DNA from: Actinoplanes italicus
Lineage (GTDB): Bacteria; Actinomycetota; Actinomycetes; Mycobacteriales; Micromonosporaceae
Assembly: GCF_003001815.1 (NCBI RefSeq)
Contig: NZ_PVMZ01000001.1
Coordinates: 434,001 to 498,000, forward strand
Direction: 5' to 3'
DNA: 64,000 bases
This document shows positions 1 through 64,000 of the stretch, in pieces; within the stretch, counting starts at the first letter, position 1; every line of letters begins with the position of its first letter. The translations under genes were made by a program, and so were the position numbers. The notes beneath the pieces were generated by a model, which did not search any database, was not told the origin of the DNA, and saw only the letters and a list, made by a program, of their open reading frames with translations.

Positions 1-1671
1 GAGCGTGGCCAGCGCCGCGTCGGCCGCCTCCCGATAGGACGTCTCCCCGGTCAGCGCCGCGAACGTGACCAGCGCCGCACAGATCGCCGACGCCCCCGAG
101 GGTGTGGCGTTGTCGGTCGGGTCGGCGGGCCGCGCGACCAGCTTCTCCGCGTCGTCAGCGGTGTCGTGGAAGCCGCCCGCACCGTTGCCGAACCGGGCCA
201 GCGCCACGTCGAGCAACTGCCGGGCGTGGTCGAGCCAGCGCGGATCGGCGGTCAGCTGGTACACGGCCAGGAACGCCTCGGCGACACAGCCGTAGTCCTC
301 GAGCACACCGGCCGGCTCCCCTGCCACGCCGTCGCGGGAGACCCGGCGCAGACGGCCGTCGACCAGGTGCCGGTCGGCCAGCACTTCGGCGAGCCGGATC
401 GCGGCCGTCCGGGAGCCCGCTGAACCGTGCTCGGCCAGCGCGGTGATCGCCAGGCCGTTCCAGGAGGCGACCACCTTGTCATCACGGGCCGGCTGCGGGC
501 GCTCGTCACGGGCGGCGAGCAGCCGCTGCCGCACGTCGTGCCAGCGCTCCACCAGCGACGGGTCGGCCTCGTCGATGTCGCGGGCCAGCACCAGGACGCT
601 CCTGCCGTGCTCGAACGTGCCGGCGGTGGTGACCCGGAACAGGTCGGCGGCCCAGACTCCGTCGTCCTGACCGAGGACACCGACCAGCTCGGCGGGCGTC
701 CACGCGTACGTCAGGCCCTCGACGCCTTCCGTATCGGCGTCCAGCGCCGATGCCAGACCACCCCGCGGGGTGCCGAGGTCGCGGAGCAGGAACGCGGCCG
801 TCTCGTCGGCGATCCGGCGGGCGAGCGCGTCCCCGGTCACACGTGCCAGCTGGGTGTACACCCGGAGCAGCAACGCGTTGTCGTAGAGCATCTTCTCGAA
901 GTGCGGCACGGTCCAGGTGGCGTCCACCGAGTACCGCGCGAATCCGCCGGCCAGCTGGTCGTAGATGCCGCCACGGGCCATCTGCTCACAGGTGTGCCGG
1001 ACGATCTCCAGCGCCTCCGCCGAACCGGTCCGCTCATGGTGCCGCAGCAGGAACAGCAGGTTCATGTGCGGCGGGAACTTGGGGGCGCCACCGAACCCAC
1101 CGTGGAGAGCGTCCTGCTCCCGAGCGAGACCGGAGGCCGAGGCCGCCAGAAGTGTCGCGGAGATCGGTGCGGTCGGCCCGCCTGCCAGCTGTGCCCCGCC
1201 GACCGCCTGGACCACGGCGGCGCCCTGCTTGATCACGTCGTCCCGCTGGTCCCGCCAGGCCGTCGTCACCGAGTCGAGCAGCTGGCCGAAGTGCTGTTTC
1301 GGAAAGTAGGTGCCGCAGAAGAACGGCTCACCGTCCGGGGTCGCGAAGACGGTCATCGGCCAGCCGCCCTGCCCGGTCATGGCCTGAGTGGCGGTCATGT
1401 AGACGGCGTCGACGTCGGGCCGTTCCTCCCGGTCCACCTTGACCGCCACGAACCCGTCGTTGAGCCGCGCCGCGATCGCGTCGTCCTCGAAGGACTCGTG
1501 CGCCATGACGTGACACCAGTGGCAGGCCGCATACCCGACGGAGATCAGCACCGGCACATCCCGCCGCCGGGCCTCAGCGAACGCCTCCGGCGACCACGGC
1601 CACCAGTCGACCGGGTTGTCCTTGTGCTGGAGCAGGTACGGGGAGGTCGAGCCCTCGAGACGGTTGGCCAT
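1..1671 (-). CDS. DUF255 thioredoxin-like protein (YyaL/SSP411 family), C-terminus cut by window edge
   Basis: The visible 557 N-terminal residues start at an ATG preceded by a GGTGAGG ribosome site. The protein opens with the family signature ([19 protein letters not shown]), then a thioredoxin-like segment with a CHWC motif in the context [10 protein letters not shown], then an alpha/alpha-toroid region resembling N-acylglucosamine epimerase-like folds ([34 protein letters not shown]). These are hallmarks of the DUF255/SSP411 family, usually about 650–680 residues, so roughly 100 residues lie outside the window. The biochemical role is unsettled; a redox or sugar-related function is only suggested by the folds. 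In mycobacteria a homologue lies near mca, as here. Confidence 0.9.
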
Positions 1672-1931
1672 TACCTCACCCTTTCACGACTGATGAGGAC
1701 CGTACGCTGGTCGACCGACCCTGTTCGAGGGATGTGCGCCGAGAATTCGTCGTACCCGATAGGTCCCCTGACTCTCATCGAGTGGTGAGAACATCCGCTA
1801 TGCGCTGCGTAAGGAAATGAACCCCCGGCCGGCCACATCCGCGATCGAGGGATGCTTGATTCTCCTGTCGCACGAACTGGTCCGCGGTGCGGTCAAGTCC
1901 GGTTCGAAGTACGAGCTCACGGACGCGCCGG

Positions 1932-4418
1932 CTATCCGGCGCTGCCGTCGGCGCGCAATTGGGTGACGTTGGCGGGGGCGCTGCGGGCCAGCTGGGTCAG
2001 GGCCTGCACGATCTTGTCGGCCGGCATCGGCCTGCAGAAGTGGTAGCCCTGCGCGGCCGGGCAGCCCAGGGCGATCAGCGCGGCCCGCTGCTCGATCGTC
2101 TCGATGCCCTCGGCGACCACGCGGAGGCCCAGCCGGACGCCGAGTTCGACCGCTGCCCGTACGACGGCGCCGGCCGCCGCCGAGTCGATCATCTCGTCCA
2201 CGAACGACCGGTCGATCTTGATCTCGTCGACCGGCATCCGGGTGACCGAGGCCAGCGACGAGAAGCCGGTGCCGAAGTCGTCCAGCGACACCTGCACACC
2301 GGAGGACCGCAGCCGGGCCAGCACCTCGTCGACGATCTCCTGCTCGCTGACCGCCACCGACTCGGTGATCTCCAGGACCAGCCGGGACGGCGGGGTCCGG
2401 TGCCGCCGCAGCGCCTCCGTGACCTGGGCCGGGAACGTCGGGTCGGTGAGGCTGCGGGCCGACACGTTCACCGAGACCGGCACGTGGATGCCGTTGGCGG
2501 TCCAGTCGGCGGCCGCGGCCAGGGCCAGGTCGAGAACCCGCCGGGTGAACGGGATGAGCAGCTCGCTGCGCTCGACCGCGGGCAGGAACTCGGCCGGGGA
2601 CAGATATCCGCGCCTCGGGTGGCGCCAGCGGACCAGGGCCTCCACCCCGGTCGGCGCGGCCGTCACCAGGTCGACCTCGGGCTGCAGGTGCAGCAGGATC
2701 TGGTCGTCGGCGGCGAACGCGTCCTGCAGGTCGGCGAGCAGTGCCAGCCGGTCGGTGCTGCTGACGTCCTGGCCACTGTCGTATGTGCCGATGGTCAGGC
2801 CCAGCTCTCTGGCCCGGCCGACCGCGATCGACGCGCGGCGCAGCAGCTCACCCACTCCGGTCTCGCCGGCCGCGCCCACCCCCACCCCCACGGTCACCTC
2901 GACGGACAGCCGGACGCCGGCCACCTCGAGCGGCAGGCGGAGCTGTTCGACGAGTTCCCGGGCCCGGCGCAGGGTCCCCGGAAGCGCCAACGTGGTCACC
3001 GGCAACAACAGGGCGAATTCATCATCTCCGGTACGGGCCACGAGCTCGGATTCCCGGGCGAGCGTGCTGATCCGCGCCCCGGTGAGCCGGAGCACCTCGT
3101 CGCCGCCGTCGTGGCCGAGCGTGCTGTTGATCTCGCGGAAGCCGACGATGTCGAGCAGCAGGAGGGCCACCTGCCGGCCCCGGTCGAGCGAGCGCAGCAT
3201 CGGGTCGCCCTCGCCGGCCAGCGCGATCCGGTTGCCCAGCCCGGTGAGCGGATCGTGCAGGCGCTCGTGGACGGCGTGCGCGTCGAGCTCGGTGATGCGC
3301 TGGTGCGCGGCCGCGTCGTGCAGGGCTCCGGCCAGCGCCTCCCCGTAGGCCGCGATGGCCGCCTCGTCGCGCGGGCCCGGCAGCCCGGCGTCACCGAGCC
3401 ACACGGTCAGCTCGCCGACCTGCCGGCCCGCGACGACCATGGTGCGGGTGACGGCGGGGCCGGACCGGGTGGCGGCGTGGCCCTCGAGTCCGGGGCCGTC
3501 CTGGGCGTACCGGCGGTGGCCGTGTCCAGTGCTGACCTCCAGCTCGGCCCGCTGGGCGCCGAACACGTCCAGGGCCCCGCGCAGACCGGCACGGGCCACC
3601 TCGGCCTCACCCGCGCCGGGCAGCCGGGCGGTGGCGGCGGCGAAGGCCTCCCACATCCGGCGTTCCTCGGCGGCGCGCAGGTGGAAGCGGTAGGTGCGGT
3701 GCAGCAGCCAGAGCACCGGCCCGAAGGCGAGCAGCCACAGCGGCTCGCGGATCAGCGCGTAGACCGCGGCGACGCCGACGATGACGTTGCCGATCGACAT
3801 CGGCAGCTTGGCGTAGAGCACCCGGGCCGCGACCTGGCCGGGCTGGGCGTCCCGGTGCAGCATCAGGGTGAGCACGACCAGGCCGAACGTGATGACGAGG
3901 TAGGTACCGGCGCCGGCGATCAGAGCGAGCGGCAACCGGGGGCTGAGCACCGGCACGTCACCGGCCAGCAGCGAGGTGACCAGGGCCGCGCCGGCCACGC
4001 CGAGGGTCATCGAGGCCACCAGGTGCACTATCTCGGCGATGTTGCGCAGTCCGGTGAGCCAGGCGAGCAACAGCCAGGCGGCGCCGGTGCCGGCCAGGGT
4101 GGCCGCCGGCAGCCAACCGGCCGGTGCGACCACGAAGCCGACCACCACGGCCGCCTCGGCCCAGCTGACCGAGACCGCGTCCGGTCCGAGCCGGAACCGC
4201 AGACCGGCGAGCTGCGCGATGGCGGCGAGGATCGCGGCCACGCAGACGCCGTTGATCGGGGACAGCGGACGGCCGTCAGCCGTCGGGACCGGTTGGAGGG
4301 CTCCGAGGATCACGGCGGCGGCCGCGGCGATCACGACGACGGCGGTGAGGATCCGCACCGGGCGGGAGCGGCCGACCGCGCTCGTCGCGCTGGTCCTCCA
4401 GTTGCGGACTGTTCTCAC
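1932..4418 (-). CDS. Membrane-anchored GGDEF/EAL protein, probable c-di-GMP phosphodiesterase
   Basis: An 828-residue protein. Residues about 20–245 hold several hydrophobic segments, likely a sensory membrane domain; 255–375 look GAF-like; 385–550 form a GGDEF domain beginning DPLTGLGNR; 565–815 form an EAL domain. The GGDEF signature reads GDDEF (464–468), a variant that often marks an inactive or only GTP-binding cyclase. The EAL side looks complete: E593-A-L, ExTES at 683, DDFG at 713–716, Lys734 in EIKIDRS, and VVAEGIET near 770. The simplest inference is net hydrolysis of c-di-GMP, with the GGDEF domain regulatory. It lies between the DUF255 gene and mca but about 230 bp from its upstream neighbour, so it is probably its own transcription unit. 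Confidence 0.92.
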   Translation of the reverse strand: MRTVRNWRTSATSAVGRSRPVRILTAVVVIAAAAAVILGALQPVPTADGRPLSPINGVCVAAILAAIAQLAGLRFRLGPDAVSVSWAEAAVVVGFVVAPAGWLPAATLAGTGAAWLLLAWLTGLRNIAEIVHLVASMTLGVAGAALVTSLLAGDVPVLSPRLPLALIAGAGTYLVITFGLVVLTLMLHRDAQPGQVAARVLYAKLPMSIGNVIVGVAAVYALIREPLWLLAFGPVLWLLHRTYRFHLRAAEERRMWEAFAAATARLPGAGEAEVARAGLRGALDVFGAQRAELEVSTGHGHRRYAQDGPGLEGHAATRSGPAVTRTMVVAGRQVGELTVWLGDAGLPGPRDEAAIAAYGEALAGALHDAAAHQRITELDAHAVHERLHDPLTGLGNRIALAGEGDPMLRSLDRGRQVALLLLDIVGFREINSTLGHDGGDEVLRLTGARISTLARESELVARTGDDEFALLLPVTTLALPGTLRRARELVEQLRLPLEVAGVRLSVEVTVGVGVGAAGETGVGELLRRASIAVGRARELGLTIGTYDSGQDVSSTDRLALLADLQDAFAADDQILLHLQPEVDLVTAAPTGVEALVRWRHPRRGYLSPAEFLPAVERSELLIPFTRRVLDLALAAAADWTANGIHVPVSVNVSARSLTDPTFPAQVTEALRRHRTPPSRLVLEITESVAVSEQEIVDEVLARLRSSGVQVSLDDFGTGFSSLASVTRMPVDEIKIDRSFVDEMIDSAAAGAVVRAAVELGVRLGLRVVAEGIETIEQRAALIALGCPAAQGYHFCRPMPADKIVQALTQLARSAPANVTQLRADGSAG

Positions 4419-4650
4419 GGCGACATCCGCGGGCGCACGCCACGATGCACGTGCAGATCGGTTACGGAGAGTCGGCGCCGGACAAGTGGCATGTCGGCGC
4501 CCCCTTCCGCGCAGGGTCCCAGAGGCCGAACGGCCCCCGGCGGAAGGCTAAATCAATCCCGATGAACGCAACAGGGCTTGACGAGATCGAGACGGGCACA
4601 CTCGGCGCCGCGAGGGTGAAAACACCCGGGCGGGCCGAATGAGGCGATGA

Positions 4651-5004
4651 TCAGGCGCGGGCCGCGTCACCGCGCGGGCCGGCCCCGTCCTGCTCGTCGC
4701 GCACGCCCGCCACCTCGGCATCCTCGGCGTCGGCTGCCGCCACCGATCGATCTGGCTCGACCTCGGCGGCCGGCGCTGCGCCGGATCGCCCGGCCTCGGT
4801 GTCGGCTCGGGCGATCTCTGACACACCATCGCGCTCTCCCGCAACAGGAAAACTGTCGGGAAGCCGACGGATCCGCTTGTTCATGTTGCGGATCAACAGG
4901 ACCGTCACCACGCACATGAGGACGATGAGGAACAGCCCCATCGGGCCGGCCAGTCCGCCCGACCGAGTGTCACCGAAGTTGTTGACCGCTACGACGAAGT
5001 CCAC
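4651..5004 (-). CDS. Small membrane protein downstream of mca
   Basis: A 117-residue product from a GTG start 17 nt after the mca stop, so almost certainly co-transcribed with mca. Residues about 17–36 (GPMGLFLIVLMCVVTVLLIR) form one membrane helix followed by a basic NMNKRIRRLP stretch, then an acidic, alanine-rich and probably disordered cytoplasmic tail. A small protein is found next to mca in mycobacteria as well; its function is not established. The start was chosen because VDFVVAVNNF gives a short N-terminus before the helix; a longer reading would run into mca. Confidence 0.75.
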   Translation of the reverse strand: MDFVVAVNNFGDTRSGGLAGPMGLFLIVLMCVVTVLLIRNMNKRIRRLPDSFPVAGERDGVSEIARADTEAGRSGAAPAAEVEPDRSVAAADAEDAEVAGVRDEQDGAGPRGDAARA

Positions 5005-5021
5005 GCCCTCAGCGTACTGCT

Positions 5022-5903
5022 TCAGTGGGTGACGACCTTCTCCCGGATGCCCGCGAACAGGTCGGACTCGGGCTGCGGGCTGTCGACGAGCGATCGGGCC
5101 AGCTCGAAGTCCTCGGTCGGCCACACCTTCTGCTGCATCTCCAGCGGGATGTGGAACCAGAACCCGTCCGGGTCGACCTGGGTCGCGTGCGCTCGCAGAG
5201 CGTCGTCACGGATCCCGAAGTACTCCCCGCACTCGACCCGGGTGGTGATCTTGTCGCCCCGGTCGTCCCGGTCGGCCCACTTCTCCAGCCACTCCGCGTA
5301 CGGCGACTCGAGCCCCGCCGCCAGCATGCCCTCGTGCAGTGCCAGCATCCGGGCGCGCGTCCAGCCGGAGTTGTAATACAGCTTCAGCGGCTGCCACGGC
5401 TCGCCCAGCTCCGGGTAGAGCTCCGGGTCACCGGCCTGGTCGAAGGCCACGACCGAGATCTTGTGGCACATGATGTGGTCGGGGTGCGGGTAGCCACCGT
5501 TCTCGTCATAGGTCGTCATGACGTGCGGGCGGAACTCGCGGATCAGCTTGATCAGCGGTTTCGCCGCCTCCTGCGGGTCCTGCAGGCCGAAGCAGCCCTC
5601 GGGCAGCGGGGGCAGCGGGTCACCCTCGGGCAGGCCCGAGTCGACGAATCCGAGCCAGGCCTGGTCGACACCGAGGATCTCGCGCGCCTTGTCCATCTCG
5701 GCGCGGCGGATGTTGGTGATGTCGGCCAGCACCTCGGGCCGGTCCATCTTGGGGTTCAGGACACTGCCGCGCTCCCCACCGGTACAGGTGGCGACGACTA
5801 CCTGGACGCCCTCGGCGACATATTTCGCCATGGTGGCGGCGCCCTTGCTCGACTCGTCGTCGGGGTGCGCGTGCACGGTCATGAGACGCAATTGCTCGGC
5901 CAC
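5022..5903 (-). CDS. mca: Mycothiol S-conjugate amidase
   Basis: A 293-residue LmbE/PIG-L family zinc amidase that cleaves mycothiol S-conjugates into a mercapturic acid and GlcN-inositol, a cytosolic detoxification step specific to actinobacteria. The AHPDDE motif supplies His13 and Asp16 as zinc ligands and Asp15 as base; HPDH at 140–143 supplies the third ligand (His143). Length and the region RPHVMTTYDENGGYPHPDH fit Mca better than the deacetylase MshB. It starts at GTG and diverges from the DUF4307 gene across about 116 bp, followed 17 nt later by a small membrane protein gene. Confidence 0.95.
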   Translation of the reverse strand: MAEQLRLMTVHAHPDDESSKGAATMAKYVAEGVQVVVATCTGGERGSVLNPKMDRPEVLADITNIRRAEMDKAREILGVDQAWLGFVDSGLPEGDPLPPLPEGCFGLQDPQEAAKPLIKLIREFRPHVMTTYDENGGYPHPDHIMCHKISVVAFDQAGDPELYPELGEPWQPLKLYYNSGWTRARMLALHEGMLAAGLESPYAEWLEKWADRDDRGDKITTRVECGEYFGIRDDALRAHATQVDPDGFWFHIPLEMQQKVWPTEDFELARSLVDSPQPESDLFAGIREKVVTH

Positions 5904-6019
5904 GGTTGTTGAGATCCTCTCGACCAGGCCTGCGATCAGCGGGCCGGGATCGGCTGCGAAGATGGAACCCTGCCATTCTGGCCGATCCCCCCGACAACAA
6001 ACGCACGAGAGGTCGTCAG

Positions 6020-6436
6020 GTGAGCGAGACGCACGCCACAGCCCCCGTCTTCCCGCCCGGCCGGTACGGCCGGCGCCGTGAGGGCGGACGCCGCCGGCTC
6101 GTGCCGATCGTCGCCACGCTGGTGTTCGGGCTGGGCCTGGCCGGCGTCACCTATGCCTACTACGACAAGTTCGGTCAGACCGACTACACCGCCGACATCA
6201 TCGGCTGGGACGACCCGTCCGACACCGAGATGGTGGTCGAGTTCCGGGTGCGGGTGCCGGAGAACGGCGCCGCGATGTGCATGGTGCGGGCCCGCGACTA
6301 CGACGGTTTCGAGGTCGGCCGGAAGTCGGTGACGATCCAGGCCCCGGACGGCGGTGGCTCGGTCGAGGTGCGCGAGTCGGTCCCGACCGAACGGCGGGGC
6401 TCCGTCGGTGACGTCATGGGCTGCCGCGCCGCCTAG
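6020..6436 (+). CDS. DUF4307 membrane protein
   Basis: A 138-residue protein from a GTG start. The N-terminus is basic (GRYGRRREGGRRR), followed by one membrane helix at about 30–48 (LVPIVATLVFGLGLAGVTYAYY) and an exported beta-rich C-terminal part with TEMVVEFRVRVP and a conserved-looking MCMVRARDYDGFEVG segment. This matches DUF4307, a small actinobacterial family located between mca and greA in mycobacteria. Function unknown. The longer in-frame reading would run back into the mca start region and is less likely. Confidence 0.85.
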   Translation: MSETHATAPVFPPGRYGRRREGGRRRLVPIVATLVFGLGLAGVTYAYYDKFGQTDYTADIIGWDDPSDTEMVVEFRVRVPENGAAMCMVRARDYDGFEVGRKSVTIQAPDGGGSVEVRESVPTERRGSVGDVMGCRAA

Positions 6437-6580
6437 ATCCGACAACATTTCATCTTCCGGGCGGCGCGCCTACCGCTGGTAAGCTTTGTAATTCGCTGCG
6501 TTCAGATGCCGCCTCCGGGCGGCATGTTTTCGACACCCCGATCCGGCGTAATCTGCCCAGTTCCAGCAAGGAGATCGACC

Positions 6581-7075
6581 GTGTCCAGTTCCGAGGCGCC
6601 GAAGACCTGGCTCTCCCAGGACGCTTACGACCGGCTGCAGGCCGAGCTCGACGAGTTGATCGCCAACCGGCCCGCCATAGCGGCGGAGATCAACGCCCGG
6701 CGTGAGGAAGGCGACCTCCGCGAGAACGGCGGCTACCACGCGGCGCGTGAGGAGCAGAGTCGTCAGGAAGGCCGGATCCTGTATTTGAAGGAGTTCCTGC
6801 GCAACTCCGAGGTCGGCGAGATCAAGGCCGCCGACTCGGTGGGCCCCGGCTCGGTCGTGACGATCTACTTCGACGACGACCAGAGCGACACCGAGACGTT
6901 CCTGCTCGGTTCGCGGGAGATCTCCTCGACCACCAAGCTCAAGGTCTACAGCCCGGAGTCGGCGCTGGGCCAGGCCATCCTCGGCTCGCGCCCCGGCCAG
7001 ACGGTCACCTATGCGGCCCCCAGCGGCGCCGACATCAAGGTCACCGTGGTCGAGTTCGGGCCGTTCGAGGGCTGA
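6581..7075 (+). CDS. greA: Transcription elongation factor GreA
   Basis: A 164-residue GreA. It binds the RNA polymerase secondary channel and stimulates cleavage of backtracked RNA. An N-terminal coiled-coil (LSQDAYDRLQAELDELIANR, then EINARREEGDLRENGGY) bears the acidic tip residues, and an FKBP-like C-terminal domain follows (GSVVTIYFDDD, SALGQAILGSRPGQTVTY). The GTG start at 6581 has AAGGAG at 6568–6573, and the product length equals mycobacterial GreA; an earlier ATG would add an unconserved extension. A strong hairpin terminator follows the stop codon. Confidence 0.97.
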   Translation: MSSSEAPKTWLSQDAYDRLQAELDELIANRPAIAAEINARREEGDLRENGGYHAAREEQSRQEGRILYLKEFLRNSEVGEIKAADSVGPGSVVTIYFDDDQSDTETFLLGSREISSTTKLKVYSPESALGQAILGSRPGQTVTYAAPSGADIKVTVVEFGPFEG

Positions 7076-7086
7076 TCCGTGTGAGC

Positions 7087-7115
7087 AGGCCCGCGGCGTC
7101 CCCCGCCGCGGGCCT
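7087..7115 (+). terminator. Rho-independent terminator after greA
   Basis: A perfect 12-bp stem (7087–7098 with 7104–7115) around a 5-nt loop lies 11 nt past the greA stop, followed by a short T-containing stretch. The converging ilvA gene ends 29 bp further on, so it may serve both strands. Confidence 0.85.
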
Positions 7116-7143
7116 CTTGCGTTTTCCGCCTGTGTCGGGGTCC

Positions 7144-8394
7144 TCAGGGCGTCGTGTCGGCCAGGATCGCCACCCGGTAACCCGCGTCCCGCAGCGCCTT
7201 GATCAGGGCCGACGAGTGGGCCGGGCCCCGGGTCTCGACCGACAGCGCGACCTCCACCTCGCCGAAGCTGAGCCGCGGGCTCTGCCGGGAGTGGTTCACG
7301 TCGACGATGTTGGCCCGCTGCTCGGCGATCTCCCGCAGCAGCCGGGCCAGCTGACCCGGCCGGTCCGTGCACCGCACAGCGAGCCGCAGGAAACGGCCCG
7401 CCGAGGCGAGCCCGTGCTCGATCACCCGCAGCAGCAGCATCGGGTCGATGTTGCCGCCGGACAGGATCGCCACGACCGGTCCGGCGTGTGGCGCGTACGC
7501 CCCGGTCATCAGCGCCGCCACGGCCGCCGCACCGGCCGGCTCGACCACCGACTTGTGCCTCTCGAGAAGCACCAGCAACGCGGCTGACAGGTCCTCGTCG
7601 TTCACCGTGACGACCTCGTCGACCAGCTTCGCGACGTGCGCGAAGGTCAGGTCACCGGGCCGCAGGACGGCGATGCCGTCCGCGATCGTCGCGCACGAGT
7701 CCAGCTTGGTCGGGGTGCCGGCGGCCAGCGAGACCGGGTACGCGGCAGCGCCGCTGGCCTGCACGCCCACGATGCGGATGTCCGGCCGCAGGGCTTTGGC
7801 AGCGACCGCCAGCCCGGAGATGAGGCCACCGCCGCCGACGGCGGTCACGATCGTCGTCGCCTCCGGGCACTGGGCCAGGATCTCCAGCGCCACGGTGCCC
7901 TGCCCGGCGATCACGTCCGGGTGGTCGAACGGATGGATCAAAATCGCTCCGGTCGTACGGGCGAAGTCGTTCGCCGCCTCCAACGCGTCATCCACGCTGG
8001 TCCCGGCATACTCGACCGCCGCGCCGTACCCCTTGGTCGCCGAGACCTTGGGCAGCGGCGCGCCCTCCGGCATGAAGACGGTGGCCCGCGCACCGAGCAG
8101 ACCGGCCGCCAGTGCCACACCCTGGGCGTGGTTGCCGGCGCTGGCCGCGACCACGCCACGGGCCCGCTCGGCCGGCGACAGACGCGAGATCCGGGTGTAG
8201 GCCCCACGCACCTTGTACGAGCCGGCACGCTGCTGGTTCTCGCACTTGAGCCAGACCGGCACTCCGGTGATCTCGCTGAGCGGCCGGGAGGGGATCAGCG
8301 GCGTCTCCTTCACCACCCCGGCCAGCAGGTCGCGGGCGGCCTCGACGTCGGCGAGGGTGAGCAGATCGAGTGGGGGTGTCCCAGCGGCGGTCAT
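7144..8394 (-). CDS. ilvA: Threonine ammonia-lyase with C-terminal ACT-like domain
   Basis: A 416-residue PLP enzyme deaminating threonine (and serine) to 2-oxobutyrate. Lys61 in SYKVRG is the Schiff-base lysine, GGGGLISG binds the PLP phosphate, and SAGNHAQG is the substrate loop. The last 80 residues (FLRLAVRCTDRPGQLARLLR) form one ACT-like module, so this is the shorter, single-ACT type rather than the long two-module biosynthetic form. It could feed isoleucine synthesis or be catabolic. Start chosen at the ATG preceding TAAGTPPLDLLTLADVE; the upstream in-frame extension looks like non-coding sequence. Confidence 0.93.
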   Translation of the reverse strand: MTAAGTPPLDLLTLADVEAARDLLAGVVKETPLIPSRPLSEITGVPVWLKCENQQRAGSYKVRGAYTRISRLSPAERARGVVAASAGNHAQGVALAAGLLGARATVFMPEGAPLPKVSATKGYGAAVEYAGTSVDDALEAANDFARTTGAILIHPFDHPDVIAGQGTVALEILAQCPEATTIVTAVGGGGLISGLAVAAKALRPDIRIVGVQASGAAAYPVSLAAGTPTKLDSCATIADGIAVLRPGDLTFAHVAKLVDEVVTVNDEDLSAALLVLLERHKSVVEPAGAAAVAALMTGAYAPHAGPVVAILSGGNIDPMLLLRVIEHGLASAGRFLRLAVRCTDRPGQLARLLREIAEQRANIVDVNHSRQSPRLSFGEVEVALSVETRGPAHSSALIKALRDAGYRVAILADTTP

Positions 8395-8462
8395 GAACAG
8401 CAATCGTGCCACCCACTCCGATCGGCGCGCGCCATGCCAGGCGCCACGAGGAGGCCCGGCTC

Positions 8463-9821
8463 TCACACCAGTGCGTGGCGCTGCCAGGGATTCGCGACCT
8501 CGAACTGACCGGCTACCGAGAGCATCAGCAACTCGGATCCGGGCGGGCCGACCAGCTGCACGGCGAGCGGCAGACCGTCCGGACGGAAGCCGACCGGGAT
8601 CACGATCGCGGGCAGCCCCGCGTAGTTCCACGGCGCCGCGTAGGGCGCGTACGACGCGTTGGCCCACATGTTCTTGCGCCAGGCCGACGCGGAGTACTGC
8701 ACGGCCGGCGGCGGCGCGGTGGCCAGCGCCGGAGTCAGCAGCAGGTCGATCGACCGGTCGGCGAAGAACTGGATGGACCGTTCCCGCCAGGTCGCCCGCT
8801 GCTTCTCCCGCACCAGCCCGGCCCGGGTCATGGCCCGCCCGAGCGCGATGTGCCGGCGGGTGCGCGGCTGCAACTGCTCCAACGGCAGACCTTCGGAGTT
8901 CTTGTACGCCCCGGCGAACCAGGTCGCCAGCACACCGAGAGCCACGCCCGTCGGATAGGAAGGATCCGCGGTCACGGTGTCGTGCCCCGCCTCGACCAGC
9001 AGTTTCGACGCCGTGGAGACCGCCGAGACGTTCGGCTCGTCCGGCTTCACACCGGCGGCCGGGGAGCGCAGCGAAACACCGATCCGCAGTTTCGACGGCT
9101 CGATGAGTTTCGGCAGGGTCATCCCCGCCAGCACCGAGAACCCGAGCACGGCGTCGGCCACCGTGGTGGTGAGCACGCCGTTCTCCACCAGGCCGAACCA
9201 GTCCTTGTCCCCGAAGTCGACCGGCACCACGCCACGGCCCGGCTTGAGCCCGACCAGGCCGCAGCAGGCCGCCGGGATCCGGATCGAGCCGAGCCCGTCG
9301 TTGCCCTGCGCGATCGGCACCAGACCGGCCGCCACCGCGGCGGCCGAACCACCCGACGAACCGCCCGGGGTCCGTTCCAGGTCCCACGGGTTGCGCGTCG
9401 GGCCGTTCTCGTCGTCGGTGACGGCCCACAGGCCCATCTCCGGCATCTTCGTCACCCCGACGACCACCGCGCCGGCGCCCCGCAGCCGCCGGACCACCTC
9501 GTGGTCCTCCTCGGCGACCTCGGGGGTACGCGCGGCGGCCGAGCCGTGCCATGTCGGCAGCCCGGCCACCGCGGTGTTCTCCTTCACCGCCACCGGCACG
9601 CCGGCCAGCGGAAGGTTCGCCAGATCCTCCTGGTCGTCGACCTTCTCGGCCTCGGTGATCGCCTCGACGCCGCGGATCACCCGGAACGCGCCGAGCGCCG
9701 GGTCGGAGATGGCGATCTGTTCCAGGTGATCGGCCACGACCTGGGTGGCGGTCGCGTCACCGCGTCGCACCGCACGGGAGATCTGTTTGGCGGTGGCGCC
9801 CACCCAGGTCGTCGAGTCCAT
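8463..9821 (-). CDS. Amidase-signature family hydrolase
   Basis: A 452-residue member of the amidase signature family, which hydrolyses C–N amide bonds. The Ser–cisSer–Lys triad is visible: Lys80 in VPVAVKEN, Ser155 in [11 protein letters not shown], and nucleophile Ser179 in [13 protein letters not shown], with the typical 24-residue spacing between the serines. No GatB or GatC genes are adjacent and the GatA-type C-terminal features are not evident, so a stand-alone amidase with unknown substrate is more likely than a glutamyl-tRNA amidotransferase subunit. It lies between metB and ilvA on the same strand with gaps of 24 and 68 bp, so the three may be co-transcribed. Confidence 0.9.
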
Positions 9822-9845
9822 CGTGCGATATCTCCAGCGTCGGTC

Positions 9846-10997
9846 TTATCCGAGGGCCTGCTCGAGGTCGGCGAGCAGATCGTCAACGGTTTCGATGCCG
9901 ACAGACAGTCTCACGAGATCGGCGGGAACCTCAAGCGCTGAGCCCGCAGCCGACAGATGTGTCATCTGCCCCGGGTGCTCGATCAGCGATTCGACGCCAC
10001 CGAGCGACTCGGCGAGCACGAAGAGCTTCGCCCGGTTGCAGATGGCGATCGCCGCCTCCGGGCCGCCCGCCGCGCGGAACGACACCATGCCACCGAAGCG
10101 GCTCATCTGCTTGGCCGCGACCTCGTGACCCGGGTGGGTGTCCAGCCCCGGGTAGAGCACGCTCGCCACGGCCGGGTGCTCGCTCAGGTAGCCGACGATC
10201 CGCTCGGCGTTGTCACAGTGCCGCTCCATCCGTACGCCCAAGGTCTTGATCCCCCGGAGGGTCAGCCACGCGTCGAAGGGACCGTTGACACCGCCCATCG
10301 CGTTCTGATGGAAGGCCAGCTCGTCGCCGAACCCGTCGTCCGCGGTGATCAGCGCACCGCCGACCACGTCGGAGTGGCCGCCCAGGTACTTGGTGGTCGA
10401 GTGGATCACCACGTCGGCCCCGAGGGCGATCGGCTGCTGCAGGTACGGAGAGGCGAACGTGTTGTCCACCGCGAGCATCGCGTCGTACTCGTGGGCCAGA
10501 CCGGCCAGCTGCGCGATGTCGTTCACGTTGAGCAGCGGGTTCGTCGGCGTCTCGGACCAGATCAGCCGCGTGTGACCGGGCCGGAAGGCGGCCCGCACCG
10601 CGTCGATGTCCTGCAGCGGGGCGGCCGTCCAGTCCAGGCCCCAGCGCTCGGCCACCTTGCTGAACAGGCGGAACGTGCCGCCGTACGCGTCATTCGGGAT
10701 GACCACGTGATCGCCGGGCCGGCACACCGTACGCAGAAGGGTGTCCTCGGCCGCGAGGCCGCTGGCGAAGGCCAGCCCACGCCGCCCGCCCTCGATCGCC
10801 GCCAGGCACTCCTGCAGCGAATCCCGGGTCGGGTTGCCGGACCGGCTGTACTCGTAACCCAGGCGGGGGGCGCCGACGGCGTCCTGGGCATAGGTGCTCG
10901 TCTGATAGATGGGCGGCACCACGGCGCCGGTCCGCGGATCCGGCTCCTGGCCGGCGTGGATGGCGAGGGTGTCGAACCCGTAGCTGTTAGCCGTCAT
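9846..10997 (-). CDS. metB: Cystathionine gamma-synthase / gamma-lyase (PLP)
   Basis: A 383-residue Cys/Met-metabolism PLP enzyme. The cofactor lysine is Lys203 in HSTTKYLGGHSDVVGG; YSRSGNPTR (about 50–58) binds the phosphate of the neighbouring subunit; ETPTNPLL is also conserved. The family includes cystathionine gamma-synthase, gamma-lyase and O-acylhomoserine sulfhydrylases, not separable with certainty by eye. A metB-type gene occupies the equivalent place near greA and cbs in mycobacteria, which supports metB. No Shine–Dalgarno site precedes the ATG; a TAGCCT box lies 8 nt upstream, suggesting a leaderless mRNA. Confidence 0.92.
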   Translation of the reverse strand: MTANSYGFDTLAIHAGQEPDPRTGAVVPPIYQTSTYAQDAVGAPRLGYEYSRSGNPTRDSLQECLAAIEGGRRGLAFASGLAAEDTLLRTVCRPGDHVVIPNDAYGGTFRLFSKVAERWGLDWTAAPLQDIDAVRAAFRPGHTRLIWSETPTNPLLNVNDIAQLAGLAHEYDAMLAVDNTFASPYLQQPIALGADVVIHSTTKYLGGHSDVVGGALITADDGFGDELAFHQNAMGGVNGPFDAWLTLRGIKTLGVRMERHCDNAERIVGYLSEHPAVASVLYPGLDTHPGHEVAAKQMSRFGGMVSFRAAGGPEAAIAICNRAKLFVLAESLGGVESLIEHPGQMTHLSAAGSALEVPADLVRLSVGIETVDDLLADLEQALG

Positions 10998-11021
10998 GTT
11001 GCGCAAGGCTAGTCTCACTAG
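10998..11021. promoter_or_regulatory. Divergent, overlapping leaderless promoters for metB and HIT gene
   Basis: Only 24 bp separate two divergent start codons. On the plus strand TAGTCT (11010–11015) ends 6 nt before the HIT ATG. On the minus strand TAGCCT (11011 down to 11006) ends 8 nt before the metB ATG. Both fit the actinobacterial TANNNT -10 consensus and share the central TA pair. There is no room for ribosome sites, so both mRNAs are probably leaderless. Inferred from sequence only. Confidence 0.6.
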
Positions 11022-11464
11022 ATGGCGGACTGCGTGTTCTGCGGCATCGTTTCGGGTTCCGTTCCGGCATTCACGGTGGCCACGTCCCCGGCCGGCATCG
11101 CCTTCCTCGACATCCGCCCGGTGTTCAAGGGCCACGTCCTGGTGATCCCGCGCCCGCACATCGTCACCCTGCCGTCTCTTCCGGTGGAGGACGTGGCCTC
11201 CTACTTCGAGTTCGTCCGCCTCCTCGCCGCCGCCGTGCCCGCCGCGCTGGGAGCCCAGGGCACGTTCGTGGCGATGAACAACGTCGTCTCCCAGTCGGTG
11301 CCACACCTGCACACCCACGTCGTGCCCCGCACCAAGGGCGACGGCCTGCGCGGATTCTTCTGGCCACGCCGCAAGTACGACAGCGACGAGGAGGCAGCGT
11401 CGTTCGCCGACACCATCGGTAAGGAATACCTCCGTCTCAGCGTTGAGGATGGTGGACGAAGGGA

Positions 11465-11468
<4 letters not shown>
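11022..11468 (+). CDS. HIT-family nucleotide hydrolase
   Basis: A 148-residue histidine-triad protein. The catalytic motif HLHTHVV gives His95, His97 and His99, and an N-terminal CVFC pair (Cys4, Cys7) is typical of Hint-like members that hydrolyse AMP-linked substrates. Specific substrate unknown. It begins 24 bp from the divergent metB start with no ribosome site, and its stop overlaps the msrA GTG start by 4 nt (GTGA), so the two are translationally coupled. Confidence 0.92.
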
Positions 11469-12085
<617 letters not shown>

Positions 12086-12157
12086 CCGGCACCACGGGAC
12101 GGGCACCTCTGCGGGAGCCCTTCCCGTGTGACGATGGTGGGAAGGAGGTGGCCTGAG

Positions 12158-12481
12158 ATGCGCCGGTACGCCAAACCGATCGTCGTTGCGGACGATCTCA
12201 ACCTGCTGCGCGGGCAGACGACGGGAGTCGTCACCCTGCCGCGTCACCTCGACTGGTCCGGCGCGGCCGACTATGACCTCGACAGTCCCGGCCGGATCGT
12301 CGATCTTTACCGCACGGTCCTGATCGAGGCCACCAAACCCGACGATCTCCACAGCTTTCTCGACCGGACGGTCCTGACAAGGCTGTGGCCGTCGATCTGG
12401 CTCCCGCCGGAACTACGCCGTACGTGGGAACAGCGCTTCCCAGAGCTTCGGCGGACCGTGCCGGAGGTCCCTGCCGCGTAA
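12158..12481 (+). CDS. Antitoxin-like small protein paired with a nucleotidyltransferase remnant
   Basis: A 107-residue protein with a textbook ribosome site (AAGGAGG at 12142–12148, 9 nt before the ATG). The sequence ([37 protein letters not shown]) resembles a small actinobacterial protein that commonly precedes AbiEii-type nucleotidyltransferase genes, so it is plausibly the antitoxin or partner half of a toxin–antitoxin-like pair. I recognise this from gene pairing rather than a named domain. The partner gene 10 bp downstream is gutted (see 12492–12733), leaving this gene as an orphan. Confidence 0.6.
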
Positions 12482-12491
12482 GGTCGCCGGC

Positions 12492-12733
12492 ATGGATCCC
12501 CGTCACCGCGAGCTGGCCGAGATCGCCCTTCGCGCGGCCGGCGGCGACTATGGACTCGCGCTCGCTGGCGGCTACGCCGTTCGGGAGCACGGGATGGGTG
12601 ATCGGCCGAGCGGTGACGTCGATCTGTTCACCGACTGGCAGCGCCGCGCAGACTTCCCCGCATCGACACGGAATCCCTTCGAGAGCTTCGCCAACGATTC
12701 ACCGAGTGGCAGAAGCAACTACGTCACGAATGA
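12492..12733 (+). pseudogene. Remnant of an AbiEii-like nucleotidyltransferase (middle deleted)
   Basis: The first ~50 codons from the ATG at 12492 read like the start of an AbiEii-type nucleotidyltransferase: [13 protein letters not shown] then [15 protein letters not shown], containing the G-G and DxD active-site pattern. Homology then stops. From 12662, in another frame, [20 protein letters not shown] runs to a TGA at 12731–12733 and looks like the family's C-terminal tail. A full-length gene is around 200 codons, so well over 100 codons appear lost through an internal deletion with frame change. The remnant cannot encode a working enzyme. Confidence 0.65.
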
Positions 12734-12755
12734 AACGCCGGTCCGACCCGAACAG

Positions 12756-12855
12756 TTGCCACCAGCAGTACCTGTCCGACGCGAAGAATCCGCGTGGTTA
12801 CTGCAACCACGGCCCGAACGGCATGACCTGCCCGATCGGCGTCGCCGGGAACTGA
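12756..12855 (+). repeat. Displaced copy of the msrA 3' end
   Basis: This block repeats msrA 11986–12085 almost base for base, encoding [20 protein letters not shown] and then [11 protein letters not shown] plus a stop; the final codons differ (AGN instead of ARTN). It has no start of its own and abuts the nucleotidyltransferase remnant, so it is a non-functional partial duplication in direct orientation. Confidence 0.85.
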
Positions 12856-12863
12856 ACTGCCGT

Positions 12864-13484
12864 CTATGCCCGTACGAGCTCGGCGCGCTGGAGCAGGCGC
12901 AGCCAGGCGTCGGTGAGTTCGCCCTTGTCGCGGCCCTTACGGATGCGGTGCTCCAACAGGCCGGGCCCGAGCACGAGGGAGACCAGCTCCGGGTAGCGCG
13001 GCCCGAAAACCCAATCGGCGAAGAACGTCACCGCGTCGGGTGCGATCGGGTGGTGTACCTCCTCGACGGCCTCCCAGTCGATGTTCTCCTGGAACCACAT
13101 CCAGTCCTCGACGTAGTACACGTCACCCTTGATCGGGTCGAGGCTGACGGTCTCACCGCCGCGTACGCCGAGACGGCCCTCCGTCACCGATCGCCACGAC
13201 CACATCTCCCAGCCGAGATCGATCGGCGCGGGCAGGAGCATCTCCATGCCGGGCCGGGCCTGCCACCCCTCGGCCGAACGCAGCTCGTCGGGGCAGTCGA
13301 ACCGGAAGAGTGGGCCGTCGACCCATTCGAACAGCCGGAACGCGGCCACGGCGGCCGGTGGCGCGTCCTCCGGCGCCTCGTGCAAAGCGAGCGGCGGCCC
13401 GATCTCGACCGCGAGACCCGACTCGGCCGCGACGGCGCGGCACCGCTCGACTCTGCTTCGCAACTCCTCCAGCATTCCGATCAT
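12864..13484 (-). CDS. Hypothetical protein, 206 aa
   Basis: A soluble, acidic 206-residue protein with a hydrophobic core and many tryptophans (EMWSWRSVTEGRLGVRGGE, YYVEDWMWFQENIDWEAVEE, FFADWVFGPRYPELVSLVL). No family is recognised with confidence; the overall look (FRLFEWVDGPLFRF) recalls SMI1/KNR4-like (SUKH) proteins, but this is a weak impression. No signal peptide or membrane segment. Two in-frame ATGs (13484, 13475) are possible starts and neither has a clear ribosome site. It converges on the degraded nucleotidyltransferase patch, so it may belong to accessory DNA. Confidence 0.7.
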   Translation of the reverse strand: MIGMLEELRSRVERCRAVAAESGLAVEIGPPLALHEAPEDAPPAAVAAFRLFEWVDGPLFRFDCPDELRSAEGWQARPGMEMLLPAPIDLGWEMWSWRSVTEGRLGVRGGETVSLDPIKGDVYYVEDWMWFQENIDWEAVEEVHHPIAPDAVTFFADWVFGPRYPELVSLVLGPGLLEHRIRKGRDKGELTDAWLRLLQRAELVRA

Positions 13485-13641
13485 TATCGCCGATCACGGT
13501 GGCCGGCCTCGTCCGCGAGGTTGATCAGGCCGGGCCGCGGGTGGCAAGTGGACAACCCAGATTTCACGCTGCCGATCGAAAAAAATCGACATGTCCGGAA
13601 ATCCCGCTCAGACTCGAAATCGAGCCAGCGGGAGGTGCACG

Positions 13642-13971
13642 ATGTCCCCGATCTACCACCACAACGACGAGGAGCGGGCCGCCTGGGATCTCGCCGAGAC
13701 CCTGCTCCAGCAGGCCCGCGCAATGATGCGCGAGGCCGAGACAGCCCTCGACATGTGGCGGACCGGCAAGGAGATGAACCGGCTGCGCTGCGCACGCCGC
13801 GGCATCAGCACCACCGATGCCGAGATCCGCTGGTCCGCGTCGGCCAACGCGAAGAACCATCTGACCAACAACAATTTTCACGTCGGCCTCGCCACGATGT
13901 ACTACAACGCGGCGACCGCGAATTACGCCCGCGCCCTCTATCTCCACACCCGCGACGACGCGCGCCTCTAG
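13642..13971 (+). CDS. Hypothetical small helical protein, 109 aa
   Basis: A 109-residue protein with GGGAGG at 13630–13635, seven nt before the ATG. The sequence is predicted helical, beginning with HHNDEERAAWDLAETLLQQA and ending with SANAKNHLTNNNFHVGLA and TMYYNAATANYARALYLHTR. No signal peptide, membrane segment or recognised domain. It is preceded by a comparatively AT-rich stretch around 13560–13620. Function unknown. Confidence 0.65.
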   Translation: MSPIYHHNDEERAAWDLAETLLQQARAMMREAETALDMWRTGKEMNRLRCARRGISTTDAEIRWSASANAKNHLTNNNFHVGLATMYYNAATANYARALYLHTRDDARL

Positions 13972-14068
13972 ACCTTGAGAGGTTGAGCCGTCACACCAAC
14001 CCAAACATCACAAGATCCGCCGCGGGGAGAAGCGGCGAGACGCCAGGCGGGCGGGGTGCGGGAAGGGG

Positions 14069-14242
14069 CTAGCTTTCCGGCGCGTCCTCGGACTGGGTCG
14101 TAGACGGCGGCCGGGGTGGGTCGGCCTGCGCCGGAGACGCAGGCACCGCGAGTGCCAGACCGAGAACCGCACCCGCGCCGATGAGGCGCAGGCCGGCGAG
14201 TGAGGCGGCGAGTGGGATCTGGCGGCGTTCGGACTTCTCCAT
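14069..14242 (-). CDS. Small exported protein, 57 aa
   Basis: A 57-residue product with a basic N-terminus (MEKSERRQIP), a hydrophobic stretch at about 9–36 (LIGAGAVLGLALAVPASP) ending in an AQA-type signal peptidase site, and a short Pro/Ser/Asp-rich mature part. The downstream ATG was preferred to one 12 nt earlier because GGAG lies 7 nt upstream of it. Probably secreted or lost to the membrane; function unknown. Confidence 0.45.
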   Translation of the reverse strand: MEKSERRQIPLAASLAGLRLIGAGAVLGLALAVPASPAQADPPRPPSTTQSEDAPES

Positions 14243-14349
14243 GCAGCACTCCATTCACTGGCCGGGTCACCATGATGACGCCGGCCGGGTCACCACGATG
14301 ACAGCCGAACCTGAGACACCGCTGTGCACGGGGCCTCTCAGCAGGCACC

Positions 14350-15780
14350 ATGTACAGGGTGGAGATCGCCACCGAGACCGAGCGCAAATACGACGTCCCC
14401 GCGACGTTCGAGCTTCCTGACCTGGTCGGGGCCGGAGCAATCGCCGGCGTCGACGGTGCCGAGATCCATGATCTCGACGCCACGTACTTCGACACCGAGG
14501 ACCTCCGCTTGATGAGAAATCGGCGGACACTTCGGCAACGCAGCGGCGGCAACGACGCGGGCTGGCATCTGAAGACGCCGGGTGACGGTTCCGGTCGCAC
14601 CGAGCACCGGCTGCCCGCCGAGGGTGACACGGTTCCGGACGAGCTGGTGGCCGTGGTGCGGGCGATCGTGCGGCGCCGTCCGCTGGCGGCGGTGGCCCGA
14701 TTGCGGACGCATCGGGTGGAGACGCCGCTGCGCGATGCCGACGGCCGGACCCTCGCGCTGGTCGCGCAGGATCAGGTGCGGGCCGAGTCGGAGGGCGTGG
14801 AGACCACCTGGCAGGAGGTCGAGGTCGAGCTGGTCGACGGGGACGCCACGGTGCTCGACGAGGTGGAGCAGCGGTTGTTCGAGGCCGGCGCCCGCCCGGC
14901 AGAGGGCCCGTCAAAGGTGGCGCGCGCGCTCGCCGACCGGCTCGAGTCACTGAACAAGCGCAAGAAGATCAAGGGCAAGGTCAACCCCGTTCTGCGGTAC
15001 GCCCGTGAGCAGCGCGACGCCATCGTCGGCTGGGACCCGGCGGCCCGTCGTGGCGAGCCGCGGGCCGTGCATCAGATGCGGGTCGCGACCCGGCGGTTGC
15101 GGAGCACCCTGAAGACGTACAAGCAATGGTTCCCCGAATCTGATCTGCGGGATGAGCTGCGGTGGCTGGCCGCCGTGCTGGGTGCGGTCCGCGACCCGCA
15201 GGTGCTGGAGGAGAAGCTGCTCGGCCTGGTCAGTGACGCGGGCGACGAGTTCGCCCCGGCCTCGATGCGGATTCGCGAGCATCTGGAGCACCGGATCGAG
15301 ACGGGTCGTGCCGAGCTGGTCACGGCTCTCGACTCGGACCGCTACCTGAACCTTCTCGACCGCATCGACGAGCTGGTCGACACGCGCAAGCTGGAGATCC
15401 CGGATCCGGTCGAGCGGGCCCGGCGGGTCCTGGCGAAGGCCGACCTGAAACTGGACGAGGCGCTGGACAGCGGAGTCGAGGAGGAGATCCATGACTCGCG
15501 GAAGGGCTTCAAGCAGGCGCGCTACGCGATCGAGCTGATCGAACCGGATTGCGGTAAGCCCGCGAAACGCCTGGTCAAGGCACTGACCGCGCTGCAGGAC
15601 GGTCTGGGCGCCTACCAGGACTCGAACATCGCCCGTGAGGTGCTGCGCGAGCTGGGCCAGGACAGTTTCCATTTCGGGGTGCTCTACGGCCGTCAGGAGC
15701 AGGTCGGCCGGGAGACGCTCGCCGAGGTCCCGGCTCTGGCAAGGGCGGCGCGGCGGCGAAAAGTTCGGCGAGTGTTCTGA
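14350..15780 (+). CDS. CYTH–CHAD two-domain protein
   Basis: A 476-residue fusion. Residues about 3–195 are a CYTH (triphosphate tunnel metalloenzyme) domain with the ExExK signature at Glu9, Glu11 and Lys13, cutting or binding inorganic triphosphate-type substrates with divalent metal. Residues about 215–470 are a CHAD domain with the conserved histidine surfaces (VHQMRVATRRLRSTLKTY, IHDSRKGFKQARYAIEL), known in the family to bind inorganic polyphosphate. The next gene encodes PPK2, supporting a joint role in polyphosphate handling. It probably works in the cytosol; enzymatic activity is inferred. Confidence 0.92.
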   Translation: MYRVEIATETERKYDVPATFELPDLVGAGAIAGVDGAEIHDLDATYFDTEDLRLMRNRRTLRQRSGGNDAGWHLKTPGDGSGRTEHRLPAEGDTVPDELVAVVRAIVRRRPLAAVARLRTHRVETPLRDADGRTLALVAQDQVRAESEGVETTWQEVEVELVDGDATVLDEVEQRLFEAGARPAEGPSKVARALADRLESLNKRKKIKGKVNPVLRYAREQRDAIVGWDPAARRGEPRAVHQMRVATRRLRSTLKTYKQWFPESDLRDELRWLAAVLGAVRDPQVLEEKLLGLVSDAGDEFAPASMRIREHLEHRIETGRAELVTALDSDRYLNLLDRIDELVDTRKLEIPDPVERARRVLAKADLKLDEALDSGVEEEIHDSRKGFKQARYAIELIEPDCGKPAKRLVKALTALQDGLGAYQDSNIAREVLRELGQDSFHFGVLYGRQEQVGRETLAEVPALARAARRRKVRRVF

Positions 15781-15825
15781 TCAAGCGGGTTGTGGTCTTG
15801 GCGTTCGCGGGTATGAATCGGGGTC

Positions 15826-16767
15826 ATGCAATCCGAGTTCGACCTCGCCAGCACTGAGCCCTACGCCGGCCCGATCGCCGAGCTGTCGGGCTTCCGGGTC
15901 GTCGACGACGAGGACGACGACCCCCGCCTGCTCAATCCCGATGGCCATCCGGTCGACACCTGGCGCGAGGACTACCCGTACGACGAGCGCCTCGAACGTC
16001 ACGAGTACGACCACGACAAGCGCCTGCTCCAGATCGAGCTGCTGAAGCTGCAGAACTGGTGCAAGGACACCGGTGAGCGTCTGCTGATCCTGTTCGAGGG
16101 CCGGGACGCGGCCGGCAAGGGCGGCACGATCAAGCGGTTCATGGAGCACCTGAACCCGCGCGGCGCCCGCGTCGTCGCCCTGGAGAAGCCGAACCAGCGC
16201 GAGAGCACCCAGTGGTATTTCCAGCGCTACATCAAGCACCTGCCGGCCGCCGGCGAGATCGTGCTGTTCGACCGATCCTGGTACAACCGGGCCGGCGTCG
16301 AGCGCGTGATGGGCTTCTGTGACCGCAAGGAGTACCTGGAGTTCCTCCGGGAGGCCCCGGAACTGGAGCGGATGCTGGTCCGGTCCGGGATCCGCCTGGT
16401 CAAATTCTGGTTCTCGGTCACCAGCGGCGAGCAGCGGACCCGGTTCGCGATCCGTCAGGTGGACCCGGTCCGGCAGTGGAAGCTCTCGCCGATGGACCTG
16501 AAGTCCCTGGACAAGTGGGACGACTACACCGAGGCCAAGGAGGCGATGTTCTTCTGGACCGACACGGCGGACGCCCCGTGGACGGTGGTGAAGAGCAACG
16601 ACAAGAAGCGGGCCCGGCTGGGTGCGATGCGGCACGTGCTGAACCGCTTCAAGTACGACGGCAAGGACCTGGAGGTCGTCGGGATCCCTGATCCGCAGAT
16701 CGTCGGACCGGCATCGCTGCTGGTGGAGAGCACCAACGACTCGCCGTCGATATTCCCGCGCCTGTAG
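15826..16767 (+). CDS. ppk2: Polyphosphate kinase 2
   Basis: A 313-residue PPK2, which transfers phosphate between polyphosphate and (d)NDP or NMP. Walker A GRDAAGKGG is at about 92–100, Walker B with DRSWYNRAGVERVMGF at about 149–164, and the lid loop SPMDLKSLDKWDDYTEAKEA near 224–243. The size and single kinase domain suggest a class I-type enzyme, but NDP versus NMP preference cannot be read reliably by eye. It sits 45 bp downstream of the CYTH–CHAD gene on the same strand. Confidence 0.94.
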   Translation: MQSEFDLASTEPYAGPIAELSGFRVVDDEDDDPRLLNPDGHPVDTWREDYPYDERLERHEYDHDKRLLQIELLKLQNWCKDTGERLLILFEGRDAAGKGGTIKRFMEHLNPRGARVVALEKPNQRESTQWYFQRYIKHLPAAGEIVLFDRSWYNRAGVERVMGFCDRKEYLEFLREAPELERMLVRSGIRLVKFWFSVTSGEQRTRFAIRQVDPVRQWKLSPMDLKSLDKWDDYTEAKEAMFFWTDTADAPWTVVKSNDKKRARLGAMRHVLNRFKYDGKDLEVVGIPDPQIVGPASLLVESTNDSPSIFPRL

Positions 16768-16780
16768 TGATTCAAAATCA

Positions 16781-16810
16781 TTGGCGCTGCCTCCGCCTGC
16801 TCGATAACGT
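16781..16810 (+). promoter_or_regulatory. Predicted promoter of the RNase Z leader
   Basis: TTGGCG (16781–16786) and TAACGT (16805–16810) are separated by 18 nt, a good match to the housekeeping sigma consensus, and lie just after the ppk2 stop. Transcription would start near 16817, just ahead of the short ORF described next. Confidence 0.45.
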
Positions 16811-16841
16811 GGCCGTACACGTGAAGGGAGGTGGTCCGAAG

Positions 16842-16880
16842 TTGTATAGCAACGGGACTCGTGAGGTGGCTGTCCGCTAG
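16842..16880 (+). CDS. Short leader ORF upstream of RNase Z (12 codons)
   Basis: A TTG start lies 7 nt after a near-ideal ribosome site (GGGAGGTGG, 16826–16834) and opens a 12-codon frame, MYSNGTREVAVR, ending in TAG. The GTG at 16821 is an alternative in-frame start giving 19 codons. The exceptional Shine–Dalgarno sequence on so short a frame suggests that the act of translation rather than the peptide matters. The ORF's last codons lie inside one arm of the leader's long-range inverted repeat. Confidence 0.45.
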   Translation: MYSNGTREVAVR

Positions 16881-17027
16881 CCGCTGTCCTTGACAGCTCG
16901 TTTGTGTAGCACGTCGAGACCGTGTGGCAGCGGCCGCGGCGAATATCAGACAGCCACCCGACCCCTGGGGATCCGGCCTTGTCCGACCGGACCGCGTTCG
17001 TACGCGAGCGCGGAAGTCCCCAGGGGT
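16865..17027 (+). promoter_or_regulatory. Structured 5' leader of RNase Z with competing pairings
   Basis: Three self-complementary elements are visible. GGTGGCTGTC (16865–16874) can pair with GACAGCCACC (16949–16958). GCTGTC (16883–16888) can pair with GACAGC (16892–16897) as a tight 3-nt-loop hairpin. ACCCCTGGGGA (16961–16971) can pair with TCCCCAGGGGT (17017–17027), ending 24 nt before the RNase Z start. The first arm overlaps the end of the short ORF, so a ribosome there would prevent the long-range pairing. This has the layout of an attenuator or translation-coupled switch; function is inferred. Confidence 0.5.
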
Positions 17028-17051
17028 CGCTTCATATCCAGGGGGAGTCCG

Positions 17052-17963
17052 GTGACGCGCGAGCTGGTGGTGCTCGGTTCGGCGAGCCAGGTGCCGACCC
17101 GGCACCGCAACCACAACGGTTACCTGCTCCGCTGGGACGACGAGGTGATCCTCTTCGACCCGGGCGAGGGCACCCAGCGCCAGCTGCTGATGGCCGGCCA
17201 GCCGGTCACCCCCATCCGCCGGATCTGCATCACGCACTTCCACGGCGACCACAGCCTCGGCCTGCCCGGCGTCCTGCAGCGCATCTCACTCGACAAGGTG
17301 CCGCACCCGGTGCACGTCCACTACCCGGCCGGAGGGCAGGAGTTCTACGACCGTCTGCGGCACGCCACGAGCTACTGGGACAACGCGGAGATCGTTCCGG
17401 GACCGGTGGGCGCCGGCTTCGCGGTGGAGACGTCCGCGGGCCGTCTCACCGCTCTTCCCCTGCGACACCCCATCGAGACGTACGGCTATCGCCTCGTCGA
17501 GCCGGACTCCAGGCGGATCGTGCCCGCGCTGCTGGCCGAGCACGGCATCGGCGGCCCGGTCGTCGGCGAGCTGCAGCGCACCGGCCGTCTCGGCGACATC
17601 ACCCTCGAACAGGTCAGCGTGCCCCGGCCCGGTCAGAGTTTCGCCTTCGTGATGGACACCGGCCTGTGCGACAGCGTGTACGAGCTGGCCAGTGGCGTGG
17701 ACATGCTGGTGATCGAGTCGACGTTCCTGTCCGAGGACGCGGAGCTGGCCGCCCAGGTCGGGCATCTGACCGCCGGTCAGGCCGCTGCTGTGGCGCGCGA
17801 GTGTGGCGTACGACAGCTTGTCCTGACGCATTTCTCGCAGCGATATCCGGATCCGGACCGCTTCCTGGAGGAGGCGCGCATGGAGTTCGACGGCCCGGTG
17901 GTGATCGCCGAGGATCTGGCGCGCGTGAAGGTACCGTCCCGCCGTGGTTTTCTGGTGCCATGA
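17052..17963 (+). CDS. rnz: Ribonuclease Z-type metallo-beta-lactamase-fold hydrolase
   Basis: A 303-residue protein of the RNase Z family, which removes 3' trailers from tRNA precursors. The metal motif THFHGDH (His62, His64, Asp66, His67) is intact, as are [10 protein letters not shown] near 35–44, [13 protein letters not shown], and later VMDTG and THFSQRY ligand regions. Start GTG chosen because GGGGGAG lies 4–10 nt upstream and [16 protein letters not shown] aligns with the family N-terminus. Its stop overlaps the next ATG by 4 nt (ATGA). A structured leader precedes it. Confidence 0.92.
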
Positions 17964-18469
17964 CCGTTTCGCTACGTCCCGTCGAGGACGCCGACCTGTT
18001 CGCGGTGGGCGCGCTGCATCATCGTTCGCGCGCCGCCGCCTACGCGGATCTGCTGCCGCCCGAGACGTTCGCCGCACGCGGGCCGGACGCGTTGGGTGCC
18101 TGGTGGGAGGAGCGCTGGAAGTGGGAGCGGGACACACACCGGATGACCGTCGCCGAGTCGGACGGTGAGCTGGCCGGGTTCACCTATGTCGGCCCGAGCG
18201 AGACGGCCGGCGCCGCCGAGCTGTACGCGATCCACCTGGAACCCGGCCGGGTCGGCACCGGCATCGGCCGGCTCCTGATGATGAACGCATTGGAGCAGCT
18301 GACCGGCTTCGACGCCGAACGGGCCGTGCTGTGGGTGCTCGCCGACAACCCGGTGGCCCGCCACTTCTATGAGAAGGGCGGCTGGACGCCGGACGGCGAG
18401 ACCCGGGTGGCCCCGATCAACGACCAGCCGTTCGAGCAGCTGCGCTACACGTATCCGCTGGCTCGCTAG
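17960..18469 (+). CDS. GNAT-family N-acetyltransferase
   Basis: A 169-residue GNAT fold protein. The acetyl-CoA-binding loop is [15 protein letters not shown] (about 94–108), and the C-terminal [21 protein letters not shown] is typical for the family. Substrate unknown. It is translationally coupled to rnz by ATGA overlap and followed by a perfect 17-bp inverted repeat, so the rnz–GNAT operon likely ends there. Confidence 0.9.
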
Positions 18470-18475
18470 AACCGG

Positions 18476-18635
18476 CTGTCGCTCACCGCTGTCTCGACGT
18501 CCATGACACAGCGGTGAGCGACAGATGAACGCTCGCCGCGGGGTGCGCGACGAGCGTTCGGCGTTACCTGCTGGTTGGGCGGGAGCACGTGATCGAGTGA
18601 ATGCGGGGGAACCTGTGATCACGTGCTCCCGCCCA
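18476..18635. repeat. Three consecutive perfect inverted repeats after the GNAT gene
   Basis: Hairpin 1 pairs 18476–18492 with 18508–18524 (17 bp, 15-nt loop). Hairpin 2 pairs 18527–18535 with 18551–18559 (9 bp, 15-nt loop). Hairpin 3 pairs 18576–18594 with 18617–18635 (19 bp, 22-nt loop). The first is well placed to terminate the rnz–GNAT operon; none has a T-run. The remaining 18636–18846 holds no gene I can support. Confidence 0.85.
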
Positions 18636-18846
18636 CCGCCCCGCCCGAACCGGATGCGCCTGGCCGGAGGCGCTCGATCAGCGGAGGCGTGCCGATCTGG
18701 GATCCAGTTCAAGGACGGGTCTGGGCGCGGGATACCGGTGCGCTGGCGGGGCGCCTCGGTGTCACCGCTGGTCGACGTCGACCGGGCCGGGAAGCCGTAC
18801 TTGCCGGGGGACGGTCAAGCGTGTCGGCGACGTCGTGGTCGTCGGG

Positions 18847-19179
18847 TCAGGCCTGATACCTCCGGTGGTCGTCGTTGCGGTGGTGCGTTCCGGCCCCGGA
18901 GTACCGGGTTCCGATCTCGTCCACACCGGCTCGTTTGCCGGGCAGGGCACGCATGCTGTTCAGGTCGTGCCGCAGCGTCCAGGCCTCGCGCCAGGGCCGC
19001 CGGGCGACCGCGTCGGCACGTTCGGCCAGGCGGCGGGCCGAGCACGGCCAGCGCCATCCGCACCAGGCACATGTGCCGTCGGCGCCGGCCGCCACATGGC
19101 GGCCGAGCATGTGCTGCGCGTCCCGCCACAGCAGGCGGTCCACGATGTCGGCGGGCGCCGCCTCGTCGACGTCGACCAT
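18847..19179 (-). CDS. Small cysteine-containing hypothetical protein, 110 aa
   Basis: A 110-residue protein starting at an ATG with GGAGGGG about 7 nt upstream. It contains a compact CAWCGWRWPC cysteine cluster (about 37–46) followed by basic SARRLAERADAVARRPWREA. The Cys-x2-Cys spacing plus a third cysteine could bind a metal, but no known family is recognised. The terminal His/Asp-rich residues (THHRNDDHRRYQA) look unstructured. Confidence 0.6.
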   Translation of the reverse strand: MVDVDEAAPADIVDRLLWRDAQHMLGRHVAAGADGTCAWCGWRWPCSARRLAERADAVARRPWREAWTLRHDLNSMRALPGKRAGVDEIGTRYSGAGTHHRNDDHRRYQA

Positions 19180-19336
19180 TCCCTACCCCTCCGTCCGGGA
19201 GTGGCTCATAGCTCCGTCACGACACATACAACCCCAGGCGGCCATCAGTCGATCGGACTGTCTGTGCGATTGCGGCAACTATCCGTGACGATCCATGTAC
19301 GTTGCCGGGACGGTTCCCGCGCAGTACGGTCCGATC

Positions 19337-20356
19337 GTGATCTTCAAGAGGCGGCGGAAGCCCGACCCGGCAGCCGCGATCGGGGCCTTCTGGGCATGGT
19401 GGGCGACCGCTCGGCCGCGCGCCGAGAAGCTGATCGGCGGCGCTCCGGACGACGGTCTCATCGACGAGATCGCCGGCCTGGTCTCGGCGATCCACCCCGA
19501 CCTGCACTGGGAGTTCGCCGCCGGCACGTCGACCCGGCACCTGCTGGTGGTCAGCTCGGGCGGTTCGGCGGAGCTGCGCTCCCTCGCCGAACGCTGGCGA
19601 CGGGCAGGGCCGCCACCGGACGAGACCTTCGGGTACGCGGCCGCCCGCCAGGGCCGCCCCGACGCGCTGGACTCCGCTCGGCTCTCCATCGGCGGTCACG
19701 ACCTCGACCTGGCCGACCTGAGGTTCGGCGCCGAGCACGACGAGGACCGGGACTGCGTGGACGTGGAGGTCTGGCACCCCGCGTTCGCCGGGATGCCGGA
19801 GAACGCCGGCGGGCAGGTCGCCTTCCTCGCCCTCGACTGGCTGCTCGGCGAGGACACCGTCGAGGTGTGGATCGGTGCGATCGAGGCGGTCACCGCACCC
19901 GGCCCCTCGCTGACCGGCCCGCAGCTGACCGCCCTGGTCACCGCCGTGCAGCCGGCCGACGGCGAGCCGCGCTGGCGCAACATGTCAGGTGTCCGGTCCG
20001 GCAGGCCGATCCTCGCGATGGCACAGACCCGGCTCCGGCCGGCTCGCTGGCCGGGACACGACCTGCACATCCGCATGGACGTGCCGTACCGGGACCGGGA
20101 CGACAACGGGTTCCCGACCCGCGAGGCGATGGCCGGCCTGCACGCCCTCGAGGACCACGTCGCGGGGCACGCCGACGGCACGGTCGTGGTCGCCCACGAG
20201 ACCACCGACGGCGTACGCACCACGCACCTCTACGCCGACAGCCCGCTCGCCGCCGACGTGCTGAAGCCCCTGATCGCGGGCTGGCGGGACGGGCGTGTCC
20301 GGATAACCGTCACGCCCGACCCCGACTGGGGCCAGGTGGCACACCTGGCCCCCTGA
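19337..20356 (+). CDS. DUF695-type protein
   Basis: A 339-residue soluble protein. The N-terminal half (FWAWWATARPRAEKLIGGA, ALVSAIHPDLHWEFAAG, LLVVSSGGSAELR) fits the DUF695 pattern found in many actinobacteria; the C-terminal half looks like a second, related module. Function unknown. The GTG at 19337 was preferred to an ATG at 19295 because a TACGGT -10-like box (19326–19331) ends 5 nt before it, suggesting a leaderless transcript. It converges on cbs with a 5-bp gap. Confidence 0.75.
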   Translation: MIFKRRRKPDPAAAIGAFWAWWATARPRAEKLIGGAPDDGLIDEIAGLVSAIHPDLHWEFAAGTSTRHLLVVSSGGSAELRSLAERWRRAGPPPDETFGYAAARQGRPDALDSARLSIGGHDLDLADLRFGAEHDEDRDCVDVEVWHPAFAGMPENAGGQVAFLALDWLLGEDTVEVWIGAIEAVTAPGPSLTGPQLTALVTAVQPADGEPRWRNMSGVRSGRPILAMAQTRLRPARWPGHDLHIRMDVPYRDRDDNGFPTREAMAGLHALEDHVAGHADGTVVVAHETTDGVRTTHLYADSPLAADVLKPLIAGWRDGRVRITVTPDPDWGQVAHLAP

Positions 20357-20361
20357 AGCCG

Positions 20362-21720
20362 TCAGCTCAGATGCGCCAGCAGATCCTGACGGGTGAGCAC
20401 GCCGGCGGGCTTGCCGTCGACCAGGACCATCGCGGCGTCCGACTTCTCCAGCAGCGCGACGGCCTCGGCCACCGGCTCGCCGCCACCGATCATCGGCAGC
20501 GGGGCCAGCATGTGCCGCTCGATCGTGTCGTGGAGGTGGGCCTGTCCGGTGAAGAGCGCGTCCAGCAGCGCCTTCTCCGAGATGGAACCGGCCACCTCGC
20601 CGGTCACCACGGGCGGCTCGGCCTTGAGGACCGGGAGCTGGCTCACGCCGTACTCCCGCATGTAGTCGATGGCGTCGCGCACCGTCTCGGTCGGGTGCAC
20701 ATGGATCAGCGGCGGGATCTCGGCACCCTTGCCGGCCAGGGCGTCGGCCACGCTCGGCGTGCCCTCCTGGGTACGCAGGAAGCCGTACCGCGCCATCCAT
20801 TTGTCGTTGAAGATCTTCGACAGGTAGCCACGGCCGCCGTCCGGCAGGAGCACCACGACCACGTCGTCCGGACCGGCCTTGCGGGCGACCTCGAGCGCGG
20901 CCACCACAGCCATCCCGCACGAGCCGCCGACGAGCAGGCCCTCCTCACGGGCCAGCCGGCGGGTCATCTCGAACGAGTCCGAGTCGCTCACCTCGATCAC
21001 CTCGTCGGTGACCTCCCGGTCGTACGCCGTGGGCCAGAAGTCCTCGCCCACGCCCTCGACCAGGTACGGACGACCGGTGCCGCCCGAGTAGACCGAGCCC
21101 TCCGGGTCCGCGCCGATGACGCGTACCGCACCCTGCTCTTTCAGATATCGCCCGACGCCGCTGATCGTGCCGCCGGTGCCGACACCCGCCACGAAGTGGG
21201 TGATCTTGCCGCCGGTCTGATCCCACAACTCGGGCCCGGTGTCCTCGTAGTGGGAACGAGGGTTCGCCGGGTTGCTGTACTGATCGGGTTTCCAGGCGCC
21301 CGGGATGTCCCGGGTCAGCTGGTCGGAGACGTTGTAGTAGGAACGCGGGTCCTCCGGCGCGACGGCGGTCGGGCAGACCACCACCTCGGCGCCGTACGCC
21401 CGAAGCACGTTCTGCTTGTCCTCGCTGACCTTGTCGGGGCACACGAAGACGCACTTGTAACCGCGTTGCTGGGCCACCAGGGCCAGCCCGACGCCGGTGT
21501 TGCCGCTGGTCGGCTCGACGATCGTGCCGCCCGGCTTGAGCAGGCCCGCCTTCTCGGCGTCCTGCACCATCCGCAGCGCGATCCGGTCCTTGACCGAGCC
21601 GCCGGGGTTCAAGTACTCGACCTTGGCCAGCACGGTGGCGCTGATGCCTTCGGTCACGCTGTTCAATCGGACCAGCGGGGTGTTGCCGATGATCTCGACC
21701 ACGTTGTCGTAATAGCGCAC
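20362..21720 (-). CDS. cbs: Cystathionine beta-synthase
   Basis: A 452-residue PLP enzyme joining serine and homocysteine to cystathionine. Lys44 in NPGGSVKDR is the PLP lysine, TSGNTG at about 70–75 and GVGTGGTISGVGRYLK bind cofactor and phosphate, and residues about 335–452 form a CBS-domain pair (IHVHPTETVRDAIDYMREYG, EPVAEAVALLEKSDAAMVLV). The CBS pair and closeness of metB favour cystathionine beta-synthase over cysteine synthase. A DUF1232 gene lies 3 bp upstream in the same operon. Confidence 0.95.
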   Translation of the reverse strand: MRYYDNVVEIIGNTPLVRLNSVTEGISATVLAKVEYLNPGGSVKDRIALRMVQDAEKAGLLKPGGTIVEPTSGNTGVGLALVAQQRGYKCVFVCPDKVSEDKQNVLRAYGAEVVVCPTAVAPEDPRSYYNVSDQLTRDIPGAWKPDQYSNPANPRSHYEDTGPELWDQTGGKITHFVAGVGTGGTISGVGRYLKEQGAVRVIGADPEGSVYSGGTGRPYLVEGVGEDFWPTAYDREVTDEVIEVSDSDSFEMTRRLAREEGLLVGGSCGMAVVAALEVARKAGPDDVVVVLLPDGGRGYLSKIFNDKWMARYGFLRTQEGTPSVADALAGKGAEIPPLIHVHPTETVRDAIDYMREYGVSQLPVLKAEPPVVTGEVAGSISEKALLDALFTGQAHLHDTIERHMLAPLPMIGGGEPVAEAVALLEKSDAAMVLVDGKPAGVLTRQDLLAHLS

Positions 21721-21723
21721 GCT

Positions 21724-22068
21724 TTACTTTACGACCACGATGGGCCGCGTCCTCTCCCACTCCAGGAACCGCTCGGTCTCGGCCAGCACGGCGCCGGCCA
21801 GCCAGGTGACCGCCACGGCGTCGTCGACGAGCCCGAACACCCACAGGAACGCTTCCGGTACGGCGTCGATCGGGGACACCACGTACGCCGTGGCGGCCGC
21901 CATCAGCGCGAGACGCATGCCGCCGTCGTACTCCCCCCTGGAACTCGCCTTGATCATCCGAGGCAGCGCACCGAGTCGCTGGGCGACGGTCGGCCCGCCC
22001 CGGCTGCCCGCAGACAGCGCCCGGGCGAGCGCGGTGAACGCCGCAGCACGTTTCAACGTTTTGGCCAT
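21724..22068 (-). CDS. DUF1232/YkvA-like small membrane protein
   Basis: A 114-residue protein with the DUF1232 core, MAAATAYVVSPIDAVPEAFL, followed by VFGLVDDAVAVTWLAGAVL, where the SPID–P–D pattern is diagnostic. Two hydrophobic stretches suggest membrane association. The ATG at 22068 was chosen because AGGGGA lies 6–11 nt upstream; an earlier ATG would add seven residues. The cbs start lies 3 nt downstream. Function of the family is unknown. Confidence 0.85.
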   Translation of the reverse strand: MAKTLKRAAAFTALARALSAGSRGGPTVAQRLGALPRMIKASSRGEYDGGMRLALMAAATAYVVSPIDAVPEAFLWVFGLVDDAVAVTWLAGAVLAETERFLEWERTRPIVVVK

Positions 22069-22211
22069 CTCTGTTCCCCTCTCCGCCACTCAAGCATGAC
22101 GTGGGTGCGCCATGATTGCCTCTCGCCATCGCGAGTTAGCCTCGAATTCCGACCCCACCCGCCGATCATGGCCGATCCGGATGGTTCCTTCGAGCGACAG
22201 CGAGGGAGACT

Positions 22212-23234
22212 ATGAGCAGCATCGATGTAGCCGACGTCCGGTGGCGGTGGGTCAAGACCGCCGGCCGGATCACCGGAGCAGCCGCTGGGTTGACCGCCGT
22301 CTCCGCCGGGCTGCTGTGGCATCAGGCCTCCGAGGCGCGCCGGGTGATCCCGATGGCCGAGGCGCCACCGCCGCGTGGCGACGGTCTCTACGGCGCGAAG
22401 TTCGGTGGCAAACCACTCAGCCTGGTCATCCTGGGCGACTCGACGGCCGCCGGGTACGGCGTGCACCGGCCTCGCGAGACACTCGGCGCGCTGTTCGCCA
22501 CCGGCATCTCGCGCCGCCTGCGCCGCCCGGTCCGCCTGCACCGGCTGGCCGTGGTCGGCAGCGTCTCGGCCGGGCTGCCCTACCAGGTGGACGCCGCCTT
22601 CGAGTACGAACCGGACCTGGCGATCATCCTGATCGGCGGCAACGACGTCACCCACGTCTCGGCGCGGGACGCGGCCGTCCGTCATCTCGGCGACGCGGTA
22701 CGCCGGCTGCGTGCCGCCGACTGCCGGGTGGTGGTCGGCACCTGCCCCGACCTCGGTGCGATCCAGCCGATCAAGCCGCCCCTGCGCTGGCTGGCCCGGC
22801 GCTGGAGCCGCCAGCTGGCCGCGGCGCAGACCGTCGCGGTGGTCGAGGCCGGCGGGCGTACGGTCTCCCTCGGCAACCTGCTCGGCCCGATGTTCGAGGC
22901 CCACCCGGCACGGATGTACAGCGAGGATCGTTTCCACCCCTCCGCCGAGGGGTACGCCAGAGCTGCGGCCGTGATGATGCCGACCGTGATGGCCGTGCTG
23001 GGCACGGACGACCGGGCGGCACTGCCGGTCGCTGAGGACGTCCGTGACCTGGCCGAGGCGGCAGACGAGGCGGTCCGCGCGCCGGGCACCGAGGTCGCTC
23101 CGGCAGGGCGGTGGGCTCGGATGCGGCGCTACCGCTGGTTCAGCACTCGCCCGGCGGCTGCGGCCCCCGTTCCCACCGGTGACCCCAGCGGCGGGGTCGT
23201 AGGGTATACACCAGAGGATCACCAGGTCGGTTGA
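22212..23234 (+). CDS. SGNH/GDSL-family hydrolase
   Basis: A 340-residue secreted or membrane-anchored esterase-like protein. An N-terminal hydrophobic segment at about 18–35 is followed by an SGNH hydrolase fold: GDST (Ser77), IGGND (Asn144) and DRFHPS (Asp239, His242) supply nucleophile, oxyanion and catalytic acid–base residues. The C-terminal ~90 residues are low-complexity and run into the tandem repeat after the gene. Good ribosome site (GAGGGAG) before the ATG. Substrate unknown; adjacent to a second SGNH gene. Confidence 0.9.
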   Translation: MSSIDVADVRWRWVKTAGRITGAAAGLTAVSAGLLWHQASEARRVIPMAEAPPPRGDGLYGAKFGGKPLSLVILGDSTAAGYGVHRPRETLGALFATGISRRLRRPVRLHRLAVVGSVSAGLPYQVDAAFEYEPDLAIILIGGNDVTHVSARDAAVRHLGDAVRRLRAADCRVVVGTCPDLGAIQPIKPPLRWLARRWSRQLAAAQTVAVVEAGGRTVSLGNLLGPMFEAHPARMYSEDRFHPSAEGYARAAAVMMPTVMAVLGTDDRAALPVAEDVRDLAEAADEAVRAPGTEVAPAGRWARMRRYRWFSTRPAAAAPVPTGDPSGGVVGYTPEDHQVG

Positions 23235-23370
23235 TCATCACCAGGTCGGTTGATGGCGGGGAGGCGGACATGGCCGGGTCGCCGTCACCAGGTCGGCGGA
23301 TGGCGGTCGGGCAGGACATGACCGGATCGCCGTCACCAGGTCGGCGGATTCAGGGAGGCGGGACATGGCC
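23222..23370 (+). repeat. Three tandem copies of a 47–48-bp translation-start region
   Basis: A unit beginning CCAGGTCGG and ending in a G-rich ribosome-site-like stretch plus ATG occurs three times, giving ATGs at 23270, 23318 and 23365; a 19-nt partial unit precedes them. Only the last ATG leads into the second SGNH gene. The first repeat units overlap the 3' end of the preceding gene. Confidence 0.85.
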
Positions 23371-24162
23371 GGGCTGCCGGAACGACTGACCAGGGCCGCG
23401 GCCACGAGCCTGCTGGCCGGGGCGGTGGGCGGAGTCGCCCTGATCGCCGGGGAGATGCTGGCCGCGAAGGCCAGGCGCTACGCGAAGCCCACCATGGGCC
23501 TGGCACTGCGCACGTCGATGGGCCCGCAGAGCGCGCCGCAGCTGCGCCTGGTGCTGCTCGGCGACTCGGCCGCGGTCGGCGTCGGCGTGGAGTGGCTGTC
23601 CGACACCGTCGGCGGCCAGCTGGCGCGCCTGCTGGCCGACGGCTCACCGGACACCGGGCAGCGGCACGTGCTGCTGTCCAGCGTCGGCGTGGCCGGCTCC
23701 CGATCCACCGACCTCGCCACGCAGGTGGCCCGGGCGCTGCTCGGCGACCGTCCCGACGTGGCGGTAATTCTGATCGGCTCCTACGACGCGGCCTCCGGGC
23801 GTGGCGTGGACGACTCGGCCGGGCACCTAGGTCAGGCGGTCCGCCGGCTGCGCTCGGCCGGCGTCCAGGTCGTCGTCGGGACCTGTCCCGACCTGGGTGC
23901 CGCCCGCTCGATGGCGCCTCCGCTGCGGCAGATCGCCGGGCTGGTCGGCCGCCGGCTGGCGAAAGCGCAGGCCAAGGCGGTGACCGACGCCGGCGGTGTG
24001 GTGGTAGATCTGGCCGCTGAGACGGGCGCGGTGTTCCGGGCCGACGCCGGGACCCTCTGCTACGACGGCTTCCACCCGTCCGCCGACGGTTACCGGGTCT
24101 GGGCCCACGCGCTCTATCCGGCGGTGGCGAAAGCGGCGATGACCGGTGTGGGAGGCTCCTGA
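23365..24162 (+). CDS. SGNH-family hydrolase paralogue with altered block III
   Basis: A 265-residue relative of the preceding gene, with an N-terminal hydrophobic segment (about 12–32), GDSA containing Ser68, and GFHPSADGY giving the catalytic Asp/His pair (about 233–236). Where the family has G-x-N-D, this protein reads GSYD (138–141), so the oxyanion-hole asparagine is missing, which may lower activity or change specificity. Both paralogues share VVVGTCPDLGA and related text, so they arose by tandem duplication. Confidence 0.88.
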   Translation: MAGLPERLTRAAATSLLAGAVGGVALIAGEMLAAKARRYAKPTMGLALRTSMGPQSAPQLRLVLLGDSAAVGVGVEWLSDTVGGQLARLLADGSPDTGQRHVLLSSVGVAGSRSTDLATQVARALLGDRPDVAVILIGSYDAASGRGVDDSAGHLGQAVRRLRSAGVQVVVGTCPDLGAARSMAPPLRQIAGLVGRRLAKAQAKAVTDAGGVVVDLAAETGAVFRADAGTLCYDGFHPSADGYRVWAHALYPAVAKAAMTGVGGS

Positions 24163-24227
24163 CCGGCTGCGTTTCATTGCCGGAGGGTATTTTCACGGCG
24201 TGTGACAAATTCGCGCTTCCGACCATG

Positions 24228-24241
24228 TTACTGATGAGTAA
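24228..24241 (+). promoter_or_regulatory. Palindromic operator before the thiolase gene
   Basis: TTACT-GATG-AGTAA is a perfect 5-bp inverted repeat with 4-nt spacer, ending 9 nt before the thiolase start. Its size and position fit the operator of a TetR-type fatty-acid or steroid-catabolism repressor, but no such regulator lies in the window, so the factor is unknown. Confidence 0.5.
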
Positions 24242-24250
24242 ACTGGCGGT

Positions 24251-25492
24251 ATGCCGGAAGCTGTCATCGTCGCCACTGCCCGCTCCCCGATCGGCCGCGC
24301 CCACAAGGGCTCGCTCAAGGATCTGCGTCCCGACGACCTCGCCACCACGATCGTCGACGCCGCCCTGAACAAGGTGCCGCAGCTCGACCGCACCCTCATC
24401 GAGGACCTCTACCTCGGCTGCGGTCTGCCCGGCGGCGAACAGGGCTTCAACATGGCCCGTGTGGTCGCCACCAAGCTCGGGCTGGACGGCCTGCCCGGCG
24501 CCACCGTCACGCGGTACTGCTCGTCGTCCCTGCAGACCACGCGGATGGCCTTCCACGCCATCAAGGCCGGCGAGGGCGACATCTTCATCTCGGCCGGTGT
24601 CGAGACCGTGTCCCGCTTCGCTCGCGGCAGCTCCGACGGTCTGCCGTCCGCCGCGCAGGACCTCGTCGGCTCCTGGCACAACCCGGCCTTCGCCGACGCC
24701 GAGGCCCGTACGATCGCCGCCGCCAAGAACCGCACCACCTGGCACGACCCTCGCGAGGACGGCCTGCTGCCCGACATCTACATCGGGATGGGCTACACCG
24801 CCGAGAACCTCGCCCAGGTCAAGAACGTCTCCCGCGAGGAGATGGACGAATTCGGCGTACGCAGCCAGAACCTCGCCGAGAAGGCCATCGCCAACGGCTT
24901 CTGGGAGCGTGAGATCACTCCCGTGACCCTGCCCGACGGCACGGTCGTGTCGAAGGACGACGGCCCCCGCGCCGGCGTAACCGTCGACGCGGTCTCCCAG
25001 CTCAAGCCGGTCTTCCGGGAGGACGGCCGGGTCACCGCCGGCAACTGCTGCCCGCTGAACGACGGCGCCGCCGCCCTGGTGATCATGAGTGACACCAAGG
25101 CCCGTGAGCTCGGCATCACCCCGCTCGCCCGGATCATCTCCACCGGCGTCACCGCCCTGTCGCCGGAGATCATGGGGCTCGGACCGGTCGAGGCGTCCAA
25201 GCAGGCCCTCAAGCGCGCCGGCATGAGCATCGGCGACGTCGACCTGGTCGAGATCAACGAGGCGTTCGCCGCCCAGGTGATCCCGTCGTACAAGGACCTC
25301 GGCATCCCGCTGGAGAAGCTGAACGTGAACGGCGGCGCCATCGCGGTCGGCCACCCGTTCGGCATGACCGGTGCCAGGATCACCGGGACCCTGCTTAACT
25401 CGCTCGACTGGCACGACAAGTCGATCGGCCTGGAGACGATGTGCGTCGGCGGCGGCCAGGGCATGGCCCTGATCGTCGAGCGCCTCAGCTGA
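24251..25492 (+). CDS. Acetyl-CoA acetyltransferase / thiolase
   Basis: A 413-residue thiolase for the last step of beta-oxidation or for acetoacetyl-CoA formation. Nucleophile Cys90 lies in VTRYCSSSLQT, the NEAFAAQ motif in the middle part, His368 in GGAIAVGHPFGMTG, and acid–base Cys398 in CVGGGQGMAL. It is a stand-alone gene with no fadB-type partner adjacent. A palindrome just upstream suggests repression by a TetR-like factor. Degradative versus biosynthetic role cannot be decided by eye. Confidence 0.93.
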   Translation: MPEAVIVATARSPIGRAHKGSLKDLRPDDLATTIVDAALNKVPQLDRTLIEDLYLGCGLPGGEQGFNMARVVATKLGLDGLPGATVTRYCSSSLQTTRMAFHAIKAGEGDIFISAGVETVSRFARGSSDGLPSAAQDLVGSWHNPAFADAEARTIAAAKNRTTWHDPREDGLLPDIYIGMGYTAENLAQVKNVSREEMDEFGVRSQNLAEKAIANGFWEREITPVTLPDGTVVSKDDGPRAGVTVDAVSQLKPVFREDGRVTAGNCCPLNDGAAALVIMSDTKARELGITPLARIISTGVTALSPEIMGLGPVEASKQALKRAGMSIGDVDLVEINEAFAAQVIPSYKDLGIPLEKLNVNGGAIAVGHPFGMTGARITGTLLNSLDWHDKSIGLETMCVGGGQGMALIVERLS

Positions 25493-25560
25493 TCTCCCCA
25501 CCGGTACGGGCCTGGCACGTTCGCACCACGTGCCGGGCCCGATCCGTCGTGCCCTACGGC

Positions 25561-25860
25561 ACCACAGGTCACCACGCGAGCCCGCCCGGCACCACACCGT
25601 GGTGACCCGCGCCCACCAGCGCACCGCAACTCACCACGCGAGCCGGCCGGCACCACACCGTGGTAACCCGCGCCCACCAGCGCACCGCAACTCACCACGC
25701 AGGCGCGGCCGGCACCACAACGTGGTAACCCGCGCCCACCAGCACACCGCAACTCACCACACAGGCCAGGCCGGCACTACACCGTGGTGACCTGCGCCCA
25801 CCAGCAGACCGCAACTCACCACGCAGCACGGTCCCAGGGGCAGGCGTGGTGAGTTGGGGC
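25561..25860. repeat. Tandem repeats, period 61–62 bp, four-plus copies
   Basis: Units begin at about 25566, 25628, 25689, 25751 and (partial) 25813. Each contains a GTGG/CCAC inverted motif that can form a hairpin. It follows the thiolase stop; no reading frame is kept because 61 and 62 are not multiples of three. Confidence 0.85.
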
Positions 25861-26146
25861 CCATCAGCGCGCCCGCGACTGGGCAGCAGCGCGGTTCGGC
25901 TATCGCCTGGATCGGCACCACTGGCGCATCGCAATTCACCGCGAGCGGAGCAGCATCGTGATTCGGCGCGCGGTGGCGAGCGAGTCCCGGGCCGGTGATC
26001 GAGGGCCGGGAGCGGGGCGGAGCAGTAACGGTGGACATCGCACAAGCCCGGCGGTCGCGCTATGGCCCGGTGTGGCAGCCCCGTCGCGGTGTAGTCCGGG
26101 ACGGGGTGGTTCGGCGGTACTGTTACTTACGTACCAAAGAGGGGTC
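25861..26146. other. Gene-free stretch with an isolated inverted repeat
   Basis: No gene is supported. The only notable element is GGTAC (26116–26120) mirrored by GTACC (26131–26135) around TGTTACTTAC, which resembles a promoter/operator without a gene after it on the plus strand. Confidence 0.4.
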
Positions 26147-26458
26147 TTAAAGGATTTTTCGCGCCTCTTCGACCGCTGTGGTGGCGCGGTCGAGAACGTC
26201 GGCCGGCGGGGCTGCGGCCAGGAGATCGTCGGCGAGGACGCGGATCTGATCGCGAAGCACCAGGTCGTGGATGTGCGGGACCGGGCGGGCCGGACGTTTC
26301 TCGGCCTCGGCGCCCAGGTCTTCCAGCTGCTGCACGAGTCTCCGGACCTGCTGCGAGCGGGGTGCTGCCGCGTTCAGGGCCGAAGCATGCCATCGGCGCT
26401 CGTCCCAGTAGTGAATCTGGGTCAGCAGCCGCTCGATGGAGGTGGCGAAGTCGGGCAC
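26147..26458 (-). CDS. Small hypothetical protein, 103 aa
   Basis: A 103-residue helical protein beginning PDFATSIERLLTQIHYWDERRW and continuing with QVRRLVQQLEDLGAEAEKRP then RVLADDLLAAAPPADVLDRA. The pattern is widespread in actinobacteria, but I know no function for it. The start is GTG at 26458; no membrane segments. Probably monocistronic: upstream are repeats and a terminator. Confidence 0.75.
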   Translation of the reverse strand: MPDFATSIERLLTQIHYWDERRWHASALNAAAPRSQQVRRLVQQLEDLGAEAEKRPARPVPHIHDLVLRDQIRVLADDLLAAAPPADVLDRATTAVEEARKIL

Positions 26459-26474
26459 CCGGCGACGATACCCG

Positions 26475-26640
26475 GCCGTCGGAGCGCCGGATCCGTCCAG
26501 GCGTGGAAGGCGCGCGCGAAAGCTGTCAACGACCGCCGGAGCGCTAGATCCGCCCCGCGTGCGAGGAGCGCGAGGAAGCCGGGAACAGCCGTCGGAGCGC
26601 CGGATCCGGCCAGGTGTGGAAGGCGCGCGAGAGGAGGCCG
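26475..26640. repeat. Three imperfect repeats, period 55–58 bp
   Basis: A GGAGCG(C)CGGATCC-type block with a following GGAAGGCGCGCG recurs at 26481, 26539 and 26594, between the small gene start at 26458 and the terminator near 26702. Non-coding. Confidence 0.75.
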
Positions 26641-26701
26641 GGAAACGGCGAACCCGCCCGGCGCGGGAGGCGCCGGACGGGCTCGCACTTCAGGTCGGGG
26701 A

Positions 26702-26737
26702 CAACGCCCGGTCCGTGGGGAGACGGGCCGGGCGTTG
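26702..26737 (-). terminator. Terminator of the Bax-inhibitor-like gene
   Basis: A 15-bp inverted repeat (26702–26716 with 26723–26737, one mismatch that forms G–U) lies 23 nt beyond the stop codon at 26760 on the minus strand. Confidence 0.75.
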
Positions 26738-26759
26738 CATGGCGACGGCGGACGAATCG

Positions 26760-27596
26760 TCAGTCGTCGCCCTGGAAGTAGCTCAGCAGGCGGAGGATCT
26801 CGATGTAGAGCCAGATGAGACTGACCAGGATGCCGAACGCCGCGGTCCAGGAGTAGCGGCGCGGCAGACCCATCCGCACGCCCTCCTCGATCTCGTGGAA
26901 GCTCAGGATGAAGCTCAGCGAGGCGACCACGATGCAGATGATGCTGAAGCCGATGCCCAGCGCGCCGTTGGACCGCAGACCGGTCTCGACGTTGAAGAGC
27001 GCCAGCACGAAGTTGATCAGCATGACCGCGAACAGGCCGGCCATGACGGCGATCATGCCGCGCACGAACTTCGGTGTCGCCCTGATCACGCGAGCCTTGT
27101 AGAGGCCCGCCATCACGAAGAAGACACCGAACGTGGCGATCACGGCCTGCAGGACGATGCCCTGGTAGCCCATGATGTCGTTGAAGAACTTGCTGATCAT
27201 GCCGACGAACACGCCCTCGACGACCGCATACGCGATCACGAGAGCCGGGTTGGCCACCCGCATGAACGAGATGACCAGGCCGAGAACCAGGCCGGTGAGC
27301 GCCGCACCGATCCAGGCCGGGCCGATCAGGGCGTCCGGGATGAGGGTCCACGCGGCGGCCGCGGAGGCGCCGGTGAGGCCGAGCAGCGTGACCGTCTTGA
27401 CGACCACGTCGTCGACCGTCATCGGCGCGACGGCCGGAGGAGCGGAGGGGTAGCCCGTCGCCGTGGGGTAGGGATCGCCGTAGGCCGGCTGACCGTAACC
27501 CGGCTGCGCGGCCGGCCCGTATGGCCCGTACCCGGCCGCTCGCTCCCGCTCGGCCGCCTGGCCGAGGCGCGAGAGCACCGGGTTAGATGTCTTCAC
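26760..27596 (-). CDS. Bax inhibitor-1/YccA-family membrane protein
   Basis: A 278-residue protein with a Tyr/Gly/Pro-rich cytosolic N-terminus (about 15–60) and roughly seven membrane helices (TLLGLTGASAAAAWTLI, GAALTGLVLGLVISFM, VIAYAVVEGVFVGMI, VLQAVIATFGVFFVMAG and so on) ending in YIEILRLLSYF. This matches the bacterial YccA/BI-1 family, whose members may leak ions or respond to stress; the role here is unknown. GTG at 27596 has GGGAGG 10–15 nt upstream and VKTSNPVLSRLGQA as a normal family start. Confidence 0.9.
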   Translation of the reverse strand: MKTSNPVLSRLGQAAERERAAGYGPYGPAAQPGYGQPAYGDPYPTATGYPSAPPAVAPMTVDDVVVKTVTLLGLTGASAAAAWTLIPDALIGPAWIGAALTGLVLGLVISFMRVANPALVIAYAVVEGVFVGMISKFFNDIMGYQGIVLQAVIATFGVFFVMAGLYKARVIRATPKFVRGMIAVMAGLFAVMLINFVLALFNVETGLRSNGALGIGFSIICIVVASLSFILSFHEIEEGVRMGLPRRYSWTAAFGILVSLIWLYIEILRLLSYFQGDD

Positions 27597-27741
27597 TGTT
27601 TCCAGCCTCCCTTGGAATGGCGACGCTATGCCGCCTGTGCTCAAGGGTAAGCCGTCGACGCCGTCCGCGCCGTACCACGAAGCTGTGAGCAGGCTGAAAA
27701 TGGGACCTTTCAGCGCAGCTCAGGGGGCATGTGAATGTGAT

Positions 27742-27771
27742 CACGGTCGCGACGGAGTCGCCGCGACCGTG
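27742..27771 (-). terminator. Hairpin after tRNA-Leu
   Basis: CACGGTCGCG (27742–27751) pairs perfectly with CGCGACCGTG (27762–27771). It lies 9 nt beyond the tRNA 3' end on the minus strand, in the position of a terminator. Confidence 0.65.
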
Positions 27772-27779
27772 GGCACCGG

Positions 27780-27861
27780 TGCCCGGGGCGGGTCTCGAAC
27801 CCGCACGCCTTTTGGGCAGCCGCTTTTAAGGCGGCCGTGTCTGCCATTCCACCACCCGGGC
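27780..27861 (-). tRNA. tRNA-Leu (anticodon UAA)
   Basis: Read on the minus strand, the acceptor stem GCCCGGG pairs with CCCGGGC, the T-arm is GCGGG-TTCGAGA-CCCGC, and the anticodon arm GCCGC-CTTAAAA-GCGGC carries TAA. A class II variable arm fits leucine. CCA is not encoded. No integrated element flanks it. Confidence 0.92.
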
Positions 27862-27917
27862 GGCCTGCGAACACCGTAACCGGTGACGCCCAGGCAGTGG
27901 AAACGGCATCGACCCGA

Positions 27918-29276
27918 TCAGCGGGACCCGGCGCCGACCTTCTTCTCGGCGGGCAGGTCCACAGCGGGGGTCACCTCGGTGAACTCCTCACGTGGGTGGT
28001 GCAGCTGGCCGAGGGCGACGGTCTCCCGCTTGAACATGAACGCGAGCACCCAGTCGGCGACCACGCGGACCTTGCGGTTGAACGACGGGATCCGGCTGAC
28101 GTGGTAGAAGCGGTGCATCAGCCAGGCCGGGTAGCCCTTGACCTTGACGCCGTAGACGTGTGCCACACCCTTGTTGATGCCGAGACCCGCGACACCGCCG
28201 ACGTGCTTGTGGCGGTAGTCCTTCGGAGCGCCGCCGAGGACCACCTGGGCGATGTTGTCGGCGAGCACCTTGGCCTGCCGGACGGCGTGCTGGGCGCTCG
28301 GCGAGCACCAGGCGCCCGGGTTGGTCAGGTCGGGGACCTGGGCGCAGTCACCCGCGGACCAGGCGCCATCCCACGCCTCACCGGTCTCGTTGTCAGCCAC
28401 CTGCAGGGTGGGCAGGCAGTTGACGTGCCCCTTCGGCCCCAGCGGCAGGTCGGTGTTGGCCAGCATCGGCGACGGCTTGACGCCGGCCGTCCAGACGAGC
28501 GTCTCGGCACGGAACGTGTCGCCGTCGGACAGCACGACCCGGCCGTCGACGCAGGACTGCAGGAAGGTGCTCAGGCGCAGATCGACACCCCGGCCGGCGA
28601 GCTGACGGGCGGTGTAGGCGCCCATCTCGGGGCCGACCTCCGGCAGGATCCGGTTGCTGGCCTCGACCAGGATGAAGTGGACCTCCTTGGGGTCCAGCTC
28701 CGGGTAGTACTTCAGCGCGTCCGCGACGACGTCCTGCATCTCGGCGAGCGCCTCGATACCGGCGAAGCCACCACCGACGAAAACGAAGTTCAGTGAGGCC
28801 TTGCGCACCTCCTCGTCGGGCGTCGCGGCGGCGACGTCCAGCCGGTCGAGGATGTGGTTGCGCAGGTAGATGGCCTCACCGATGGTCTTGAGGCCGATGC
28901 CCCGATCTTTGAGGCCGGGGATGGGCAGAGTGCGCGAGACCGAGCCCGGCGCCACGATGATGTGGTCGTACTCCATCTCGTAGGAGGGGCCGTCGATCGG
29001 CTGGATCACGACGGTCTTGCGAGCGTGCTCGACCCGGGTGACCTCACCGGAGACGATCCGGCACTTCTTCAGCGCCCGACGCAGCGGCACCACGGCGTGT
29101 CGCGGCGAAATGTTACCGGCCGCTGCCTCAGGCAGGAATGGCTGGTAAGTCATGTGAGGAACAGGGTCGATGACGACGATCTCGGCCCGATTGCGGTTCA
29201 GCTTCTTGGACAGGCGGAGGGCGGCGTAAAGCCCGACGTGACCTGCTCCTACGACGACTATGCGCGGCGGATTCAC
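27918..29276 (-). CDS. ndh: Type II NADH dehydrogenase (NDH-2)
   Basis: About 452 residues from GTG 29276 (461 from an ATG at 29303). A single-subunit membrane-peripheral flavoprotein passing electrons from NADH to menaquinone without proton pumping. FAD-binding Rossmann motif GAGHVGLYAAL at the N-terminus, NADH-binding FVGGGFAGIEALAE near the middle, and C-terminal SAGDCAQVPDL and hydrophobic VVADWVLAFMFKRE for membrane binding. GTG 29276 is favoured because ACAAT-like sequence lies about 6 nt upstream and MNPPRIVVVGAGH is a usual family start. Confidence 0.93.
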   Translation of the reverse strand: MNPPRIVVVGAGHVGLYAALRLSKKLNRNRAEIVVIDPVPHMTYQPFLPEAAAGNISPRHAVVPLRRALKKCRIVSGEVTRVEHARKTVVIQPIDGPSYEMEYDHIIVAPGSVSRTLPIPGLKDRGIGLKTIGEAIYLRNHILDRLDVAAATPDEEVRKASLNFVFVGGGFAGIEALAEMQDVVADALKYYPELDPKEVHFILVEASNRILPEVGPEMGAYTARQLAGRGVDLRLSTFLQSCVDGRVVLSDGDTFRAETLVWTAGVKPSPMLANTDLPLGPKGHVNCLPTLQVADNETGEAWDGAWSAGDCAQVPDLTNPGAWCSPSAQHAVRQAKVLADNIAQVVLGGAPKDYRHKHVGGVAGLGINKGVAHVYGVKVKGYPAWLMHRFYHVSRIPSFNRKVRVVADWVLAFMFKRETVALGQLHHPREEFTEVTPAVDLPAEKKVGAGSR

Positions 29277-29363
29277 CGCTCTATTGTCGCGCGCGGAAGG
29301 CATTTCATGCGCCGTTCTGTGACGATCACAACGGCTGAAGTCAAGTGACGAAACACTCAGATT

Positions 29364-29930
29364 TCACTCGCGATGGGCGATACGGGCTAGGACCATTGTC
29401 ACAGCCGTTGCCGCCACCAATCCGACGAGCGTGGCCAACTGGAATGCGTCGCCGCCCAGGTCGGCGGTCAGGCCGAGCGCCAGGACGATGACGACCGCCG
29501 AGATCAGCACGACCAGCAGGGCGCGGCCCAGCCAGAGGGCCGGGACTTCGAAACTGACCATGGCGTCGTACGGCAGGACAGCCGCCAGAGCGGTCAGGGT
29601 GTGAGCCAGGTAGAGCAGCGCGGCCAGCGCCAGCACCCGCCACAGCTCGACCGGCGAGCCGTACCCGGTGGTGTCGATCAGCCAGCCGGCGATCGCCGTG
29701 AGCGCCGCGGCGGTACCACCCCGGCCCCGCGGTGCCAGCGCCGGCCAGATCACCAGGCCCAGCGCCACCGACATGAACCGCGGGCTCGCCAGCAGCTCGG
29801 CGGGCCAGGCCACCCCGAGCGCGAGCAGGCCGGTGAACAGGATGCCGCAGCGGATGGTGAACGGCACCGCGGTGGCCCGGCCGGCCGCCTTGCGCCACCG
29901 CTCGACGCGTCCGCTCAGTCCGGTCAGCAT
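29364..29930 (-). CDS. Five- or six-helix membrane protein, last gene of MoxR operon
   Basis: A 188-residue integral membrane protein of hydrophobic segments (TIRCGILFTGLLALGVAWP, FMSVALGLVIWPALAP, LWRVLALAALLYLAHTL, ALWLGRALLVVLISAVVIVL, ATLVGLVAATAVTMVLA). It is last in a five-gene operon with DUF4129, a membrane protein, MoxR and DUF58, starting 1 nt from the DUF58 stop. No domain is recognised; its gene position suggests it belongs to the MoxR/DUF58 assembly. Confidence 0.8.
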   Translation of the reverse strand: MLTGLSGRVERWRKAAGRATAVPFTIRCGILFTGLLALGVAWPAELLASPRFMSVALGLVIWPALAPRGRGGTAAALTAIAGWLIDTTGYGSPVELWRVLALAALLYLAHTLTALAAVLPYDAMVSFEVPALWLGRALLVVLISAVVIVLALGLTADLGGDAFQLATLVGLVAATAVTMVLARIAHRE

Positions 29931-29931
29931 G

Positions 29932-31287
29932 TCATCGCCCCCTCGGAGCAGAGGCCAGCCGGGCCACGTCGCGCAGCACCAGGTCGAGGCTGCCCGCCCC
30001 GGCCCAGGCCACCACGGGTACACCGTGCTCGCGCAGGCGGCCCAGCACGTTCTCCCGCTCGATCCGCCACAGCCGGGTGGCCAGCGGCGTCCACTGGTTC
30101 TTCACCGGCGGAGCGACGGCCGCCGGAAGCGTGTCGACCGCGACCACGTAGCGGCCCGACTGGGTGAGCTGGGCCAGCATGTCCGCGGCCCGCGGGTCGA
30201 CCAGCGGGGTCAGCACCACGACCAGCGCCGACGAGGAGACCTGGTGTGCACCGAGGACGTGTTCGTACTGTTCGGTGGCTGCCGGGTCCGGACGGACGTC
30301 GAGCAGCCACTCCAGCACGGTCAGGTACTGGCGGCGTCCGGACGCGGGGCGCAGCCGGCGGGCGCTGGCGCCGTACTCCAGCAGCGAGACCCGGTCACCC
30401 CGGTGCAGGTAGTGCTCGGAGATCGCGGCCGCCGCCCGGACCGTGGTGTCCAGCACCGACGAGCCGCCGTGGACCCCGCCGGACAGGCCGATCTCGCCCA
30501 GCACGTCGAGCAGGAGCAGCACCTCGGCGTCACGGTCCGACAGGGTGGAAGCGACGTGCAGGTCACGAGTCCGCAGGGAGACCCGCCAGTCGATCCGGCG
30601 GAGCCGGTCACCGGGGGCGAACTGCCGGACACCGGCCAGCTCGCCGCCCTCCCCGGGCCGCCGGGAGCGGTGCGCGCCGACCAGGCCGGCCGCGGCAGGC
30701 ATCGCCTCGACGGCGTTGAACGGCTCGGTGACCGGATAGACGCGGACACCCTGTGCCGGGGTGACGATCGGCCGGCAGGCCAGCAGCCCACCGCACGCCG
30801 CGGCGCGGGCCGCGGCCGGTCCGACGTCCTGCCGGCCCCAGCGCAGCGCCTCACCGGGCAGATCGATCGTGGCCCAGCCGTCGGCCGCCACGGTCAGCGC
30901 GAAGGGCCGATCCGAGTGCTCGAGGCGCAGCCAGGAGGAGGTCCGGGTCCGGACCACCACCAGGTCGTAGTCGATCCCGTCCGGGTTGGCGACGGTCAGA
31001 CCGGCCGCCACCTCGCCGCCCTCGACCAGGTGCGACTCGTCGGCACTGATGGTGATCTCGGGTGAGGCGGACGGGGTGCGGCGCAGGTTGATCGCGGCGC
31101 CGATCGCGAACGGAGCCGCGAGCAGCACCAGGTCGACCCGGCCCAGCGCCACGCCGAGCAGCAGGAGCAGACCGGTGAGCAGCACCGACCGGCCGAGCGC
31201 ACGGGTCGGCGCCCAGACCGGGCCGGACGATGCCTCGGCCGTGCCCTCGGCGGGCACGGCCGGGCGCAGGCGCAGCAGGTCAGTCAT
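29932..31287 (-). CDS. DUF58 membrane protein
   Basis: A 451-residue protein with two N-terminal membrane segments (VLLTGLLLLLGVALGRVDLV, LAAPFAIGAAINL) and a DUF58 domain containing VRQFAPGDRLRRIDWRVSLR, the diagnostic motif, within a von Willebrand-like region. DUF58 proteins typically pair with MoxR ATPases in assembling or activating envelope complexes. The start codon overlaps the moxR stop by 8 nt. Confidence 0.93.
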   Translation of the reverse strand: MTDLLRLRPAVPAEGTAEASSGPVWAPTRALGRSVLLTGLLLLLGVALGRVDLVLLAAPFAIGAAINLRRTPSASPEITISADESHLVEGGEVAAGLTVANPDGIDYDLVVVRTRTSSWLRLEHSDRPFALTVAADGWATIDLPGEALRWGRQDVGPAAARAAACGGLLACRPIVTPAQGVRVYPVTEPFNAVEAMPAAAGLVGAHRSRRPGEGGELAGVRQFAPGDRLRRIDWRVSLRTRDLHVASTLSDRDAEVLLLLDVLGEIGLSGGVHGGSSVLDTTVRAAAAISEHYLHRGDRVSLLEYGASARRLRPASGRRQYLTVLEWLLDVRPDPAATEQYEHVLGAHQVSSSALVVVLTPLVDPRAADMLAQLTQSGRYVVAVDTLPAAVAPPVKNQWTPLATRLWRIERENVLGRLREHGVPVVAWAGAGSLDLVLRDVARLASAPRGR

Positions 31288-32269
31288 GCCGGGCGTACGT
31301 CGGGAGCGCCCCGCTGGCCGGGGCGGGCACCGCGGTGAGCACCTCCTGGACCACGAAGGACGGATTGACCTGGCGCAGCCACATCTCCGGCCGCAGCGTT
31401 ATCCGGTGCGCCAGGGCGGGGATCGCCACGTCCTTCACGTCCTCGGGCACCACGTAGTCCCGGCCGGCCATCGCGGCCCGGGCCCGGGCCAGCAGCAGCA
31501 GCGCGAGCGAGCCACGCGGCGACGAGCCGACCAGAACCGCGCCGTGCTCCCGGGTGGCCGAGGCGAGCGCCACGATGTAGCGGCCGATCGAGTCCTCGAC
31601 CGCGACCGACTCCAGAGCGGTCTGCATCAGCTGCAGCGTGCGGGCGTCGACCACCGGGGAGAGCGTGGCCTCCTCCTGACGGCGCGACATCCGGCGCTGC
31701 AGGACCGACCACTCCTCCTCGGCCGTCGGGTAGCCGAACGACACCCGCAGCATGAAGCGGTCCAGCTGCGCCTCGGGCAGGGGGTACGTCCCCTCGTACT
31801 CGATCGGGTTGGCCGTCGCGATCACGTGGAACGGCGGATCCAGCCGGTACGTGACACCCTCGACCGACACCTGCTTCTCCTGCATCGCCTCGAGCAGGGC
31901 GGCCTGGGTCTTCGGCGGCGTCCGGTTGATCTCGTCGGCCAGCAGCATGTTGGTGAACACCGGGCCGGCCCGGAAGGCGAAGTCGCCCTTGCGCTGGTCG
32001 TACAGGAACGAGCCGGTCACGTCGGCGGGAAGCAGGTCGGGGGTGAATTGGAGCCGGCGGAAGTCGAGCCCCAGCGCCTGCGCGAAGCACCGGGCGGTCA
32101 GCGTCTTACCCAGCCCCGGCATATCCTCCAGCAGCACGTGACCGCCGGCCAGGATGCCGGCCAGCACCAGTTCCAGCGAGTCCCGCTTGCCCACCACGAT
32201 CGAGCCGACCGAGTCGAGGACCGCCCCGGCCAGCCGCCCGACCTCGTACGGGGGAAGAGCCTGCGTCAC
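31280..32269 (-). CDS. MoxR-family AAA+ ATPase
   Basis: A 329-residue AAA+ chaperone. Walker A is MPGLGKTL (about 54–61), Walker B is LLADEINRTPPKTQAALLEA, and the sensor text VIATANPIEYEGTYPLPEAQ is intact. MoxR ATPases use ATP to load metals or activate partner proteins carrying von Willebrand domains; partner here is the DUF58 protein next door. Cytosolic. Confidence 0.95.
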   Translation of the reverse strand: MTQALPPYEVGRLAGAVLDSVGSIVVGKRDSLELVLAGILAGGHVLLEDMPGLGKTLTARCFAQALGLDFRRLQFTPDLLPADVTGSFLYDQRKGDFAFRAGPVFTNMLLADEINRTPPKTQAALLEAMQEKQVSVEGVTYRLDPPFHVIATANPIEYEGTYPLPEAQLDRFMLRVSFGYPTAEEEWSVLQRRMSRRQEEATLSPVVDARTLQLMQTALESVAVEDSIGRYIVALASATREHGAVLVGSSPRGSLALLLLARARAAMAGRDYVVPEDVKDVAIPALAHRITLRPEMWLRQVNPSFVVQEVLTAVPAPASGALPTYARHD

Positions 32270-32296
32270 CGGCGCACCTTTCTCACAGTCGTTCTC

Positions 32297-32875
32297 TCAC
32301 AGTCGTTCCATCGCGTCGAGATAAGTCTCGACGTCGCGGGCCTTGAGCGCCCGCCGGCCCGGTCCGGACAGCGCCGACCACAGGTCGTCGCCGAGGACTT
32401 CCCGGGCCCGGCGCGGGTCACTGGCCCGGGTGATGCCGTGCCGCAGGCGCAGCCGTTCATCGGTCAGCTCCGCGAGCACCGGCAGAACGTTACGCGCATA
32501 CAGATCGGGATCCGAGTGCGCCCGGTCCAGGTTCTGTTCCCAGCGGCGCACGGCGGCCCGCAGCGCGTCGGCGGCCTGTGGGGTCCCCGACCCGATCCGC
32601 GAGCGCAACTTCGGCGCGGGTGGTGGCGCCACCGCCTTGACGGCGTGGATGAGCAGCCGCAGACCGATCAGCAGGGAGACCAGCAGGAGCAGCGAGATGC
32701 TGGTGTCCAGCGCGCGCAACCCGGCCGTGATGACCACCGCGGCAAGACCGATGACGAGCGCGTTGCCGGCCAGCGTGATGGCGATCGAGCGCCGCTTGAC
32801 CTCGGCTTCCGGCTCCTCGGTCCGCTGCTGGACCTCGGCGACGCCGAAGAGGTCGTCGAGTCCGCCGTCGCTCAT
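32297..32875 (-). CDS. Membrane protein of MoxR operon, 192 aa
   Basis: A 192-residue protein with two adjacent membrane helices (ITLAGNALVIGLAAVVITAG, TSISLLLLVSLLIGLRLLI) and a helical cytosolic C-terminus (ADALRAAVRRWEQNLDRAHS, ARNVLPVLAELTDERLRLRH). It overlaps the start of the next upstream gene by 4 nt (ATGA) and lies 27 nt before moxR. Not assigned to a named family; operon membership suggests a structural role. Confidence 0.8.
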   Translation of the reverse strand: MSDGGLDDLFGVAEVQQRTEEPEAEVKRRSIAITLAGNALVIGLAAVVITAGLRALDTSISLLLLVSLLIGLRLLIHAVKAVAPPPAPKLRSRIGSGTPQAADALRAAVRRWEQNLDRAHSDPDLYARNVLPVLAELTDERLRLRHGITRASDPRRAREVLGDDLWSALSGPGRRALKARDVETYLDAMERL

Positions 32876-33573
32876 GTCGGTGCTCCGGTCCGGGTGGCGC
32901 CCAGGTCGGCGCGCAGCCGTTGCAGGGCGGATCGGGCCTGCTGCCGCATCTGGTCGTCGACGGTGTGCGTCGCATACCGCGCCTCGCGGTAGACGGCCAG
33001 CAGGGCGGCGAGCACTCCGGCGTCGACCCGCTGCTCGGCGAGCAGCCGTCCGACGTAGTCGGTGGGGCTGTCACCGGGATGCCGCGGCGTGCCGGCCGCG
33101 GCGGCCGCGTCCTCCAGCCGCACCCAGCAGGCGATCACGGCCCGGCGCGGGTCACGGTCGGTGTCGGACAGCTCCTCGAGGCCCGCGTCGAGTGCCGCGA
33201 CCAGATCGTCGGCGGTCCGCACAGCGCGTCGGGGCTGATGCCGGCCGGTGCGGGCCGGACGGCGGCGCAGGTAGTCGCGCACCAGCGCCCAGGTCAGACC
33301 GGCCACCATCAGCACCGCGCCGACGATGAGCACCACGAGCGTGGCGGTGCCCACCCAGTCGGGCAGACCCTGTGCCGGCTCCGGGATCGAATCCTCGAAT
33401 GTGGGCTGGACGGACGGCCTCGGTGGCAGCAGGGGCGGCCGGGTCGTCGGGGTCGCATCCGGCTCGATCTGGTCCAGCTGGGGCGCGGATCTGGTGGCGG
33501 CCAGCGAGATCACGAAGAGCAGTCCGAGGACGGCGGCCATCGGCCACCATCGGCGCAGTGCTGCGAGGTCCAT
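32872..33573 (-). CDS. DUF4129 domain membrane protein
   Basis: A 233-residue protein with an N-terminal membrane helix (WPMAAVLGLLFVISLAATRS), a Pro/Thr-rich external loop, a second helix (about 76–98) and a cytosolic DUF4129-type domain (RRAVIACWVRLEDAAAAAG, DSPTDYVGRLLAEQRVDAG, LLAVYREARYATHTVDDQMR). DUF4129 proteins accompany MoxR/DUF58/transglutaminase genes. First gene of the five-gene operon; its stop overlaps the next start by 4 nt. Confidence 0.88.
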   Translation of the reverse strand: MDLAALRRWWPMAAVLGLLFVISLAATRSAPQLDQIEPDATPTTRPPLLPPRPSVQPTFEDSIPEPAQGLPDWVGTATLVVLIVGAVLMVAGLTWALVRDYLRRRPARTGRHQPRRAVRTADDLVAALDAGLEELSDTDRDPRRAVIACWVRLEDAAAAAGTPRHPGDSPTDYVGRLLAEQRVDAGVLAALLAVYREARYATHTVDDQMRQQARSALQRLRADLGATRTGAPT

Positions 33574-33615
33574 TGCGGGCTCAGATCCGTGACTCGGGGA
33601 TTGTCGGCGCTCGCA

Positions 33616-34368
33616 TCATGCCAGGCCCGCCAAAACCTTCGCACGGCCGAACACCTCGTCGAGCATCGCCGGGGTCAGCCGGCCGGTGAAGGTGTTCTGC
33701 TGGCTGACGTGGAAACACCCCAGCAGAACGGGCGCGCCGGGCACGCTGACCTGGGCGCTGTGCCCGAATTTCGGACGCGGCACCGGAGGCCTGATCCCGT
33801 AGGCGGCGGTCATCGCCGGCCACCAGGCGGCCCAGGCGAACGCGCCGAGCGCGACGACGACCCGCAGCGTCGGCCGGATCAGCTGGAGCTCACGCTGGAA
33901 CCAGGGCGCGCACGTGTCGCGTTCCTCGGGCAGGGGCTTGTTGTCCGGTGGGGCGCAGCGCACCGCGGCGAAGATCCGGGTGTGCCGCAGGGCCAGGCCG
34001 TCGTCGGCGGAGACGCTGGTCGGCTGGTTCGCCAGCCCGGCCCGGTACAGGGCTGCGAAGAGCACGTCACCGGAGCGGTCGCCCGTGAAGATCCGCCCGG
34101 TGCGGTTGCCGCCGTGTGCGGCCGGCGCCAGGCCGAGGATCGCGATCGAGGCATCGGGTGGCCCCATGCCGGGCAGGGGACGGCCCCAGTACTCCTGGTC
34201 CCGGAACGAGGCGCGTTTCACCTCGGCGATGCTGGTGCGCCACTCGACCAGTCGTGGGCAGGCGAAACAATCCGCGATCCGGGCGTCGAGCACGCTCAGC
34301 GAGGCCGTCTCGGCCGCCTGGGCGACAACTTCCCCGGGGGTACGCGGTGAGCTGTCGGACGGTTGCAC
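33616..34368 (-). CDS. Family 5 (UDGb-type) uracil-DNA glycosylase
   Basis: A 250-residue iron–sulfur uracil-DNA glycosylase. Cysteines 34, 37 (DCFACP), 138 and 153 have the spacing of a [4Fe–4S] cluster. Motif 1 is GLAPAAHGGNRTGRIF (79–94) and motif 3 HVSQQNTFTGRLT near the C-terminus. The Ala in place of Asp/Glu in motif 1 (GLAPAAHG) is typical of family 5, which removes uracil and related deaminated bases. Confidence 0.9.
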   Translation of the reverse strand: MQPSDSSPRTPGEVVAQAAETASLSVLDARIADCFACPRLVEWRTSIAEVKRASFRDQEYWGRPLPGMGPPDASIAILGLAPAAHGGNRTGRIFTGDRSGDVLFAALYRAGLANQPTSVSADDGLALRHTRIFAAVRCAPPDNKPLPEERDTCAPWFQRELQLIRPTLRVVVALGAFAWAAWWPAMTAAYGIRPPVPRPKFGHSAQVSVPGAPVLLGCFHVSQQNTFTGRLTPAMLDEVFGRAKVLAGLA

Positions 34369-34441
34369 GGGTCCAGCACATCACCCCGTGTCATCCGCCG
34401 CTCGGCGAGGCCCTCCGAAAGTGATCCGTTCTGGACGACGC

Positions 34442-34606
34442 CGCGGAGTCTCGTCACCCGCGACGGCGACCTCGCGGAGCACCGTTCCCACGACAGCGAC
34501 GTCGCGGAGCGCTGTCCCGGCAACGTCGACGTCGCGGAGCACTGTTTCCCGGGACGGCGTCGTCGCGGAGCACTGTTCCCCGGGACGGCGTCGTCGCGGA
34601 GCCCCC
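34442..34606. repeat. Tandem repeats, period 30–31 bp, six copies
   Basis: CGCGGAG(C/T) recurs at 34442, 34473, 34503, 34533, 34564 and 34595 within units of about 30–31 bp ending in CTGTTCCC-like text. It lies between the UDG start (34368) and the 3' end of the HAAS gene (34644). Non-coding. Confidence 0.85.
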
Positions 34607-34643
34607 CGTCCCCCCGCGACGACGTCCGAGTGGGTCAGCCGCC

Positions 34644-35657
34644 CTAAGCCGGCGGTGTGGTCGGGGCCGGACGCTTCTCGCTATCGCCCGCCGAGCCTGT
34701 GGACGAACCTGTGGACGGCTCGCCCGACGGAGCCCCGGACGGCTCGCCGGATGGGGCCGCGGTCGGCTCGGCCGACTGGAACGGCGCCTGCACCGGGCAA
34801 TACGGATAACCCGGATTCGCGATCGGCACCTCGTTGCCGTGCGCGTCCCAGCAGATCGCCTCCCCGAGCCGGATCGGCTGCCCGTTCTGGTCGTAGAGCT
34901 GCACGCCGACCTGGAGCCTGCCCTGGCCGTCGTAGACGTAGACGTCGCGGATGTCGGAGTACGGGTTACCGGGTCCGGGGGTGTAGCTCACCTGGTCGTA
35001 GTAACTGTCCCGCTGGGCGGCCGAGTCGACCTCGAAGAAACCCACCACCGCGAAGATGACCAGGAAGGCCGTGCCGAACCGGAACAGCCGTCGCGGCCAG
35101 CGTGCGGCCGGCTGCCCCCGCCGGCCCAGCCAGATCGAGCCGAGGATCCCGAGAGTGAGCAGGAACACGGCCGTGAAGTCGTCGCCGCCCGCCCGTGGCA
35201 GCAGGCCCAGCGGACTGCTGTGGTCGTGCAGCATGAACGCGACCGCCATGGCCGCCAGATAGCCCCGCAGGACCCACCAGGCGGGCCGCAGCAGCGTCAG
35301 GAACTCGCTGGCGCGCGGGTAGCCCAGAACCGGGCCGACCCGCTCGTCGGCGCGGCGCAGTGCCCGGTCGATCCGGGCACGGTGCCGTGCGGCGGTCGCC
35401 GCGATGCGCGACTGGTCGCCCGGTGGCTCGATGGGCGTGCCGAGGACGAAGCCGGCGCTGGCGCTCAGCTCGGCAGCATAGGCGTCCGGTGGGCCGAGAC
35501 GCTCGTGGAGCGAGCCGCCGCCCTCGGCGAGGACCTCGGCCAGGTGCTCGGGCAGGTCTTCGAGAAGCTCGTCCCGGACCGTGGCCGGGAGGCCTGCGAG
35601 CGCCTGCCGGACCCCCTCGACGTAGACGGCGATCTCATCCTGTGCCGTGAGGTTCAC
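34644..35657 (-). CDS. HAAS-domain membrane protein
   Basis: A 337-residue protein with an N-terminal HAAS-type domain (YVEGVRQALAGLPATVRDEL, LEDLPEHLAEVLAEG) followed by several membrane helices (about 145–235), an extracytoplasmic region of about 60 residues and a Ser/Pro/Glu-rich repetitive tail (GEPSGAPSGEPSTGSS). HAAS proteins are commonly controlled by a PadR regulator; here the PadR gene is immediately upstream and its stop overlaps this GTG start by 4 nt. Function unknown. Confidence 0.85.
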   Translation of the reverse strand: MNLTAQDEIAVYVEGVRQALAGLPATVRDELLEDLPEHLAEVLAEGGGSLHERLGPPDAYAAELSASAGFVLGTPIEPPGDQSRIAATAARHRARIDRALRRADERVGPVLGYPRASEFLTLLRPAWWVLRGYLAAMAVAFMLHDHSSPLGLLPRAGGDDFTAVFLLTLGILGSIWLGRRGQPAARWPRRLFRFGTAFLVIFAVVGFFEVDSAAQRDSYYDQVSYTPGPGNPYSDIRDVYVYDGQGRLQVGVQLYDQNGQPIRLGEAICWDAHGNEVPIANPGYPYCPVQAPFQSAEPTAAPSGEPSGAPSGEPSTGSSTGSAGDSEKRPAPTTPPA

Positions 35658-35983
35658 GCCTTCCCCCGCTCGCGAAGCAGATCTTCCATGATCGATGCGA
35701 ACCCGTGCCACACCTTGCCGGAGCGTTGCAGCTCGGCGCGACCGGCCTCATTGAGTGCGTAGTACTTCCGATGCGGGCCCTCATCGCTGGGCACCACGTA
35801 GCTGTTCAGCAGGCCGCCGTTGAAGAGCCGGCGCAGCGTGCCGTAGACCGAGGCGTCGCCGACGTCCTCGAGACCGGCCGCACGCAGGCGGCGCAGGATG
35901 TCGTAGCCGTAGCCGTCCTCCTCGCGCAGCACGGCGAGGACAGCGAGGTCGAGCACCCCTTTGAGCAGTTGCGTCGCATCCAC
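35654..35983 (-). CDS. PadR-family transcriptional regulator
   Basis: A 109-residue PadR. The winged helix reads LLKGVLDLAVLAVLREEDGY, GYDILRRLRAAGLEDVGDAS and SVYGTLRRLFNGGLLNSY, with DEGPHRKYYALNEAGRAEL as the wing. GTG 35983 was chosen because TAGTGT (a TANNNT -10 box) ends 7 nt upstream, a leaderless arrangement. A palindrome overlapping that promoter suggests autoregulation. It is paired with the HAAS membrane gene downstream. Confidence 0.92.
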   Translation of the reverse strand: MDATQLLKGVLDLAVLAVLREEDGYGYDILRRLRAAGLEDVGDASVYGTLRRLFNGGLLNSYVVPSDEGPHRKYYALNEAGRAELQRSGKVWHGFASIMEDLLRERGKA

Positions 35984-35988
35984 GCGGA

Positions 35989-36002
35989 GCACACTACTGT
36001 GC
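35989..36002 (-). promoter_or_regulatory. PadR promoter with overlapping palindrome
   Basis: GCACA-CTAC-TGTGC (plus-strand 35989–36002) is a perfect palindrome covering the predicted -10 box of the padR gene. A second half-site GCACACTAC occurs at 36022–36030. This is the position expected of an autorepressor site; binding is inferred. Confidence 0.5.
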
Positions 36003-36052
36003 AATCCGAAGTACCGTCAACAGCACACTACCCGGAGGGCTGTCTGAGGGAG

Positions 36053-36964
36053 TCAGGCCAGCCCGAAGGCCATGCCGTCGAGGATGTCGTGCTCGGACGC
36101 GATGACGAAGTCGTGGCCCGAGCGCTCGCTGATGATCTTCATGATCAGGGCACCCGCGCCGATCACGTCGGCCCGGCCCGGATGCATCACCGGCAGGGCC
36201 AGCCGCTCGGCGACGGTCATCGCCAGCAGCTCGTCGGTCACCCGGGCGACGGTCGCCGTGTCGACCCGGCTGTGGTGGATGCGCGCGGAGTCGTACACCT
36301 CGAGGTCATGAGCGAGAGCAGCGACCGTGGTGACCGTCCCGGCAAGGCCGACCAGCGTCTTCGCGGATCTGCCGGACACGGCCGCCAGGGCCGTGTCGAC
36401 GGCCTCGACGATGTCCGCGGTAGCTTTCGCCAGCTCCGCCGCGGTCGGCGGGTCGGAGTGCAGATGACGCTCGGTCATCCGGACGCAGCCGATGTCCATC
36501 GAGATGGCCTGCTCGACCGTGGACGTGCCGGTGACGAACTCGGTGGAGCCGCCGCCCAGGTCGTAGACCAGATACGGACCCTCAGCGTCCAGACCGCGGA
36601 CGGCGCCGTCGAAGGAGAGCTGCGCCTCCTGTGCGCCGGTGATCACCTCGGGGTCGACACCGAGCACGCCGCGGACCATGTCACGGAAGTCCTGCGCGTT
36701 GGAGGCGTCCCGGCTGGCCGAGGTGGCGCACATCCGCACCCTGGTCACACCCAGTTCGGCGATCTCGGCGGCGTAACCGAGCAGCGCCTTGCGGGTGCGC
36801 TCGATCGCGGCGGGAGCGAGCATCCCGGTCCGGTCGACGCCCTCACCGAGACGGACGATCTCCATCCGGCGGCACACGTCGACCAGTTTGTCGCCGTCGA
36901 CGTCGGCGATCAGCAGGCGGATCGCGTTCGTGCCGCAGTCGATGGCGGCGACACGGACACTCAT
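36053..36964 (-). CDS. ppx: Ppx/GppA-family exopolyphosphatase
   Basis: A 303-residue actin-like ATPase-fold enzyme. The phosphate motif VAAIDCGTNAIRLLIAD opens the protein, VYDLGGGSTEFV marks the second phosphate loop, and GLAGTVTTVAALA the third. The short form (about 300–320 residues) lacking the C-terminal HD-like domain is the type found in actinobacteria beside eno and DUF501. It degrades polyphosphate or pppGpp. Its start overlaps the argA stop by 4 nt. Confidence 0.93.
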   Translation of the reverse strand: MSVRVAAIDCGTNAIRLLIADVDGDKLVDVCRRMEIVRLGEGVDRTGMLAPAAIERTRKALLGYAAEIAELGVTRVRMCATSASRDASNAQDFRDMVRGVLGVDPEVITGAQEAQLSFDGAVRGLDAEGPYLVYDLGGGSTEFVTGTSTVEQAISMDIGCVRMTERHLHSDPPTAAELAKATADIVEAVDTALAAVSGRSAKTLVGLAGTVTTVAALAHDLEVYDSARIHHSRVDTATVARVTDELLAMTVAERLALPVMHPGRADVIGAGALIMKIISERSGHDFVIASEHDILDGMAFGLA

Positions 36965-37455
36965 AGATGCAGCAGCATTCTCGTGTTCCCCAGCGTGTTC
37001 GGTTTGACCCGCTCCAGGTCGAGGAATTCGGCGACACCCTCGTCGTACGACCGGAGCAGTTGCTCGTAGACGCCGTGCGGCACGGCAGCCCCGTCGATCT
37101 CGGTGAACCCGAACGCCCCGAAGAACCGGGTCTCGAAGGTGAGGCAGAAGACCCGGCGTACACCCAGCTCACGGGCCTGATCGAGAAGCGCGGCGACGAT
37201 CTTGTGGCCGATCTTCTGACCGCGCAGGCCCGGATCGACGGCGACCGTGCGGATCTCCGCGAGGTCCTCCCACATCACGTGCAGAGCACCACAGCCGACC
37301 ACGCGGCCGTCCTCGGACTCGGCCACCCAGAACTCCTGCACCTGCTCGTACAGCGTGACGGTGGCCTTGCTGAGCAGCCGGCGATCGGTGGTGTACGTGT
37401 CCACCAGGGACCGGATCGCCCGGATGTCCCCGGTCCTCGCGCGACGGATCCTCAC
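36961..37455 (-). CDS. argA: Amino-acid N-acetyltransferase (short ArgA type)
   Basis: A 164-residue GNAT that matches the stand-alone glutamate N-acetyltransferase of mycobacteria (Rv2747): VVGCGALHVMWEDLAEIRTV, FCLTFETRFFGAFGFTEIDG and VAEFLDLERVKPNTLGNTRM are near-identical in layout. It would start arginine biosynthesis. It overlaps ppx and DUF501 by 4 nt each (ATGA), inserted in an operon otherwise devoted to ftsB, DUF501 and ppx. Confidence 0.9.
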   Translation of the reverse strand: MRIRRARTGDIRAIRSLVDTYTTDRRLLSKATVTLYEQVQEFWVAESEDGRVVGCGALHVMWEDLAEIRTVAVDPGLRGQKIGHKIVAALLDQARELGVRRVFCLTFETRFFGAFGFTEIDGAAVPHGVYEQLLRSYDEGVAEFLDLERVKPNTLGNTRMLLHL

Positions 37456-37955
37456 TCGTCGGCCGCGATCCGGACGCAGGGACCGCCCGACCAGTACGGC
37501 TCGATCGCGTCGCGCACCTCGTCACCGAACGGGTTGACGCCCCGCCCGGCGGCCAGCGCGTGCCCGAGATGGACGTGCAGGCACTTCACCCTGTCCGGCA
37601 TGCCACCGGCGGAGACCTCTTTGATCTCCGGCACGTCCTCGATCGTGGTGCGCCGGTCCAGATAGTCCTGGTGGGCGGCGGCGTACTTCTTCGCCAGCTC
37701 AGGGTCGGTGCTCAGACGCTCCTGCATGTCGCGCATCACACCGGCCGACTCCAGCCGGCTGCACGCGGCCGTGGCGTGCGGGCAGGTCAGATAGAACAGG
37801 GTCGGGAACGGCGTGCCGTCGTCCAGTCGCGGTGAGGTCTCCACCACGTCGGGGTTGCCGCAGGGGCAGCGGTGCGCGATCGCCCGGGTACCGCGGGGAC
37901 GTCGGCCGAGCTGGGCCGCCACGATGTCGAGGTCGGCGGATGTGGGCTCTTCCAT
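37452..37955 (-). CDS. DUF501 protein
   Basis: A 167-residue soluble protein of the actinobacterial DUF501 family. Recognisable segments are AHRCPCGNPDVVETSPRL, FPTLFYLTCPHATAACSRLE, and MPDRVKCLHVHLGHALAAG. The cysteines and histidines (CPCG, CPH, KCLHVH) could bind metal, but this is a guess. It is conserved between ftsB and ppx; the function is unknown. Confidence 0.92.
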   Translation of the reverse strand: MEEPTSADLDIVAAQLGRRPRGTRAIAHRCPCGNPDVVETSPRLDDGTPFPTLFYLTCPHATAACSRLESAGVMRDMQERLSTDPELAKKYAAAHQDYLDRRTTIEDVPEIKEVSAGGMPDRVKCLHVHLGHALAAGRGVNPFGDEVRDAIEPYWSGGPCVRIAADE

Positions 37956-37965
37956 CGCTTAAGGA

Positions 37966-38532
37966 TCAGTCCTGGGGTTCGGCGTTGGCGGTGTCTGCGT
38001 CAGCGGCTCGGACGCTGCTCCACAGCGTGTCGTACCACCGGTCGGGAGGCGCCGCCGGGGTCTGCTCGGCGGACGCGGCCTGGTCGCCCTCGTCGGGCAC
38101 CACGGTGAGGGGCGTCTCGCCCGGACGCACGTAGTTGAATCGCTCCCGGGCCTGAATGCGCAGGTACTCCGGGTCCTTCCACTTCTCGAGCTTCTTGGCC
38201 GACTCGGCGATCTTCTCCCGCTGGGCGGTCAGTGCCGCCTCCATCTCGGCGATCTGGGACTCCTGCTCCAGATACACCCGGAGGGGGTACGTGTAAGCGA
38301 GCGCCAGCACGACGACGAGGGCGATGAGAACGGTCGCCCGGCTGGTCAGGGCACGAGGGCGGGGCGCGTCGGTGCGCTCGGCGGCCGCACTTCCGCCGGC
38401 TCCCGAGGAACCGCGCCGGGTGGTCCTGGTGCGGGACGGCTCGGTCCGCTTGCGGGGCGGGGTGGCGCGATTGTCACGGCCGGTGCGGCGACGGGCCGGA
38501 CCCTGGCCGCTCGGTGTGCGGCGCTCCGTCAT
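37966..38532 (-). CDS. ftsB: FtsB/DivIC-type cell-division protein
   Basis: A 188-residue bitopic protein. The first ~62 residues are very basic and disordered, one membrane helix follows (about 65–84, TVLIALVVVLALAYTYPLRV), then a coiled coil (LEQESQIAEMEAALTAQREK IAE) and the FtsB-like ERFNYVRPGETPLTVVP motif. DivIC/FtsB proteins organise FtsL and FtsQ in the divisome. Its position after eno and before DUF501 matches mycobacteria. Confidence 0.9.
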   Translation of the reverse strand: MTERRTPSGQGPARRRTGRDNRATPPRKRTEPSRTRTTRRGSSGAGGSAAAERTDAPRPRALTSRATVLIALVVVLALAYTYPLRVYLEQESQIAEMEAALTAQREKIAESAKKLEKWKDPEYLRIQARERFNYVRPGETPLTVVPDEGDQAASAEQTPAAPPDRWYDTLWSSVRAADADTANAEPQD

Positions 38533-38561
38533 CTCCGCCCTCCCCCGCTAGCCGTCATCCA

Positions 38562-38605
38562 TGACACCCGCCCCGAGAAACCTATGCCTCCCGGGGCGGG
38601 TGTCA
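38562..38605 (-). terminator. Eno terminator hairpin
   Basis: A perfect 14-bp inverted repeat (38562–38575 with 38592–38605) lies between the eno stop (38633) and the ftsB start (38532). Confidence 0.8.
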
Positions 38606-38632
38606 CAAACTCGATGATCCGCTGCCGGGCTG

Positions 38633-39931
<1,299 letters not shown>

Positions 39932-40087
39932 CTAACGTTTGTACGAATACAGTTTCGGTCCGCGACCCTGCGGGCCGACCACACGCCAGAGCGTATCGAG
40001 TCCGGCCATGACGCGTTCGCGCGGCCGGTGAACTGCCCCGGCGGATCGCCTCAAACCTGCGGCGATCCTGCCGAACCAGTGGGCACT

Positions 40088-40768
40088 ATGACCAGTAGCC
40101 TGTTTCCCGCCGACGGGTCGCGTGTCGAGTTGGACAACGGGGGCCGAGAGCTCCCGGATGTCCGCGTGGTCCGGGTCACCGAGACCACCGTGACGCTGTC
40201 CCTCGCCCTGTCCGACGTCGCTCTCACGGCCGGCTCCGTGGTGACCCTGCGCTGGCCGGCCGGACCTCGCGGCCGCTATTCGCAGACCGGAACCGTGCTG
40301 AAGGTCGACGAGAACCGGATCGAGATCACCTTCCTCGGCGAACCGGAGATCGAGCAGCTGCGCAACTACGTTCGCGGCGGCGGGGGCGAGAGCATCCTGC
40401 TCGTACGCGCGGGCGAGCCGCAGCGCATCGGACAGGTGCACGATTTGAGCGAACGCTCGGTGCGTGCCCACTTCAGCGACGTCGACCTGCGGCCCGGCGA
40501 GGAGATGCTGCTCCGGCTGCAGCTCGGTGACGAGGTCGTCGAGTTCCCGGCGATCGCCTACCGGGTGGCCCAGATCCGCCAGCAGGTGCCGGTCCGCGGT
40601 CCCCTGGTCACCGAGATGGTCGCCATCTTCGAGCAGGACGAACGACAGGCGAAGGTCATCCGGCGGTACGTCCTGCGCCTCCAGTCGCAGGCCCGGCGCG
40701 AGGCGGTCGCGGCCGACGCGCTCGCCGAGGAGGCCCTGGCCGAGGCCGCCGCGTCGGCCGCTCGATAA
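40088..40768 (+). CDS. Probable PilZ-domain protein
   Basis: A 226-residue soluble protein: a small beta-rich N-terminal domain (SVVTLRWPAGPRGRYSQTG, RIEITFLGEPEIEQLRN), then a region resembling PilZ with QRIGQVHDLSERSVRAHFSD (the D-x-S-x3-V part) and ending IRRYVLRLQSQARREAV. I call PilZ from this pattern; the usual RxxxR motif is only partly visible (LRNYVRGGGG). With a GGDEF/EAL protein in the same window, c-di-GMP binding is possible but unproven. Diverges from eno. Confidence 0.55.
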   Translation: MTSSLFPADGSRVELDNGGRELPDVRVVRVTETTVTLSLALSDVALTAGSVVTLRWPAGPRGRYSQTGTVLKVDENRIEITFLGEPEIEQLRNYVRGGGGESILLVRAGEPQRIGQVHDLSERSVRAHFSDVDLRPGEEMLLRLQLGDEVVEFPAIAYRVAQIRQQVPVRGPLVTEMVAIFEQDERQAKVIRRYVLRLQSQARREAVAADALAEEALAEAAASAAR

Positions 40769-40925
40769 CCGAGGCGGGAATCGCATTTCCGATACCGGCC
40801 GGAGGACTCCGTGAATGGAGGGCCACCGGCCGGTTAATTGTCATGCCATTGGATCTCCAATCATCGACACGGATCCGCGGATACTCGATTGCGCGGGGTT
40901 GCGTGGGTACGCCAGGGTGGTCTCC

Positions 40926-41882
40926 GTGCCCGCCACCCCGCGCCGCATGACCCCCCACCCGGCCGCCCACCCACCCGGTCGAAGCCCGCACACCCGACGG
41001 CTTCCACGCCGGGCACGCCCACTCGGCCGCCGGCTCTTACGCTGGGCCACCACGCTCGGCCGCCGGCTCTTACGCTGGGCCACCACGCTCGGCCGGCGTT
41101 CGCATGCCCGCCGGAATCCGCGCCGGGTTAAGTCGCTGATGGCGCTGCTGCTCGTGGTGGCCGTCGCCGGCACCGCCGCCTGCACCGACCTCGACCAGGC
41201 CAATGCTGCCGGGGCCGCCGACGAAGGCCTGATCTCCCAAACCGCCGACCGCGTAGCGGCAGCCGACGGACTGAGCTGGACCGCCACGTACCGGCTAGCC
41301 GGCGGTGAGGCCGCCCGGGTGGCACGCGCCCAGAAACCGTCCCGGATCGCCTACACGTTCCCGTCCGGCCTCGTGATCATCACGCCGGACACCGTGACCC
41401 GCTGCGCCCGGGCCACCGAGAAGATGGACTGCACCGACGGCGACCGGCGCGACGGCGAGGAGGGGCCACCGGCCTCGACCGGACTGGTCGCACCCGCCGC
41501 GATCCTGGACATGCTCGAGTCCGCCGCGATCGACCCGGACCTCGCGGTCACACCGCGGGAGACCACGATCGCGGGCCGGCACGCCTCCTGCCTCAAGCTG
41601 ACCGGCGTCGACCAGTCCGCCGCATCCAACTTCGAGGTGTGTGTGACGGTCGAGGGCACGGTGGCCGCCTTCGCCGGAATGGTCGCCGGCAGCCCGGTCG
41701 AGATGACACTGACCGACTACCGCACCGGCATCGACGAGACCGACTTCACCGTCCCGTCGAAGACCGCCCCCGACCGCGGCACTACCGGCCCCGGCACACC
41801 AGACCACGGCACTCCCGGCCCCGGCACTCCCGGCCCGAGCCACACATCACCACGCAGCGCCGGGCCTACGCCTTCGCGGTGA
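40926..41882 (+). CDS. Predicted lipoprotein
   Basis: A protein of about 318 residues from GTG 40926 (AGGGTGG 5 nt upstream). Signal-like VKSLMALLLVVAVAGTAAC ends in a lipobox with the cysteine at about 86, so an unusually long, Arg/Pro-rich N-region precedes it; the true start could instead be nearer (an ATG at 41139), but that leaves no positive charge. Tandem 33-bp units (41022–41054, 41055–41087) in the N-region encode RRLLRWATTLG twice. The mature domain (about 90–300) has two cysteine pairs, one in CARATEKMDC; the tail is Gly/Pro/Thr-rich. Confidence 0.7.
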   Translation: MPATPRRMTPHPAAHPPGRSPHTRRLPRRARPLGRRLLRWATTLGRRLLRWATTLGRRSHARRNPRRVKSLMALLLVVAVAGTAACTDLDQANAAGAADEGLISQTADRVAAADGLSWTATYRLAGGEAARVARAQKPSRIAYTFPSGLVIITPDTVTRCARATEKMDCTDGDRRDGEEGPPASTGLVAPAAILDMLESAAIDPDLAVTPRETTIAGRHASCLKLTGVDQSAASNFEVCVTVEGTVAAFAGMVAGSPVEMTLTDYRTGIDETDFTVPSKTAPDRGTTGPGTPDHGTPGPGTPGPSHTSPRSAGPTPSR

Positions 41883-41917
41883 CCTACGGCTCCCGCCCTG
41901 CGGCGCCAACCACCGCT

Positions 41918-42212
41918 GCGTGGTGACCAGTGGTCGACCGGCGGGCACCGCCCACCACACAACCCCACCGACGCACTCGCGTGGTGACCAGTGGTCGACC
42001 AGCAGGCACCGCCCACCACACAACCCCACCGACGCACTCGCGTGGTGACCAGTGGTCGACCAGCAGGCACCGCCCACCACACAACCCCACCGACGCACTC
42101 GCGTGGTGACCAGTGGTCGACCAGCAGGCACCGCCCACCACACAACCCCACCGACGCACTCGCGTGGTGACCAGCGGCCGACCAGCAGGCACCACCCACC
42201 ACGCACCGCTGG
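41918..42212. repeat. Tandem 61-bp repeats, four full copies plus part
   Basis: Units start at 41918, 41979, 42040 and 42101, with a degenerate fifth from 42162; copies two to four are nearly identical. Each contains GTGGTG and CACCAC arms that could form a hairpin and the palindrome GGTCGACC. It follows the lipoprotein stop codon. The text is related to the 25561–25860 array. Confidence 0.9.
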
Positions 42213-42251
42213 GCGCTTCCGCGTAGCGGCGGTAAGGAGCGGGAAAGGCGG

Positions 42252-42545
42252 GCCAGATGCCGCTGGCGCTTCGGCGCGCGGCGGGCCGCAAGAGGCGGGG
42301 AAGGGCGGCGGTCAGACACCGCTGACACCTGGGCGCCTGGCGAGTGACGAGAAGCGGAAAGGGTGGTGGTCAGGCGCCGCCGGCATGTCGGCGAACGGCG
42401 AGAGCCAAGAAGCGGAAAGGGCGGCGGTCAGACACCGCTGGCTGCGGCATGCGGCTGGCGACAAAAGGAGCGGGGAAGGCGGAGACCAGACACCGCTAGC
42501 TCCGGCAGACGACGGAGGAGCAGGAAGACGGAGGTCAGACGCCGA
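42252..42545. repeat. Purine-rich degenerate repeats, period about 58 bp
   Basis: GTCAGACxCCGCTG-like text recurs at 42252, 42311, 42369, 42427 and 42485, and again at 42534, where it includes the stop codon of the DUF885 gene. No coding potential is supported between 42213 and 42534. Confidence 0.75.
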
Positions 42546-44151
42546 GGAGGGTTCGTAGGTGGCGGGGTGGGGGTGAGCCGTGCGCCAGCATGGCGTCGTG
42601 CCAGGCCTTTGGAGTGGCGCCGAACGGGCGGGCCGCGGCGATCCCGGCCACCTCGGTGTAGCCGACGAAGTAGGTGGACAGCTGCGTTGACGTGAGCAGG
42701 GCGCGCCGCCACTTGCCGGCCGCCTCGCCCTCCTCCTGGAAGCCTCGGCCTGTCATCAGGTCCATGGCGTCGGCCTCGGTCAGGTCCTCGCAGTGCGTCA
42801 GCTGGTCGATGATCGCGTTGAGGCTCATCCGTAGCTGCATCTTGAGCTGCTGCACGCGTACCGGGAGGCCGCCGAAACCGTAACCGGCCATCAGCTCCTC
42901 GGCGTAGACTGCCCAGCCCTCGACGAACGGGCCGGACCAGCCGAGCGCACGCACCCGGGTCGCGGCGCGGAAGCGCCGGGAGTGGGCGATCTGCAGGAAG
43001 TGGCCGGGCATCGCCTCGTGGACGGTGAGATTGCGCAGCATCTCGTCGTTGTACTCGCGGTAGAAGCTGGCGATCCGCTCGGCCGGCCAGTCGGCGGGGG
43101 CCGGCGCGATGCAGTAGAAGGTGGGCACGTCGGCGGTCTCGAGCGGGCCGGGCGGGTCGCAGTAGGCGACGGCCACGCCGCGGGCGAACTCCGGCATCTC
43201 CTCGATCACGCACGGGTCGTCCACGAGGGACATCAGGTCGTGCTGCCGGACGAAGTCGGTCGCCTCGTCCATCGTGACCTTGGCCAGCCCCACGATGGTG
43301 GTGTCGTCGGGGTGCCTTGCGGCGATCTCGTCGAGGGCGCGGCGGACGGTCTCGTCGTCGGCCGGGCCGCCGGTCAGCTCGGCCGCCGTGGCCCGCAGTG
43401 CGGCACTGACCCGGTCGAGGTTGGCCCAGGCCCGGCTGAGGATCTCGGCGGCGGGCAGCTCGGTGTCGAGGGTATGCCAGAGCCGGGCCTCCCACAGGCG
43501 GCGGCCGAGACGCGGGTCGCGGCCGGTGTCCTCGCCTTCCAGCCGGGTACGCAGCCAGCCGTCGAACTCGCCGAGCGCGGTCAGGGCCGCGGCGGCCGCC
43601 GGCTCGGCGGTCGAACGCATGCCGGGCTCGCGGGAGAGCAGCACGGGCAACTCGTCGCGGATCAGGCGGGCCGTGCCGGTGAACTGGCCGACCGCCGTCT
43701 CGGCGTGGATGCGGGGCACGTCGCGCAGCACGGCACGGGCGGTGGCCAGCGCGTCCGGTATCGCGGCGAGCCGGCCGGACAGGCTGGTCAGGCGCTCGTC
43801 GAGGGGCGCGAACGGCCGGGCCATCAGCCCGTGCAGCAGCGGGCCGGGGTTGTGGTCGAGCGGGTTCCACTCGTGCTCTCGGACCTCGGTCAGCTCGAAC
43901 AGGGCCCGCTCGACCCGGGCCGTGAGGATCGCGTGGTCGACCTGGTCCTCGGCGTCGAGGCCGTCGGGGTCGACGCCGCTGAGTGCGTCACCGGCGTCGC
44001 GCAGCATGGCGGCCCGGGCGCTCACACCGGCGGCCGAGTGATCGGGCAGGCGGTCGTCGAACCGATGGTCACCGGCGTAGGAGGCGGTGGCGGGGTCGCT
44101 CTCCAGAAGGGCGTCGACGATGCGCTCGGCAAGCGGTACGAACTCCGGCAT
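42535..44151 (-). CDS. DUF885 metallopeptidase-like protein
   Basis: A 538-residue protein of the DUF885 family, whose members resemble M2/M32-type zinc peptidases. The metal motif VHEAMPGHFLQ is present, with GWAVYAEELMAGYGFGG downstream as the second half of the site. No signal peptide, so cytosolic. ATG 44151 gives the usual family start PEFVPLAERIVDALLESDP. The last codons and stop fall inside a tandem repeat. Substrate unknown. Confidence 0.9.
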   Translation of the reverse strand: MPEFVPLAERIVDALLESDPATASYAGDHRFDDRLPDHSAAGVSARAAMLRDAGDALSGVDPDGLDAEDQVDHAILTARVERALFELTEVREHEWNPLDHNPGPLLHGLMARPFAPLDERLTSLSGRLAAIPDALATARAVLRDVPRIHAETAVGQFTGTARLIRDELPVLLSREPGMRSTAEPAAAAALTALGEFDGWLRTRLEGEDTGRDPRLGRRLWEARLWHTLDTELPAAEILSRAWANLDRVSAALRATAAELTGGPADDETVRRALDEIAARHPDDTTIVGLAKVTMDEATDFVRQHDLMSLVDDPCVIEEMPEFARGVAVAYCDPPGPLETADVPTFYCIAPAPADWPAERIASFYREYNDEMLRNLTVHEAMPGHFLQIAHSRRFRAATRVRALGWSGPFVEGWAVYAEELMAGYGFGGLPVRVQQLKMQLRMSLNAIIDQLTHCEDLTEADAMDLMTGRGFQEEGEAAGKWRRALLTSTQLSTYFVGYTEVAGIAAARPFGATPKAWHDAMLAHGSPPPRHLRTLLGV

Positions 44152-44154
44152 GCC

Positions 44155-44340
44155 GTGAAACCTACTCGGAAGGACTGACATTTTCCGCCGCACGCACCGC
44201 GACGGCAGAACATGGCGAGCCCTACCCGGCGCCGCCGGCCTACTCCGCCGCACGCACCCGCCACGGCGCAGTGTGCCCGAGCCCTACCCGGCGCCGCCGG
44301 CCTTCTCCGCCGCACGCACCGCGTCGGCGTAGGTCAGTGC
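44155..44340. repeat. Tandem 62-bp partial duplications of the mazG 3' end
   Basis: The 3' end of mazG, including its stop codon, is repeated upstream of itself (read on plus) with units at about 44217 and 44279 and a degenerate third near 44155; the spacing is 62 bp. Only the copy at 44284 and beyond belongs to the gene. Confidence 0.8.
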
Positions 44341-45243
44341 GGCCTCGCGCAGTGCGGCCTCCGCGTCGAGACCGGCGGCCCGGGCCTCGGCGACCGCCCG
44401 CAGCAGCAGACCGCCCAGGTCGCCGCCGTCCGGCAGGGGCACGTCGATCCCGCCGCGCTCCACCCGGTGCAGGATCTTCGCGGCCAGGGACAGGGCCGGC
44501 TGGCTGAGCGCGATCCCGTCGAGCACCGAGTCGCGGGCCTTCTCCTCGCGCTTGATCCGCTCCCAGTTGGCGGTGATCTCCTCGATGTCGGTGACCTGCT
44601 CGCCGGCGAAGACGTGCGGGTTGCGCCGGATCATCTTGTCGACCAGGTCACCGGCCACGTCGTCGATGCTCCACCGGTCGCTCTCGGCGCGATTCTCGGC
44701 GAGCCGGGCGTGCAGCACCACCTGGAGCAGGACGTCGCCGAGTTCCTCGCGCAGTGCGTCCAGGTCGCCGGCGACGATCGCGTCGTACGCCTCGTAGCTC
44801 TCCTCCAGCAGGTACGGCGCGAGCGTCTGGTGGCTCTGCTCGCGCTTCCACGGGTCGCCGCCGGGCGAGGCGAGCCGGTCCATCACCTCGACGGCGTCCA
44901 GCAGCCGCGCGCCGGGCGGGTCCCACGAGCCGTACATCTGCTCGAGCTCGGCCAGCCCGGGCTCGCGGACGAGCCGCAACCCGAGCTGCCGGGCGAACGA
45001 CATGTCACCGTGCGGCCCGGCGAGCCAGACCGCGGCCTTCTGCCCGGCGATCGCGTCCAGGAATCCCTGGGCGTCGGTGTCCAGGACGGTGACCGGCACA
45101 CCGGCCACTCGCAGGGCCGCCGCCTGGGCGCTCTCGGCGCCGGTGTAGACGGGGTACGCCCGGACGGTGTCCCACGCCTCTGCGGTCAGGAGTCCGGCCG
45201 GCAGCCGGGGCGAGGTGACCAGCAGGACGATCCGGATGCTCAA
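44284..45243 (-). CDS. mazG: Nucleoside triphosphate pyrophosphohydrolase MazG
   Basis: A 319-residue protein. Residues about 125–240 carry the MazG domain with EESYEAYDA and LREELGDVLLQVVLHARLA (ExxE and ExxD metal sites); the first 120 residues form an N-terminal region typical of mycobacterial MazG. It hydrolyses aberrant NTPs such as 8-oxo-dGTP. The ATG overlaps the following lipoprotein's stop by 4 nt. The 3' end is tandemly duplicated downstream. Confidence 0.93.
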   Translation of the reverse strand: MSIRIVLLVTSPRLPAGLLTAEAWDTVRAYPVYTGAESAQAAALRVAGVPVTVLDTDAQGFLDAIAGQKAAVWLAGPHGDMSFARQLGLRLVREPGLAELEQMYGSWDPPGARLLDAVEVMDRLASPGGDPWKREQSHQTLAPYLLEESYEAYDAIVAGDLDALREELGDVLLQVVLHARLAENRAESDRWSIDDVAGDLVDKMIRRNPHVFAGEQVTDIEEITANWERIKREEKARDSVLDGIALSQPALSLAAKILHRVERGGIDVPLPDGGDLGGLLLRAVAEARAAGLDAEAALREAALTYADAVRAAEKAGGAG

Positions 45244-46055
45244 GAGACGTCTTTCACCGGCAGCGGCTCGTAGTCGCCGAAGTCGGTGCTGAGCAGGTCG
45301 CGCTTGACGGTCTCGGTGTCGATCCGCAGCACGGACACCTGGAAGGGCGCGTAACGCGGGTTGACGGTGATGTCCAGGTCGGTGGCGACGGCCTGGATCT
45401 GGTCACGGACCTTGGCCACACCGGCGACCAGCTGCTGGTCCTCGGCGGGCAGCGCGGTCTTCCAGGCGGCGAAGTCCTGTCCGGGCTGGACGCCGCCGAC
45501 CTCGACGAGCTGGTCGTAGATGGACTTCAGGTCGCCGTCGTCCGGCGTGCCGCCGGTCCCGAGCGAGCGCAGCAGCAGGCTGTGCAGGACGAGGATCTCC
45601 ACCTTGATGCGCGCGTAGTCGGTGCCGACGGGCAGTTTCTGCTCGGCGGCGATGTCGTCGATCGCCAGGCCGGCGGGCATGGTGACCCCGCGCTGGTCGG
45701 CGACCCGGTCGTAGAGGTCTCGCGTGACCAGGGCGTGCACGACGTCGACCCGGCTGAACGGCATCTGCACCGGCGGCGCCGTGATGGTCGGCGCCGGGGT
45801 GACCTTCTCACCCTTGTCCTTGAGCTGCTGCTCCTTGGCCCGCTGGGCCTCCTCCGCCTCGGCGGCCTGGGCGCGCGCCTGCTCGGTCAGGCGGTCGTGC
45901 CCGTCGTCCCAGATCTCCTGGACCTGCTCCTCGGAGATCTTCTCGGTGTCACCGAGATAGGCCGCCACGGACGACTCGGTACGGCAGGCGGAGAGCCCAC
46001 CCACGGCGAGGGACGCGGCGACAACGGCGGAGGCGAGCCGGCGAGCACGAGACAT
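45240..46055 (-). CDS. SurA-N-like predicted lipoprotein
   Basis: A 271-residue lipoprotein from ATG 46055. Signal AVVAASLAVGGLSAC ends in a lipobox with the cysteine near 24. The following text (EKISEEQVQEIWDDGHDRLT), helical repeats (ARAQAAEAEEAQRAKEQQ LKDK) and EILVLHSLLLRSLG resemble the N-terminal domain of SurA-type foldases, without a visible PPIase domain. Gene sits between mazG and mfd, where mycobacteria carry lpqU, but it is not obviously LpqU. Confidence 0.75.
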   Translation of the reverse strand: MSRARRLASAVVAASLAVGGLSACRTESSVAAYLGDTEKISEEQVQEIWDDGHDRLTEQARAQAAEAEEAQRAKEQQLKDKGEKVTPAPTITAPPVQMPFSRVDVVHALVTRDLYDRVADQRGVTMPAGLAIDDIAAEQKLPVGTDYARIKVEILVLHSLLLRSLGTGGTPDDGDLKSIYDQLVEVGGVQPGQDFAAWKTALPAEDQQLVAGVAKVRDQIQAVATDLDITVNPRYAPFQVSVLRIDTETVKRDLLSTDFGDYEPLPVKDVS

Positions 46056-46084
46056 GGTCAACACTCTCTCACGCGCATTGTGAT

Positions 46085-49000
46085 TTACGTCGCCCGCCCC
46101 GTCCCGGTTTTGACCGGCCCGATCGTTACCGGCTCACCCAGGACGTCCTTGAGCAGCTGAGCACACCACTCGAGCAGCGCCTGGTCGCGCAGGAGCTCGC
46201 CACCGATCCGCCGGGTGCTCGGCCGCGGGACGCTGACCTGGTCGGCGCCGGGCTTGTAGACCGAGTCCGGGTGGTACCGCTTGAGTCGCAGCTGCTTGGA
46301 GTCGGGCAGGGCCAACGGTGAGAACCGGATGTGCTTGCCCTGCATGGTGACGTCGGTCAGGCCGTACGACCGGGCCCGCTGACGGAACCGGGCCACCGCG
46401 ATCAGGTTGACCACGGGAGCGGGCGGTTCGCCGTACCGGTCCTTCATCTCGCCGACCACCTCGTCCAGGCGGGCCTCGTCACGGGCCTCGGCGAGTTTGC
46501 GGTACATCTCGAGGCGCAGGCGCTCGACCGAGATGTATTCGGTGGGCAGGTGCGCGTCGATCGGCAGGTCGATCTTGACCTCCGGCTCCTCCTCCTGGCG
46601 CTCGCCCTTGAACTGGGCCACCGCCTCGCCGACCATCCGTACGTAGAGGTCGAAGCCGACACCCTCGATGTGGCCGGACTGCTCGCCGCCGAGCAGGTTG
46701 CCGGCGCCGCGGATCTCCAGGTCCTTCATCGCGACGTACATGCCGGCGCCGAGCTCCGTGTGCTGGGCGATGGTGGCCAGCCGCTCGTGGGCGTGCTCGG
46801 TGAGCGGCTTCTCCCGCGGGTAGAGGAAGTACGCGTACGCCCGCTCACGCCCCCGGCCGACGCGGCCACGGATCTGGTGCAACTGGGCGAGGCCGAGCAG
46901 GTCGGCGCGTTCCAGGATGAGCGTGTTGGCGTTCGGGATGTCGATGCCGGACTCGACGATCGTGGTGCAGACCAGGACGTCGAACTCCTTCTCCCAGAAC
47001 CCGACCATCACTTTCTCGAGCTGTTCCTCGCTCATCTGGCCGTGTGCGATCGCGACCCGCGCCTCGGGCACCAGCTCGCGGAGTTTGCGGGCCGCCCGGT
47101 CGATCGACTCGACCCGGTTGTGCAGGTAGAAGACCTGACCGTCGCGGAGCAACTCGCGGTGGACGGCCGCGGCGACCTGCTTCTCGTCGTAGGCGCCGAC
47201 GTAGGTGAGGACCGGGTGCCGTTCCTCGGGCGGGGTGGCGATGGTCGACATCTCGCGGATGCCGGTGATCGCCATCTCCAGGGTCCGCGGGATCGGCGTG
47301 GCTGACATGGTGAGCACGTCCACCGACGCGCGCAGGGCCTTGAGCTGTTCCTTGTGCTCGACGCCGAACCGCTGTTCCTCGTCCACGATGATCAGGCCGA
47401 GGTTGGAGAACCGGGTCGACTTGGCGAGCAGCCGGTGCGTACCGATGATGATGTCGACCGTGCCGTTGGCGGCACCCTCCAGGGTGAGGGTGGTCTCCTT
47501 CGGCGTCTGGAACCGGGACAGCTGCTTGATCTGCACCGGGAACTGACTCATCCGCTCGGTGAACGTGTTGAAGTGCTGCTGGGCGAGCAGTGTCGTGGGC
47601 ACGAGCACGGCCACCTGCTTGCCGTCCTGCACGGCTTTGAACGCCGCGCGTACCGCGATCTCGGTCTTGCCGTAACCGACGTCGCCGCAGATCAGCCGGT
47701 CCATCGGGACCTGCAGTTCCATGTCGTGCTTGACCTCGACGATCGCGGCCATCTGGTCGGGCGTCTCGGTGTACGGGAACGCGTCCTCCAGCTCACGCTG
47801 CCAGGGTGTGTCCGGGCCGAACGCGTGTCCCGAGGAGGCCTGCCGGGCCGCGTACAGCTGGATGAGCTGCGCGGCGATCTCCTTGACCGCCTTCTTGGCT
47901 CGCGCCTTGCTCTTCTGCCAGTCGGCGCCGCCCATCTTGTGCAGGGTGGGCGACTCGCCGCCGACATAGCGGGAGAGCTGGTCGAGCTGGTCGGTGGGGA
48001 CGAACAGCCGGTCGCCGGGCTGGCCCCGCTTCGACGGCGCGTACTCGATCACGAGGTATTCGCGCTCGGCGCCGTTGACCGCGCGCTGCACCAGCTCGAT
48101 GTAGCGGCCGATGCCGTGCTGCTCGTGCACCACGAAGTCGCCGGTCTTGAGTTCCAGCGGGTCGATCGTGTTGCGCCGGCGGGCCGGCATCTTGCGCATG
48201 TCCTTCGTGGACGCGCCACGGCCGCCGGAGATGTCGTTGCCGGTGATCACCGCGAGCCGGGACGCCTCGTCGACGAAGCCGTGGTTGAGCCCGCCGCAGG
48301 TGATCAGCAGTTGACCGTCGCCGATCGCGGCCGGGATGGAGTCGACCGTCGTGACGCCCAGACCGGCGTCGCGCAGCAGCTCGGCGGCCCTCTGCGCGGT
48401 GCCCTTGCCCTCGAATACCAGCGCGACGGCCCAGCCCTGGCCGGCCCATCCGGCGAGGTCAGCGGCGAGCCGGGCGGTCTCGCCGTGGTAGAGCGGGACG
48501 GGCTGCGCGGCCAGCGCGATGGCGTCGCCGAGGTCCGGAGCGACCTCCACCCGCGGAGTTTCGAGCCAAGGCGTGTCGGATTCCGGCGAGTCCGCCGTGG
48601 CCAGGCCGAAGGGCGAGAGGGTCCACCAGGGTTGGCTGAGAACGGCCGCGTGTGCCCGTACATCCGCAAGGCTCTTGAATGCGACCGCGCCCACATCGAT
48701 CGGAGCCTGACCGCCCACCGCGGCCGCCGCCCAGGAGGCCTCAAGGAATTCATCCGATGTACGGGTGAGGTCGTGTGCCCGGGTCCGGATGCGCTCCGGG
48801 TCGCAGAGAAGTACGTGAGTGCCGGCCGGCATGCAGTCGATCAGCAGCTCCATGTTGTCGGTGCCGCTCAGCAGGGCGGGCGCCAGCGACTCCATGCCCT
48901 CGACCGGGATGCCCTCGGACAGTTTGTCGAGGATCTCGGCGAGTTCGGGGTGCTCGGCCGCGAGAGAAGCCGCCTTGGCGCGTACGGAAGGGGTGAGCAG

Positions 49001-49720
49001 CAGCTCCCGGCAGGGCGGCGCCCACAGGTGCGGGACCTGGTCGATGGTGCGCTGGTCGGCGACCGCGAACGTGCGGATCTCCTCCACCTCGTCGCCCCAG
49101 AACTCGACCCGGGACGGGTGCTCGTCGGTGGGCGGGAAAACGTCCAGGATGCCGCCGCGCACCGCGAACTCGCCGCGCTTGGTGACCAGGTCGACCCGCG
49201 CGTACGCCATGTCGGAGAGCCGCCGGGCGACCTCCTCCAGCTCGGCCTCGCGACCGGCGACCAGCTCCACCGGCTCCAGGTCGCCGAGCCCCTTGAGCTG
49301 CGGCTGCAACAGTGATCGGACCGGGGCGACGACCACCCGCAACGGGTCGTCGCCGGGGTGGGCGAGACGGCGCAGCACGGCCAGGCGGCGGCCGACCGTG
49401 TCCGAGCGCGGCGACAGGCGCTCGTGCGGCAGTGTCTCCCAGGACGGGTAGACGGCGACCAGGTTCGGGTCGATCAGGCAGCCGAGCGCGTCGGCCAGGT
49501 CGTCGGCCTCGCGCGAGGTGGCGGTGACGGCCAGGACCGGGCGCTGGGCGCCGCCGAGGTCGGCCGGCCCGGCGACGGTCGCCACCACGAACGGCCGGAG
49601 CGAGACCGGTGCCGTGAGGTCGAGCGAGTCCGAGTCGACGAAGCCTTTGGCGGCCAGGTCGCGCGCGCGGGAAAGCCCTCGATCGCGCAGGGCGGCAGGA
49701 ATCAGACCGGACAGTTGCAT
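46085..49720 (-). CDS. mfd: Transcription-repair coupling factor Mfd
   Basis: A 1211-residue Mfd. It recognises stalled RNA polymerase, removes it by ATP-driven translocation and recruits UvrA. An N-terminal UvrB-homology part precedes the RNA polymerase-interacting domain (KTGDFVVHEQHGIGRYIELV), the helicase core (Walker A GDVGYGKTE near 680, DEEQ), motif VI QIRGRVGRGRERAYAY, and the C-terminal autoinhibitory part. ATG 49720 follows GGGGGG by 9 nt. Longer in-frame readings lie in the divergent promoter region. Confidence 0.97.
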   Translation of the reverse strand: MQLSGLIPAALRDRGLSRARDLAAKGFVDSDSLDLTAPVSLRPFVVATVAGPADLGGAQRPVLAVTATSREADDLADALGCLIDPNLVAVYPSWETLPHERLSPRSDTVGRRLAVLRRLAHPGDDPLRVVVAPVRSLLQPQLKGLGDLEPVELVAGREAELEEVARRLSDMAYARVDLVTKRGEFAVRGGILDVFPPTDEHPSRVEFWGDEVEEIRTFAVADQRTIDQVPHLWAPPCRELLLTPSVRAKAASLAAEHPELAEILDKLSEGIPVEGMESLAPALLSGTDNMELLIDCMPAGTHVLLCDPERIRTRAHDLTRTSDEFLEASWAAAAVGGQAPIDVGAVAFKSLADVRAHAAVLSQPWWTLSPFGLATADSPESDTPWLETPRVEVAPDLGDAIALAAQPVPLYHGETARLAADLAGWAGQGWAVALVFEGKGTAQRAAELLRDAGLGVTTVDSIPAAIGDGQLLITCGGLNHGFVDEASRLAVITGNDISGGRGASTKDMRKMPARRRNTIDPLELKTGDFVVHEQHGIGRYIELVQRAVNGAEREYLVIEYAPSKRGQPGDRLFVPTDQLDQLSRYVGGESPTLHKMGGADWQKSKARAKKAVKEIAAQLIQLYAARQASSGHAFGPDTPWQRELEDAFPYTETPDQMAAIVEVKHDMELQVPMDRLICGDVGYGKTEIAVRAAFKAVQDGKQVAVLVPTTLLAQQHFNTFTERMSQFPVQIKQLSRFQTPKETTLTLEGAANGTVDIIIGTHRLLAKSTRFSNLGLIIVDEEQRFGVEHKEQLKALRASVDVLTMSATPIPRTLEMAITGIREMSTIATPPEERHPVLTYVGAYDEKQVAAAVHRELLRDGQVFYLHNRVESIDRAARKLRELVPEARVAIAHGQMSEEQLEKVMVGFWEKEFDVLVCTTIVESGIDIPNANTLILERADLLGLAQLHQIRGRVGRGRERAYAYFLYPREKPLTEHAHERLATIAQHTELGAGMYVAMKDLEIRGAGNLLGGEQSGHIEGVGFDLYVRMVGEAVAQFKGERQEEEPEVKIDLPIDAHLPTEYISVERLRLEMYRKLAEARDEARLDEVVGEMKDRYGEPPAPVVNLIAVARFRQRARSYGLTDVTMQGKHIRFSPLALPDSKQLRLKRYHPDSVYKPGADQVSVPRPSTRRIGGELLRDQALLEWCAQLLKDVLGEPVTIGPVKTGTGRAT

Positions 49721-49910
49721 GACGAGTGACCCCCCGAGGGCACGACGAACAGCCCCGCTCCAGGTGGAGGACGGGGGTGTGCACCCCAGCTTAGTCCGAC
49801 ACCCTGACAGATCCCGCACCCTGCGTCGTATCGCACAGCATGTCCGACATATGGGCGGAACGCCCGTGGAACAGTGCCCGGACGTTCGCACGATTAAGGG
49901 GGAGGCAAAC

Positions 49911-51686
49911 GTGCGGATCTTGCTTCTCTGCTCAGCTTTCAACGGCCTGAGCCAACGCGTCCAGTGCGCTCTGCGCGACGCCGGACACCAGGTCGGAGTG
50001 CTGCTGGCGACGAGCGAGCGGGACATCACCGACGGGGTACGGGCGGCCGGCCCGGACCTGATCATCGCTCCGTATCTGACCGATCGTGTGCCGGCCGCGG
50101 TGTGGCGCCACTGGCGGACGATCATCGTGCACCCGGGCCCGGTCGGTGACCGCGGACCGTCCTCGCTGGACTGGGCGATCAGCGACGGCATGCGCGCCTG
50201 GGGCGTGACCGCGCTGCAGGCCGTGGAGGAGTTCGACGCCGGTCCGATCTGGGCCACCCGGACGTTCCCGATGCCGGCCCAGCCGCCGCGCAAGTCGGCG
50301 CTCTACAGCGGCCCGGTCGCCGACGCGGCACTGGAGTGCGTCTTCGAGGTGGTCGCGAAGGCCGCCGACCCGAACTTCGTCCCGGTGCCGGCCGACAACG
50401 CGCCGACCGAGACCCTCGGCGCGCGGCCACGGCCACCGATGCGGCAGGCCGATCGGGCCTTCGACTGGTCGGAGCCGACCGGGACCGTCCTGCGCCGGAT
50501 CCGTGCCGCGGACGGCTCCCCCGGTGTTCGCACCGAGGTGGGCGGACTCGACGTGTACGCCTACGACGCGCACCCCGGCCTGGCGCGCGGTCACCGGCCG
50601 GGCACGGTCGTGGGCCGCCGGCAGGGTGCCGTGCTGGTGGCCACCGGTGACGGCAGCCTGTGGATCGGGCACCTGCGCCCGGCGGCCCCCGGCGGGATCA
50701 AGCTGCCCGCGACCACCGTGCTCGGCGACCGGCTGCGCGGTGTGCCGCACTCGGCGGCCCCGGCCGACGTCGACCCGGAGGTGCCGGGCGTGTTCCGGCA
50801 GGTCCGCTACCGGCGCACCGGGGCGGTCGGCTGGCTGCACTTCGACTTCTACAACGGGGCGATGTCGCCGGGCCATTCACGGCGGCTGCTGACCGCTCTG
50901 CGGCACGCGATCGGGCAGGACACCCGGGTGCTGGTGCTGCGCGGCGGCACCGAGTCGTTCAGCAACGGCATCCACCTCGGCGCGATCGAGGCGGCGTCCG
51001 ATCCGCAGGCGGCCGCGTGGGCCGGGATCCGGGCGATCAACGACGTGTGCCGGGAGATCATCCTGTGCACCCGGCAGGTCGTGGTGGCCGCCTACGCGGG
51101 CAGTGCGGGGGCCGGTGGGGTGATGCTCGGGCTGGGTGCGGACATCGTCGCCGCCCGGGACGGGATCGTGCTCAATCCGTACTACGACATGGGGTTGTTC
51201 GGCAGTGAGCTGCACACCTGGTCGCTGCCGCGCCGGGTCGGAGCCGACCTCGCGCAGCGGCTGATCGACGACAAACTGCCGCTGAGCAGCGCGACCGCGG
51301 CTCGGATCGGACTGGTCGACGAGGTCGGGCCGCGGCACCCGGAGGCGTACGGCCGATGGCTCACCGCCCTGGCCGAACGCCACGGTGACGTGACCGCCGC
51401 GCGCCGCCGCCGAGCCGCGAAGGCGAAGCGGCTGGCCGCCGAACGGATCCCGCTGGACGTGTACGAGACCCGCGAACTGGCCGAGATGAGCCGTGACATC
51501 TTCACCGACCGTTCCGGGTTCGCGGCCGCCCGCCGCGCGTTCGTCCACAAGCTACGGCCGGGCCGGACGCCGAGACATCTGCTGCTCGCCGCGAATGCCG
51601 GACCGGTCGTGACCACCCGGCAGCGCCCGGCCAACAGCGGGCCGATCAGTGCCCCTCTGCGTCCCGCCGTCCCGGTGACGGCCTGA
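49911..51686 (+). CDS. hoxX: HoxX-like formyltransferase/enoyl-CoA hydratase fusion
   Basis: A 591-residue two-domain protein from GTG 49911 with AAGGGGGAGG upstream. The N-terminal half is formyltransferase-like (IIVHPGPVGDRGPSSLDWAI near 72–91), the C-terminal half crotonase-like (FSNGIHLGAIEA, then IVLNPYYDMGLFGSELHTWS and LPRRVG). This matches HoxX, whose characterised members make carbon monoxide from formyl-CoA for [NiFe]-hydrogenase assembly. No hydrogenase genes lie in the window. Its stop is only 3 nt before the cslA start, so it looks co-transcribed with cslA–glxA–cslZ. A different formyl-CoA or CO-related role there would be new. Confidence 0.85.
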   Translation: MRILLLCSAFNGLSQRVQCALRDAGHQVGVLLATSERDITDGVRAAGPDLIIAPYLTDRVPAAVWRHWRTIIVHPGPVGDRGPSSLDWAISDGMRAWGVTALQAVEEFDAGPIWATRTFPMPAQPPRKSALYSGPVADAALECVFEVVAKAADPNFVPVPADNAPTETLGARPRPPMRQADRAFDWSEPTGTVLRRIRAADGSPGVRTEVGGLDVYAYDAHPGLARGHRPGTVVGRRQGAVLVATGDGSLWIGHLRPAAPGGIKLPATTVLGDRLRGVPHSAAPADVDPEVPGVFRQVRYRRTGAVGWLHFDFYNGAMSPGHSRRLLTALRHAIGQDTRVLVLRGGTESFSNGIHLGAIEAASDPQAAAWAGIRAINDVCREIILCTRQVVVAAYAGSAGAGGVMLGLGADIVAARDGIVLNPYYDMGLFGSELHTWSLPRRVGADLAQRLIDDKLPLSSATAARIGLVDEVGPRHPEAYGRWLTALAERHGDVTAARRRRAAKAKRLAAERIPLDVYETRELAEMSRDIFTDRSGFAAARRAFVHKLRPGRTPRHLLLAANAGPVVTTRQRPANSGPISAPLRPAVPVTA

Positions 51687-51689
51687 CCG

Positions 51690-53486
51690 ATGAGCATCCT
51701 GCACACCCCCGACCCGGGGGCCACTCAGCCTGTCCCGCTCATCGCCAAGGTTCCGCCGCAGCGCCCGCCGACCGGCCGCACCCCGATGCCGAGCGACGAG
51801 ATGAACAGCACCCATCTGCTGCCCCGGCAGTCCGCCTACAGCGCCTACAGCGTGTTGGCCGGACCGGCTCGGGAGGCGCCCGCCGACGGGGAGGCGTACC
51901 GGGTCGGCATGCGGCGCCTGGACCGCAGCCGTCCGATCCGGACGCTGCTGATCACACTGTTCGCCTTCGCCTTCGAGAGCACCTTCTTCGGCTGGCTGAT
52001 CACCTCGATCGAGATGCCCGACCAGCGGCTGCACACGATCCTCTACCTGGCCACCGGCTTCATGATCGTGGCGACCGCGGCGATCGAGCTGTTTCGCCTG
52101 GTCAACGTGGTGACGCTGTGTCTGGCCACGCTCTGGGCGCGGGATCCGCAGCCGGTCGTGCCGGACACGTCGCTGCGGGTCGCGTTCCTCACCACGATCG
52201 TGCCCGGCAAGGAGCCGGTGGAGATGGTGGAGCGGACCCTGCGGGCGGCACGTCAGGTGCGCTACGACGGGCCGTACGACGTGTGGCTGCTCGACGAGGG
52301 CGACGACCCGGTGGTCAAGCTGATGTGCCGGCGGCTCGGCGTGCGGCACTTCACCCGCCGCGGTGTCGAGGCGTTCAACACCCCGAGCGGCCGGTACAAG
52401 GCGAAGACCAAGCACGGCAACTACAACTCGTGGCTGACCGCGCACGGCGGCGACTACGACGTCTTCGTCTCGGTCGACCCCGACCACGTCCCGGCGCCGA
52501 ACTTCTGCGAGCGGCTGCTCGGCTACTTCCGGGACCCGGATGTGGCGTTCGTGGTGGGGCCGCAGATCTACGGCAACTACGACAACCGGGTGACCCGCTG
52601 GGCCGAGTCCCAGCAGTACCTTTTCCACTCGCTGCTGCAGCGGGCCGGGAACCGGCGTGGCATGGCCATGCTGGTCGGCACCAACAACGCGGTGCGCATC
52701 TCGGCGATCGAGCAGATCGGCGGCCTGCAGGACTCGATCACCGAGGACATGGCCACCAGCCTGGAGATGCACGCCACGCGCAACCCGGTCACCGGCAGGC
52801 GCTGGAGTTCGGTCTACACCCCGGACGTGCTCGCGGTCGGCGAGGGGCCGTCCTCGTGGACCGACTACTTCACCCAGCAGCACCGCTGGTCGCGGGGCAC
52901 CGACGAGGTGGTCGTGCGCCGGTTCGCCACGATGCTCCTGCGGCTCGGACCGGCGCGGGCGCTGCACTACGGGCTGCTCATGTCGTACTACCCGCTGACC
53001 GCGGCGGCGTGGCTGCTCGGGGCGCTGAACGCGGCCTGCTTCCTGCTGCTGGGCGCGAAGGGCGTACAGGTGCCGGGTGAGGTCTGGCTGATGCTCTATG
53101 TGGACGCCGCGCTCTTCCAGGTCGGCCTGTACCTGTTCAACCGGCGGCACAACGTCAGCCCGCACGAGACGTCCGGATCGTCGGGGCTGGCCGGGATGCT
53201 GGCGTCGACGCTGTGCACGCCGATCTACGTGTCGTCGCTGATGTCGGCGCTGCTGCGTCGTACGACCGGATTCGTGGTGACCCCGAAGGGCGACTCGACC
53301 AGCCCGGACCGGTTCGCCACGTTCGCGTCCGGCCTGCGCTGGGCGCTGCTCTACACCGTTCTGCTGGCCGTCTCGCCGTTCGTCGACCACGTCGATCCGG
53401 CCATGTACGCCTGGCCCGCTCTCAACCTCGCCATCTGCCTCACCCCGGTGACGCTGTGGCTGATCTCCCGGAGGAAAACGGCATGA
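51690..53486 (+). CDS. cslA: Cellulose synthase-like glycosyltransferase CslA
   Basis: A 598-residue family GT2 enzyme making an exported beta-glucan at hyphal tips. Two membrane helices near 85–150, then the catalytic domain with SVDPDHVPAPNF (about 260–271), TEDMATS (about 350) and QQHRWSRGT (about 395), the D, TED and QxxRW motifs of processive beta-glycosyltransferases, followed by more membrane helices to the C-terminus. Its stop overlaps the glxA start by 4 nt and hoxX lies 3 nt upstream. Confidence 0.95.
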   Translation: MSILHTPDPGATQPVPLIAKVPPQRPPTGRTPMPSDEMNSTHLLPRQSAYSAYSVLAGPAREAPADGEAYRVGMRRLDRSRPIRTLLITLFAFAFESTFFGWLITSIEMPDQRLHTILYLATGFMIVATAAIELFRLVNVVTLCLATLWARDPQPVVPDTSLRVAFLTTIVPGKEPVEMVERTLRAARQVRYDGPYDVWLLDEGDDPVVKLMCRRLGVRHFTRRGVEAFNTPSGRYKAKTKHGNYNSWLTAHGGDYDVFVSVDPDHVPAPNFCERLLGYFRDPDVAFVVGPQIYGNYDNRVTRWAESQQYLFHSLLQRAGNRRGMAMLVGTNNAVRISAIEQIGGLQDSITEDMATSLEMHATRNPVTGRRWSSVYTPDVLAVGEGPSSWTDYFTQQHRWSRGTDEVVVRRFATMLLRLGPARALHYGLLMSYYPLTAAAWLLGALNAACFLLLGAKGVQVPGEVWLMLYVDAALFQVGLYLFNRRHNVSPHETSGSSGLAGMLASTLCTPIYVSSLMSALLRRTTGFVVTPKGDSTSPDRFATFASGLRWALLYTVLLAVSPFVDHVDPAMYAWPALNLAICLTPVTLWLISRRKTA

Positions 53487-55429
53487 AGCCCCGCACGCGT
53501 CCCTCACTCGCCCGCCGGACGGTGAGCGGGCTGGTCACGCTGGTGGTGCTGGCCGTCGTGGCGATCGCGAACCGCCCGATGGTCGCCGTCGCCGGTGAGG
53601 CCCTGCACACGTACCAGATCAATCGTCAGTCCTACAAGGAACGTCACGGGCACTGGGCGCGGCTGCCGGTGCCGCACGACTTCAAGGTCAACGCGATCCA
53701 TGCGGCGCTGCTGCACACCGGCAAGGTGCTGATCATCGCGGGCAGCGGCAACAACAGGGACGCGTTCGAGGAGAAGTCGTTCCGGACCGTGCTCTACGAC
53801 CCCCGCAAGGACGAGTTCACCGACGTGCCCACGCCGACCGACGTGTTCTGCGCGGGCCACACCTTCCTGCCGGACGGCAAGCTGCTGGTGGCCGGGGGCA
53901 CGAAGTCGTACGAGGTGCTCGAGGAGGACGTGGAGCACGCCGCCGGGGTCATGAAGATCAAGAACGAGTCGCCGGGCGGTCCGCGGGTCTTCCCGAAGAA
54001 CACCAGGCTGCTGTCGGCGACCGGTGAGGCGTACCGGACGCGCGCCAAACTGACCGTCCCGGCCGCCCGGAAGATGAGCCACGGTCCACACGCGACGCTG
54101 CACGCCGGCGAGGCGGAGGTCTGGGTCGACGCCGAGGCGAAGGGCGACCGGCCTGTGGTGAAGGCCCCCGCCCAGTACTCGATCGAGGGCCTGACCGGCG
54201 CAGACGTCCGCAACCTCTACGGCATCGCCGAAAAGATCACCAGAGAGAAGCAGGAGTACGGCGGAGACCGCACCTCCTACGAGTTCGACCCGCTGACCGA
54301 ACGCTACGTGCGGACCGGCAACATGCGCGACCACCGGTGGTACCCGACCCTGATCGGCCTGACCGGCGGTGACGTGATCGCGGTCTCCGGGCTCGACCAA
54401 TTCGGCCGGATCCTGCCCGGACGCAACGAGCGCTACCTGCCGGCGCAGCGCCGCTGGGTGGCCGCGCCCGAGCTGAAGCGCTACTTCCCCACGTACCCCG
54501 GCCTGCACCTGACAGCCGACGGGCGGGTCTTCTACTCCGGCTCCAACTCCGGATACGGCTCGGACACCGAGGGCCGGACCCCCGGGCTGTGGAACGTCGA
54601 GCGCAACACCTTCCAGGTCGTACCCGGCCTGCGCGACCCGCAGATGAACGAGACCAGTTCGTCGGTCCTGCTGCCACCGGCCCAGGACCAGCGGGTGATG
54701 ATCCTCGGTGGCGGTGGGGTCGGCGAGTCGGAGGAGTCGACCGCGCGCACCGACATCGCCGACCTGGACGAGACGAGCCCGCGGTACCGGCCCGGCCCGG
54801 ACCTGCCGAAACCGGCCCGCTACCTGTCGACCGTGGTGCTGCCGGACGACACGGTGCTCACCACCGGCGGCTCGTCCGGTTACCGGGGCGGGTCCTATCG
54901 GGGTGAGCCGCGCAGCGACCTGTTCAACGCGCAGATCTACCACCCGCGGCGCAACGCGTTCGAGACGGCCGCCGAGTCGACGGTCGGCCGCAACTACCAC
55001 TCCGAGGCGATCCTGCTGCCCGACGGCCGGGTGATCACCATGGGTGGCGACCCGCTCTACGACAGGACCGGCAAGAACGCCGGCACCTTCGAGCAGCGGA
55101 TCGAGATCTTCAGCCCGCCCTATCTTTTCAAGGGCGAGCGTCCGGAGATCACCGACGGTCCGGTCACGGTCGATCGAGGATCAACTGCCTTCTTCGGTAC
55201 GCCGGACGCGTCGCGCATCGCGACGGCCCGGCTGGTCCGTCCCAGTGCGGTCACCCACGTCACGGACGTCGACCAGCGGTCCGTCGCGCTCGGTGTGCAG
55301 CGGTCGGCGAGCGGGCTCCAGGTGACAGTGCCGGAAAAGTCCGGTCTCGTGCCGTCTGGGTGGTACATGCTGTTTCTTGTGGACGACAAGGGAATCCCGT
55401 CGACGGCCCGCTGGGTCCGGGTGCGCTGA
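53483..55429 (+). CDS. glxA: GlxA-type radical copper oxidase
   Basis: A 648-residue galactose oxidase-like kelch protein anchored by an N-terminal membrane helix (about 14–30). Cys123 in FCAGH is the thioether cysteine; Tyr505-His506 in NYHSE and His592 in THVTDVDQR match the copper ligands of the family. Tyr143 is the nearest candidate for the thioether tyrosine. Streptomyces GlxA oxidises the glycan made by CslA and is needed for its deposition. The ATG has GGAGG 8–12 nt upstream and overlaps the cslA stop. Confidence 0.93.
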   Translation: MKPRTRPSLARRTVSGLVTLVVLAVVAIANRPMVAVAGEALHTYQINRQSYKERHGHWARLPVPHDFKVNAIHAALLHTGKVLIIAGSGNNRDAFEEKSFRTVLYDPRKDEFTDVPTPTDVFCAGHTFLPDGKLLVAGGTKSYEVLEEDVEHAAGVMKIKNESPGGPRVFPKNTRLLSATGEAYRTRAKLTVPAARKMSHGPHATLHAGEAEVWVDAEAKGDRPVVKAPAQYSIEGLTGADVRNLYGIAEKITREKQEYGGDRTSYEFDPLTERYVRTGNMRDHRWYPTLIGLTGGDVIAVSGLDQFGRILPGRNERYLPAQRRWVAAPELKRYFPTYPGLHLTADGRVFYSGSNSGYGSDTEGRTPGLWNVERNTFQVVPGLRDPQMNETSSSVLLPPAQDQRVMILGGGGVGESEESTARTDIADLDETSPRYRPGPDLPKPARYLSTVVLPDDTVLTTGGSSGYRGGSYRGEPRSDLFNAQIYHPRRNAFETAAESTVGRNYHSEAILLPDGRVITMGGDPLYDRTGKNAGTFEQRIEIFSPPYLFKGERPEITDGPVTVDRGSTAFFGTPDASRIATARLVRPSAVTHVTDVDQRSVALGVQRSASGLQVTVPEKSGLVPSGWYMLFLVDDKGIPSTARWVRVR

Positions 55430-55433
55430 ACCG

Positions 55434-56402
55434 ATGGCACCCCCGACGGCACAGTACCGAGCACTGCTGATCTCAGCTCTGCTCGGCGCCACGCTGGGCG
55501 GCGCGGCGCCGGCCTCGGCGCTCTCCTCCGACCTCTACGTCGACCCGGGCGGGCTGGCCGCGCGATACGTACGCAACCTGCAGGTCTCCGGACGGCACGC
55601 GGAGGCCTCGGCCCTGCGGCGCATCGCCGACCAGCCGGCCGCGACGTGGTTCACCGACGCGCGGCCCGGGTTCGCCGACCGGGCCCGGAAGCTGGTCGGC
55701 GGGGCACGGGCGGCCGGGCGGACGGCCGTCGTGACGCTGTACTTCATCCCGCACCGGGACTGCCGGCAGTACTCGGCGGGCGGGGCGCGCAACGCGCGGA
55801 CGTACCGTAATTGGATCTCTTCGATGGCTCTCGCCCTGCGCGGCCACCGAACCCTGGTGATCCTTGAACCGGACGCCGTGGCCCACGCCGTCCAGGGCTG
55901 CGTGGGCCCGCGCGCCACCACCCTCCGATACGCCCTGCTGGCACACGCCGTGGACACTCTGCGAGCGCAACCGGGCGTCGCGGTCTACCTGGACGCCGGG
56001 CACCCCGGCTGGATCTCCGCCGAACGGATGGCCCCGGCGCTGCGGCGCGCCGGCGGCACCCGCGCCCGAGGCTTCTCGCTCAATGTCGCCAACTTCCGGA
56101 CCACCTCCGAGAACCTGAGGTACGGGACAGCGCTGTCCCGCCTCCTCAGCGGCCGGCACTTCGTCGTCGACACGAGTCGCAACGGCAACGGGCCGGCCCG
56201 GCGGAGCAAGGGCGACCGGCACTGGTGCAACCCGCCCGGACGCCGGCTCGGAGCCGCTCCGACGCTGCGCACCGGACATGCGCTCGTCGATGCGTACCTG
56301 TGGGTGAAACGCCCCGGAGAGTCCGACGGCACCTGCGGCGCGGGAGCCCCGCCCGCAGGTCAGTGGTACCCGGCCTATGCACGGAGTCTCGTCGGGTCAT
56401 GA
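55434..56402 (+). CDS. cslZ: Family GH6 endoglucanase of the csl operon
   Basis: A 322-residue secreted glycoside hydrolase family 6 enzyme. Signal peptide ending ASA near 28, catalytic Asp109 in IPHRDCRQYSAGG and Asp147 in LEPDAVAH, then VDTSRNGNGP and WVKRPGESDG as the typical GH6 loops. It starts 4 nt after glxA. The equivalent Streptomyces gene cslZ accompanies cslA–glxA. Expected to trim the beta-glucan. Confidence 0.92.
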   Translation: MAPPTAQYRALLISALLGATLGGAAPASALSSDLYVDPGGLAARYVRNLQVSGRHAEASALRRIADQPAATWFTDARPGFADRARKLVGGARAAGRTAVVTLYFIPHRDCRQYSAGGARNARTYRNWISSMALALRGHRTLVILEPDAVAHAVQGCVGPRATTLRYALLAHAVDTLRAQPGVAVYLDAGHPGWISAERMAPALRRAGGTRARGFSLNVANFRTTSENLRYGTALSRLLSGRHFVVDTSRNGNGPARRSKGDRHWCNPPGRRLGAAPTLRTGHALVDAYLWVKRPGESDGTCGAGAPPAGQWYPAYARSLVGS

Positions 56403-56502
56403 GACTCTTGACTCATTTCACCCCCTGACCGGGGTCCGCCGATAACATCGGCGAAGTCGGGACAGCGCCGTCCTGGAGCCATCCGAGCGAAGGAGCGCCC
56501 CG

Positions 56503-59298
56503 ATGACAGAGCAGCCTGCCCTCGACGAGCGAGAGGGATCCGACGCCGCACTACGTGCCGACATCCGCCGGATCGGCACGTTGCTCGGTCAGACGCTGGC
56601 CCGGCAGGAGGGTCGTCCTCTTCTCGACCTGGTCGAGGAGGTCCGTGCCCTGGTTCGCCAGGACGCCGTGGCCGCCGCCGACCGGCTCGCGTCGATGGAC
56701 ATCACCACCGGCACCAAGCTGGCCCGCGCGTTCTCCACCTACTTCCACCTGGCCAACATCACCGAGCAGGTGCACCGGGCCCGCGACCTGCGGCGCCGCC
56801 GGGCGAAGAACGGCGGCTGGCTCGACCAGGCCGCCAAGCGGATCGCCGAGAAGGGTGTGCCGGCCGACGAGATCGCCGCCGCCGCCCGCCGGCTCGCCAT
56901 CCGCCCGGTCTTCACCGCGCACCCCACCGAGGCCGCCCGCCGCTCGATCCTGTCGAAGCTGCGCCAGGTCGCCGACTCGCTCGACGCCGAGTCCGCTGCC
57001 GCCGCCCTCTACGGCGCCACCGACACCACCGCCTCCACCAGGCGGTTCGCCGAGCTCATCGACCTGCTCTGGCAGACCGACGAGCTGCGTCTCGACCGGC
57101 CGGACCCGACCGACGAGGCCCGCAACGCGGTCTACTACCTCAAGGACCTGTACGCCGACGCGGCGCCGCAGGTGCTCGACGACCTGGCCGACACGCTGCG
57201 CCGCCTCGGCGTCGAGACCGCGCCGACGTCCCGGCCGCTCACCTTCGGCTCGTGGATCGGCGGCGACCGTGACGGCAACCCGTTCGTCACGCCCAAGGTC
57301 ACCAGCGAGGTCCTGCTCATCCAGCATGAGCACGGCATCCAGGCCACCGAGAAGGCGATGGACAAGCTGATCGACGAGCTGTCCGTCTCCCGGCGGCTGC
57401 GCGGCGTGTCGCTCGACCTGTCCGCCAGCCTCGCCCAGGACCTCGACAACCTGCCCGAGGTCGCGTCCCGCTTCCGCCGGGTCAACGCCGAGGAGCCGTA
57501 CCGCCTCAAGGTCCGCGCCATCAAGGCGAAGCTCGCCAACACCCGGGGCCGGCTCGTCAACGGCACCCCGCACGTGCCCGGCCGCGACTACCTCGGCAGC
57601 GACGAGCTGATCAGCGACCTGGAGCTGATGCGCGCCTCGCTGGCCCGCAACTCCGGCCAGCTGTCCGCCGTCGGTGTCGTGTCCACCGCCATCCGCAACG
57701 CGTCCGCCTTCGGCCTGCAGCTGGCCACCCTGGACGTACGCGAGCACGCCGAGAAGCACCACGAGGTGCTCCTGCAGATGTACGCGCAGGTCGGCGAGGT
57801 GGACGACTACGCCACCCTGGATCGCGTGTCGCGTACCAAGCTGCTCGCCGCCGAACTGACCGGGCGCCGGCCGCTGTCGAACGCCGACACCCCGCTCACC
57901 GACTCGGCCCGCAAGACGTTCGACGTGTTCCACACGATCCGCAAGGCGCAGGAACGCTTCGGGCCGGACGTCATCGAGTCGTACATCATCTCGATGACCC
58001 TCGGTGTCGACGACGTGCTCGCCGCGGCCGTGCTGGCCCGCGAGGCAGGCCTCGTCGACATCCACACCGGGCGCGCCCAGGTCGACATCATCCCGCTGCT
58101 GGAGACCCCCGCCGAGTTGGACGCCGGCGGCGACCTGCTCGACGAGATGCTCTCCATCCCGGCCTACCGGGAGATCGTCCGCGCTCGCGGCGACCTGCAG
58201 GAGGTCATGCTCGGCTACTCGGACTCCAACAAGGAGGCCGGTATCACCACCAGCCAGTGGCGGATCCACAAGGCGCAGCGCTCCCTGCGCGACGTGGCGG
58301 CCCGGCACGGCGTCCGGCTCCGGCTCTTCCACGGCCGCGGCGGCACCGTCGGCCGTGGTGGTGGCCCCACCCACGAGGCGATCCTGGCGCAGCCGTACGG
58401 CACGCTCGACGGCGCCATCAAGGTGACCGAGCAGGGTGAGGTCATCTCCGACAAGTACACGGTGCCCGCCCTGGCCCGGGAGAACCTGGAACTCACCGTC
58501 GCCGCGGTCCTGCAGGCCACCCTGCTGCACACCAGCATCTCGGTCGACCCGGTCCGCCTGGACGTGTGGGACTCGGTCATGGACACCGCCTCCGACGCGG
58601 CGTTCACCCAGTACCGTTCGCTCGTCGAGGACCCGGACCTGGCCGCCTACTTCTGGGCCGCCACCCCCACGGAGCTGCTCGGGGCCCTCAACATCGGCTC
58701 CCGTCCCGCCAAGCGCCCCAACGCGGACGCCGGCCTCAGCGGCCTGCGCGCCATCCCGTGGGTGTTCGGCTGGACCCAGACCCGCCAGATCGTCCCCGGC
58801 TGGTTCGGCGTAGGCACCGGCCTGGCCGCCGTCCGCGCCGCCGGCCTGGGCGACGAACTCGACGCCATGAACAAGAACTGGCAGTTCTTCCGCACGTTCC
58901 TGTCGAACGTCGAGATGATGCTCGCCAAGACCGACCTGTCGATCGCCCGCCGCTACGTGGAGACCCTGGTCCCCGAGGAGCTGCGCCCCATCTTCACCAA
59001 GATCGAGCAGGAGTACGCCCTGACCGTCCAGGAGGTCCTGGCGATCACCGGCGGCACCGAGATCCTGTCCTTGCAACCGGAGCTGTCCCGCACCCTCAGC
59101 GTCCGCGACACCTACCTGGAGCCGCTGCACCACCTGCAGGTGGCCTTGCTCCGCCAGTACCGCGACCTGGGCGAGGCCGGCCGCCAGATGCCGACCGCAC
59201 CGGGCGCCCGCCGCGGCCCGTCCGACTCCACGGCCCTGGAGAGGGCCCTGCTGACGACGGTCAACGGTATTGCGGCCGGCATGCGCAACACAGGCTGA
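56503..59298 (+). CDS. ppc: Phosphoenolpyruvate carboxylase
   Basis: A 931-residue PEP carboxylase feeding oxaloacetate to the TCA cycle. The catalytic histidine lies in FTAHPTEAARRS (about 139–150), the mobile loop in HGRGGTVGRGGGPTHEAI near 608–625, and WIGGDRDGNPFVT also fits. It follows the csl operon after about 100 bp and ends at a strong terminator (59317–59348). Confidence 0.97.
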   Translation: MTEQPALDEREGSDAALRADIRRIGTLLGQTLARQEGRPLLDLVEEVRALVRQDAVAAADRLASMDITTGTKLARAFSTYFHLANITEQVHRARDLRRRRAKNGGWLDQAAKRIAEKGVPADEIAAAARRLAIRPVFTAHPTEAARRSILSKLRQVADSLDAESAAAALYGATDTTASTRRFAELIDLLWQTDELRLDRPDPTDEARNAVYYLKDLYADAAPQVLDDLADTLRRLGVETAPTSRPLTFGSWIGGDRDGNPFVTPKVTSEVLLIQHEHGIQATEKAMDKLIDELSVSRRLRGVSLDLSASLAQDLDNLPEVASRFRRVNAEEPYRLKVRAIKAKLANTRGRLVNGTPHVPGRDYLGSDELISDLELMRASLARNSGQLSAVGVVSTAIRNASAFGLQLATLDVREHAEKHHEVLLQMYAQVGEVDDYATLDRVSRTKLLAAELTGRRPLSNADTPLTDSARKTFDVFHTIRKAQERFGPDVIESYIISMTLGVDDVLAAAVLAREAGLVDIHTGRAQVDIIPLLETPAELDAGGDLLDEMLSIPAYREIVRARGDLQEVMLGYSDSNKEAGITTSQWRIHKAQRSLRDVAARHGVRLRLFHGRGGTVGRGGGPTHEAILAQPYGTLDGAIKVTEQGEVISDKYTVPALARENLELTVAAVLQATLLHTSISVDPVRLDVWDSVMDTASDAAFTQYRSLVEDPDLAAYFWAATPTELLGALNIGSRPAKRPNADAGLSGLRAIPWVFGWTQTRQIVPGWFGVGTGLAAVRAAGLGDELDAMNKNWQFFRTFLSNVEMMLAKTDLSIARRYVETLVPEELRPIFTKIEQEYALTVQEVLAITGGTEILSLQPELSRTLSVRDTYLEPLHHLQVALLRQYRDLGEAGRQMPTAPGARRGPSDSTALERALLTTVNGIAAGMRNTG

Positions 59299-59316
59299 CA
59301 TCGGCCGCTGACCGAT

Positions 59317-59348
59317 ACGAGGGCCCCCGCGATCGCGGGGGCCCTCGT
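59317..59348 (+). terminator. Rho-independent terminator after ppc
   Basis: A perfect 14-bp stem (59317–59330 with 59335–59348) closed by a GATC loop and followed by TCTCGTT. It lies 19 nt past the ppc stop. Confidence 0.92.
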
Positions 59349-59419
59349 TCTCGTTGCACACGGGCCGGGTTCGTCGGTACGCGGATGCTCGGTCCAGCGG
59401 CCCCCGCCGTTCGCGCAAC

Positions 59420-60030
59420 GTCTTCGTTTCTCGCCTTCCCTTCCTGCCTTCCCTCACCCTCCTGCCCTTCGCCTCCCACCGGCGCCATCCCGACGGTCTA
59501 TTCCGGTCTCGCCCTCCCAACCTGTTCTCCCCCCGCCCTGCCTTCCCGGCCTCACCCTCCCTGCCCTTCGTCTTCCCCACCCGCCAACCCCGGTCACCTT
59601 CCTCACCCGCTATCCCGGCGTCGCCTTCCTTTCGCGGTTTTCCCCTATTCGTCGCTTTGTCCGGCACCGCCATCCCCGGCGCCCGCCTTCCACAGCCTCA
59701 CCCTCTTGCACGCCCACCTTCCCGGCACCGCCATCCTTGGCCCGCCCTCTCCCACCCCACCTTCCCGGCACCGCTTTCCTCGGCGCCCGCCTTCCACAGC
59801 CCCGCCCTCTCCCACGCCCACCTTCCCAGCACCGCCATCCTCAGCGCCCCGCCTTCCACAGCCCCGCCCTCTCCCACGCCCACCTTCCCGGCACCGCCAT
59901 CCTCGGCGCCCGCCTTCCACAGCCCGCCATCCTCGGCGCCGGCCTTTCCCGCCCTGCCTTCCCGGCCGCCATCTATGAGCCCGCCTTTCCCGCCCTGCCC
60001 TCCACGGTGCCGTTTACCTACCCCGCCATC
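59420..60030. repeat. Pyrimidine-rich tandem repeats, period about 61 bp
   Basis: The plus strand is overwhelmingly C and T for about 600 bp. CGGCACCGCC-type units recur at 59662, 59723, 59766, 59827 and 59889; the full period is 61–62 bp, with one shortened (43 bp). Frames on both strands are broken by the period, and no protein family is visible. I see no gene between 59349 and 60127. Confidence 0.8.
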
Positions 60031-60067
60031 CCGGCATGACGTCCGCAGAATCGTTCAGACCATCGTC

Positions 60068-60098
60068 TTGCGGATTGGCATGATCGACTGCTTACAAT
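60068..60098 (+). promoter_or_regulatory. Possible promoter for the 60128 ORF
   Basis: TTGCGG (60068–60073) and TACAAT (60093–60098) are 19 nt apart, 29 nt before the proposed ATG. The locally lower GC content makes this one of the better promoter matches in the window. Confidence 0.35.
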
Positions 60099-60127
60099 TC
60101 GGCGCGGTTGCGCGGAAGAATTCATTT

Positions 60128-61318
60128 ATGGGGCAGGCTTCATTGTTCGGCAGGGCGCAGATATCGGCGATGCGCGATCGGACTGCGGCTCGTAATTACT
60201 CTCCCGCTCGGGAGGAATTCCGCCGTGAGCATGAAAGGCATCGTGCGTGGGGGTTGCGGCGCCGCCATGCTGAGAAGCTTGGCCGTCTCCGGCAGGCCGA
60301 GCCCGCGTTCGGCCACAACTCCTCAAGGCCCGCTCCGGGGGTTACGAGTCCGACCGACCGGTGCGGGGCTCCCTCATCGGCGCCGCACTCATCGTCTACA
60401 TCGGCGAAGCCGACGTCAGCCGGTCACACGTCAGCAGGCCAGGCACCAGCACCTTCCCCGGCCAAGCCGACCACCGCCCGCCCGGTGTCAGCACCTCCCA
60501 CGGCCAAGCCGACCACCGCCCGCCCGGTGTCAGCACCTCCCGCGACCATCGCCTGCCAGGTGTCAGCACCTCCCGCGACGAAACCGACCACCGCAGCCCG
60601 CCAGGGGCCGACTGGCCCGCAGTCCGCATCCACACAGGCGCAACGCGCAACACTCGAGCAGGCCTTGGCCCATCCGCAAGCAGCGCCCGCGCCTGGGCAG
60701 TCGGCAAAGCTCGGGCAGGCACCAACCCGCAGTTGGTCCGCACCCACATCGACGCATCCAGCAACACCCGGCCCGACGACAGTCCCTCTGAACCCAGAAC
60801 AATCGATGATGCTCCTGGCAGCTGTCGCCCTCGCCACGACGCAGCCGCAGTCAGCACCCCTGCCGGCGCGGCAAGCAGGAGCCGGTCCGGCGGCGGCCCG
60901 CCGGTATTCCGCGCTCGTGTCGGCGCAGCCAGCGGTACTCGATCTGAGGCGAGCCCGCCTGCGGGTGACGGCTGCACTGAGGCAGCCTCCAGGTCCTTGC
61001 CTGCGGGCGGCTCGCTCACGAGGTATTACACCGCCTGATCTCAGGCGGTATGCGGTAGCCCACGCATTTCCCCGGCGAATACGAAATAGATGGCGGAGGC
61101 TTCGTTTACGACCAGGATATTTGGCGTGGCGGCTGGATTGCTCGCCGCGCCGATCGACTCACTCTTGGCATCTATTGATTATTTCGGTTACCGCAGGATG
61201 GCGACTAAGGCCACACTCGGCAATCTTGGATACGGCCGGGTTCGGGACTATCACCGAGCGGTGGCCGAGGTTAGATCGGACGACACTTTTTAACAAGCTT
61301 GATGCTTTGTTGTTTTGA
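60128..61318 (+). CDS. Doubtful hypothetical protein with Pro/Thr/Ala-rich linker
   Basis: An open frame of 396 codons from ATG 60128, with GGAAGAA 7 nt upstream. A basic helical N-terminus (SPAREEFRREHERHRAWGLR) precedes a long Ala/Pro/Thr/Ser linker with in-frame 42-bp (14-codon) repeats reading SAPPTAKPTTARPV. The repeat length, a multiple of three, supports translation, unlike the nearby arrays. From about residue 300 the composition changes and the tail looks unlike a protein, so the real end may lie earlier or the gene be damaged. Unrecognised family. Confidence 0.35.
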   Translation: MGQASLFGRAQISAMRDRTAARNYSPAREEFRREHERHRAWGLRRRHAEKLGRLRQAEPAFGHNSSRPAPGVTSPTDRCGAPSSAPHSSSTSAKPTSAGHTSAGQAPAPSPAKPTTARPVSAPPTAKPTTARPVSAPPATIACQVSAPPATKPTTAARQGPTGPQSASTQAQRATLEQALAHPQAAPAPGQSAKLGQAPTRSWSAPTSTHPATPGPTTVPLNPEQSMMLLAAVALATTQPQSAPLPARQAGAGPAAARRYSALVSAQPAVLDLRRARLRVTAALRQPPGPCLRAARSRGITPPDLRRYAVAHAFPRRIRNRWRRLRLRPGYLAWRLDCSPRRSTHSWHLLIISVTAGWRLRPHSAILDTAGFGTITERWPRLDRTTLFNKLDALLF

Positions 61319-61479
61319 GGCTCCTGGCTCCCATGGGGCGAAGCCCTGAATAGGTGGGTGGTCAGCTGTGGCCCTCCTCGCGGTGGCGGTTTGGTGGTGA
61401 TCATTTCTGGTCGCTGCCTAATCGGTGCTGCTCAGGTCGGCCCTTCGGGGATGTTCTGCTCCTGTTCGGAAGCGCCGGG

Positions 61480-61710
61480 AGCACCATCGCCCCGGCGGCC
61501 CCAGCAGCCTGATCGTCCCGACGTTCCCGGTAGCCCTGATCGTCCGACGTTCCCGGATGCCTAATCTTCGCGACGTTCCCGGTAGCCCTGATCGTCGCGA
61601 CGTTCCCGGTAGCCCCAATTGTCCCGGCAACCCCGATCGCCACGATGGTCCCGGTGACCCAAGTGCCCGGCAGCCCTACCCGTCCCGACGCTCCCGGTAG
61701 CCCAACCGGA
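61480..61710. repeat. Degenerate repeats, period about 27 bp
   Basis: GACGTTCCCGG(T)AGCCCTGATCG-like units recur about every 27 bp, becoming degenerate toward 61700. Between 61319 and 62207 I see no supported gene. Confidence 0.7.
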
Positions 61711-61879
61711 AACAAACCATGGCCGGAGCTTCGTGGCGGCCGGAGTCGAAAGCAAGGGCCCGGCCGGGGATTAAACAGAGGGGGCGCGATGGTGATCAAC
61801 CGTTGAGAAGGCTGGGTGTCTTGCCATGCGGATGAAGCCCGCCGCCCGCGGATGGGAGCGCGGACGGCGGGCGGGTATT

Positions 61880-62160
61880 GCAGGGCCAGTAGTGCAGAGC
61901 CGGTGATACAAGGCCGGTGGTACCAAGCCCGTGACGCAAGGCCGGCGATGCAAGACCCTTGCTGCAAGGCCAGCGGTGCAGGGCCGGTGATGCAAGGCCG
62001 GTGATGCAAGACCCTTGGTGCAAGGCCGGTAATGCAGAGCCCTCGGTGCAAGGCCGGTAATGCAGAGCCCTCGGTGCAAGGCCGGTAATGCAGAGCCCTC
62101 GGTGCAAGGCCGGTGATGCAAGACCCTTGCTGCAGGGCCGGTGGTACAAGCCCCGGTAGT
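61880..62160. repeat. Tandem 28-bp repeats beside the ABC permease 3' end
   Basis: Units start at 62015, 62043, 62071 and 62099 and are nearly identical; degenerate half-units extend from about 61890 to 62150. Each 28-mer holds two related halves with GCAAGGCCGGT or GCAGAGCCC. The array ends about 60 bp from the permease stop codon. Confidence 0.85.
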
Positions 62161-62207
62161 CCGGTCGTGCAGGGCCGGGGAATCGGGGCCGGTGGTTCGG
62201 GGAGTCG

Positions 62208-62918
62208 TCAGCTCGTTTCGCCGGCCAGGCTGAAAGAGCCCAGGCGGTTGATGGCGGCTACGGTGCCCAGAACCGTGAAGATTGCGCTCATGACGATTGC
62301 CGTGGTCAGGCCGATCGTGGACTCCAGGATGGCGGTCGGGGCGATCTTGTCGGCGATGGTGATGACGTACTGGCCGATGGCCAGGTTCTTCGTGCCGCTG
62401 ACGAAGTTTCCGAGCAGGCCCTCCCAGACCAGGATGTAGACCAGGCCGACCAGGACCGGGCGACGGCTCACCAGGCTGAAAAGCAGGAACAACGCCGAAT
62501 ATGCCAGCGCGCCCACGACGGCGGCCACGGCCAGGGCCGCGCCCAGTTTCACCGAGCCGGCCAGCACGCCGGTGACGAACAGGGGCACGGCCGAGACCAC
62601 GGCGGTCACCGAGGCGGCCACCGCGTACTTCGCCAGGATGATCTCGCGGCGGGCCAGGGGCTTGGTGAGAATGTGGACGATCGTGCCGTCGTCGATCTCC
62701 GAGCCCAGGACGCCGGTGCCTACGATCAGGGCCACCACGGGGAGCACCACGACTAGGCCCAGGCCGACGATGACCGCCTGGCCCCACATGTCGGGCGACA
62801 CGTCGTACGCCCGGCAGATCGCGGCCAGGCCGATCAGCAGGAGGGGCAGCGGCAGGAGCAGCAGTGCCCGGCGGCGGCCGAAGAGGCCGCGCGCGGTGAT
62901 GAAAGCGACCGTGGACAT
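62208..62918 (-). CDS. ABC-2 type transporter permease
   Basis: A 236-residue membrane protein with about six helices (ALLLLPLPLLLIGLAAI, AVIVGLGLVVVLPVVALIVG, AASVTAVVSAVPLFVTGVLA, LGAALAVAAVVGALAYSALF) and the ABC-2-type cytosolic text EIDDGTIVHILTKPLARREI. Third gene of the operon; its start shares a base with the ATPase stop. It is an exporter permease with unknown substrate. Confidence 0.88.
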   Translation of the reverse strand: MSTVAFITARGLFGRRRALLLLPLPLLLIGLAAICRAYDVSPDMWGQAVIVGLGLVVVLPVVALIVGTGVLGSEIDDGTIVHILTKPLARREIILAKYAVAASVTAVVSAVPLFVTGVLAGSVKLGAALAVAAVVGALAYSALFLLFSLVSRRPVLVGLVYILVWEGLLGNFVSGTKNLAIGQYVITIADKIAPTAILESTIGLTTAIVMSAIFTVLGTVAAINRLGSFSLAGETS

Positions 62919-63868
62919 CAGCCCTCCAGCAGGTAGGAGAAGACGCTCTCCAGGGACTCGTCGGACGGCACCACCTGGCGCAGCCGGATGCCCTGGTCGA
63001 GCGCGATACGGGGCAGCGCGCGGGTGAAGCTGCCGTAGTCGGAGGCCCGCACGGTCAGGCCGGTGGCCTCGATCTCGATGCCGGCGACCGACTTCTCGGC
63101 GATCAGCGAGACGGCAAGGCGGCGGTCGTCGGAGCTGCGCACGGCGAAGACGTGCGGCCGGTTCGTCATGAGGCGGCGGATCTTGCGGTAGTCGCCGGAG
63201 GCGGCCAGGCGGCCGGCGACGATCACCTGGACCAGGCCAGCGACCTGCTCGACCTCCTCCAGGATGTGCGAGCTGAACAGGATGGTGTGGCCGTTGTCGC
63301 CGAGGCGGTGCAGCAGCTCCATCATGTGCATCCGCTGACGCGGGTCCATGCCGTTGAACGGCTCGTCGAGCAGCAGCACCCGCGGCTCGTGCACCAGTGC
63401 GGCGGCGACCCGCGTGCGCTGGCGCATGCCCTTGGAGAAAGTCTCGATACGACGCTCGGCGGCGTCGGTCATCTCGACGAGTTCGAGGGCGCGCTGGGCG
63501 GCGCCGGCGGGGTCCCGCAGTTTCTGCATCTTGGCGCAGGCGGTCACGAACTGGCGTGCCGTCAGGTAGCCGTGGACCGACTCCCGCTCGGTGACCAGGC
63601 CGAGGTCACGGTAGACGGCCGGGTTGCGCCAGGTGGGCTTGCCGTCGATGGTGACGGTGCCGCGCGAAGGGGCGAGGAACCCCGCCATCATGTGCAGCAC
63701 GGTGGTCTTGCCGGCGCCGTTCGGGCCGAGCAGGCCGGTCACGCCGGGGTGCAGCGACATGGAGATGTCGTTGACCGCGACCACGTTGCCGTACCACCGG
63801 GAGACGGTGGACAGCTCGACCACGCCGGTCGTGGTGGGCGTCTCGGCCGGGAGCGTCTGGGTGGTCAC
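62918..63868 (-). CDS. ABC transporter ATP-binding protein
   Basis: A 316-residue ATPase starting at GTG. Walker A GPNGAGKT at 48–55, signature FSKGMRQRTRVAAAL (a known LSGGQ variant), Walker B VLLLDEPFNGMD, and a C-terminal ~90-residue domain. This build (ATPase plus ABC-2 permease) is typical of drug or lipid exporters. Its start overlaps the upstream permease stop by 4 nt (GTGA). Confidence 0.93.
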   Translation of the reverse strand: MTTQTLPAETPTTTGVVELSTVSRWYGNVVAVNDISMSLHPGVTGLLGPNGAGKTTVLHMMAGFLAPSRGTVTIDGKPTWRNPAVYRDLGLVTERESVHGYLTARQFVTACAKMQKLRDPAGAAQRALELVEMTDAAERRIETFSKGMRQRTRVAAALVHEPRVLLLDEPFNGMDPRQRMHMMELLHRLGDNGHTILFSSHILEEVEQVAGLVQVIVAGRLAASGDYRKIRRLMTNRPHVFAVRSSDDRRLAVSLIAEKSVAGIEIEATGLTVRASDYGSFTRALPRIALDQGIRLRQVVPSDESLESVFSYLLEG

Positions 63869-64000
63869 AGCGAGGCCACCTTCCGGTAGCGGGCCAGCAG
63901 GATGAGGAGGCAGGCGACGATCAGGGAGACCGCCTCGATGCCGTAGACCGGGCCGAAGCGGCCCAGCTCGATCTCGAAGTCGCCACCCATCCACTGCCCG
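63865..64000 (-). CDS. ABC permease, C-terminal end only (cut by window edge)
   Basis: The last 44 residues of an upstream gene: GDFEIELGRFGPVYGIEAVS, then a membrane helix LIVACLLILLARYRKVASL and TGA at 63865–63867. It overlaps the ATPase start by 4 nt and is probably a second permease of the same exporter. Confidence 0.75.
   Translation of the reverse strand, partial: GQWMGGDFEIELGRFGPVYGIEAVSLIVACLLILLARYRKVASL

Follow-up and report, generated by a model that had tools for sequence, protein, structure and literature searches.

A HypX-type gene at the head of the cslA-glxA-cslZ operon of Actinoplanes italicus, a genome in which no hydrogenase was detected

The hoxX gene upstream of the cslA-glxA-cslZ genes of Actinoplanes italicus probably belongs to a distinct actinobacterial subfamily of HypX, here called YD, that carries out a HypX-type reaction independently of hydrogenase; the linkage to csl would be an arrangement of this lineage. 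Judged from sequence, YD HoxX is most likely a hydrogenase-independent formyl-tetrahydrofolate decarbonylase or deformylase. The grounds for this reading are the domains, the predicted fold, the conserved residues, the clade, the absence of hydrogenase and the loss of hoxX and of csl independently of one another. The arrangement of the genes holds up and is conserved, and the point of interest is a HypX subfamily kept without hydrogenase; a glycan role for HoxX is unlikely. The original prediction had placed a HoxX-type enzyme without hydrogenase in a csl operon, which stands and extends to a conserved operon, and had suggested a formyl- or CO-related step in the synthesis of the glycan or in the handling of GlxA, which is not supported.

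Layout of the locus

The analysis concerned the window, i.e. the whole stretch of 64,000 nucleotides (contig NZ_PVMZ01000001.1, positions 434,001 to 498,000 of the forward strand), and the genome that contains it. On the minus strand lies an open reading frame of 1211 aa (46085..49720, ATG at 49720), divergent to hoxX, which we take from its size, position and synteny to be mfd, the transcription-repair coupling factor; its relatives in the same place are 81–93% identical. All other genes of the locus are on the plus strand. hoxX (49911..51686, 591 aa) starts with the GTG at 49911, directly preceded by GGGGGAGG, and ends with TGA at 51684–51686. The junction between this stop and the ATG of cslA (TGACCGATG, 51684..51692) contains a 3-nt spacer, CCG. 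cslA (51690..53486, ATG at 51690, TGA ending at 53486) encodes a cellulose-synthase-like family-2 glycosyltransferase, and its stop shares the sequence ATGA with the start of glxA at 53483 (4-nt overlap). glxA (53483..55429) encodes a radical copper oxidase (NF052501, 897.7 bits versus a cut-off of 800) and is followed, after the 4-nt spacer ACCG, by cslZ (55434..56402), a glycoside hydrolase of family 6. The gene for phosphoenolpyruvate carboxylase, ppc (56503..59298), begins 100 nt past cslZ. On re-reading the sequence, the predicted coordinates of hoxX, cslA, glxA and cslZ, the two gaps and the overlap were all recovered.

The region between mfd and hoxX (49721..49910, plus strand) contains blocks that are conserved in an alignment with the relatives G187, A. 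sandaracinus and G126, and is the probable promoter of a hoxX-csl transcript. A scan of this region for the sigma-70 consensus gave no match. Repeated GTCCGACA blocks at 49790–49855, inside the conserved region, are possible regulator sites.

Domains and active-site loop of HoxX

The Pfam domains PF00551, PF02911 and PF00378 were found in HoxX, so the fusion of a formyltransferase-like N domain to an enoyl-CoA hydratase-like C domain is present. The best solved relative is HypX of Aquifex aeolicus (PDB 6j0p; E 1.7e-117, full length). An AlphaFold2 model of the window protein (pLDDT 85) superimposes on 6j0p with a Z of 46.7 and an rmsd of 2.3 Å over 552 residues, and Foldseek concurs. Five catalytic residues have been proposed for HypX, of which the equivalents of Y416 and E426 are required in the R. 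eutropha protein (PMC6802093). These residues (H74, D80, D109, Y416 and E426; A. aeolicus numbering) were invariant in an alignment of the HoxX sequences collected (146/146), and H74, D80 and D109 were invariant in alignment A1 too; one alignment reference that read through a stop was left out. In the window the formyl-transfer residues H74, D80 and D109 (50130..50237, plus strand) have the same numbering as in A. aeolicus HypX, and the catalytic Tyr and Glu correspond to Y425 and E433 in the rebuilt active-site loop VLNPYYDMGLFGSELHTW (51168..51221, plus strand). The window protein thus has in common with the formyltetrahydrofolate decarbonylases HypX/HoxX of Cupriavidus necator and A. aeolicus the two-domain make-up, the predicted fold, the five catalytic residues and the motif HPGPxGDRGP. 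It differs in its setting, as no hyp or hydrogenase genes were found in the genome and hoxX sits among housekeeping genes, and in its active-site loop NPYYDMGLFGSELHTW, which is two residues shorter than that of A. aeolicus.

The loop around Tyr416 and Glu426 divides the HoxX sequences into types. The YD-type loop, NP[YHF]Y[DEN][MIV]G[LIM]xGSELH, occurs in the window protein and 122 others (some species counted twice); its typical form is NPYYDMGLxGSELH, versus NPHYxxxGxLxGSEYWTY for the hydrogenase type. The hydrogenase-linked loop, NPHYxxxG(x)LxGSE[YFL]WTY, was found in Aquifex, Bradyrhizobium (where the gene adjoins hypF and hypE), Streptomyces, Pseudonocardia and one Nitriliruptorales genome, and is not present in the window protein. 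The hypX genes that Streptomyces carries in its hydrogenase clusters (S. avermitilis type), actinobacterial homologues with about 44–48% identity to the window HoxX, keep the loop NPHY...GSE[YFL]WTY and, unlike the window gene, lie 1–11 kb from hypD (6/6). In a tree calculated without the loop columns the YD-type sequences form one group (support 99); the NYHY type of genus g19, a third one on a very long branch, is placed inside this group as well. The members of this third type (L164–L168) have the loop NYHYxGMGGLxGSEFHTLTL and about 40% identity to the window HoxX; their genomes are HypD-positive, with HoxX away from hypD. Four sequences (L053, L054, L190 and L191; Nocardiopsis, genus g46) have a hydrogenase-type loop in genomes without HypD.

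Close pairs of genomes both without HypD had pairwise dN/dS values for hoxX of about 0.03–0.56, as obtained by the simple Nei-Gojobori method on high-GC genes, by which omega is probably overstated. The value was 0.33 for the A. italicus window genome versus A. sandaracinus and 0.03–0.10 for pairs of Promicromonospora. These values are below 1, which argues that hoxX is under purifying selection in HypD-less genomes.

Proposed reaction and relation to hydrogenase

In the reaction that we favour, the N domain of HoxX would move the formyl group from 10-formyl-tetrahydrofolate to bound CoA, and the C domain, in which the loop bearing the catalytic Tyr and Glu is altered, would break formyl-CoA, most likely to CO; tetrahydrofolate would be returned. 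The purpose may be one-carbon balance or the supply of CO as a signal. The YD loop spans the neighbourhood of I419, the residue lining the neck of the CoA in HypX of A. aeolicus, so the handling of substrate or product may differ. A large actinobacterial clade that keeps HypX under selection without hydrogenase would point to a use of biological CO, or to an outlet for formyl-tetrahydrofolate, that is new, and the label 'hydrogenase maturation protein' would mislead for YD-type hoxX genes. S. coelicolor is not known to have a NiFe-hydrogenase. A supplementary tree of 2010 (PMC2974642) already includes HypX-like genes of S. coelicolor and other organisms of this kind, and the bare idea of a hydrogenase-free HypX is therefore not wholly new; in the literature searched, the sole role described for HypX is to supply oxygen-tolerant hydrogenases with their CO ligand.

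The loci of YD-type HoxX are unrelated housekeeping settings, unlinked to hyp genes. The gene lies within topA-tmk-holB in Promicromonosporaceae, in the order ftsH-folE-hoxX in Planosporangium, and in a conserved mshC-hoxX-metH neighbourhood in Glycomyces and Stackebrandtia (L051, L052, L063–L099) and in L174–L177, with a gene for a biopterin-dependent aromatic hydroxylase in between in Glycomyces. Some neighbours (folE and metH, and the MHYT gene described next) hint at folate or CO, yet the neighbourhoods vary so greatly that no single partner is shown. A gene for a stand-alone MHYT membrane protein adjoins HoxX in two separate HypD-less lineages, of which one has the divergent and one the downstream arrangement; the HoxX is of the YD type in L049, L172 and L181 and has the hydrogenase-type loop in L190 and L191. 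MHYT has been shown to sense CO through copper in the case of CoxC (PMC11347149), and the position of this candidate CO/O2 sensor next to HoxX is no more than suggestive. A vertically kept, loop-remodelled actinobacterial HypX might deliberately make CO for a use other than hydrogenase, e.g. as a signal inside the cell that MHYT membrane proteins with bound copper would read, with csl as a passenger arrangement; we hold this to be possible but doubtful. MHYT as a universal partner of HoxX was rejected, since in Actinoplanes it is present in HoxX-positive and HoxX-negative genomes alike. Likewise, the supply of CO from HoxX to the Mo-Cu CO dehydrogenase was dropped, because the co-occurrence of HoxX and CoxL across the family was not significant (p 0.16, uncorrected for shared ancestry).

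It is rather unlikely that YD-type HoxX serves one-carbon balance by making formate instead of CO, as a formyl-tetrahydrofolate deformylase or formyl-CoA hydrolase whose activity overlaps that of PurU. Such an activity would be consistent with the intact N-terminal site, the shorter and changed loop beside the CoA thiol (including the I419 region) and the loci near folE and metH; however, the bases proposed for decarbonylation, Y416 and E426, do not vary, and PurU co-occurs with HoxX. The association with PurU had a p of 0.0005 outside the two big genera, uncorrected for kinship, and faded when each genus was counted once (p 0.20). The idea that HoxX replaces PurU was discarded, as the trend is the opposite one, if weak at the genus level.

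In the whole window genome, which comprises 11.15 Mb on 71 contigs and has a listed completeness of 100%, profile searches detected neither the large subunit of NiFe-hydrogenase (PF00374) nor HypD. The absence of a hydrogenase gene that had been noted for the window thus holds genome-wide, and no hydrogenase operon was found elsewhere in the genome that could account for HoxX. Across the family, HoxX is present in 90 of 201 genomes, and 63 of these 90 are without HypD; HypD was found in 27/90 HoxX-positive and 31/111 HoxX-negative genomes (p 0.76, uncorrected for shared ancestry). Because about one quarter of the YD genomes in the family have HypD, some YD-type HoxX may still feed a hydrogenase, and in these genomes HoxX is on another contig or distant from hypD. 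If HoxX were an ordinary hydrogenase maturase that had outlived a recently lost hydrogenase or served an occasionally gained one, this would explain why every catalytic residue is retained and would fit the finding of HypD in 13 of the 37 genomes of the window genus. We consider this improbable, as HoxX presence is statistically independent of HypD, the YD loop is unlike that of all hydrogenase-linked members examined, and whole clades keep HoxX without HypD (outside the family, the 22 HoxX genomes sampled from Promicromonosporaceae and Nocardioides without exception; also most of the sampled Glycomyces). One HoxX of the collection (L139, G029:C12) is cut off after about 200 residues and lies away from mfd and ppc; it is likely a decaying copy.

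Linkage of hoxX and csl in Actinoplanes

Co-directional adjacency of hoxX and a downstream cslA was found in 24 of the 34 Actinoplanes genomes with full-length HoxX (one on a contig ending inside cslA). The pairing is therefore not confined to this strain and exceeds what a chance operon in one genome, the option left open by the original prediction, would give; judged from gene order across the genus, the genomes have this operon junction by common descent. No earlier description of the pairing was found in the open-access literature. hoxX and cslA are separated by −1 to +3 nt in the window subclade and a neighbouring one, and mostly by about 50–570 nt elsewhere. The operon sits within a larger block of synteny, mfd (divergent)-hoxX-csl-ppc, in which csl is the variable part: the remaining 10 genomes have hoxX and ppc directly adjoining with no csl between, and four of these have no glxA over the cut-off anywhere. 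The Mfd tree shows 7 changes in csl linkage. The hoxX genes of Catenuloplanes and Pilimelia lie beside mfd without csl, which fits the idea that csl may be a later arrival at the mfd-hoxX locus.

The sister of the window genome, G187 (support 88), retains mfd, csl and ppc at this locus, and its hoxX (L143, G187:C15) is reduced to an in-frame remnant of 13 codons, GTG CGT ATC ATA CTT TTC CGC TCA GCT GGT TCG AGC GTC TGA GCG ATG (the last codon being the cslA start). The upstream region, the ribosome site and the 3-nt spacing to cslA are kept, and no other HoxX was found in a search of the G187 genome. From this natural deletion the HoxX protein is, at the level of the genome, dispensable for csl. 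The promoter and ribosome site of hoxX would have come to drive csl in the window lineage, so that csl transcription would start at the hoxX promoter, with translational coupling as a further possibility; hoxX would head the csl transcript only owing to the position of the cslA-glxA-cslZ cassette, which this lineage has between hoxX and ppc. An apparent one-pathway gene pair can thus be mere promoter sharing.

It is very improbable that HoxX acts in the glycan pathway, with CO, formyl-CoA or tetrahydrofolate recycling modifying the glycan or regulating the copper-dependent GlxA: the conserved adjacency, the tight spacing and the copper of GlxA, a metal to which CO can bind, speak for it, but hoxX and csl have been lost independently of each other, HoxX should be cytosolic and GlxA should act outside the membrane (from their domain types), and the presence of GlxA and HoxX is linked inside the window genus only (p = 1.0 outside this genus and genus g12, uncorrected for shared ancestry). 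Functional coupling of HoxX and csl was rejected on the reciprocal losses.

The window has the make-up of other csl operons, i.e. cslA, glxA and a GH6 cslZ, and shares the three gene families and their order with the Streptomyces cluster (SCO2836-2838). In Streptomyces cslZ is divergent (PMC9040799), whereas in the window it is on the same strand, and the genes upstream of csl are SCO2833-2835 versus hoxX and mfd in the window. HoxX is not a regular csl component, as csl occurs without it in G187, in G159, at a second glxA copy of the window genome and in Streptomyces, where no HoxX was found beside csl. The second glxA is full-length and located away from hoxX (G000:C41:30116-32032). In csl copies of the relatives G159 and G187 (L141, L142), cslZ is on the strand opposite to glxA, as in Streptomyces.
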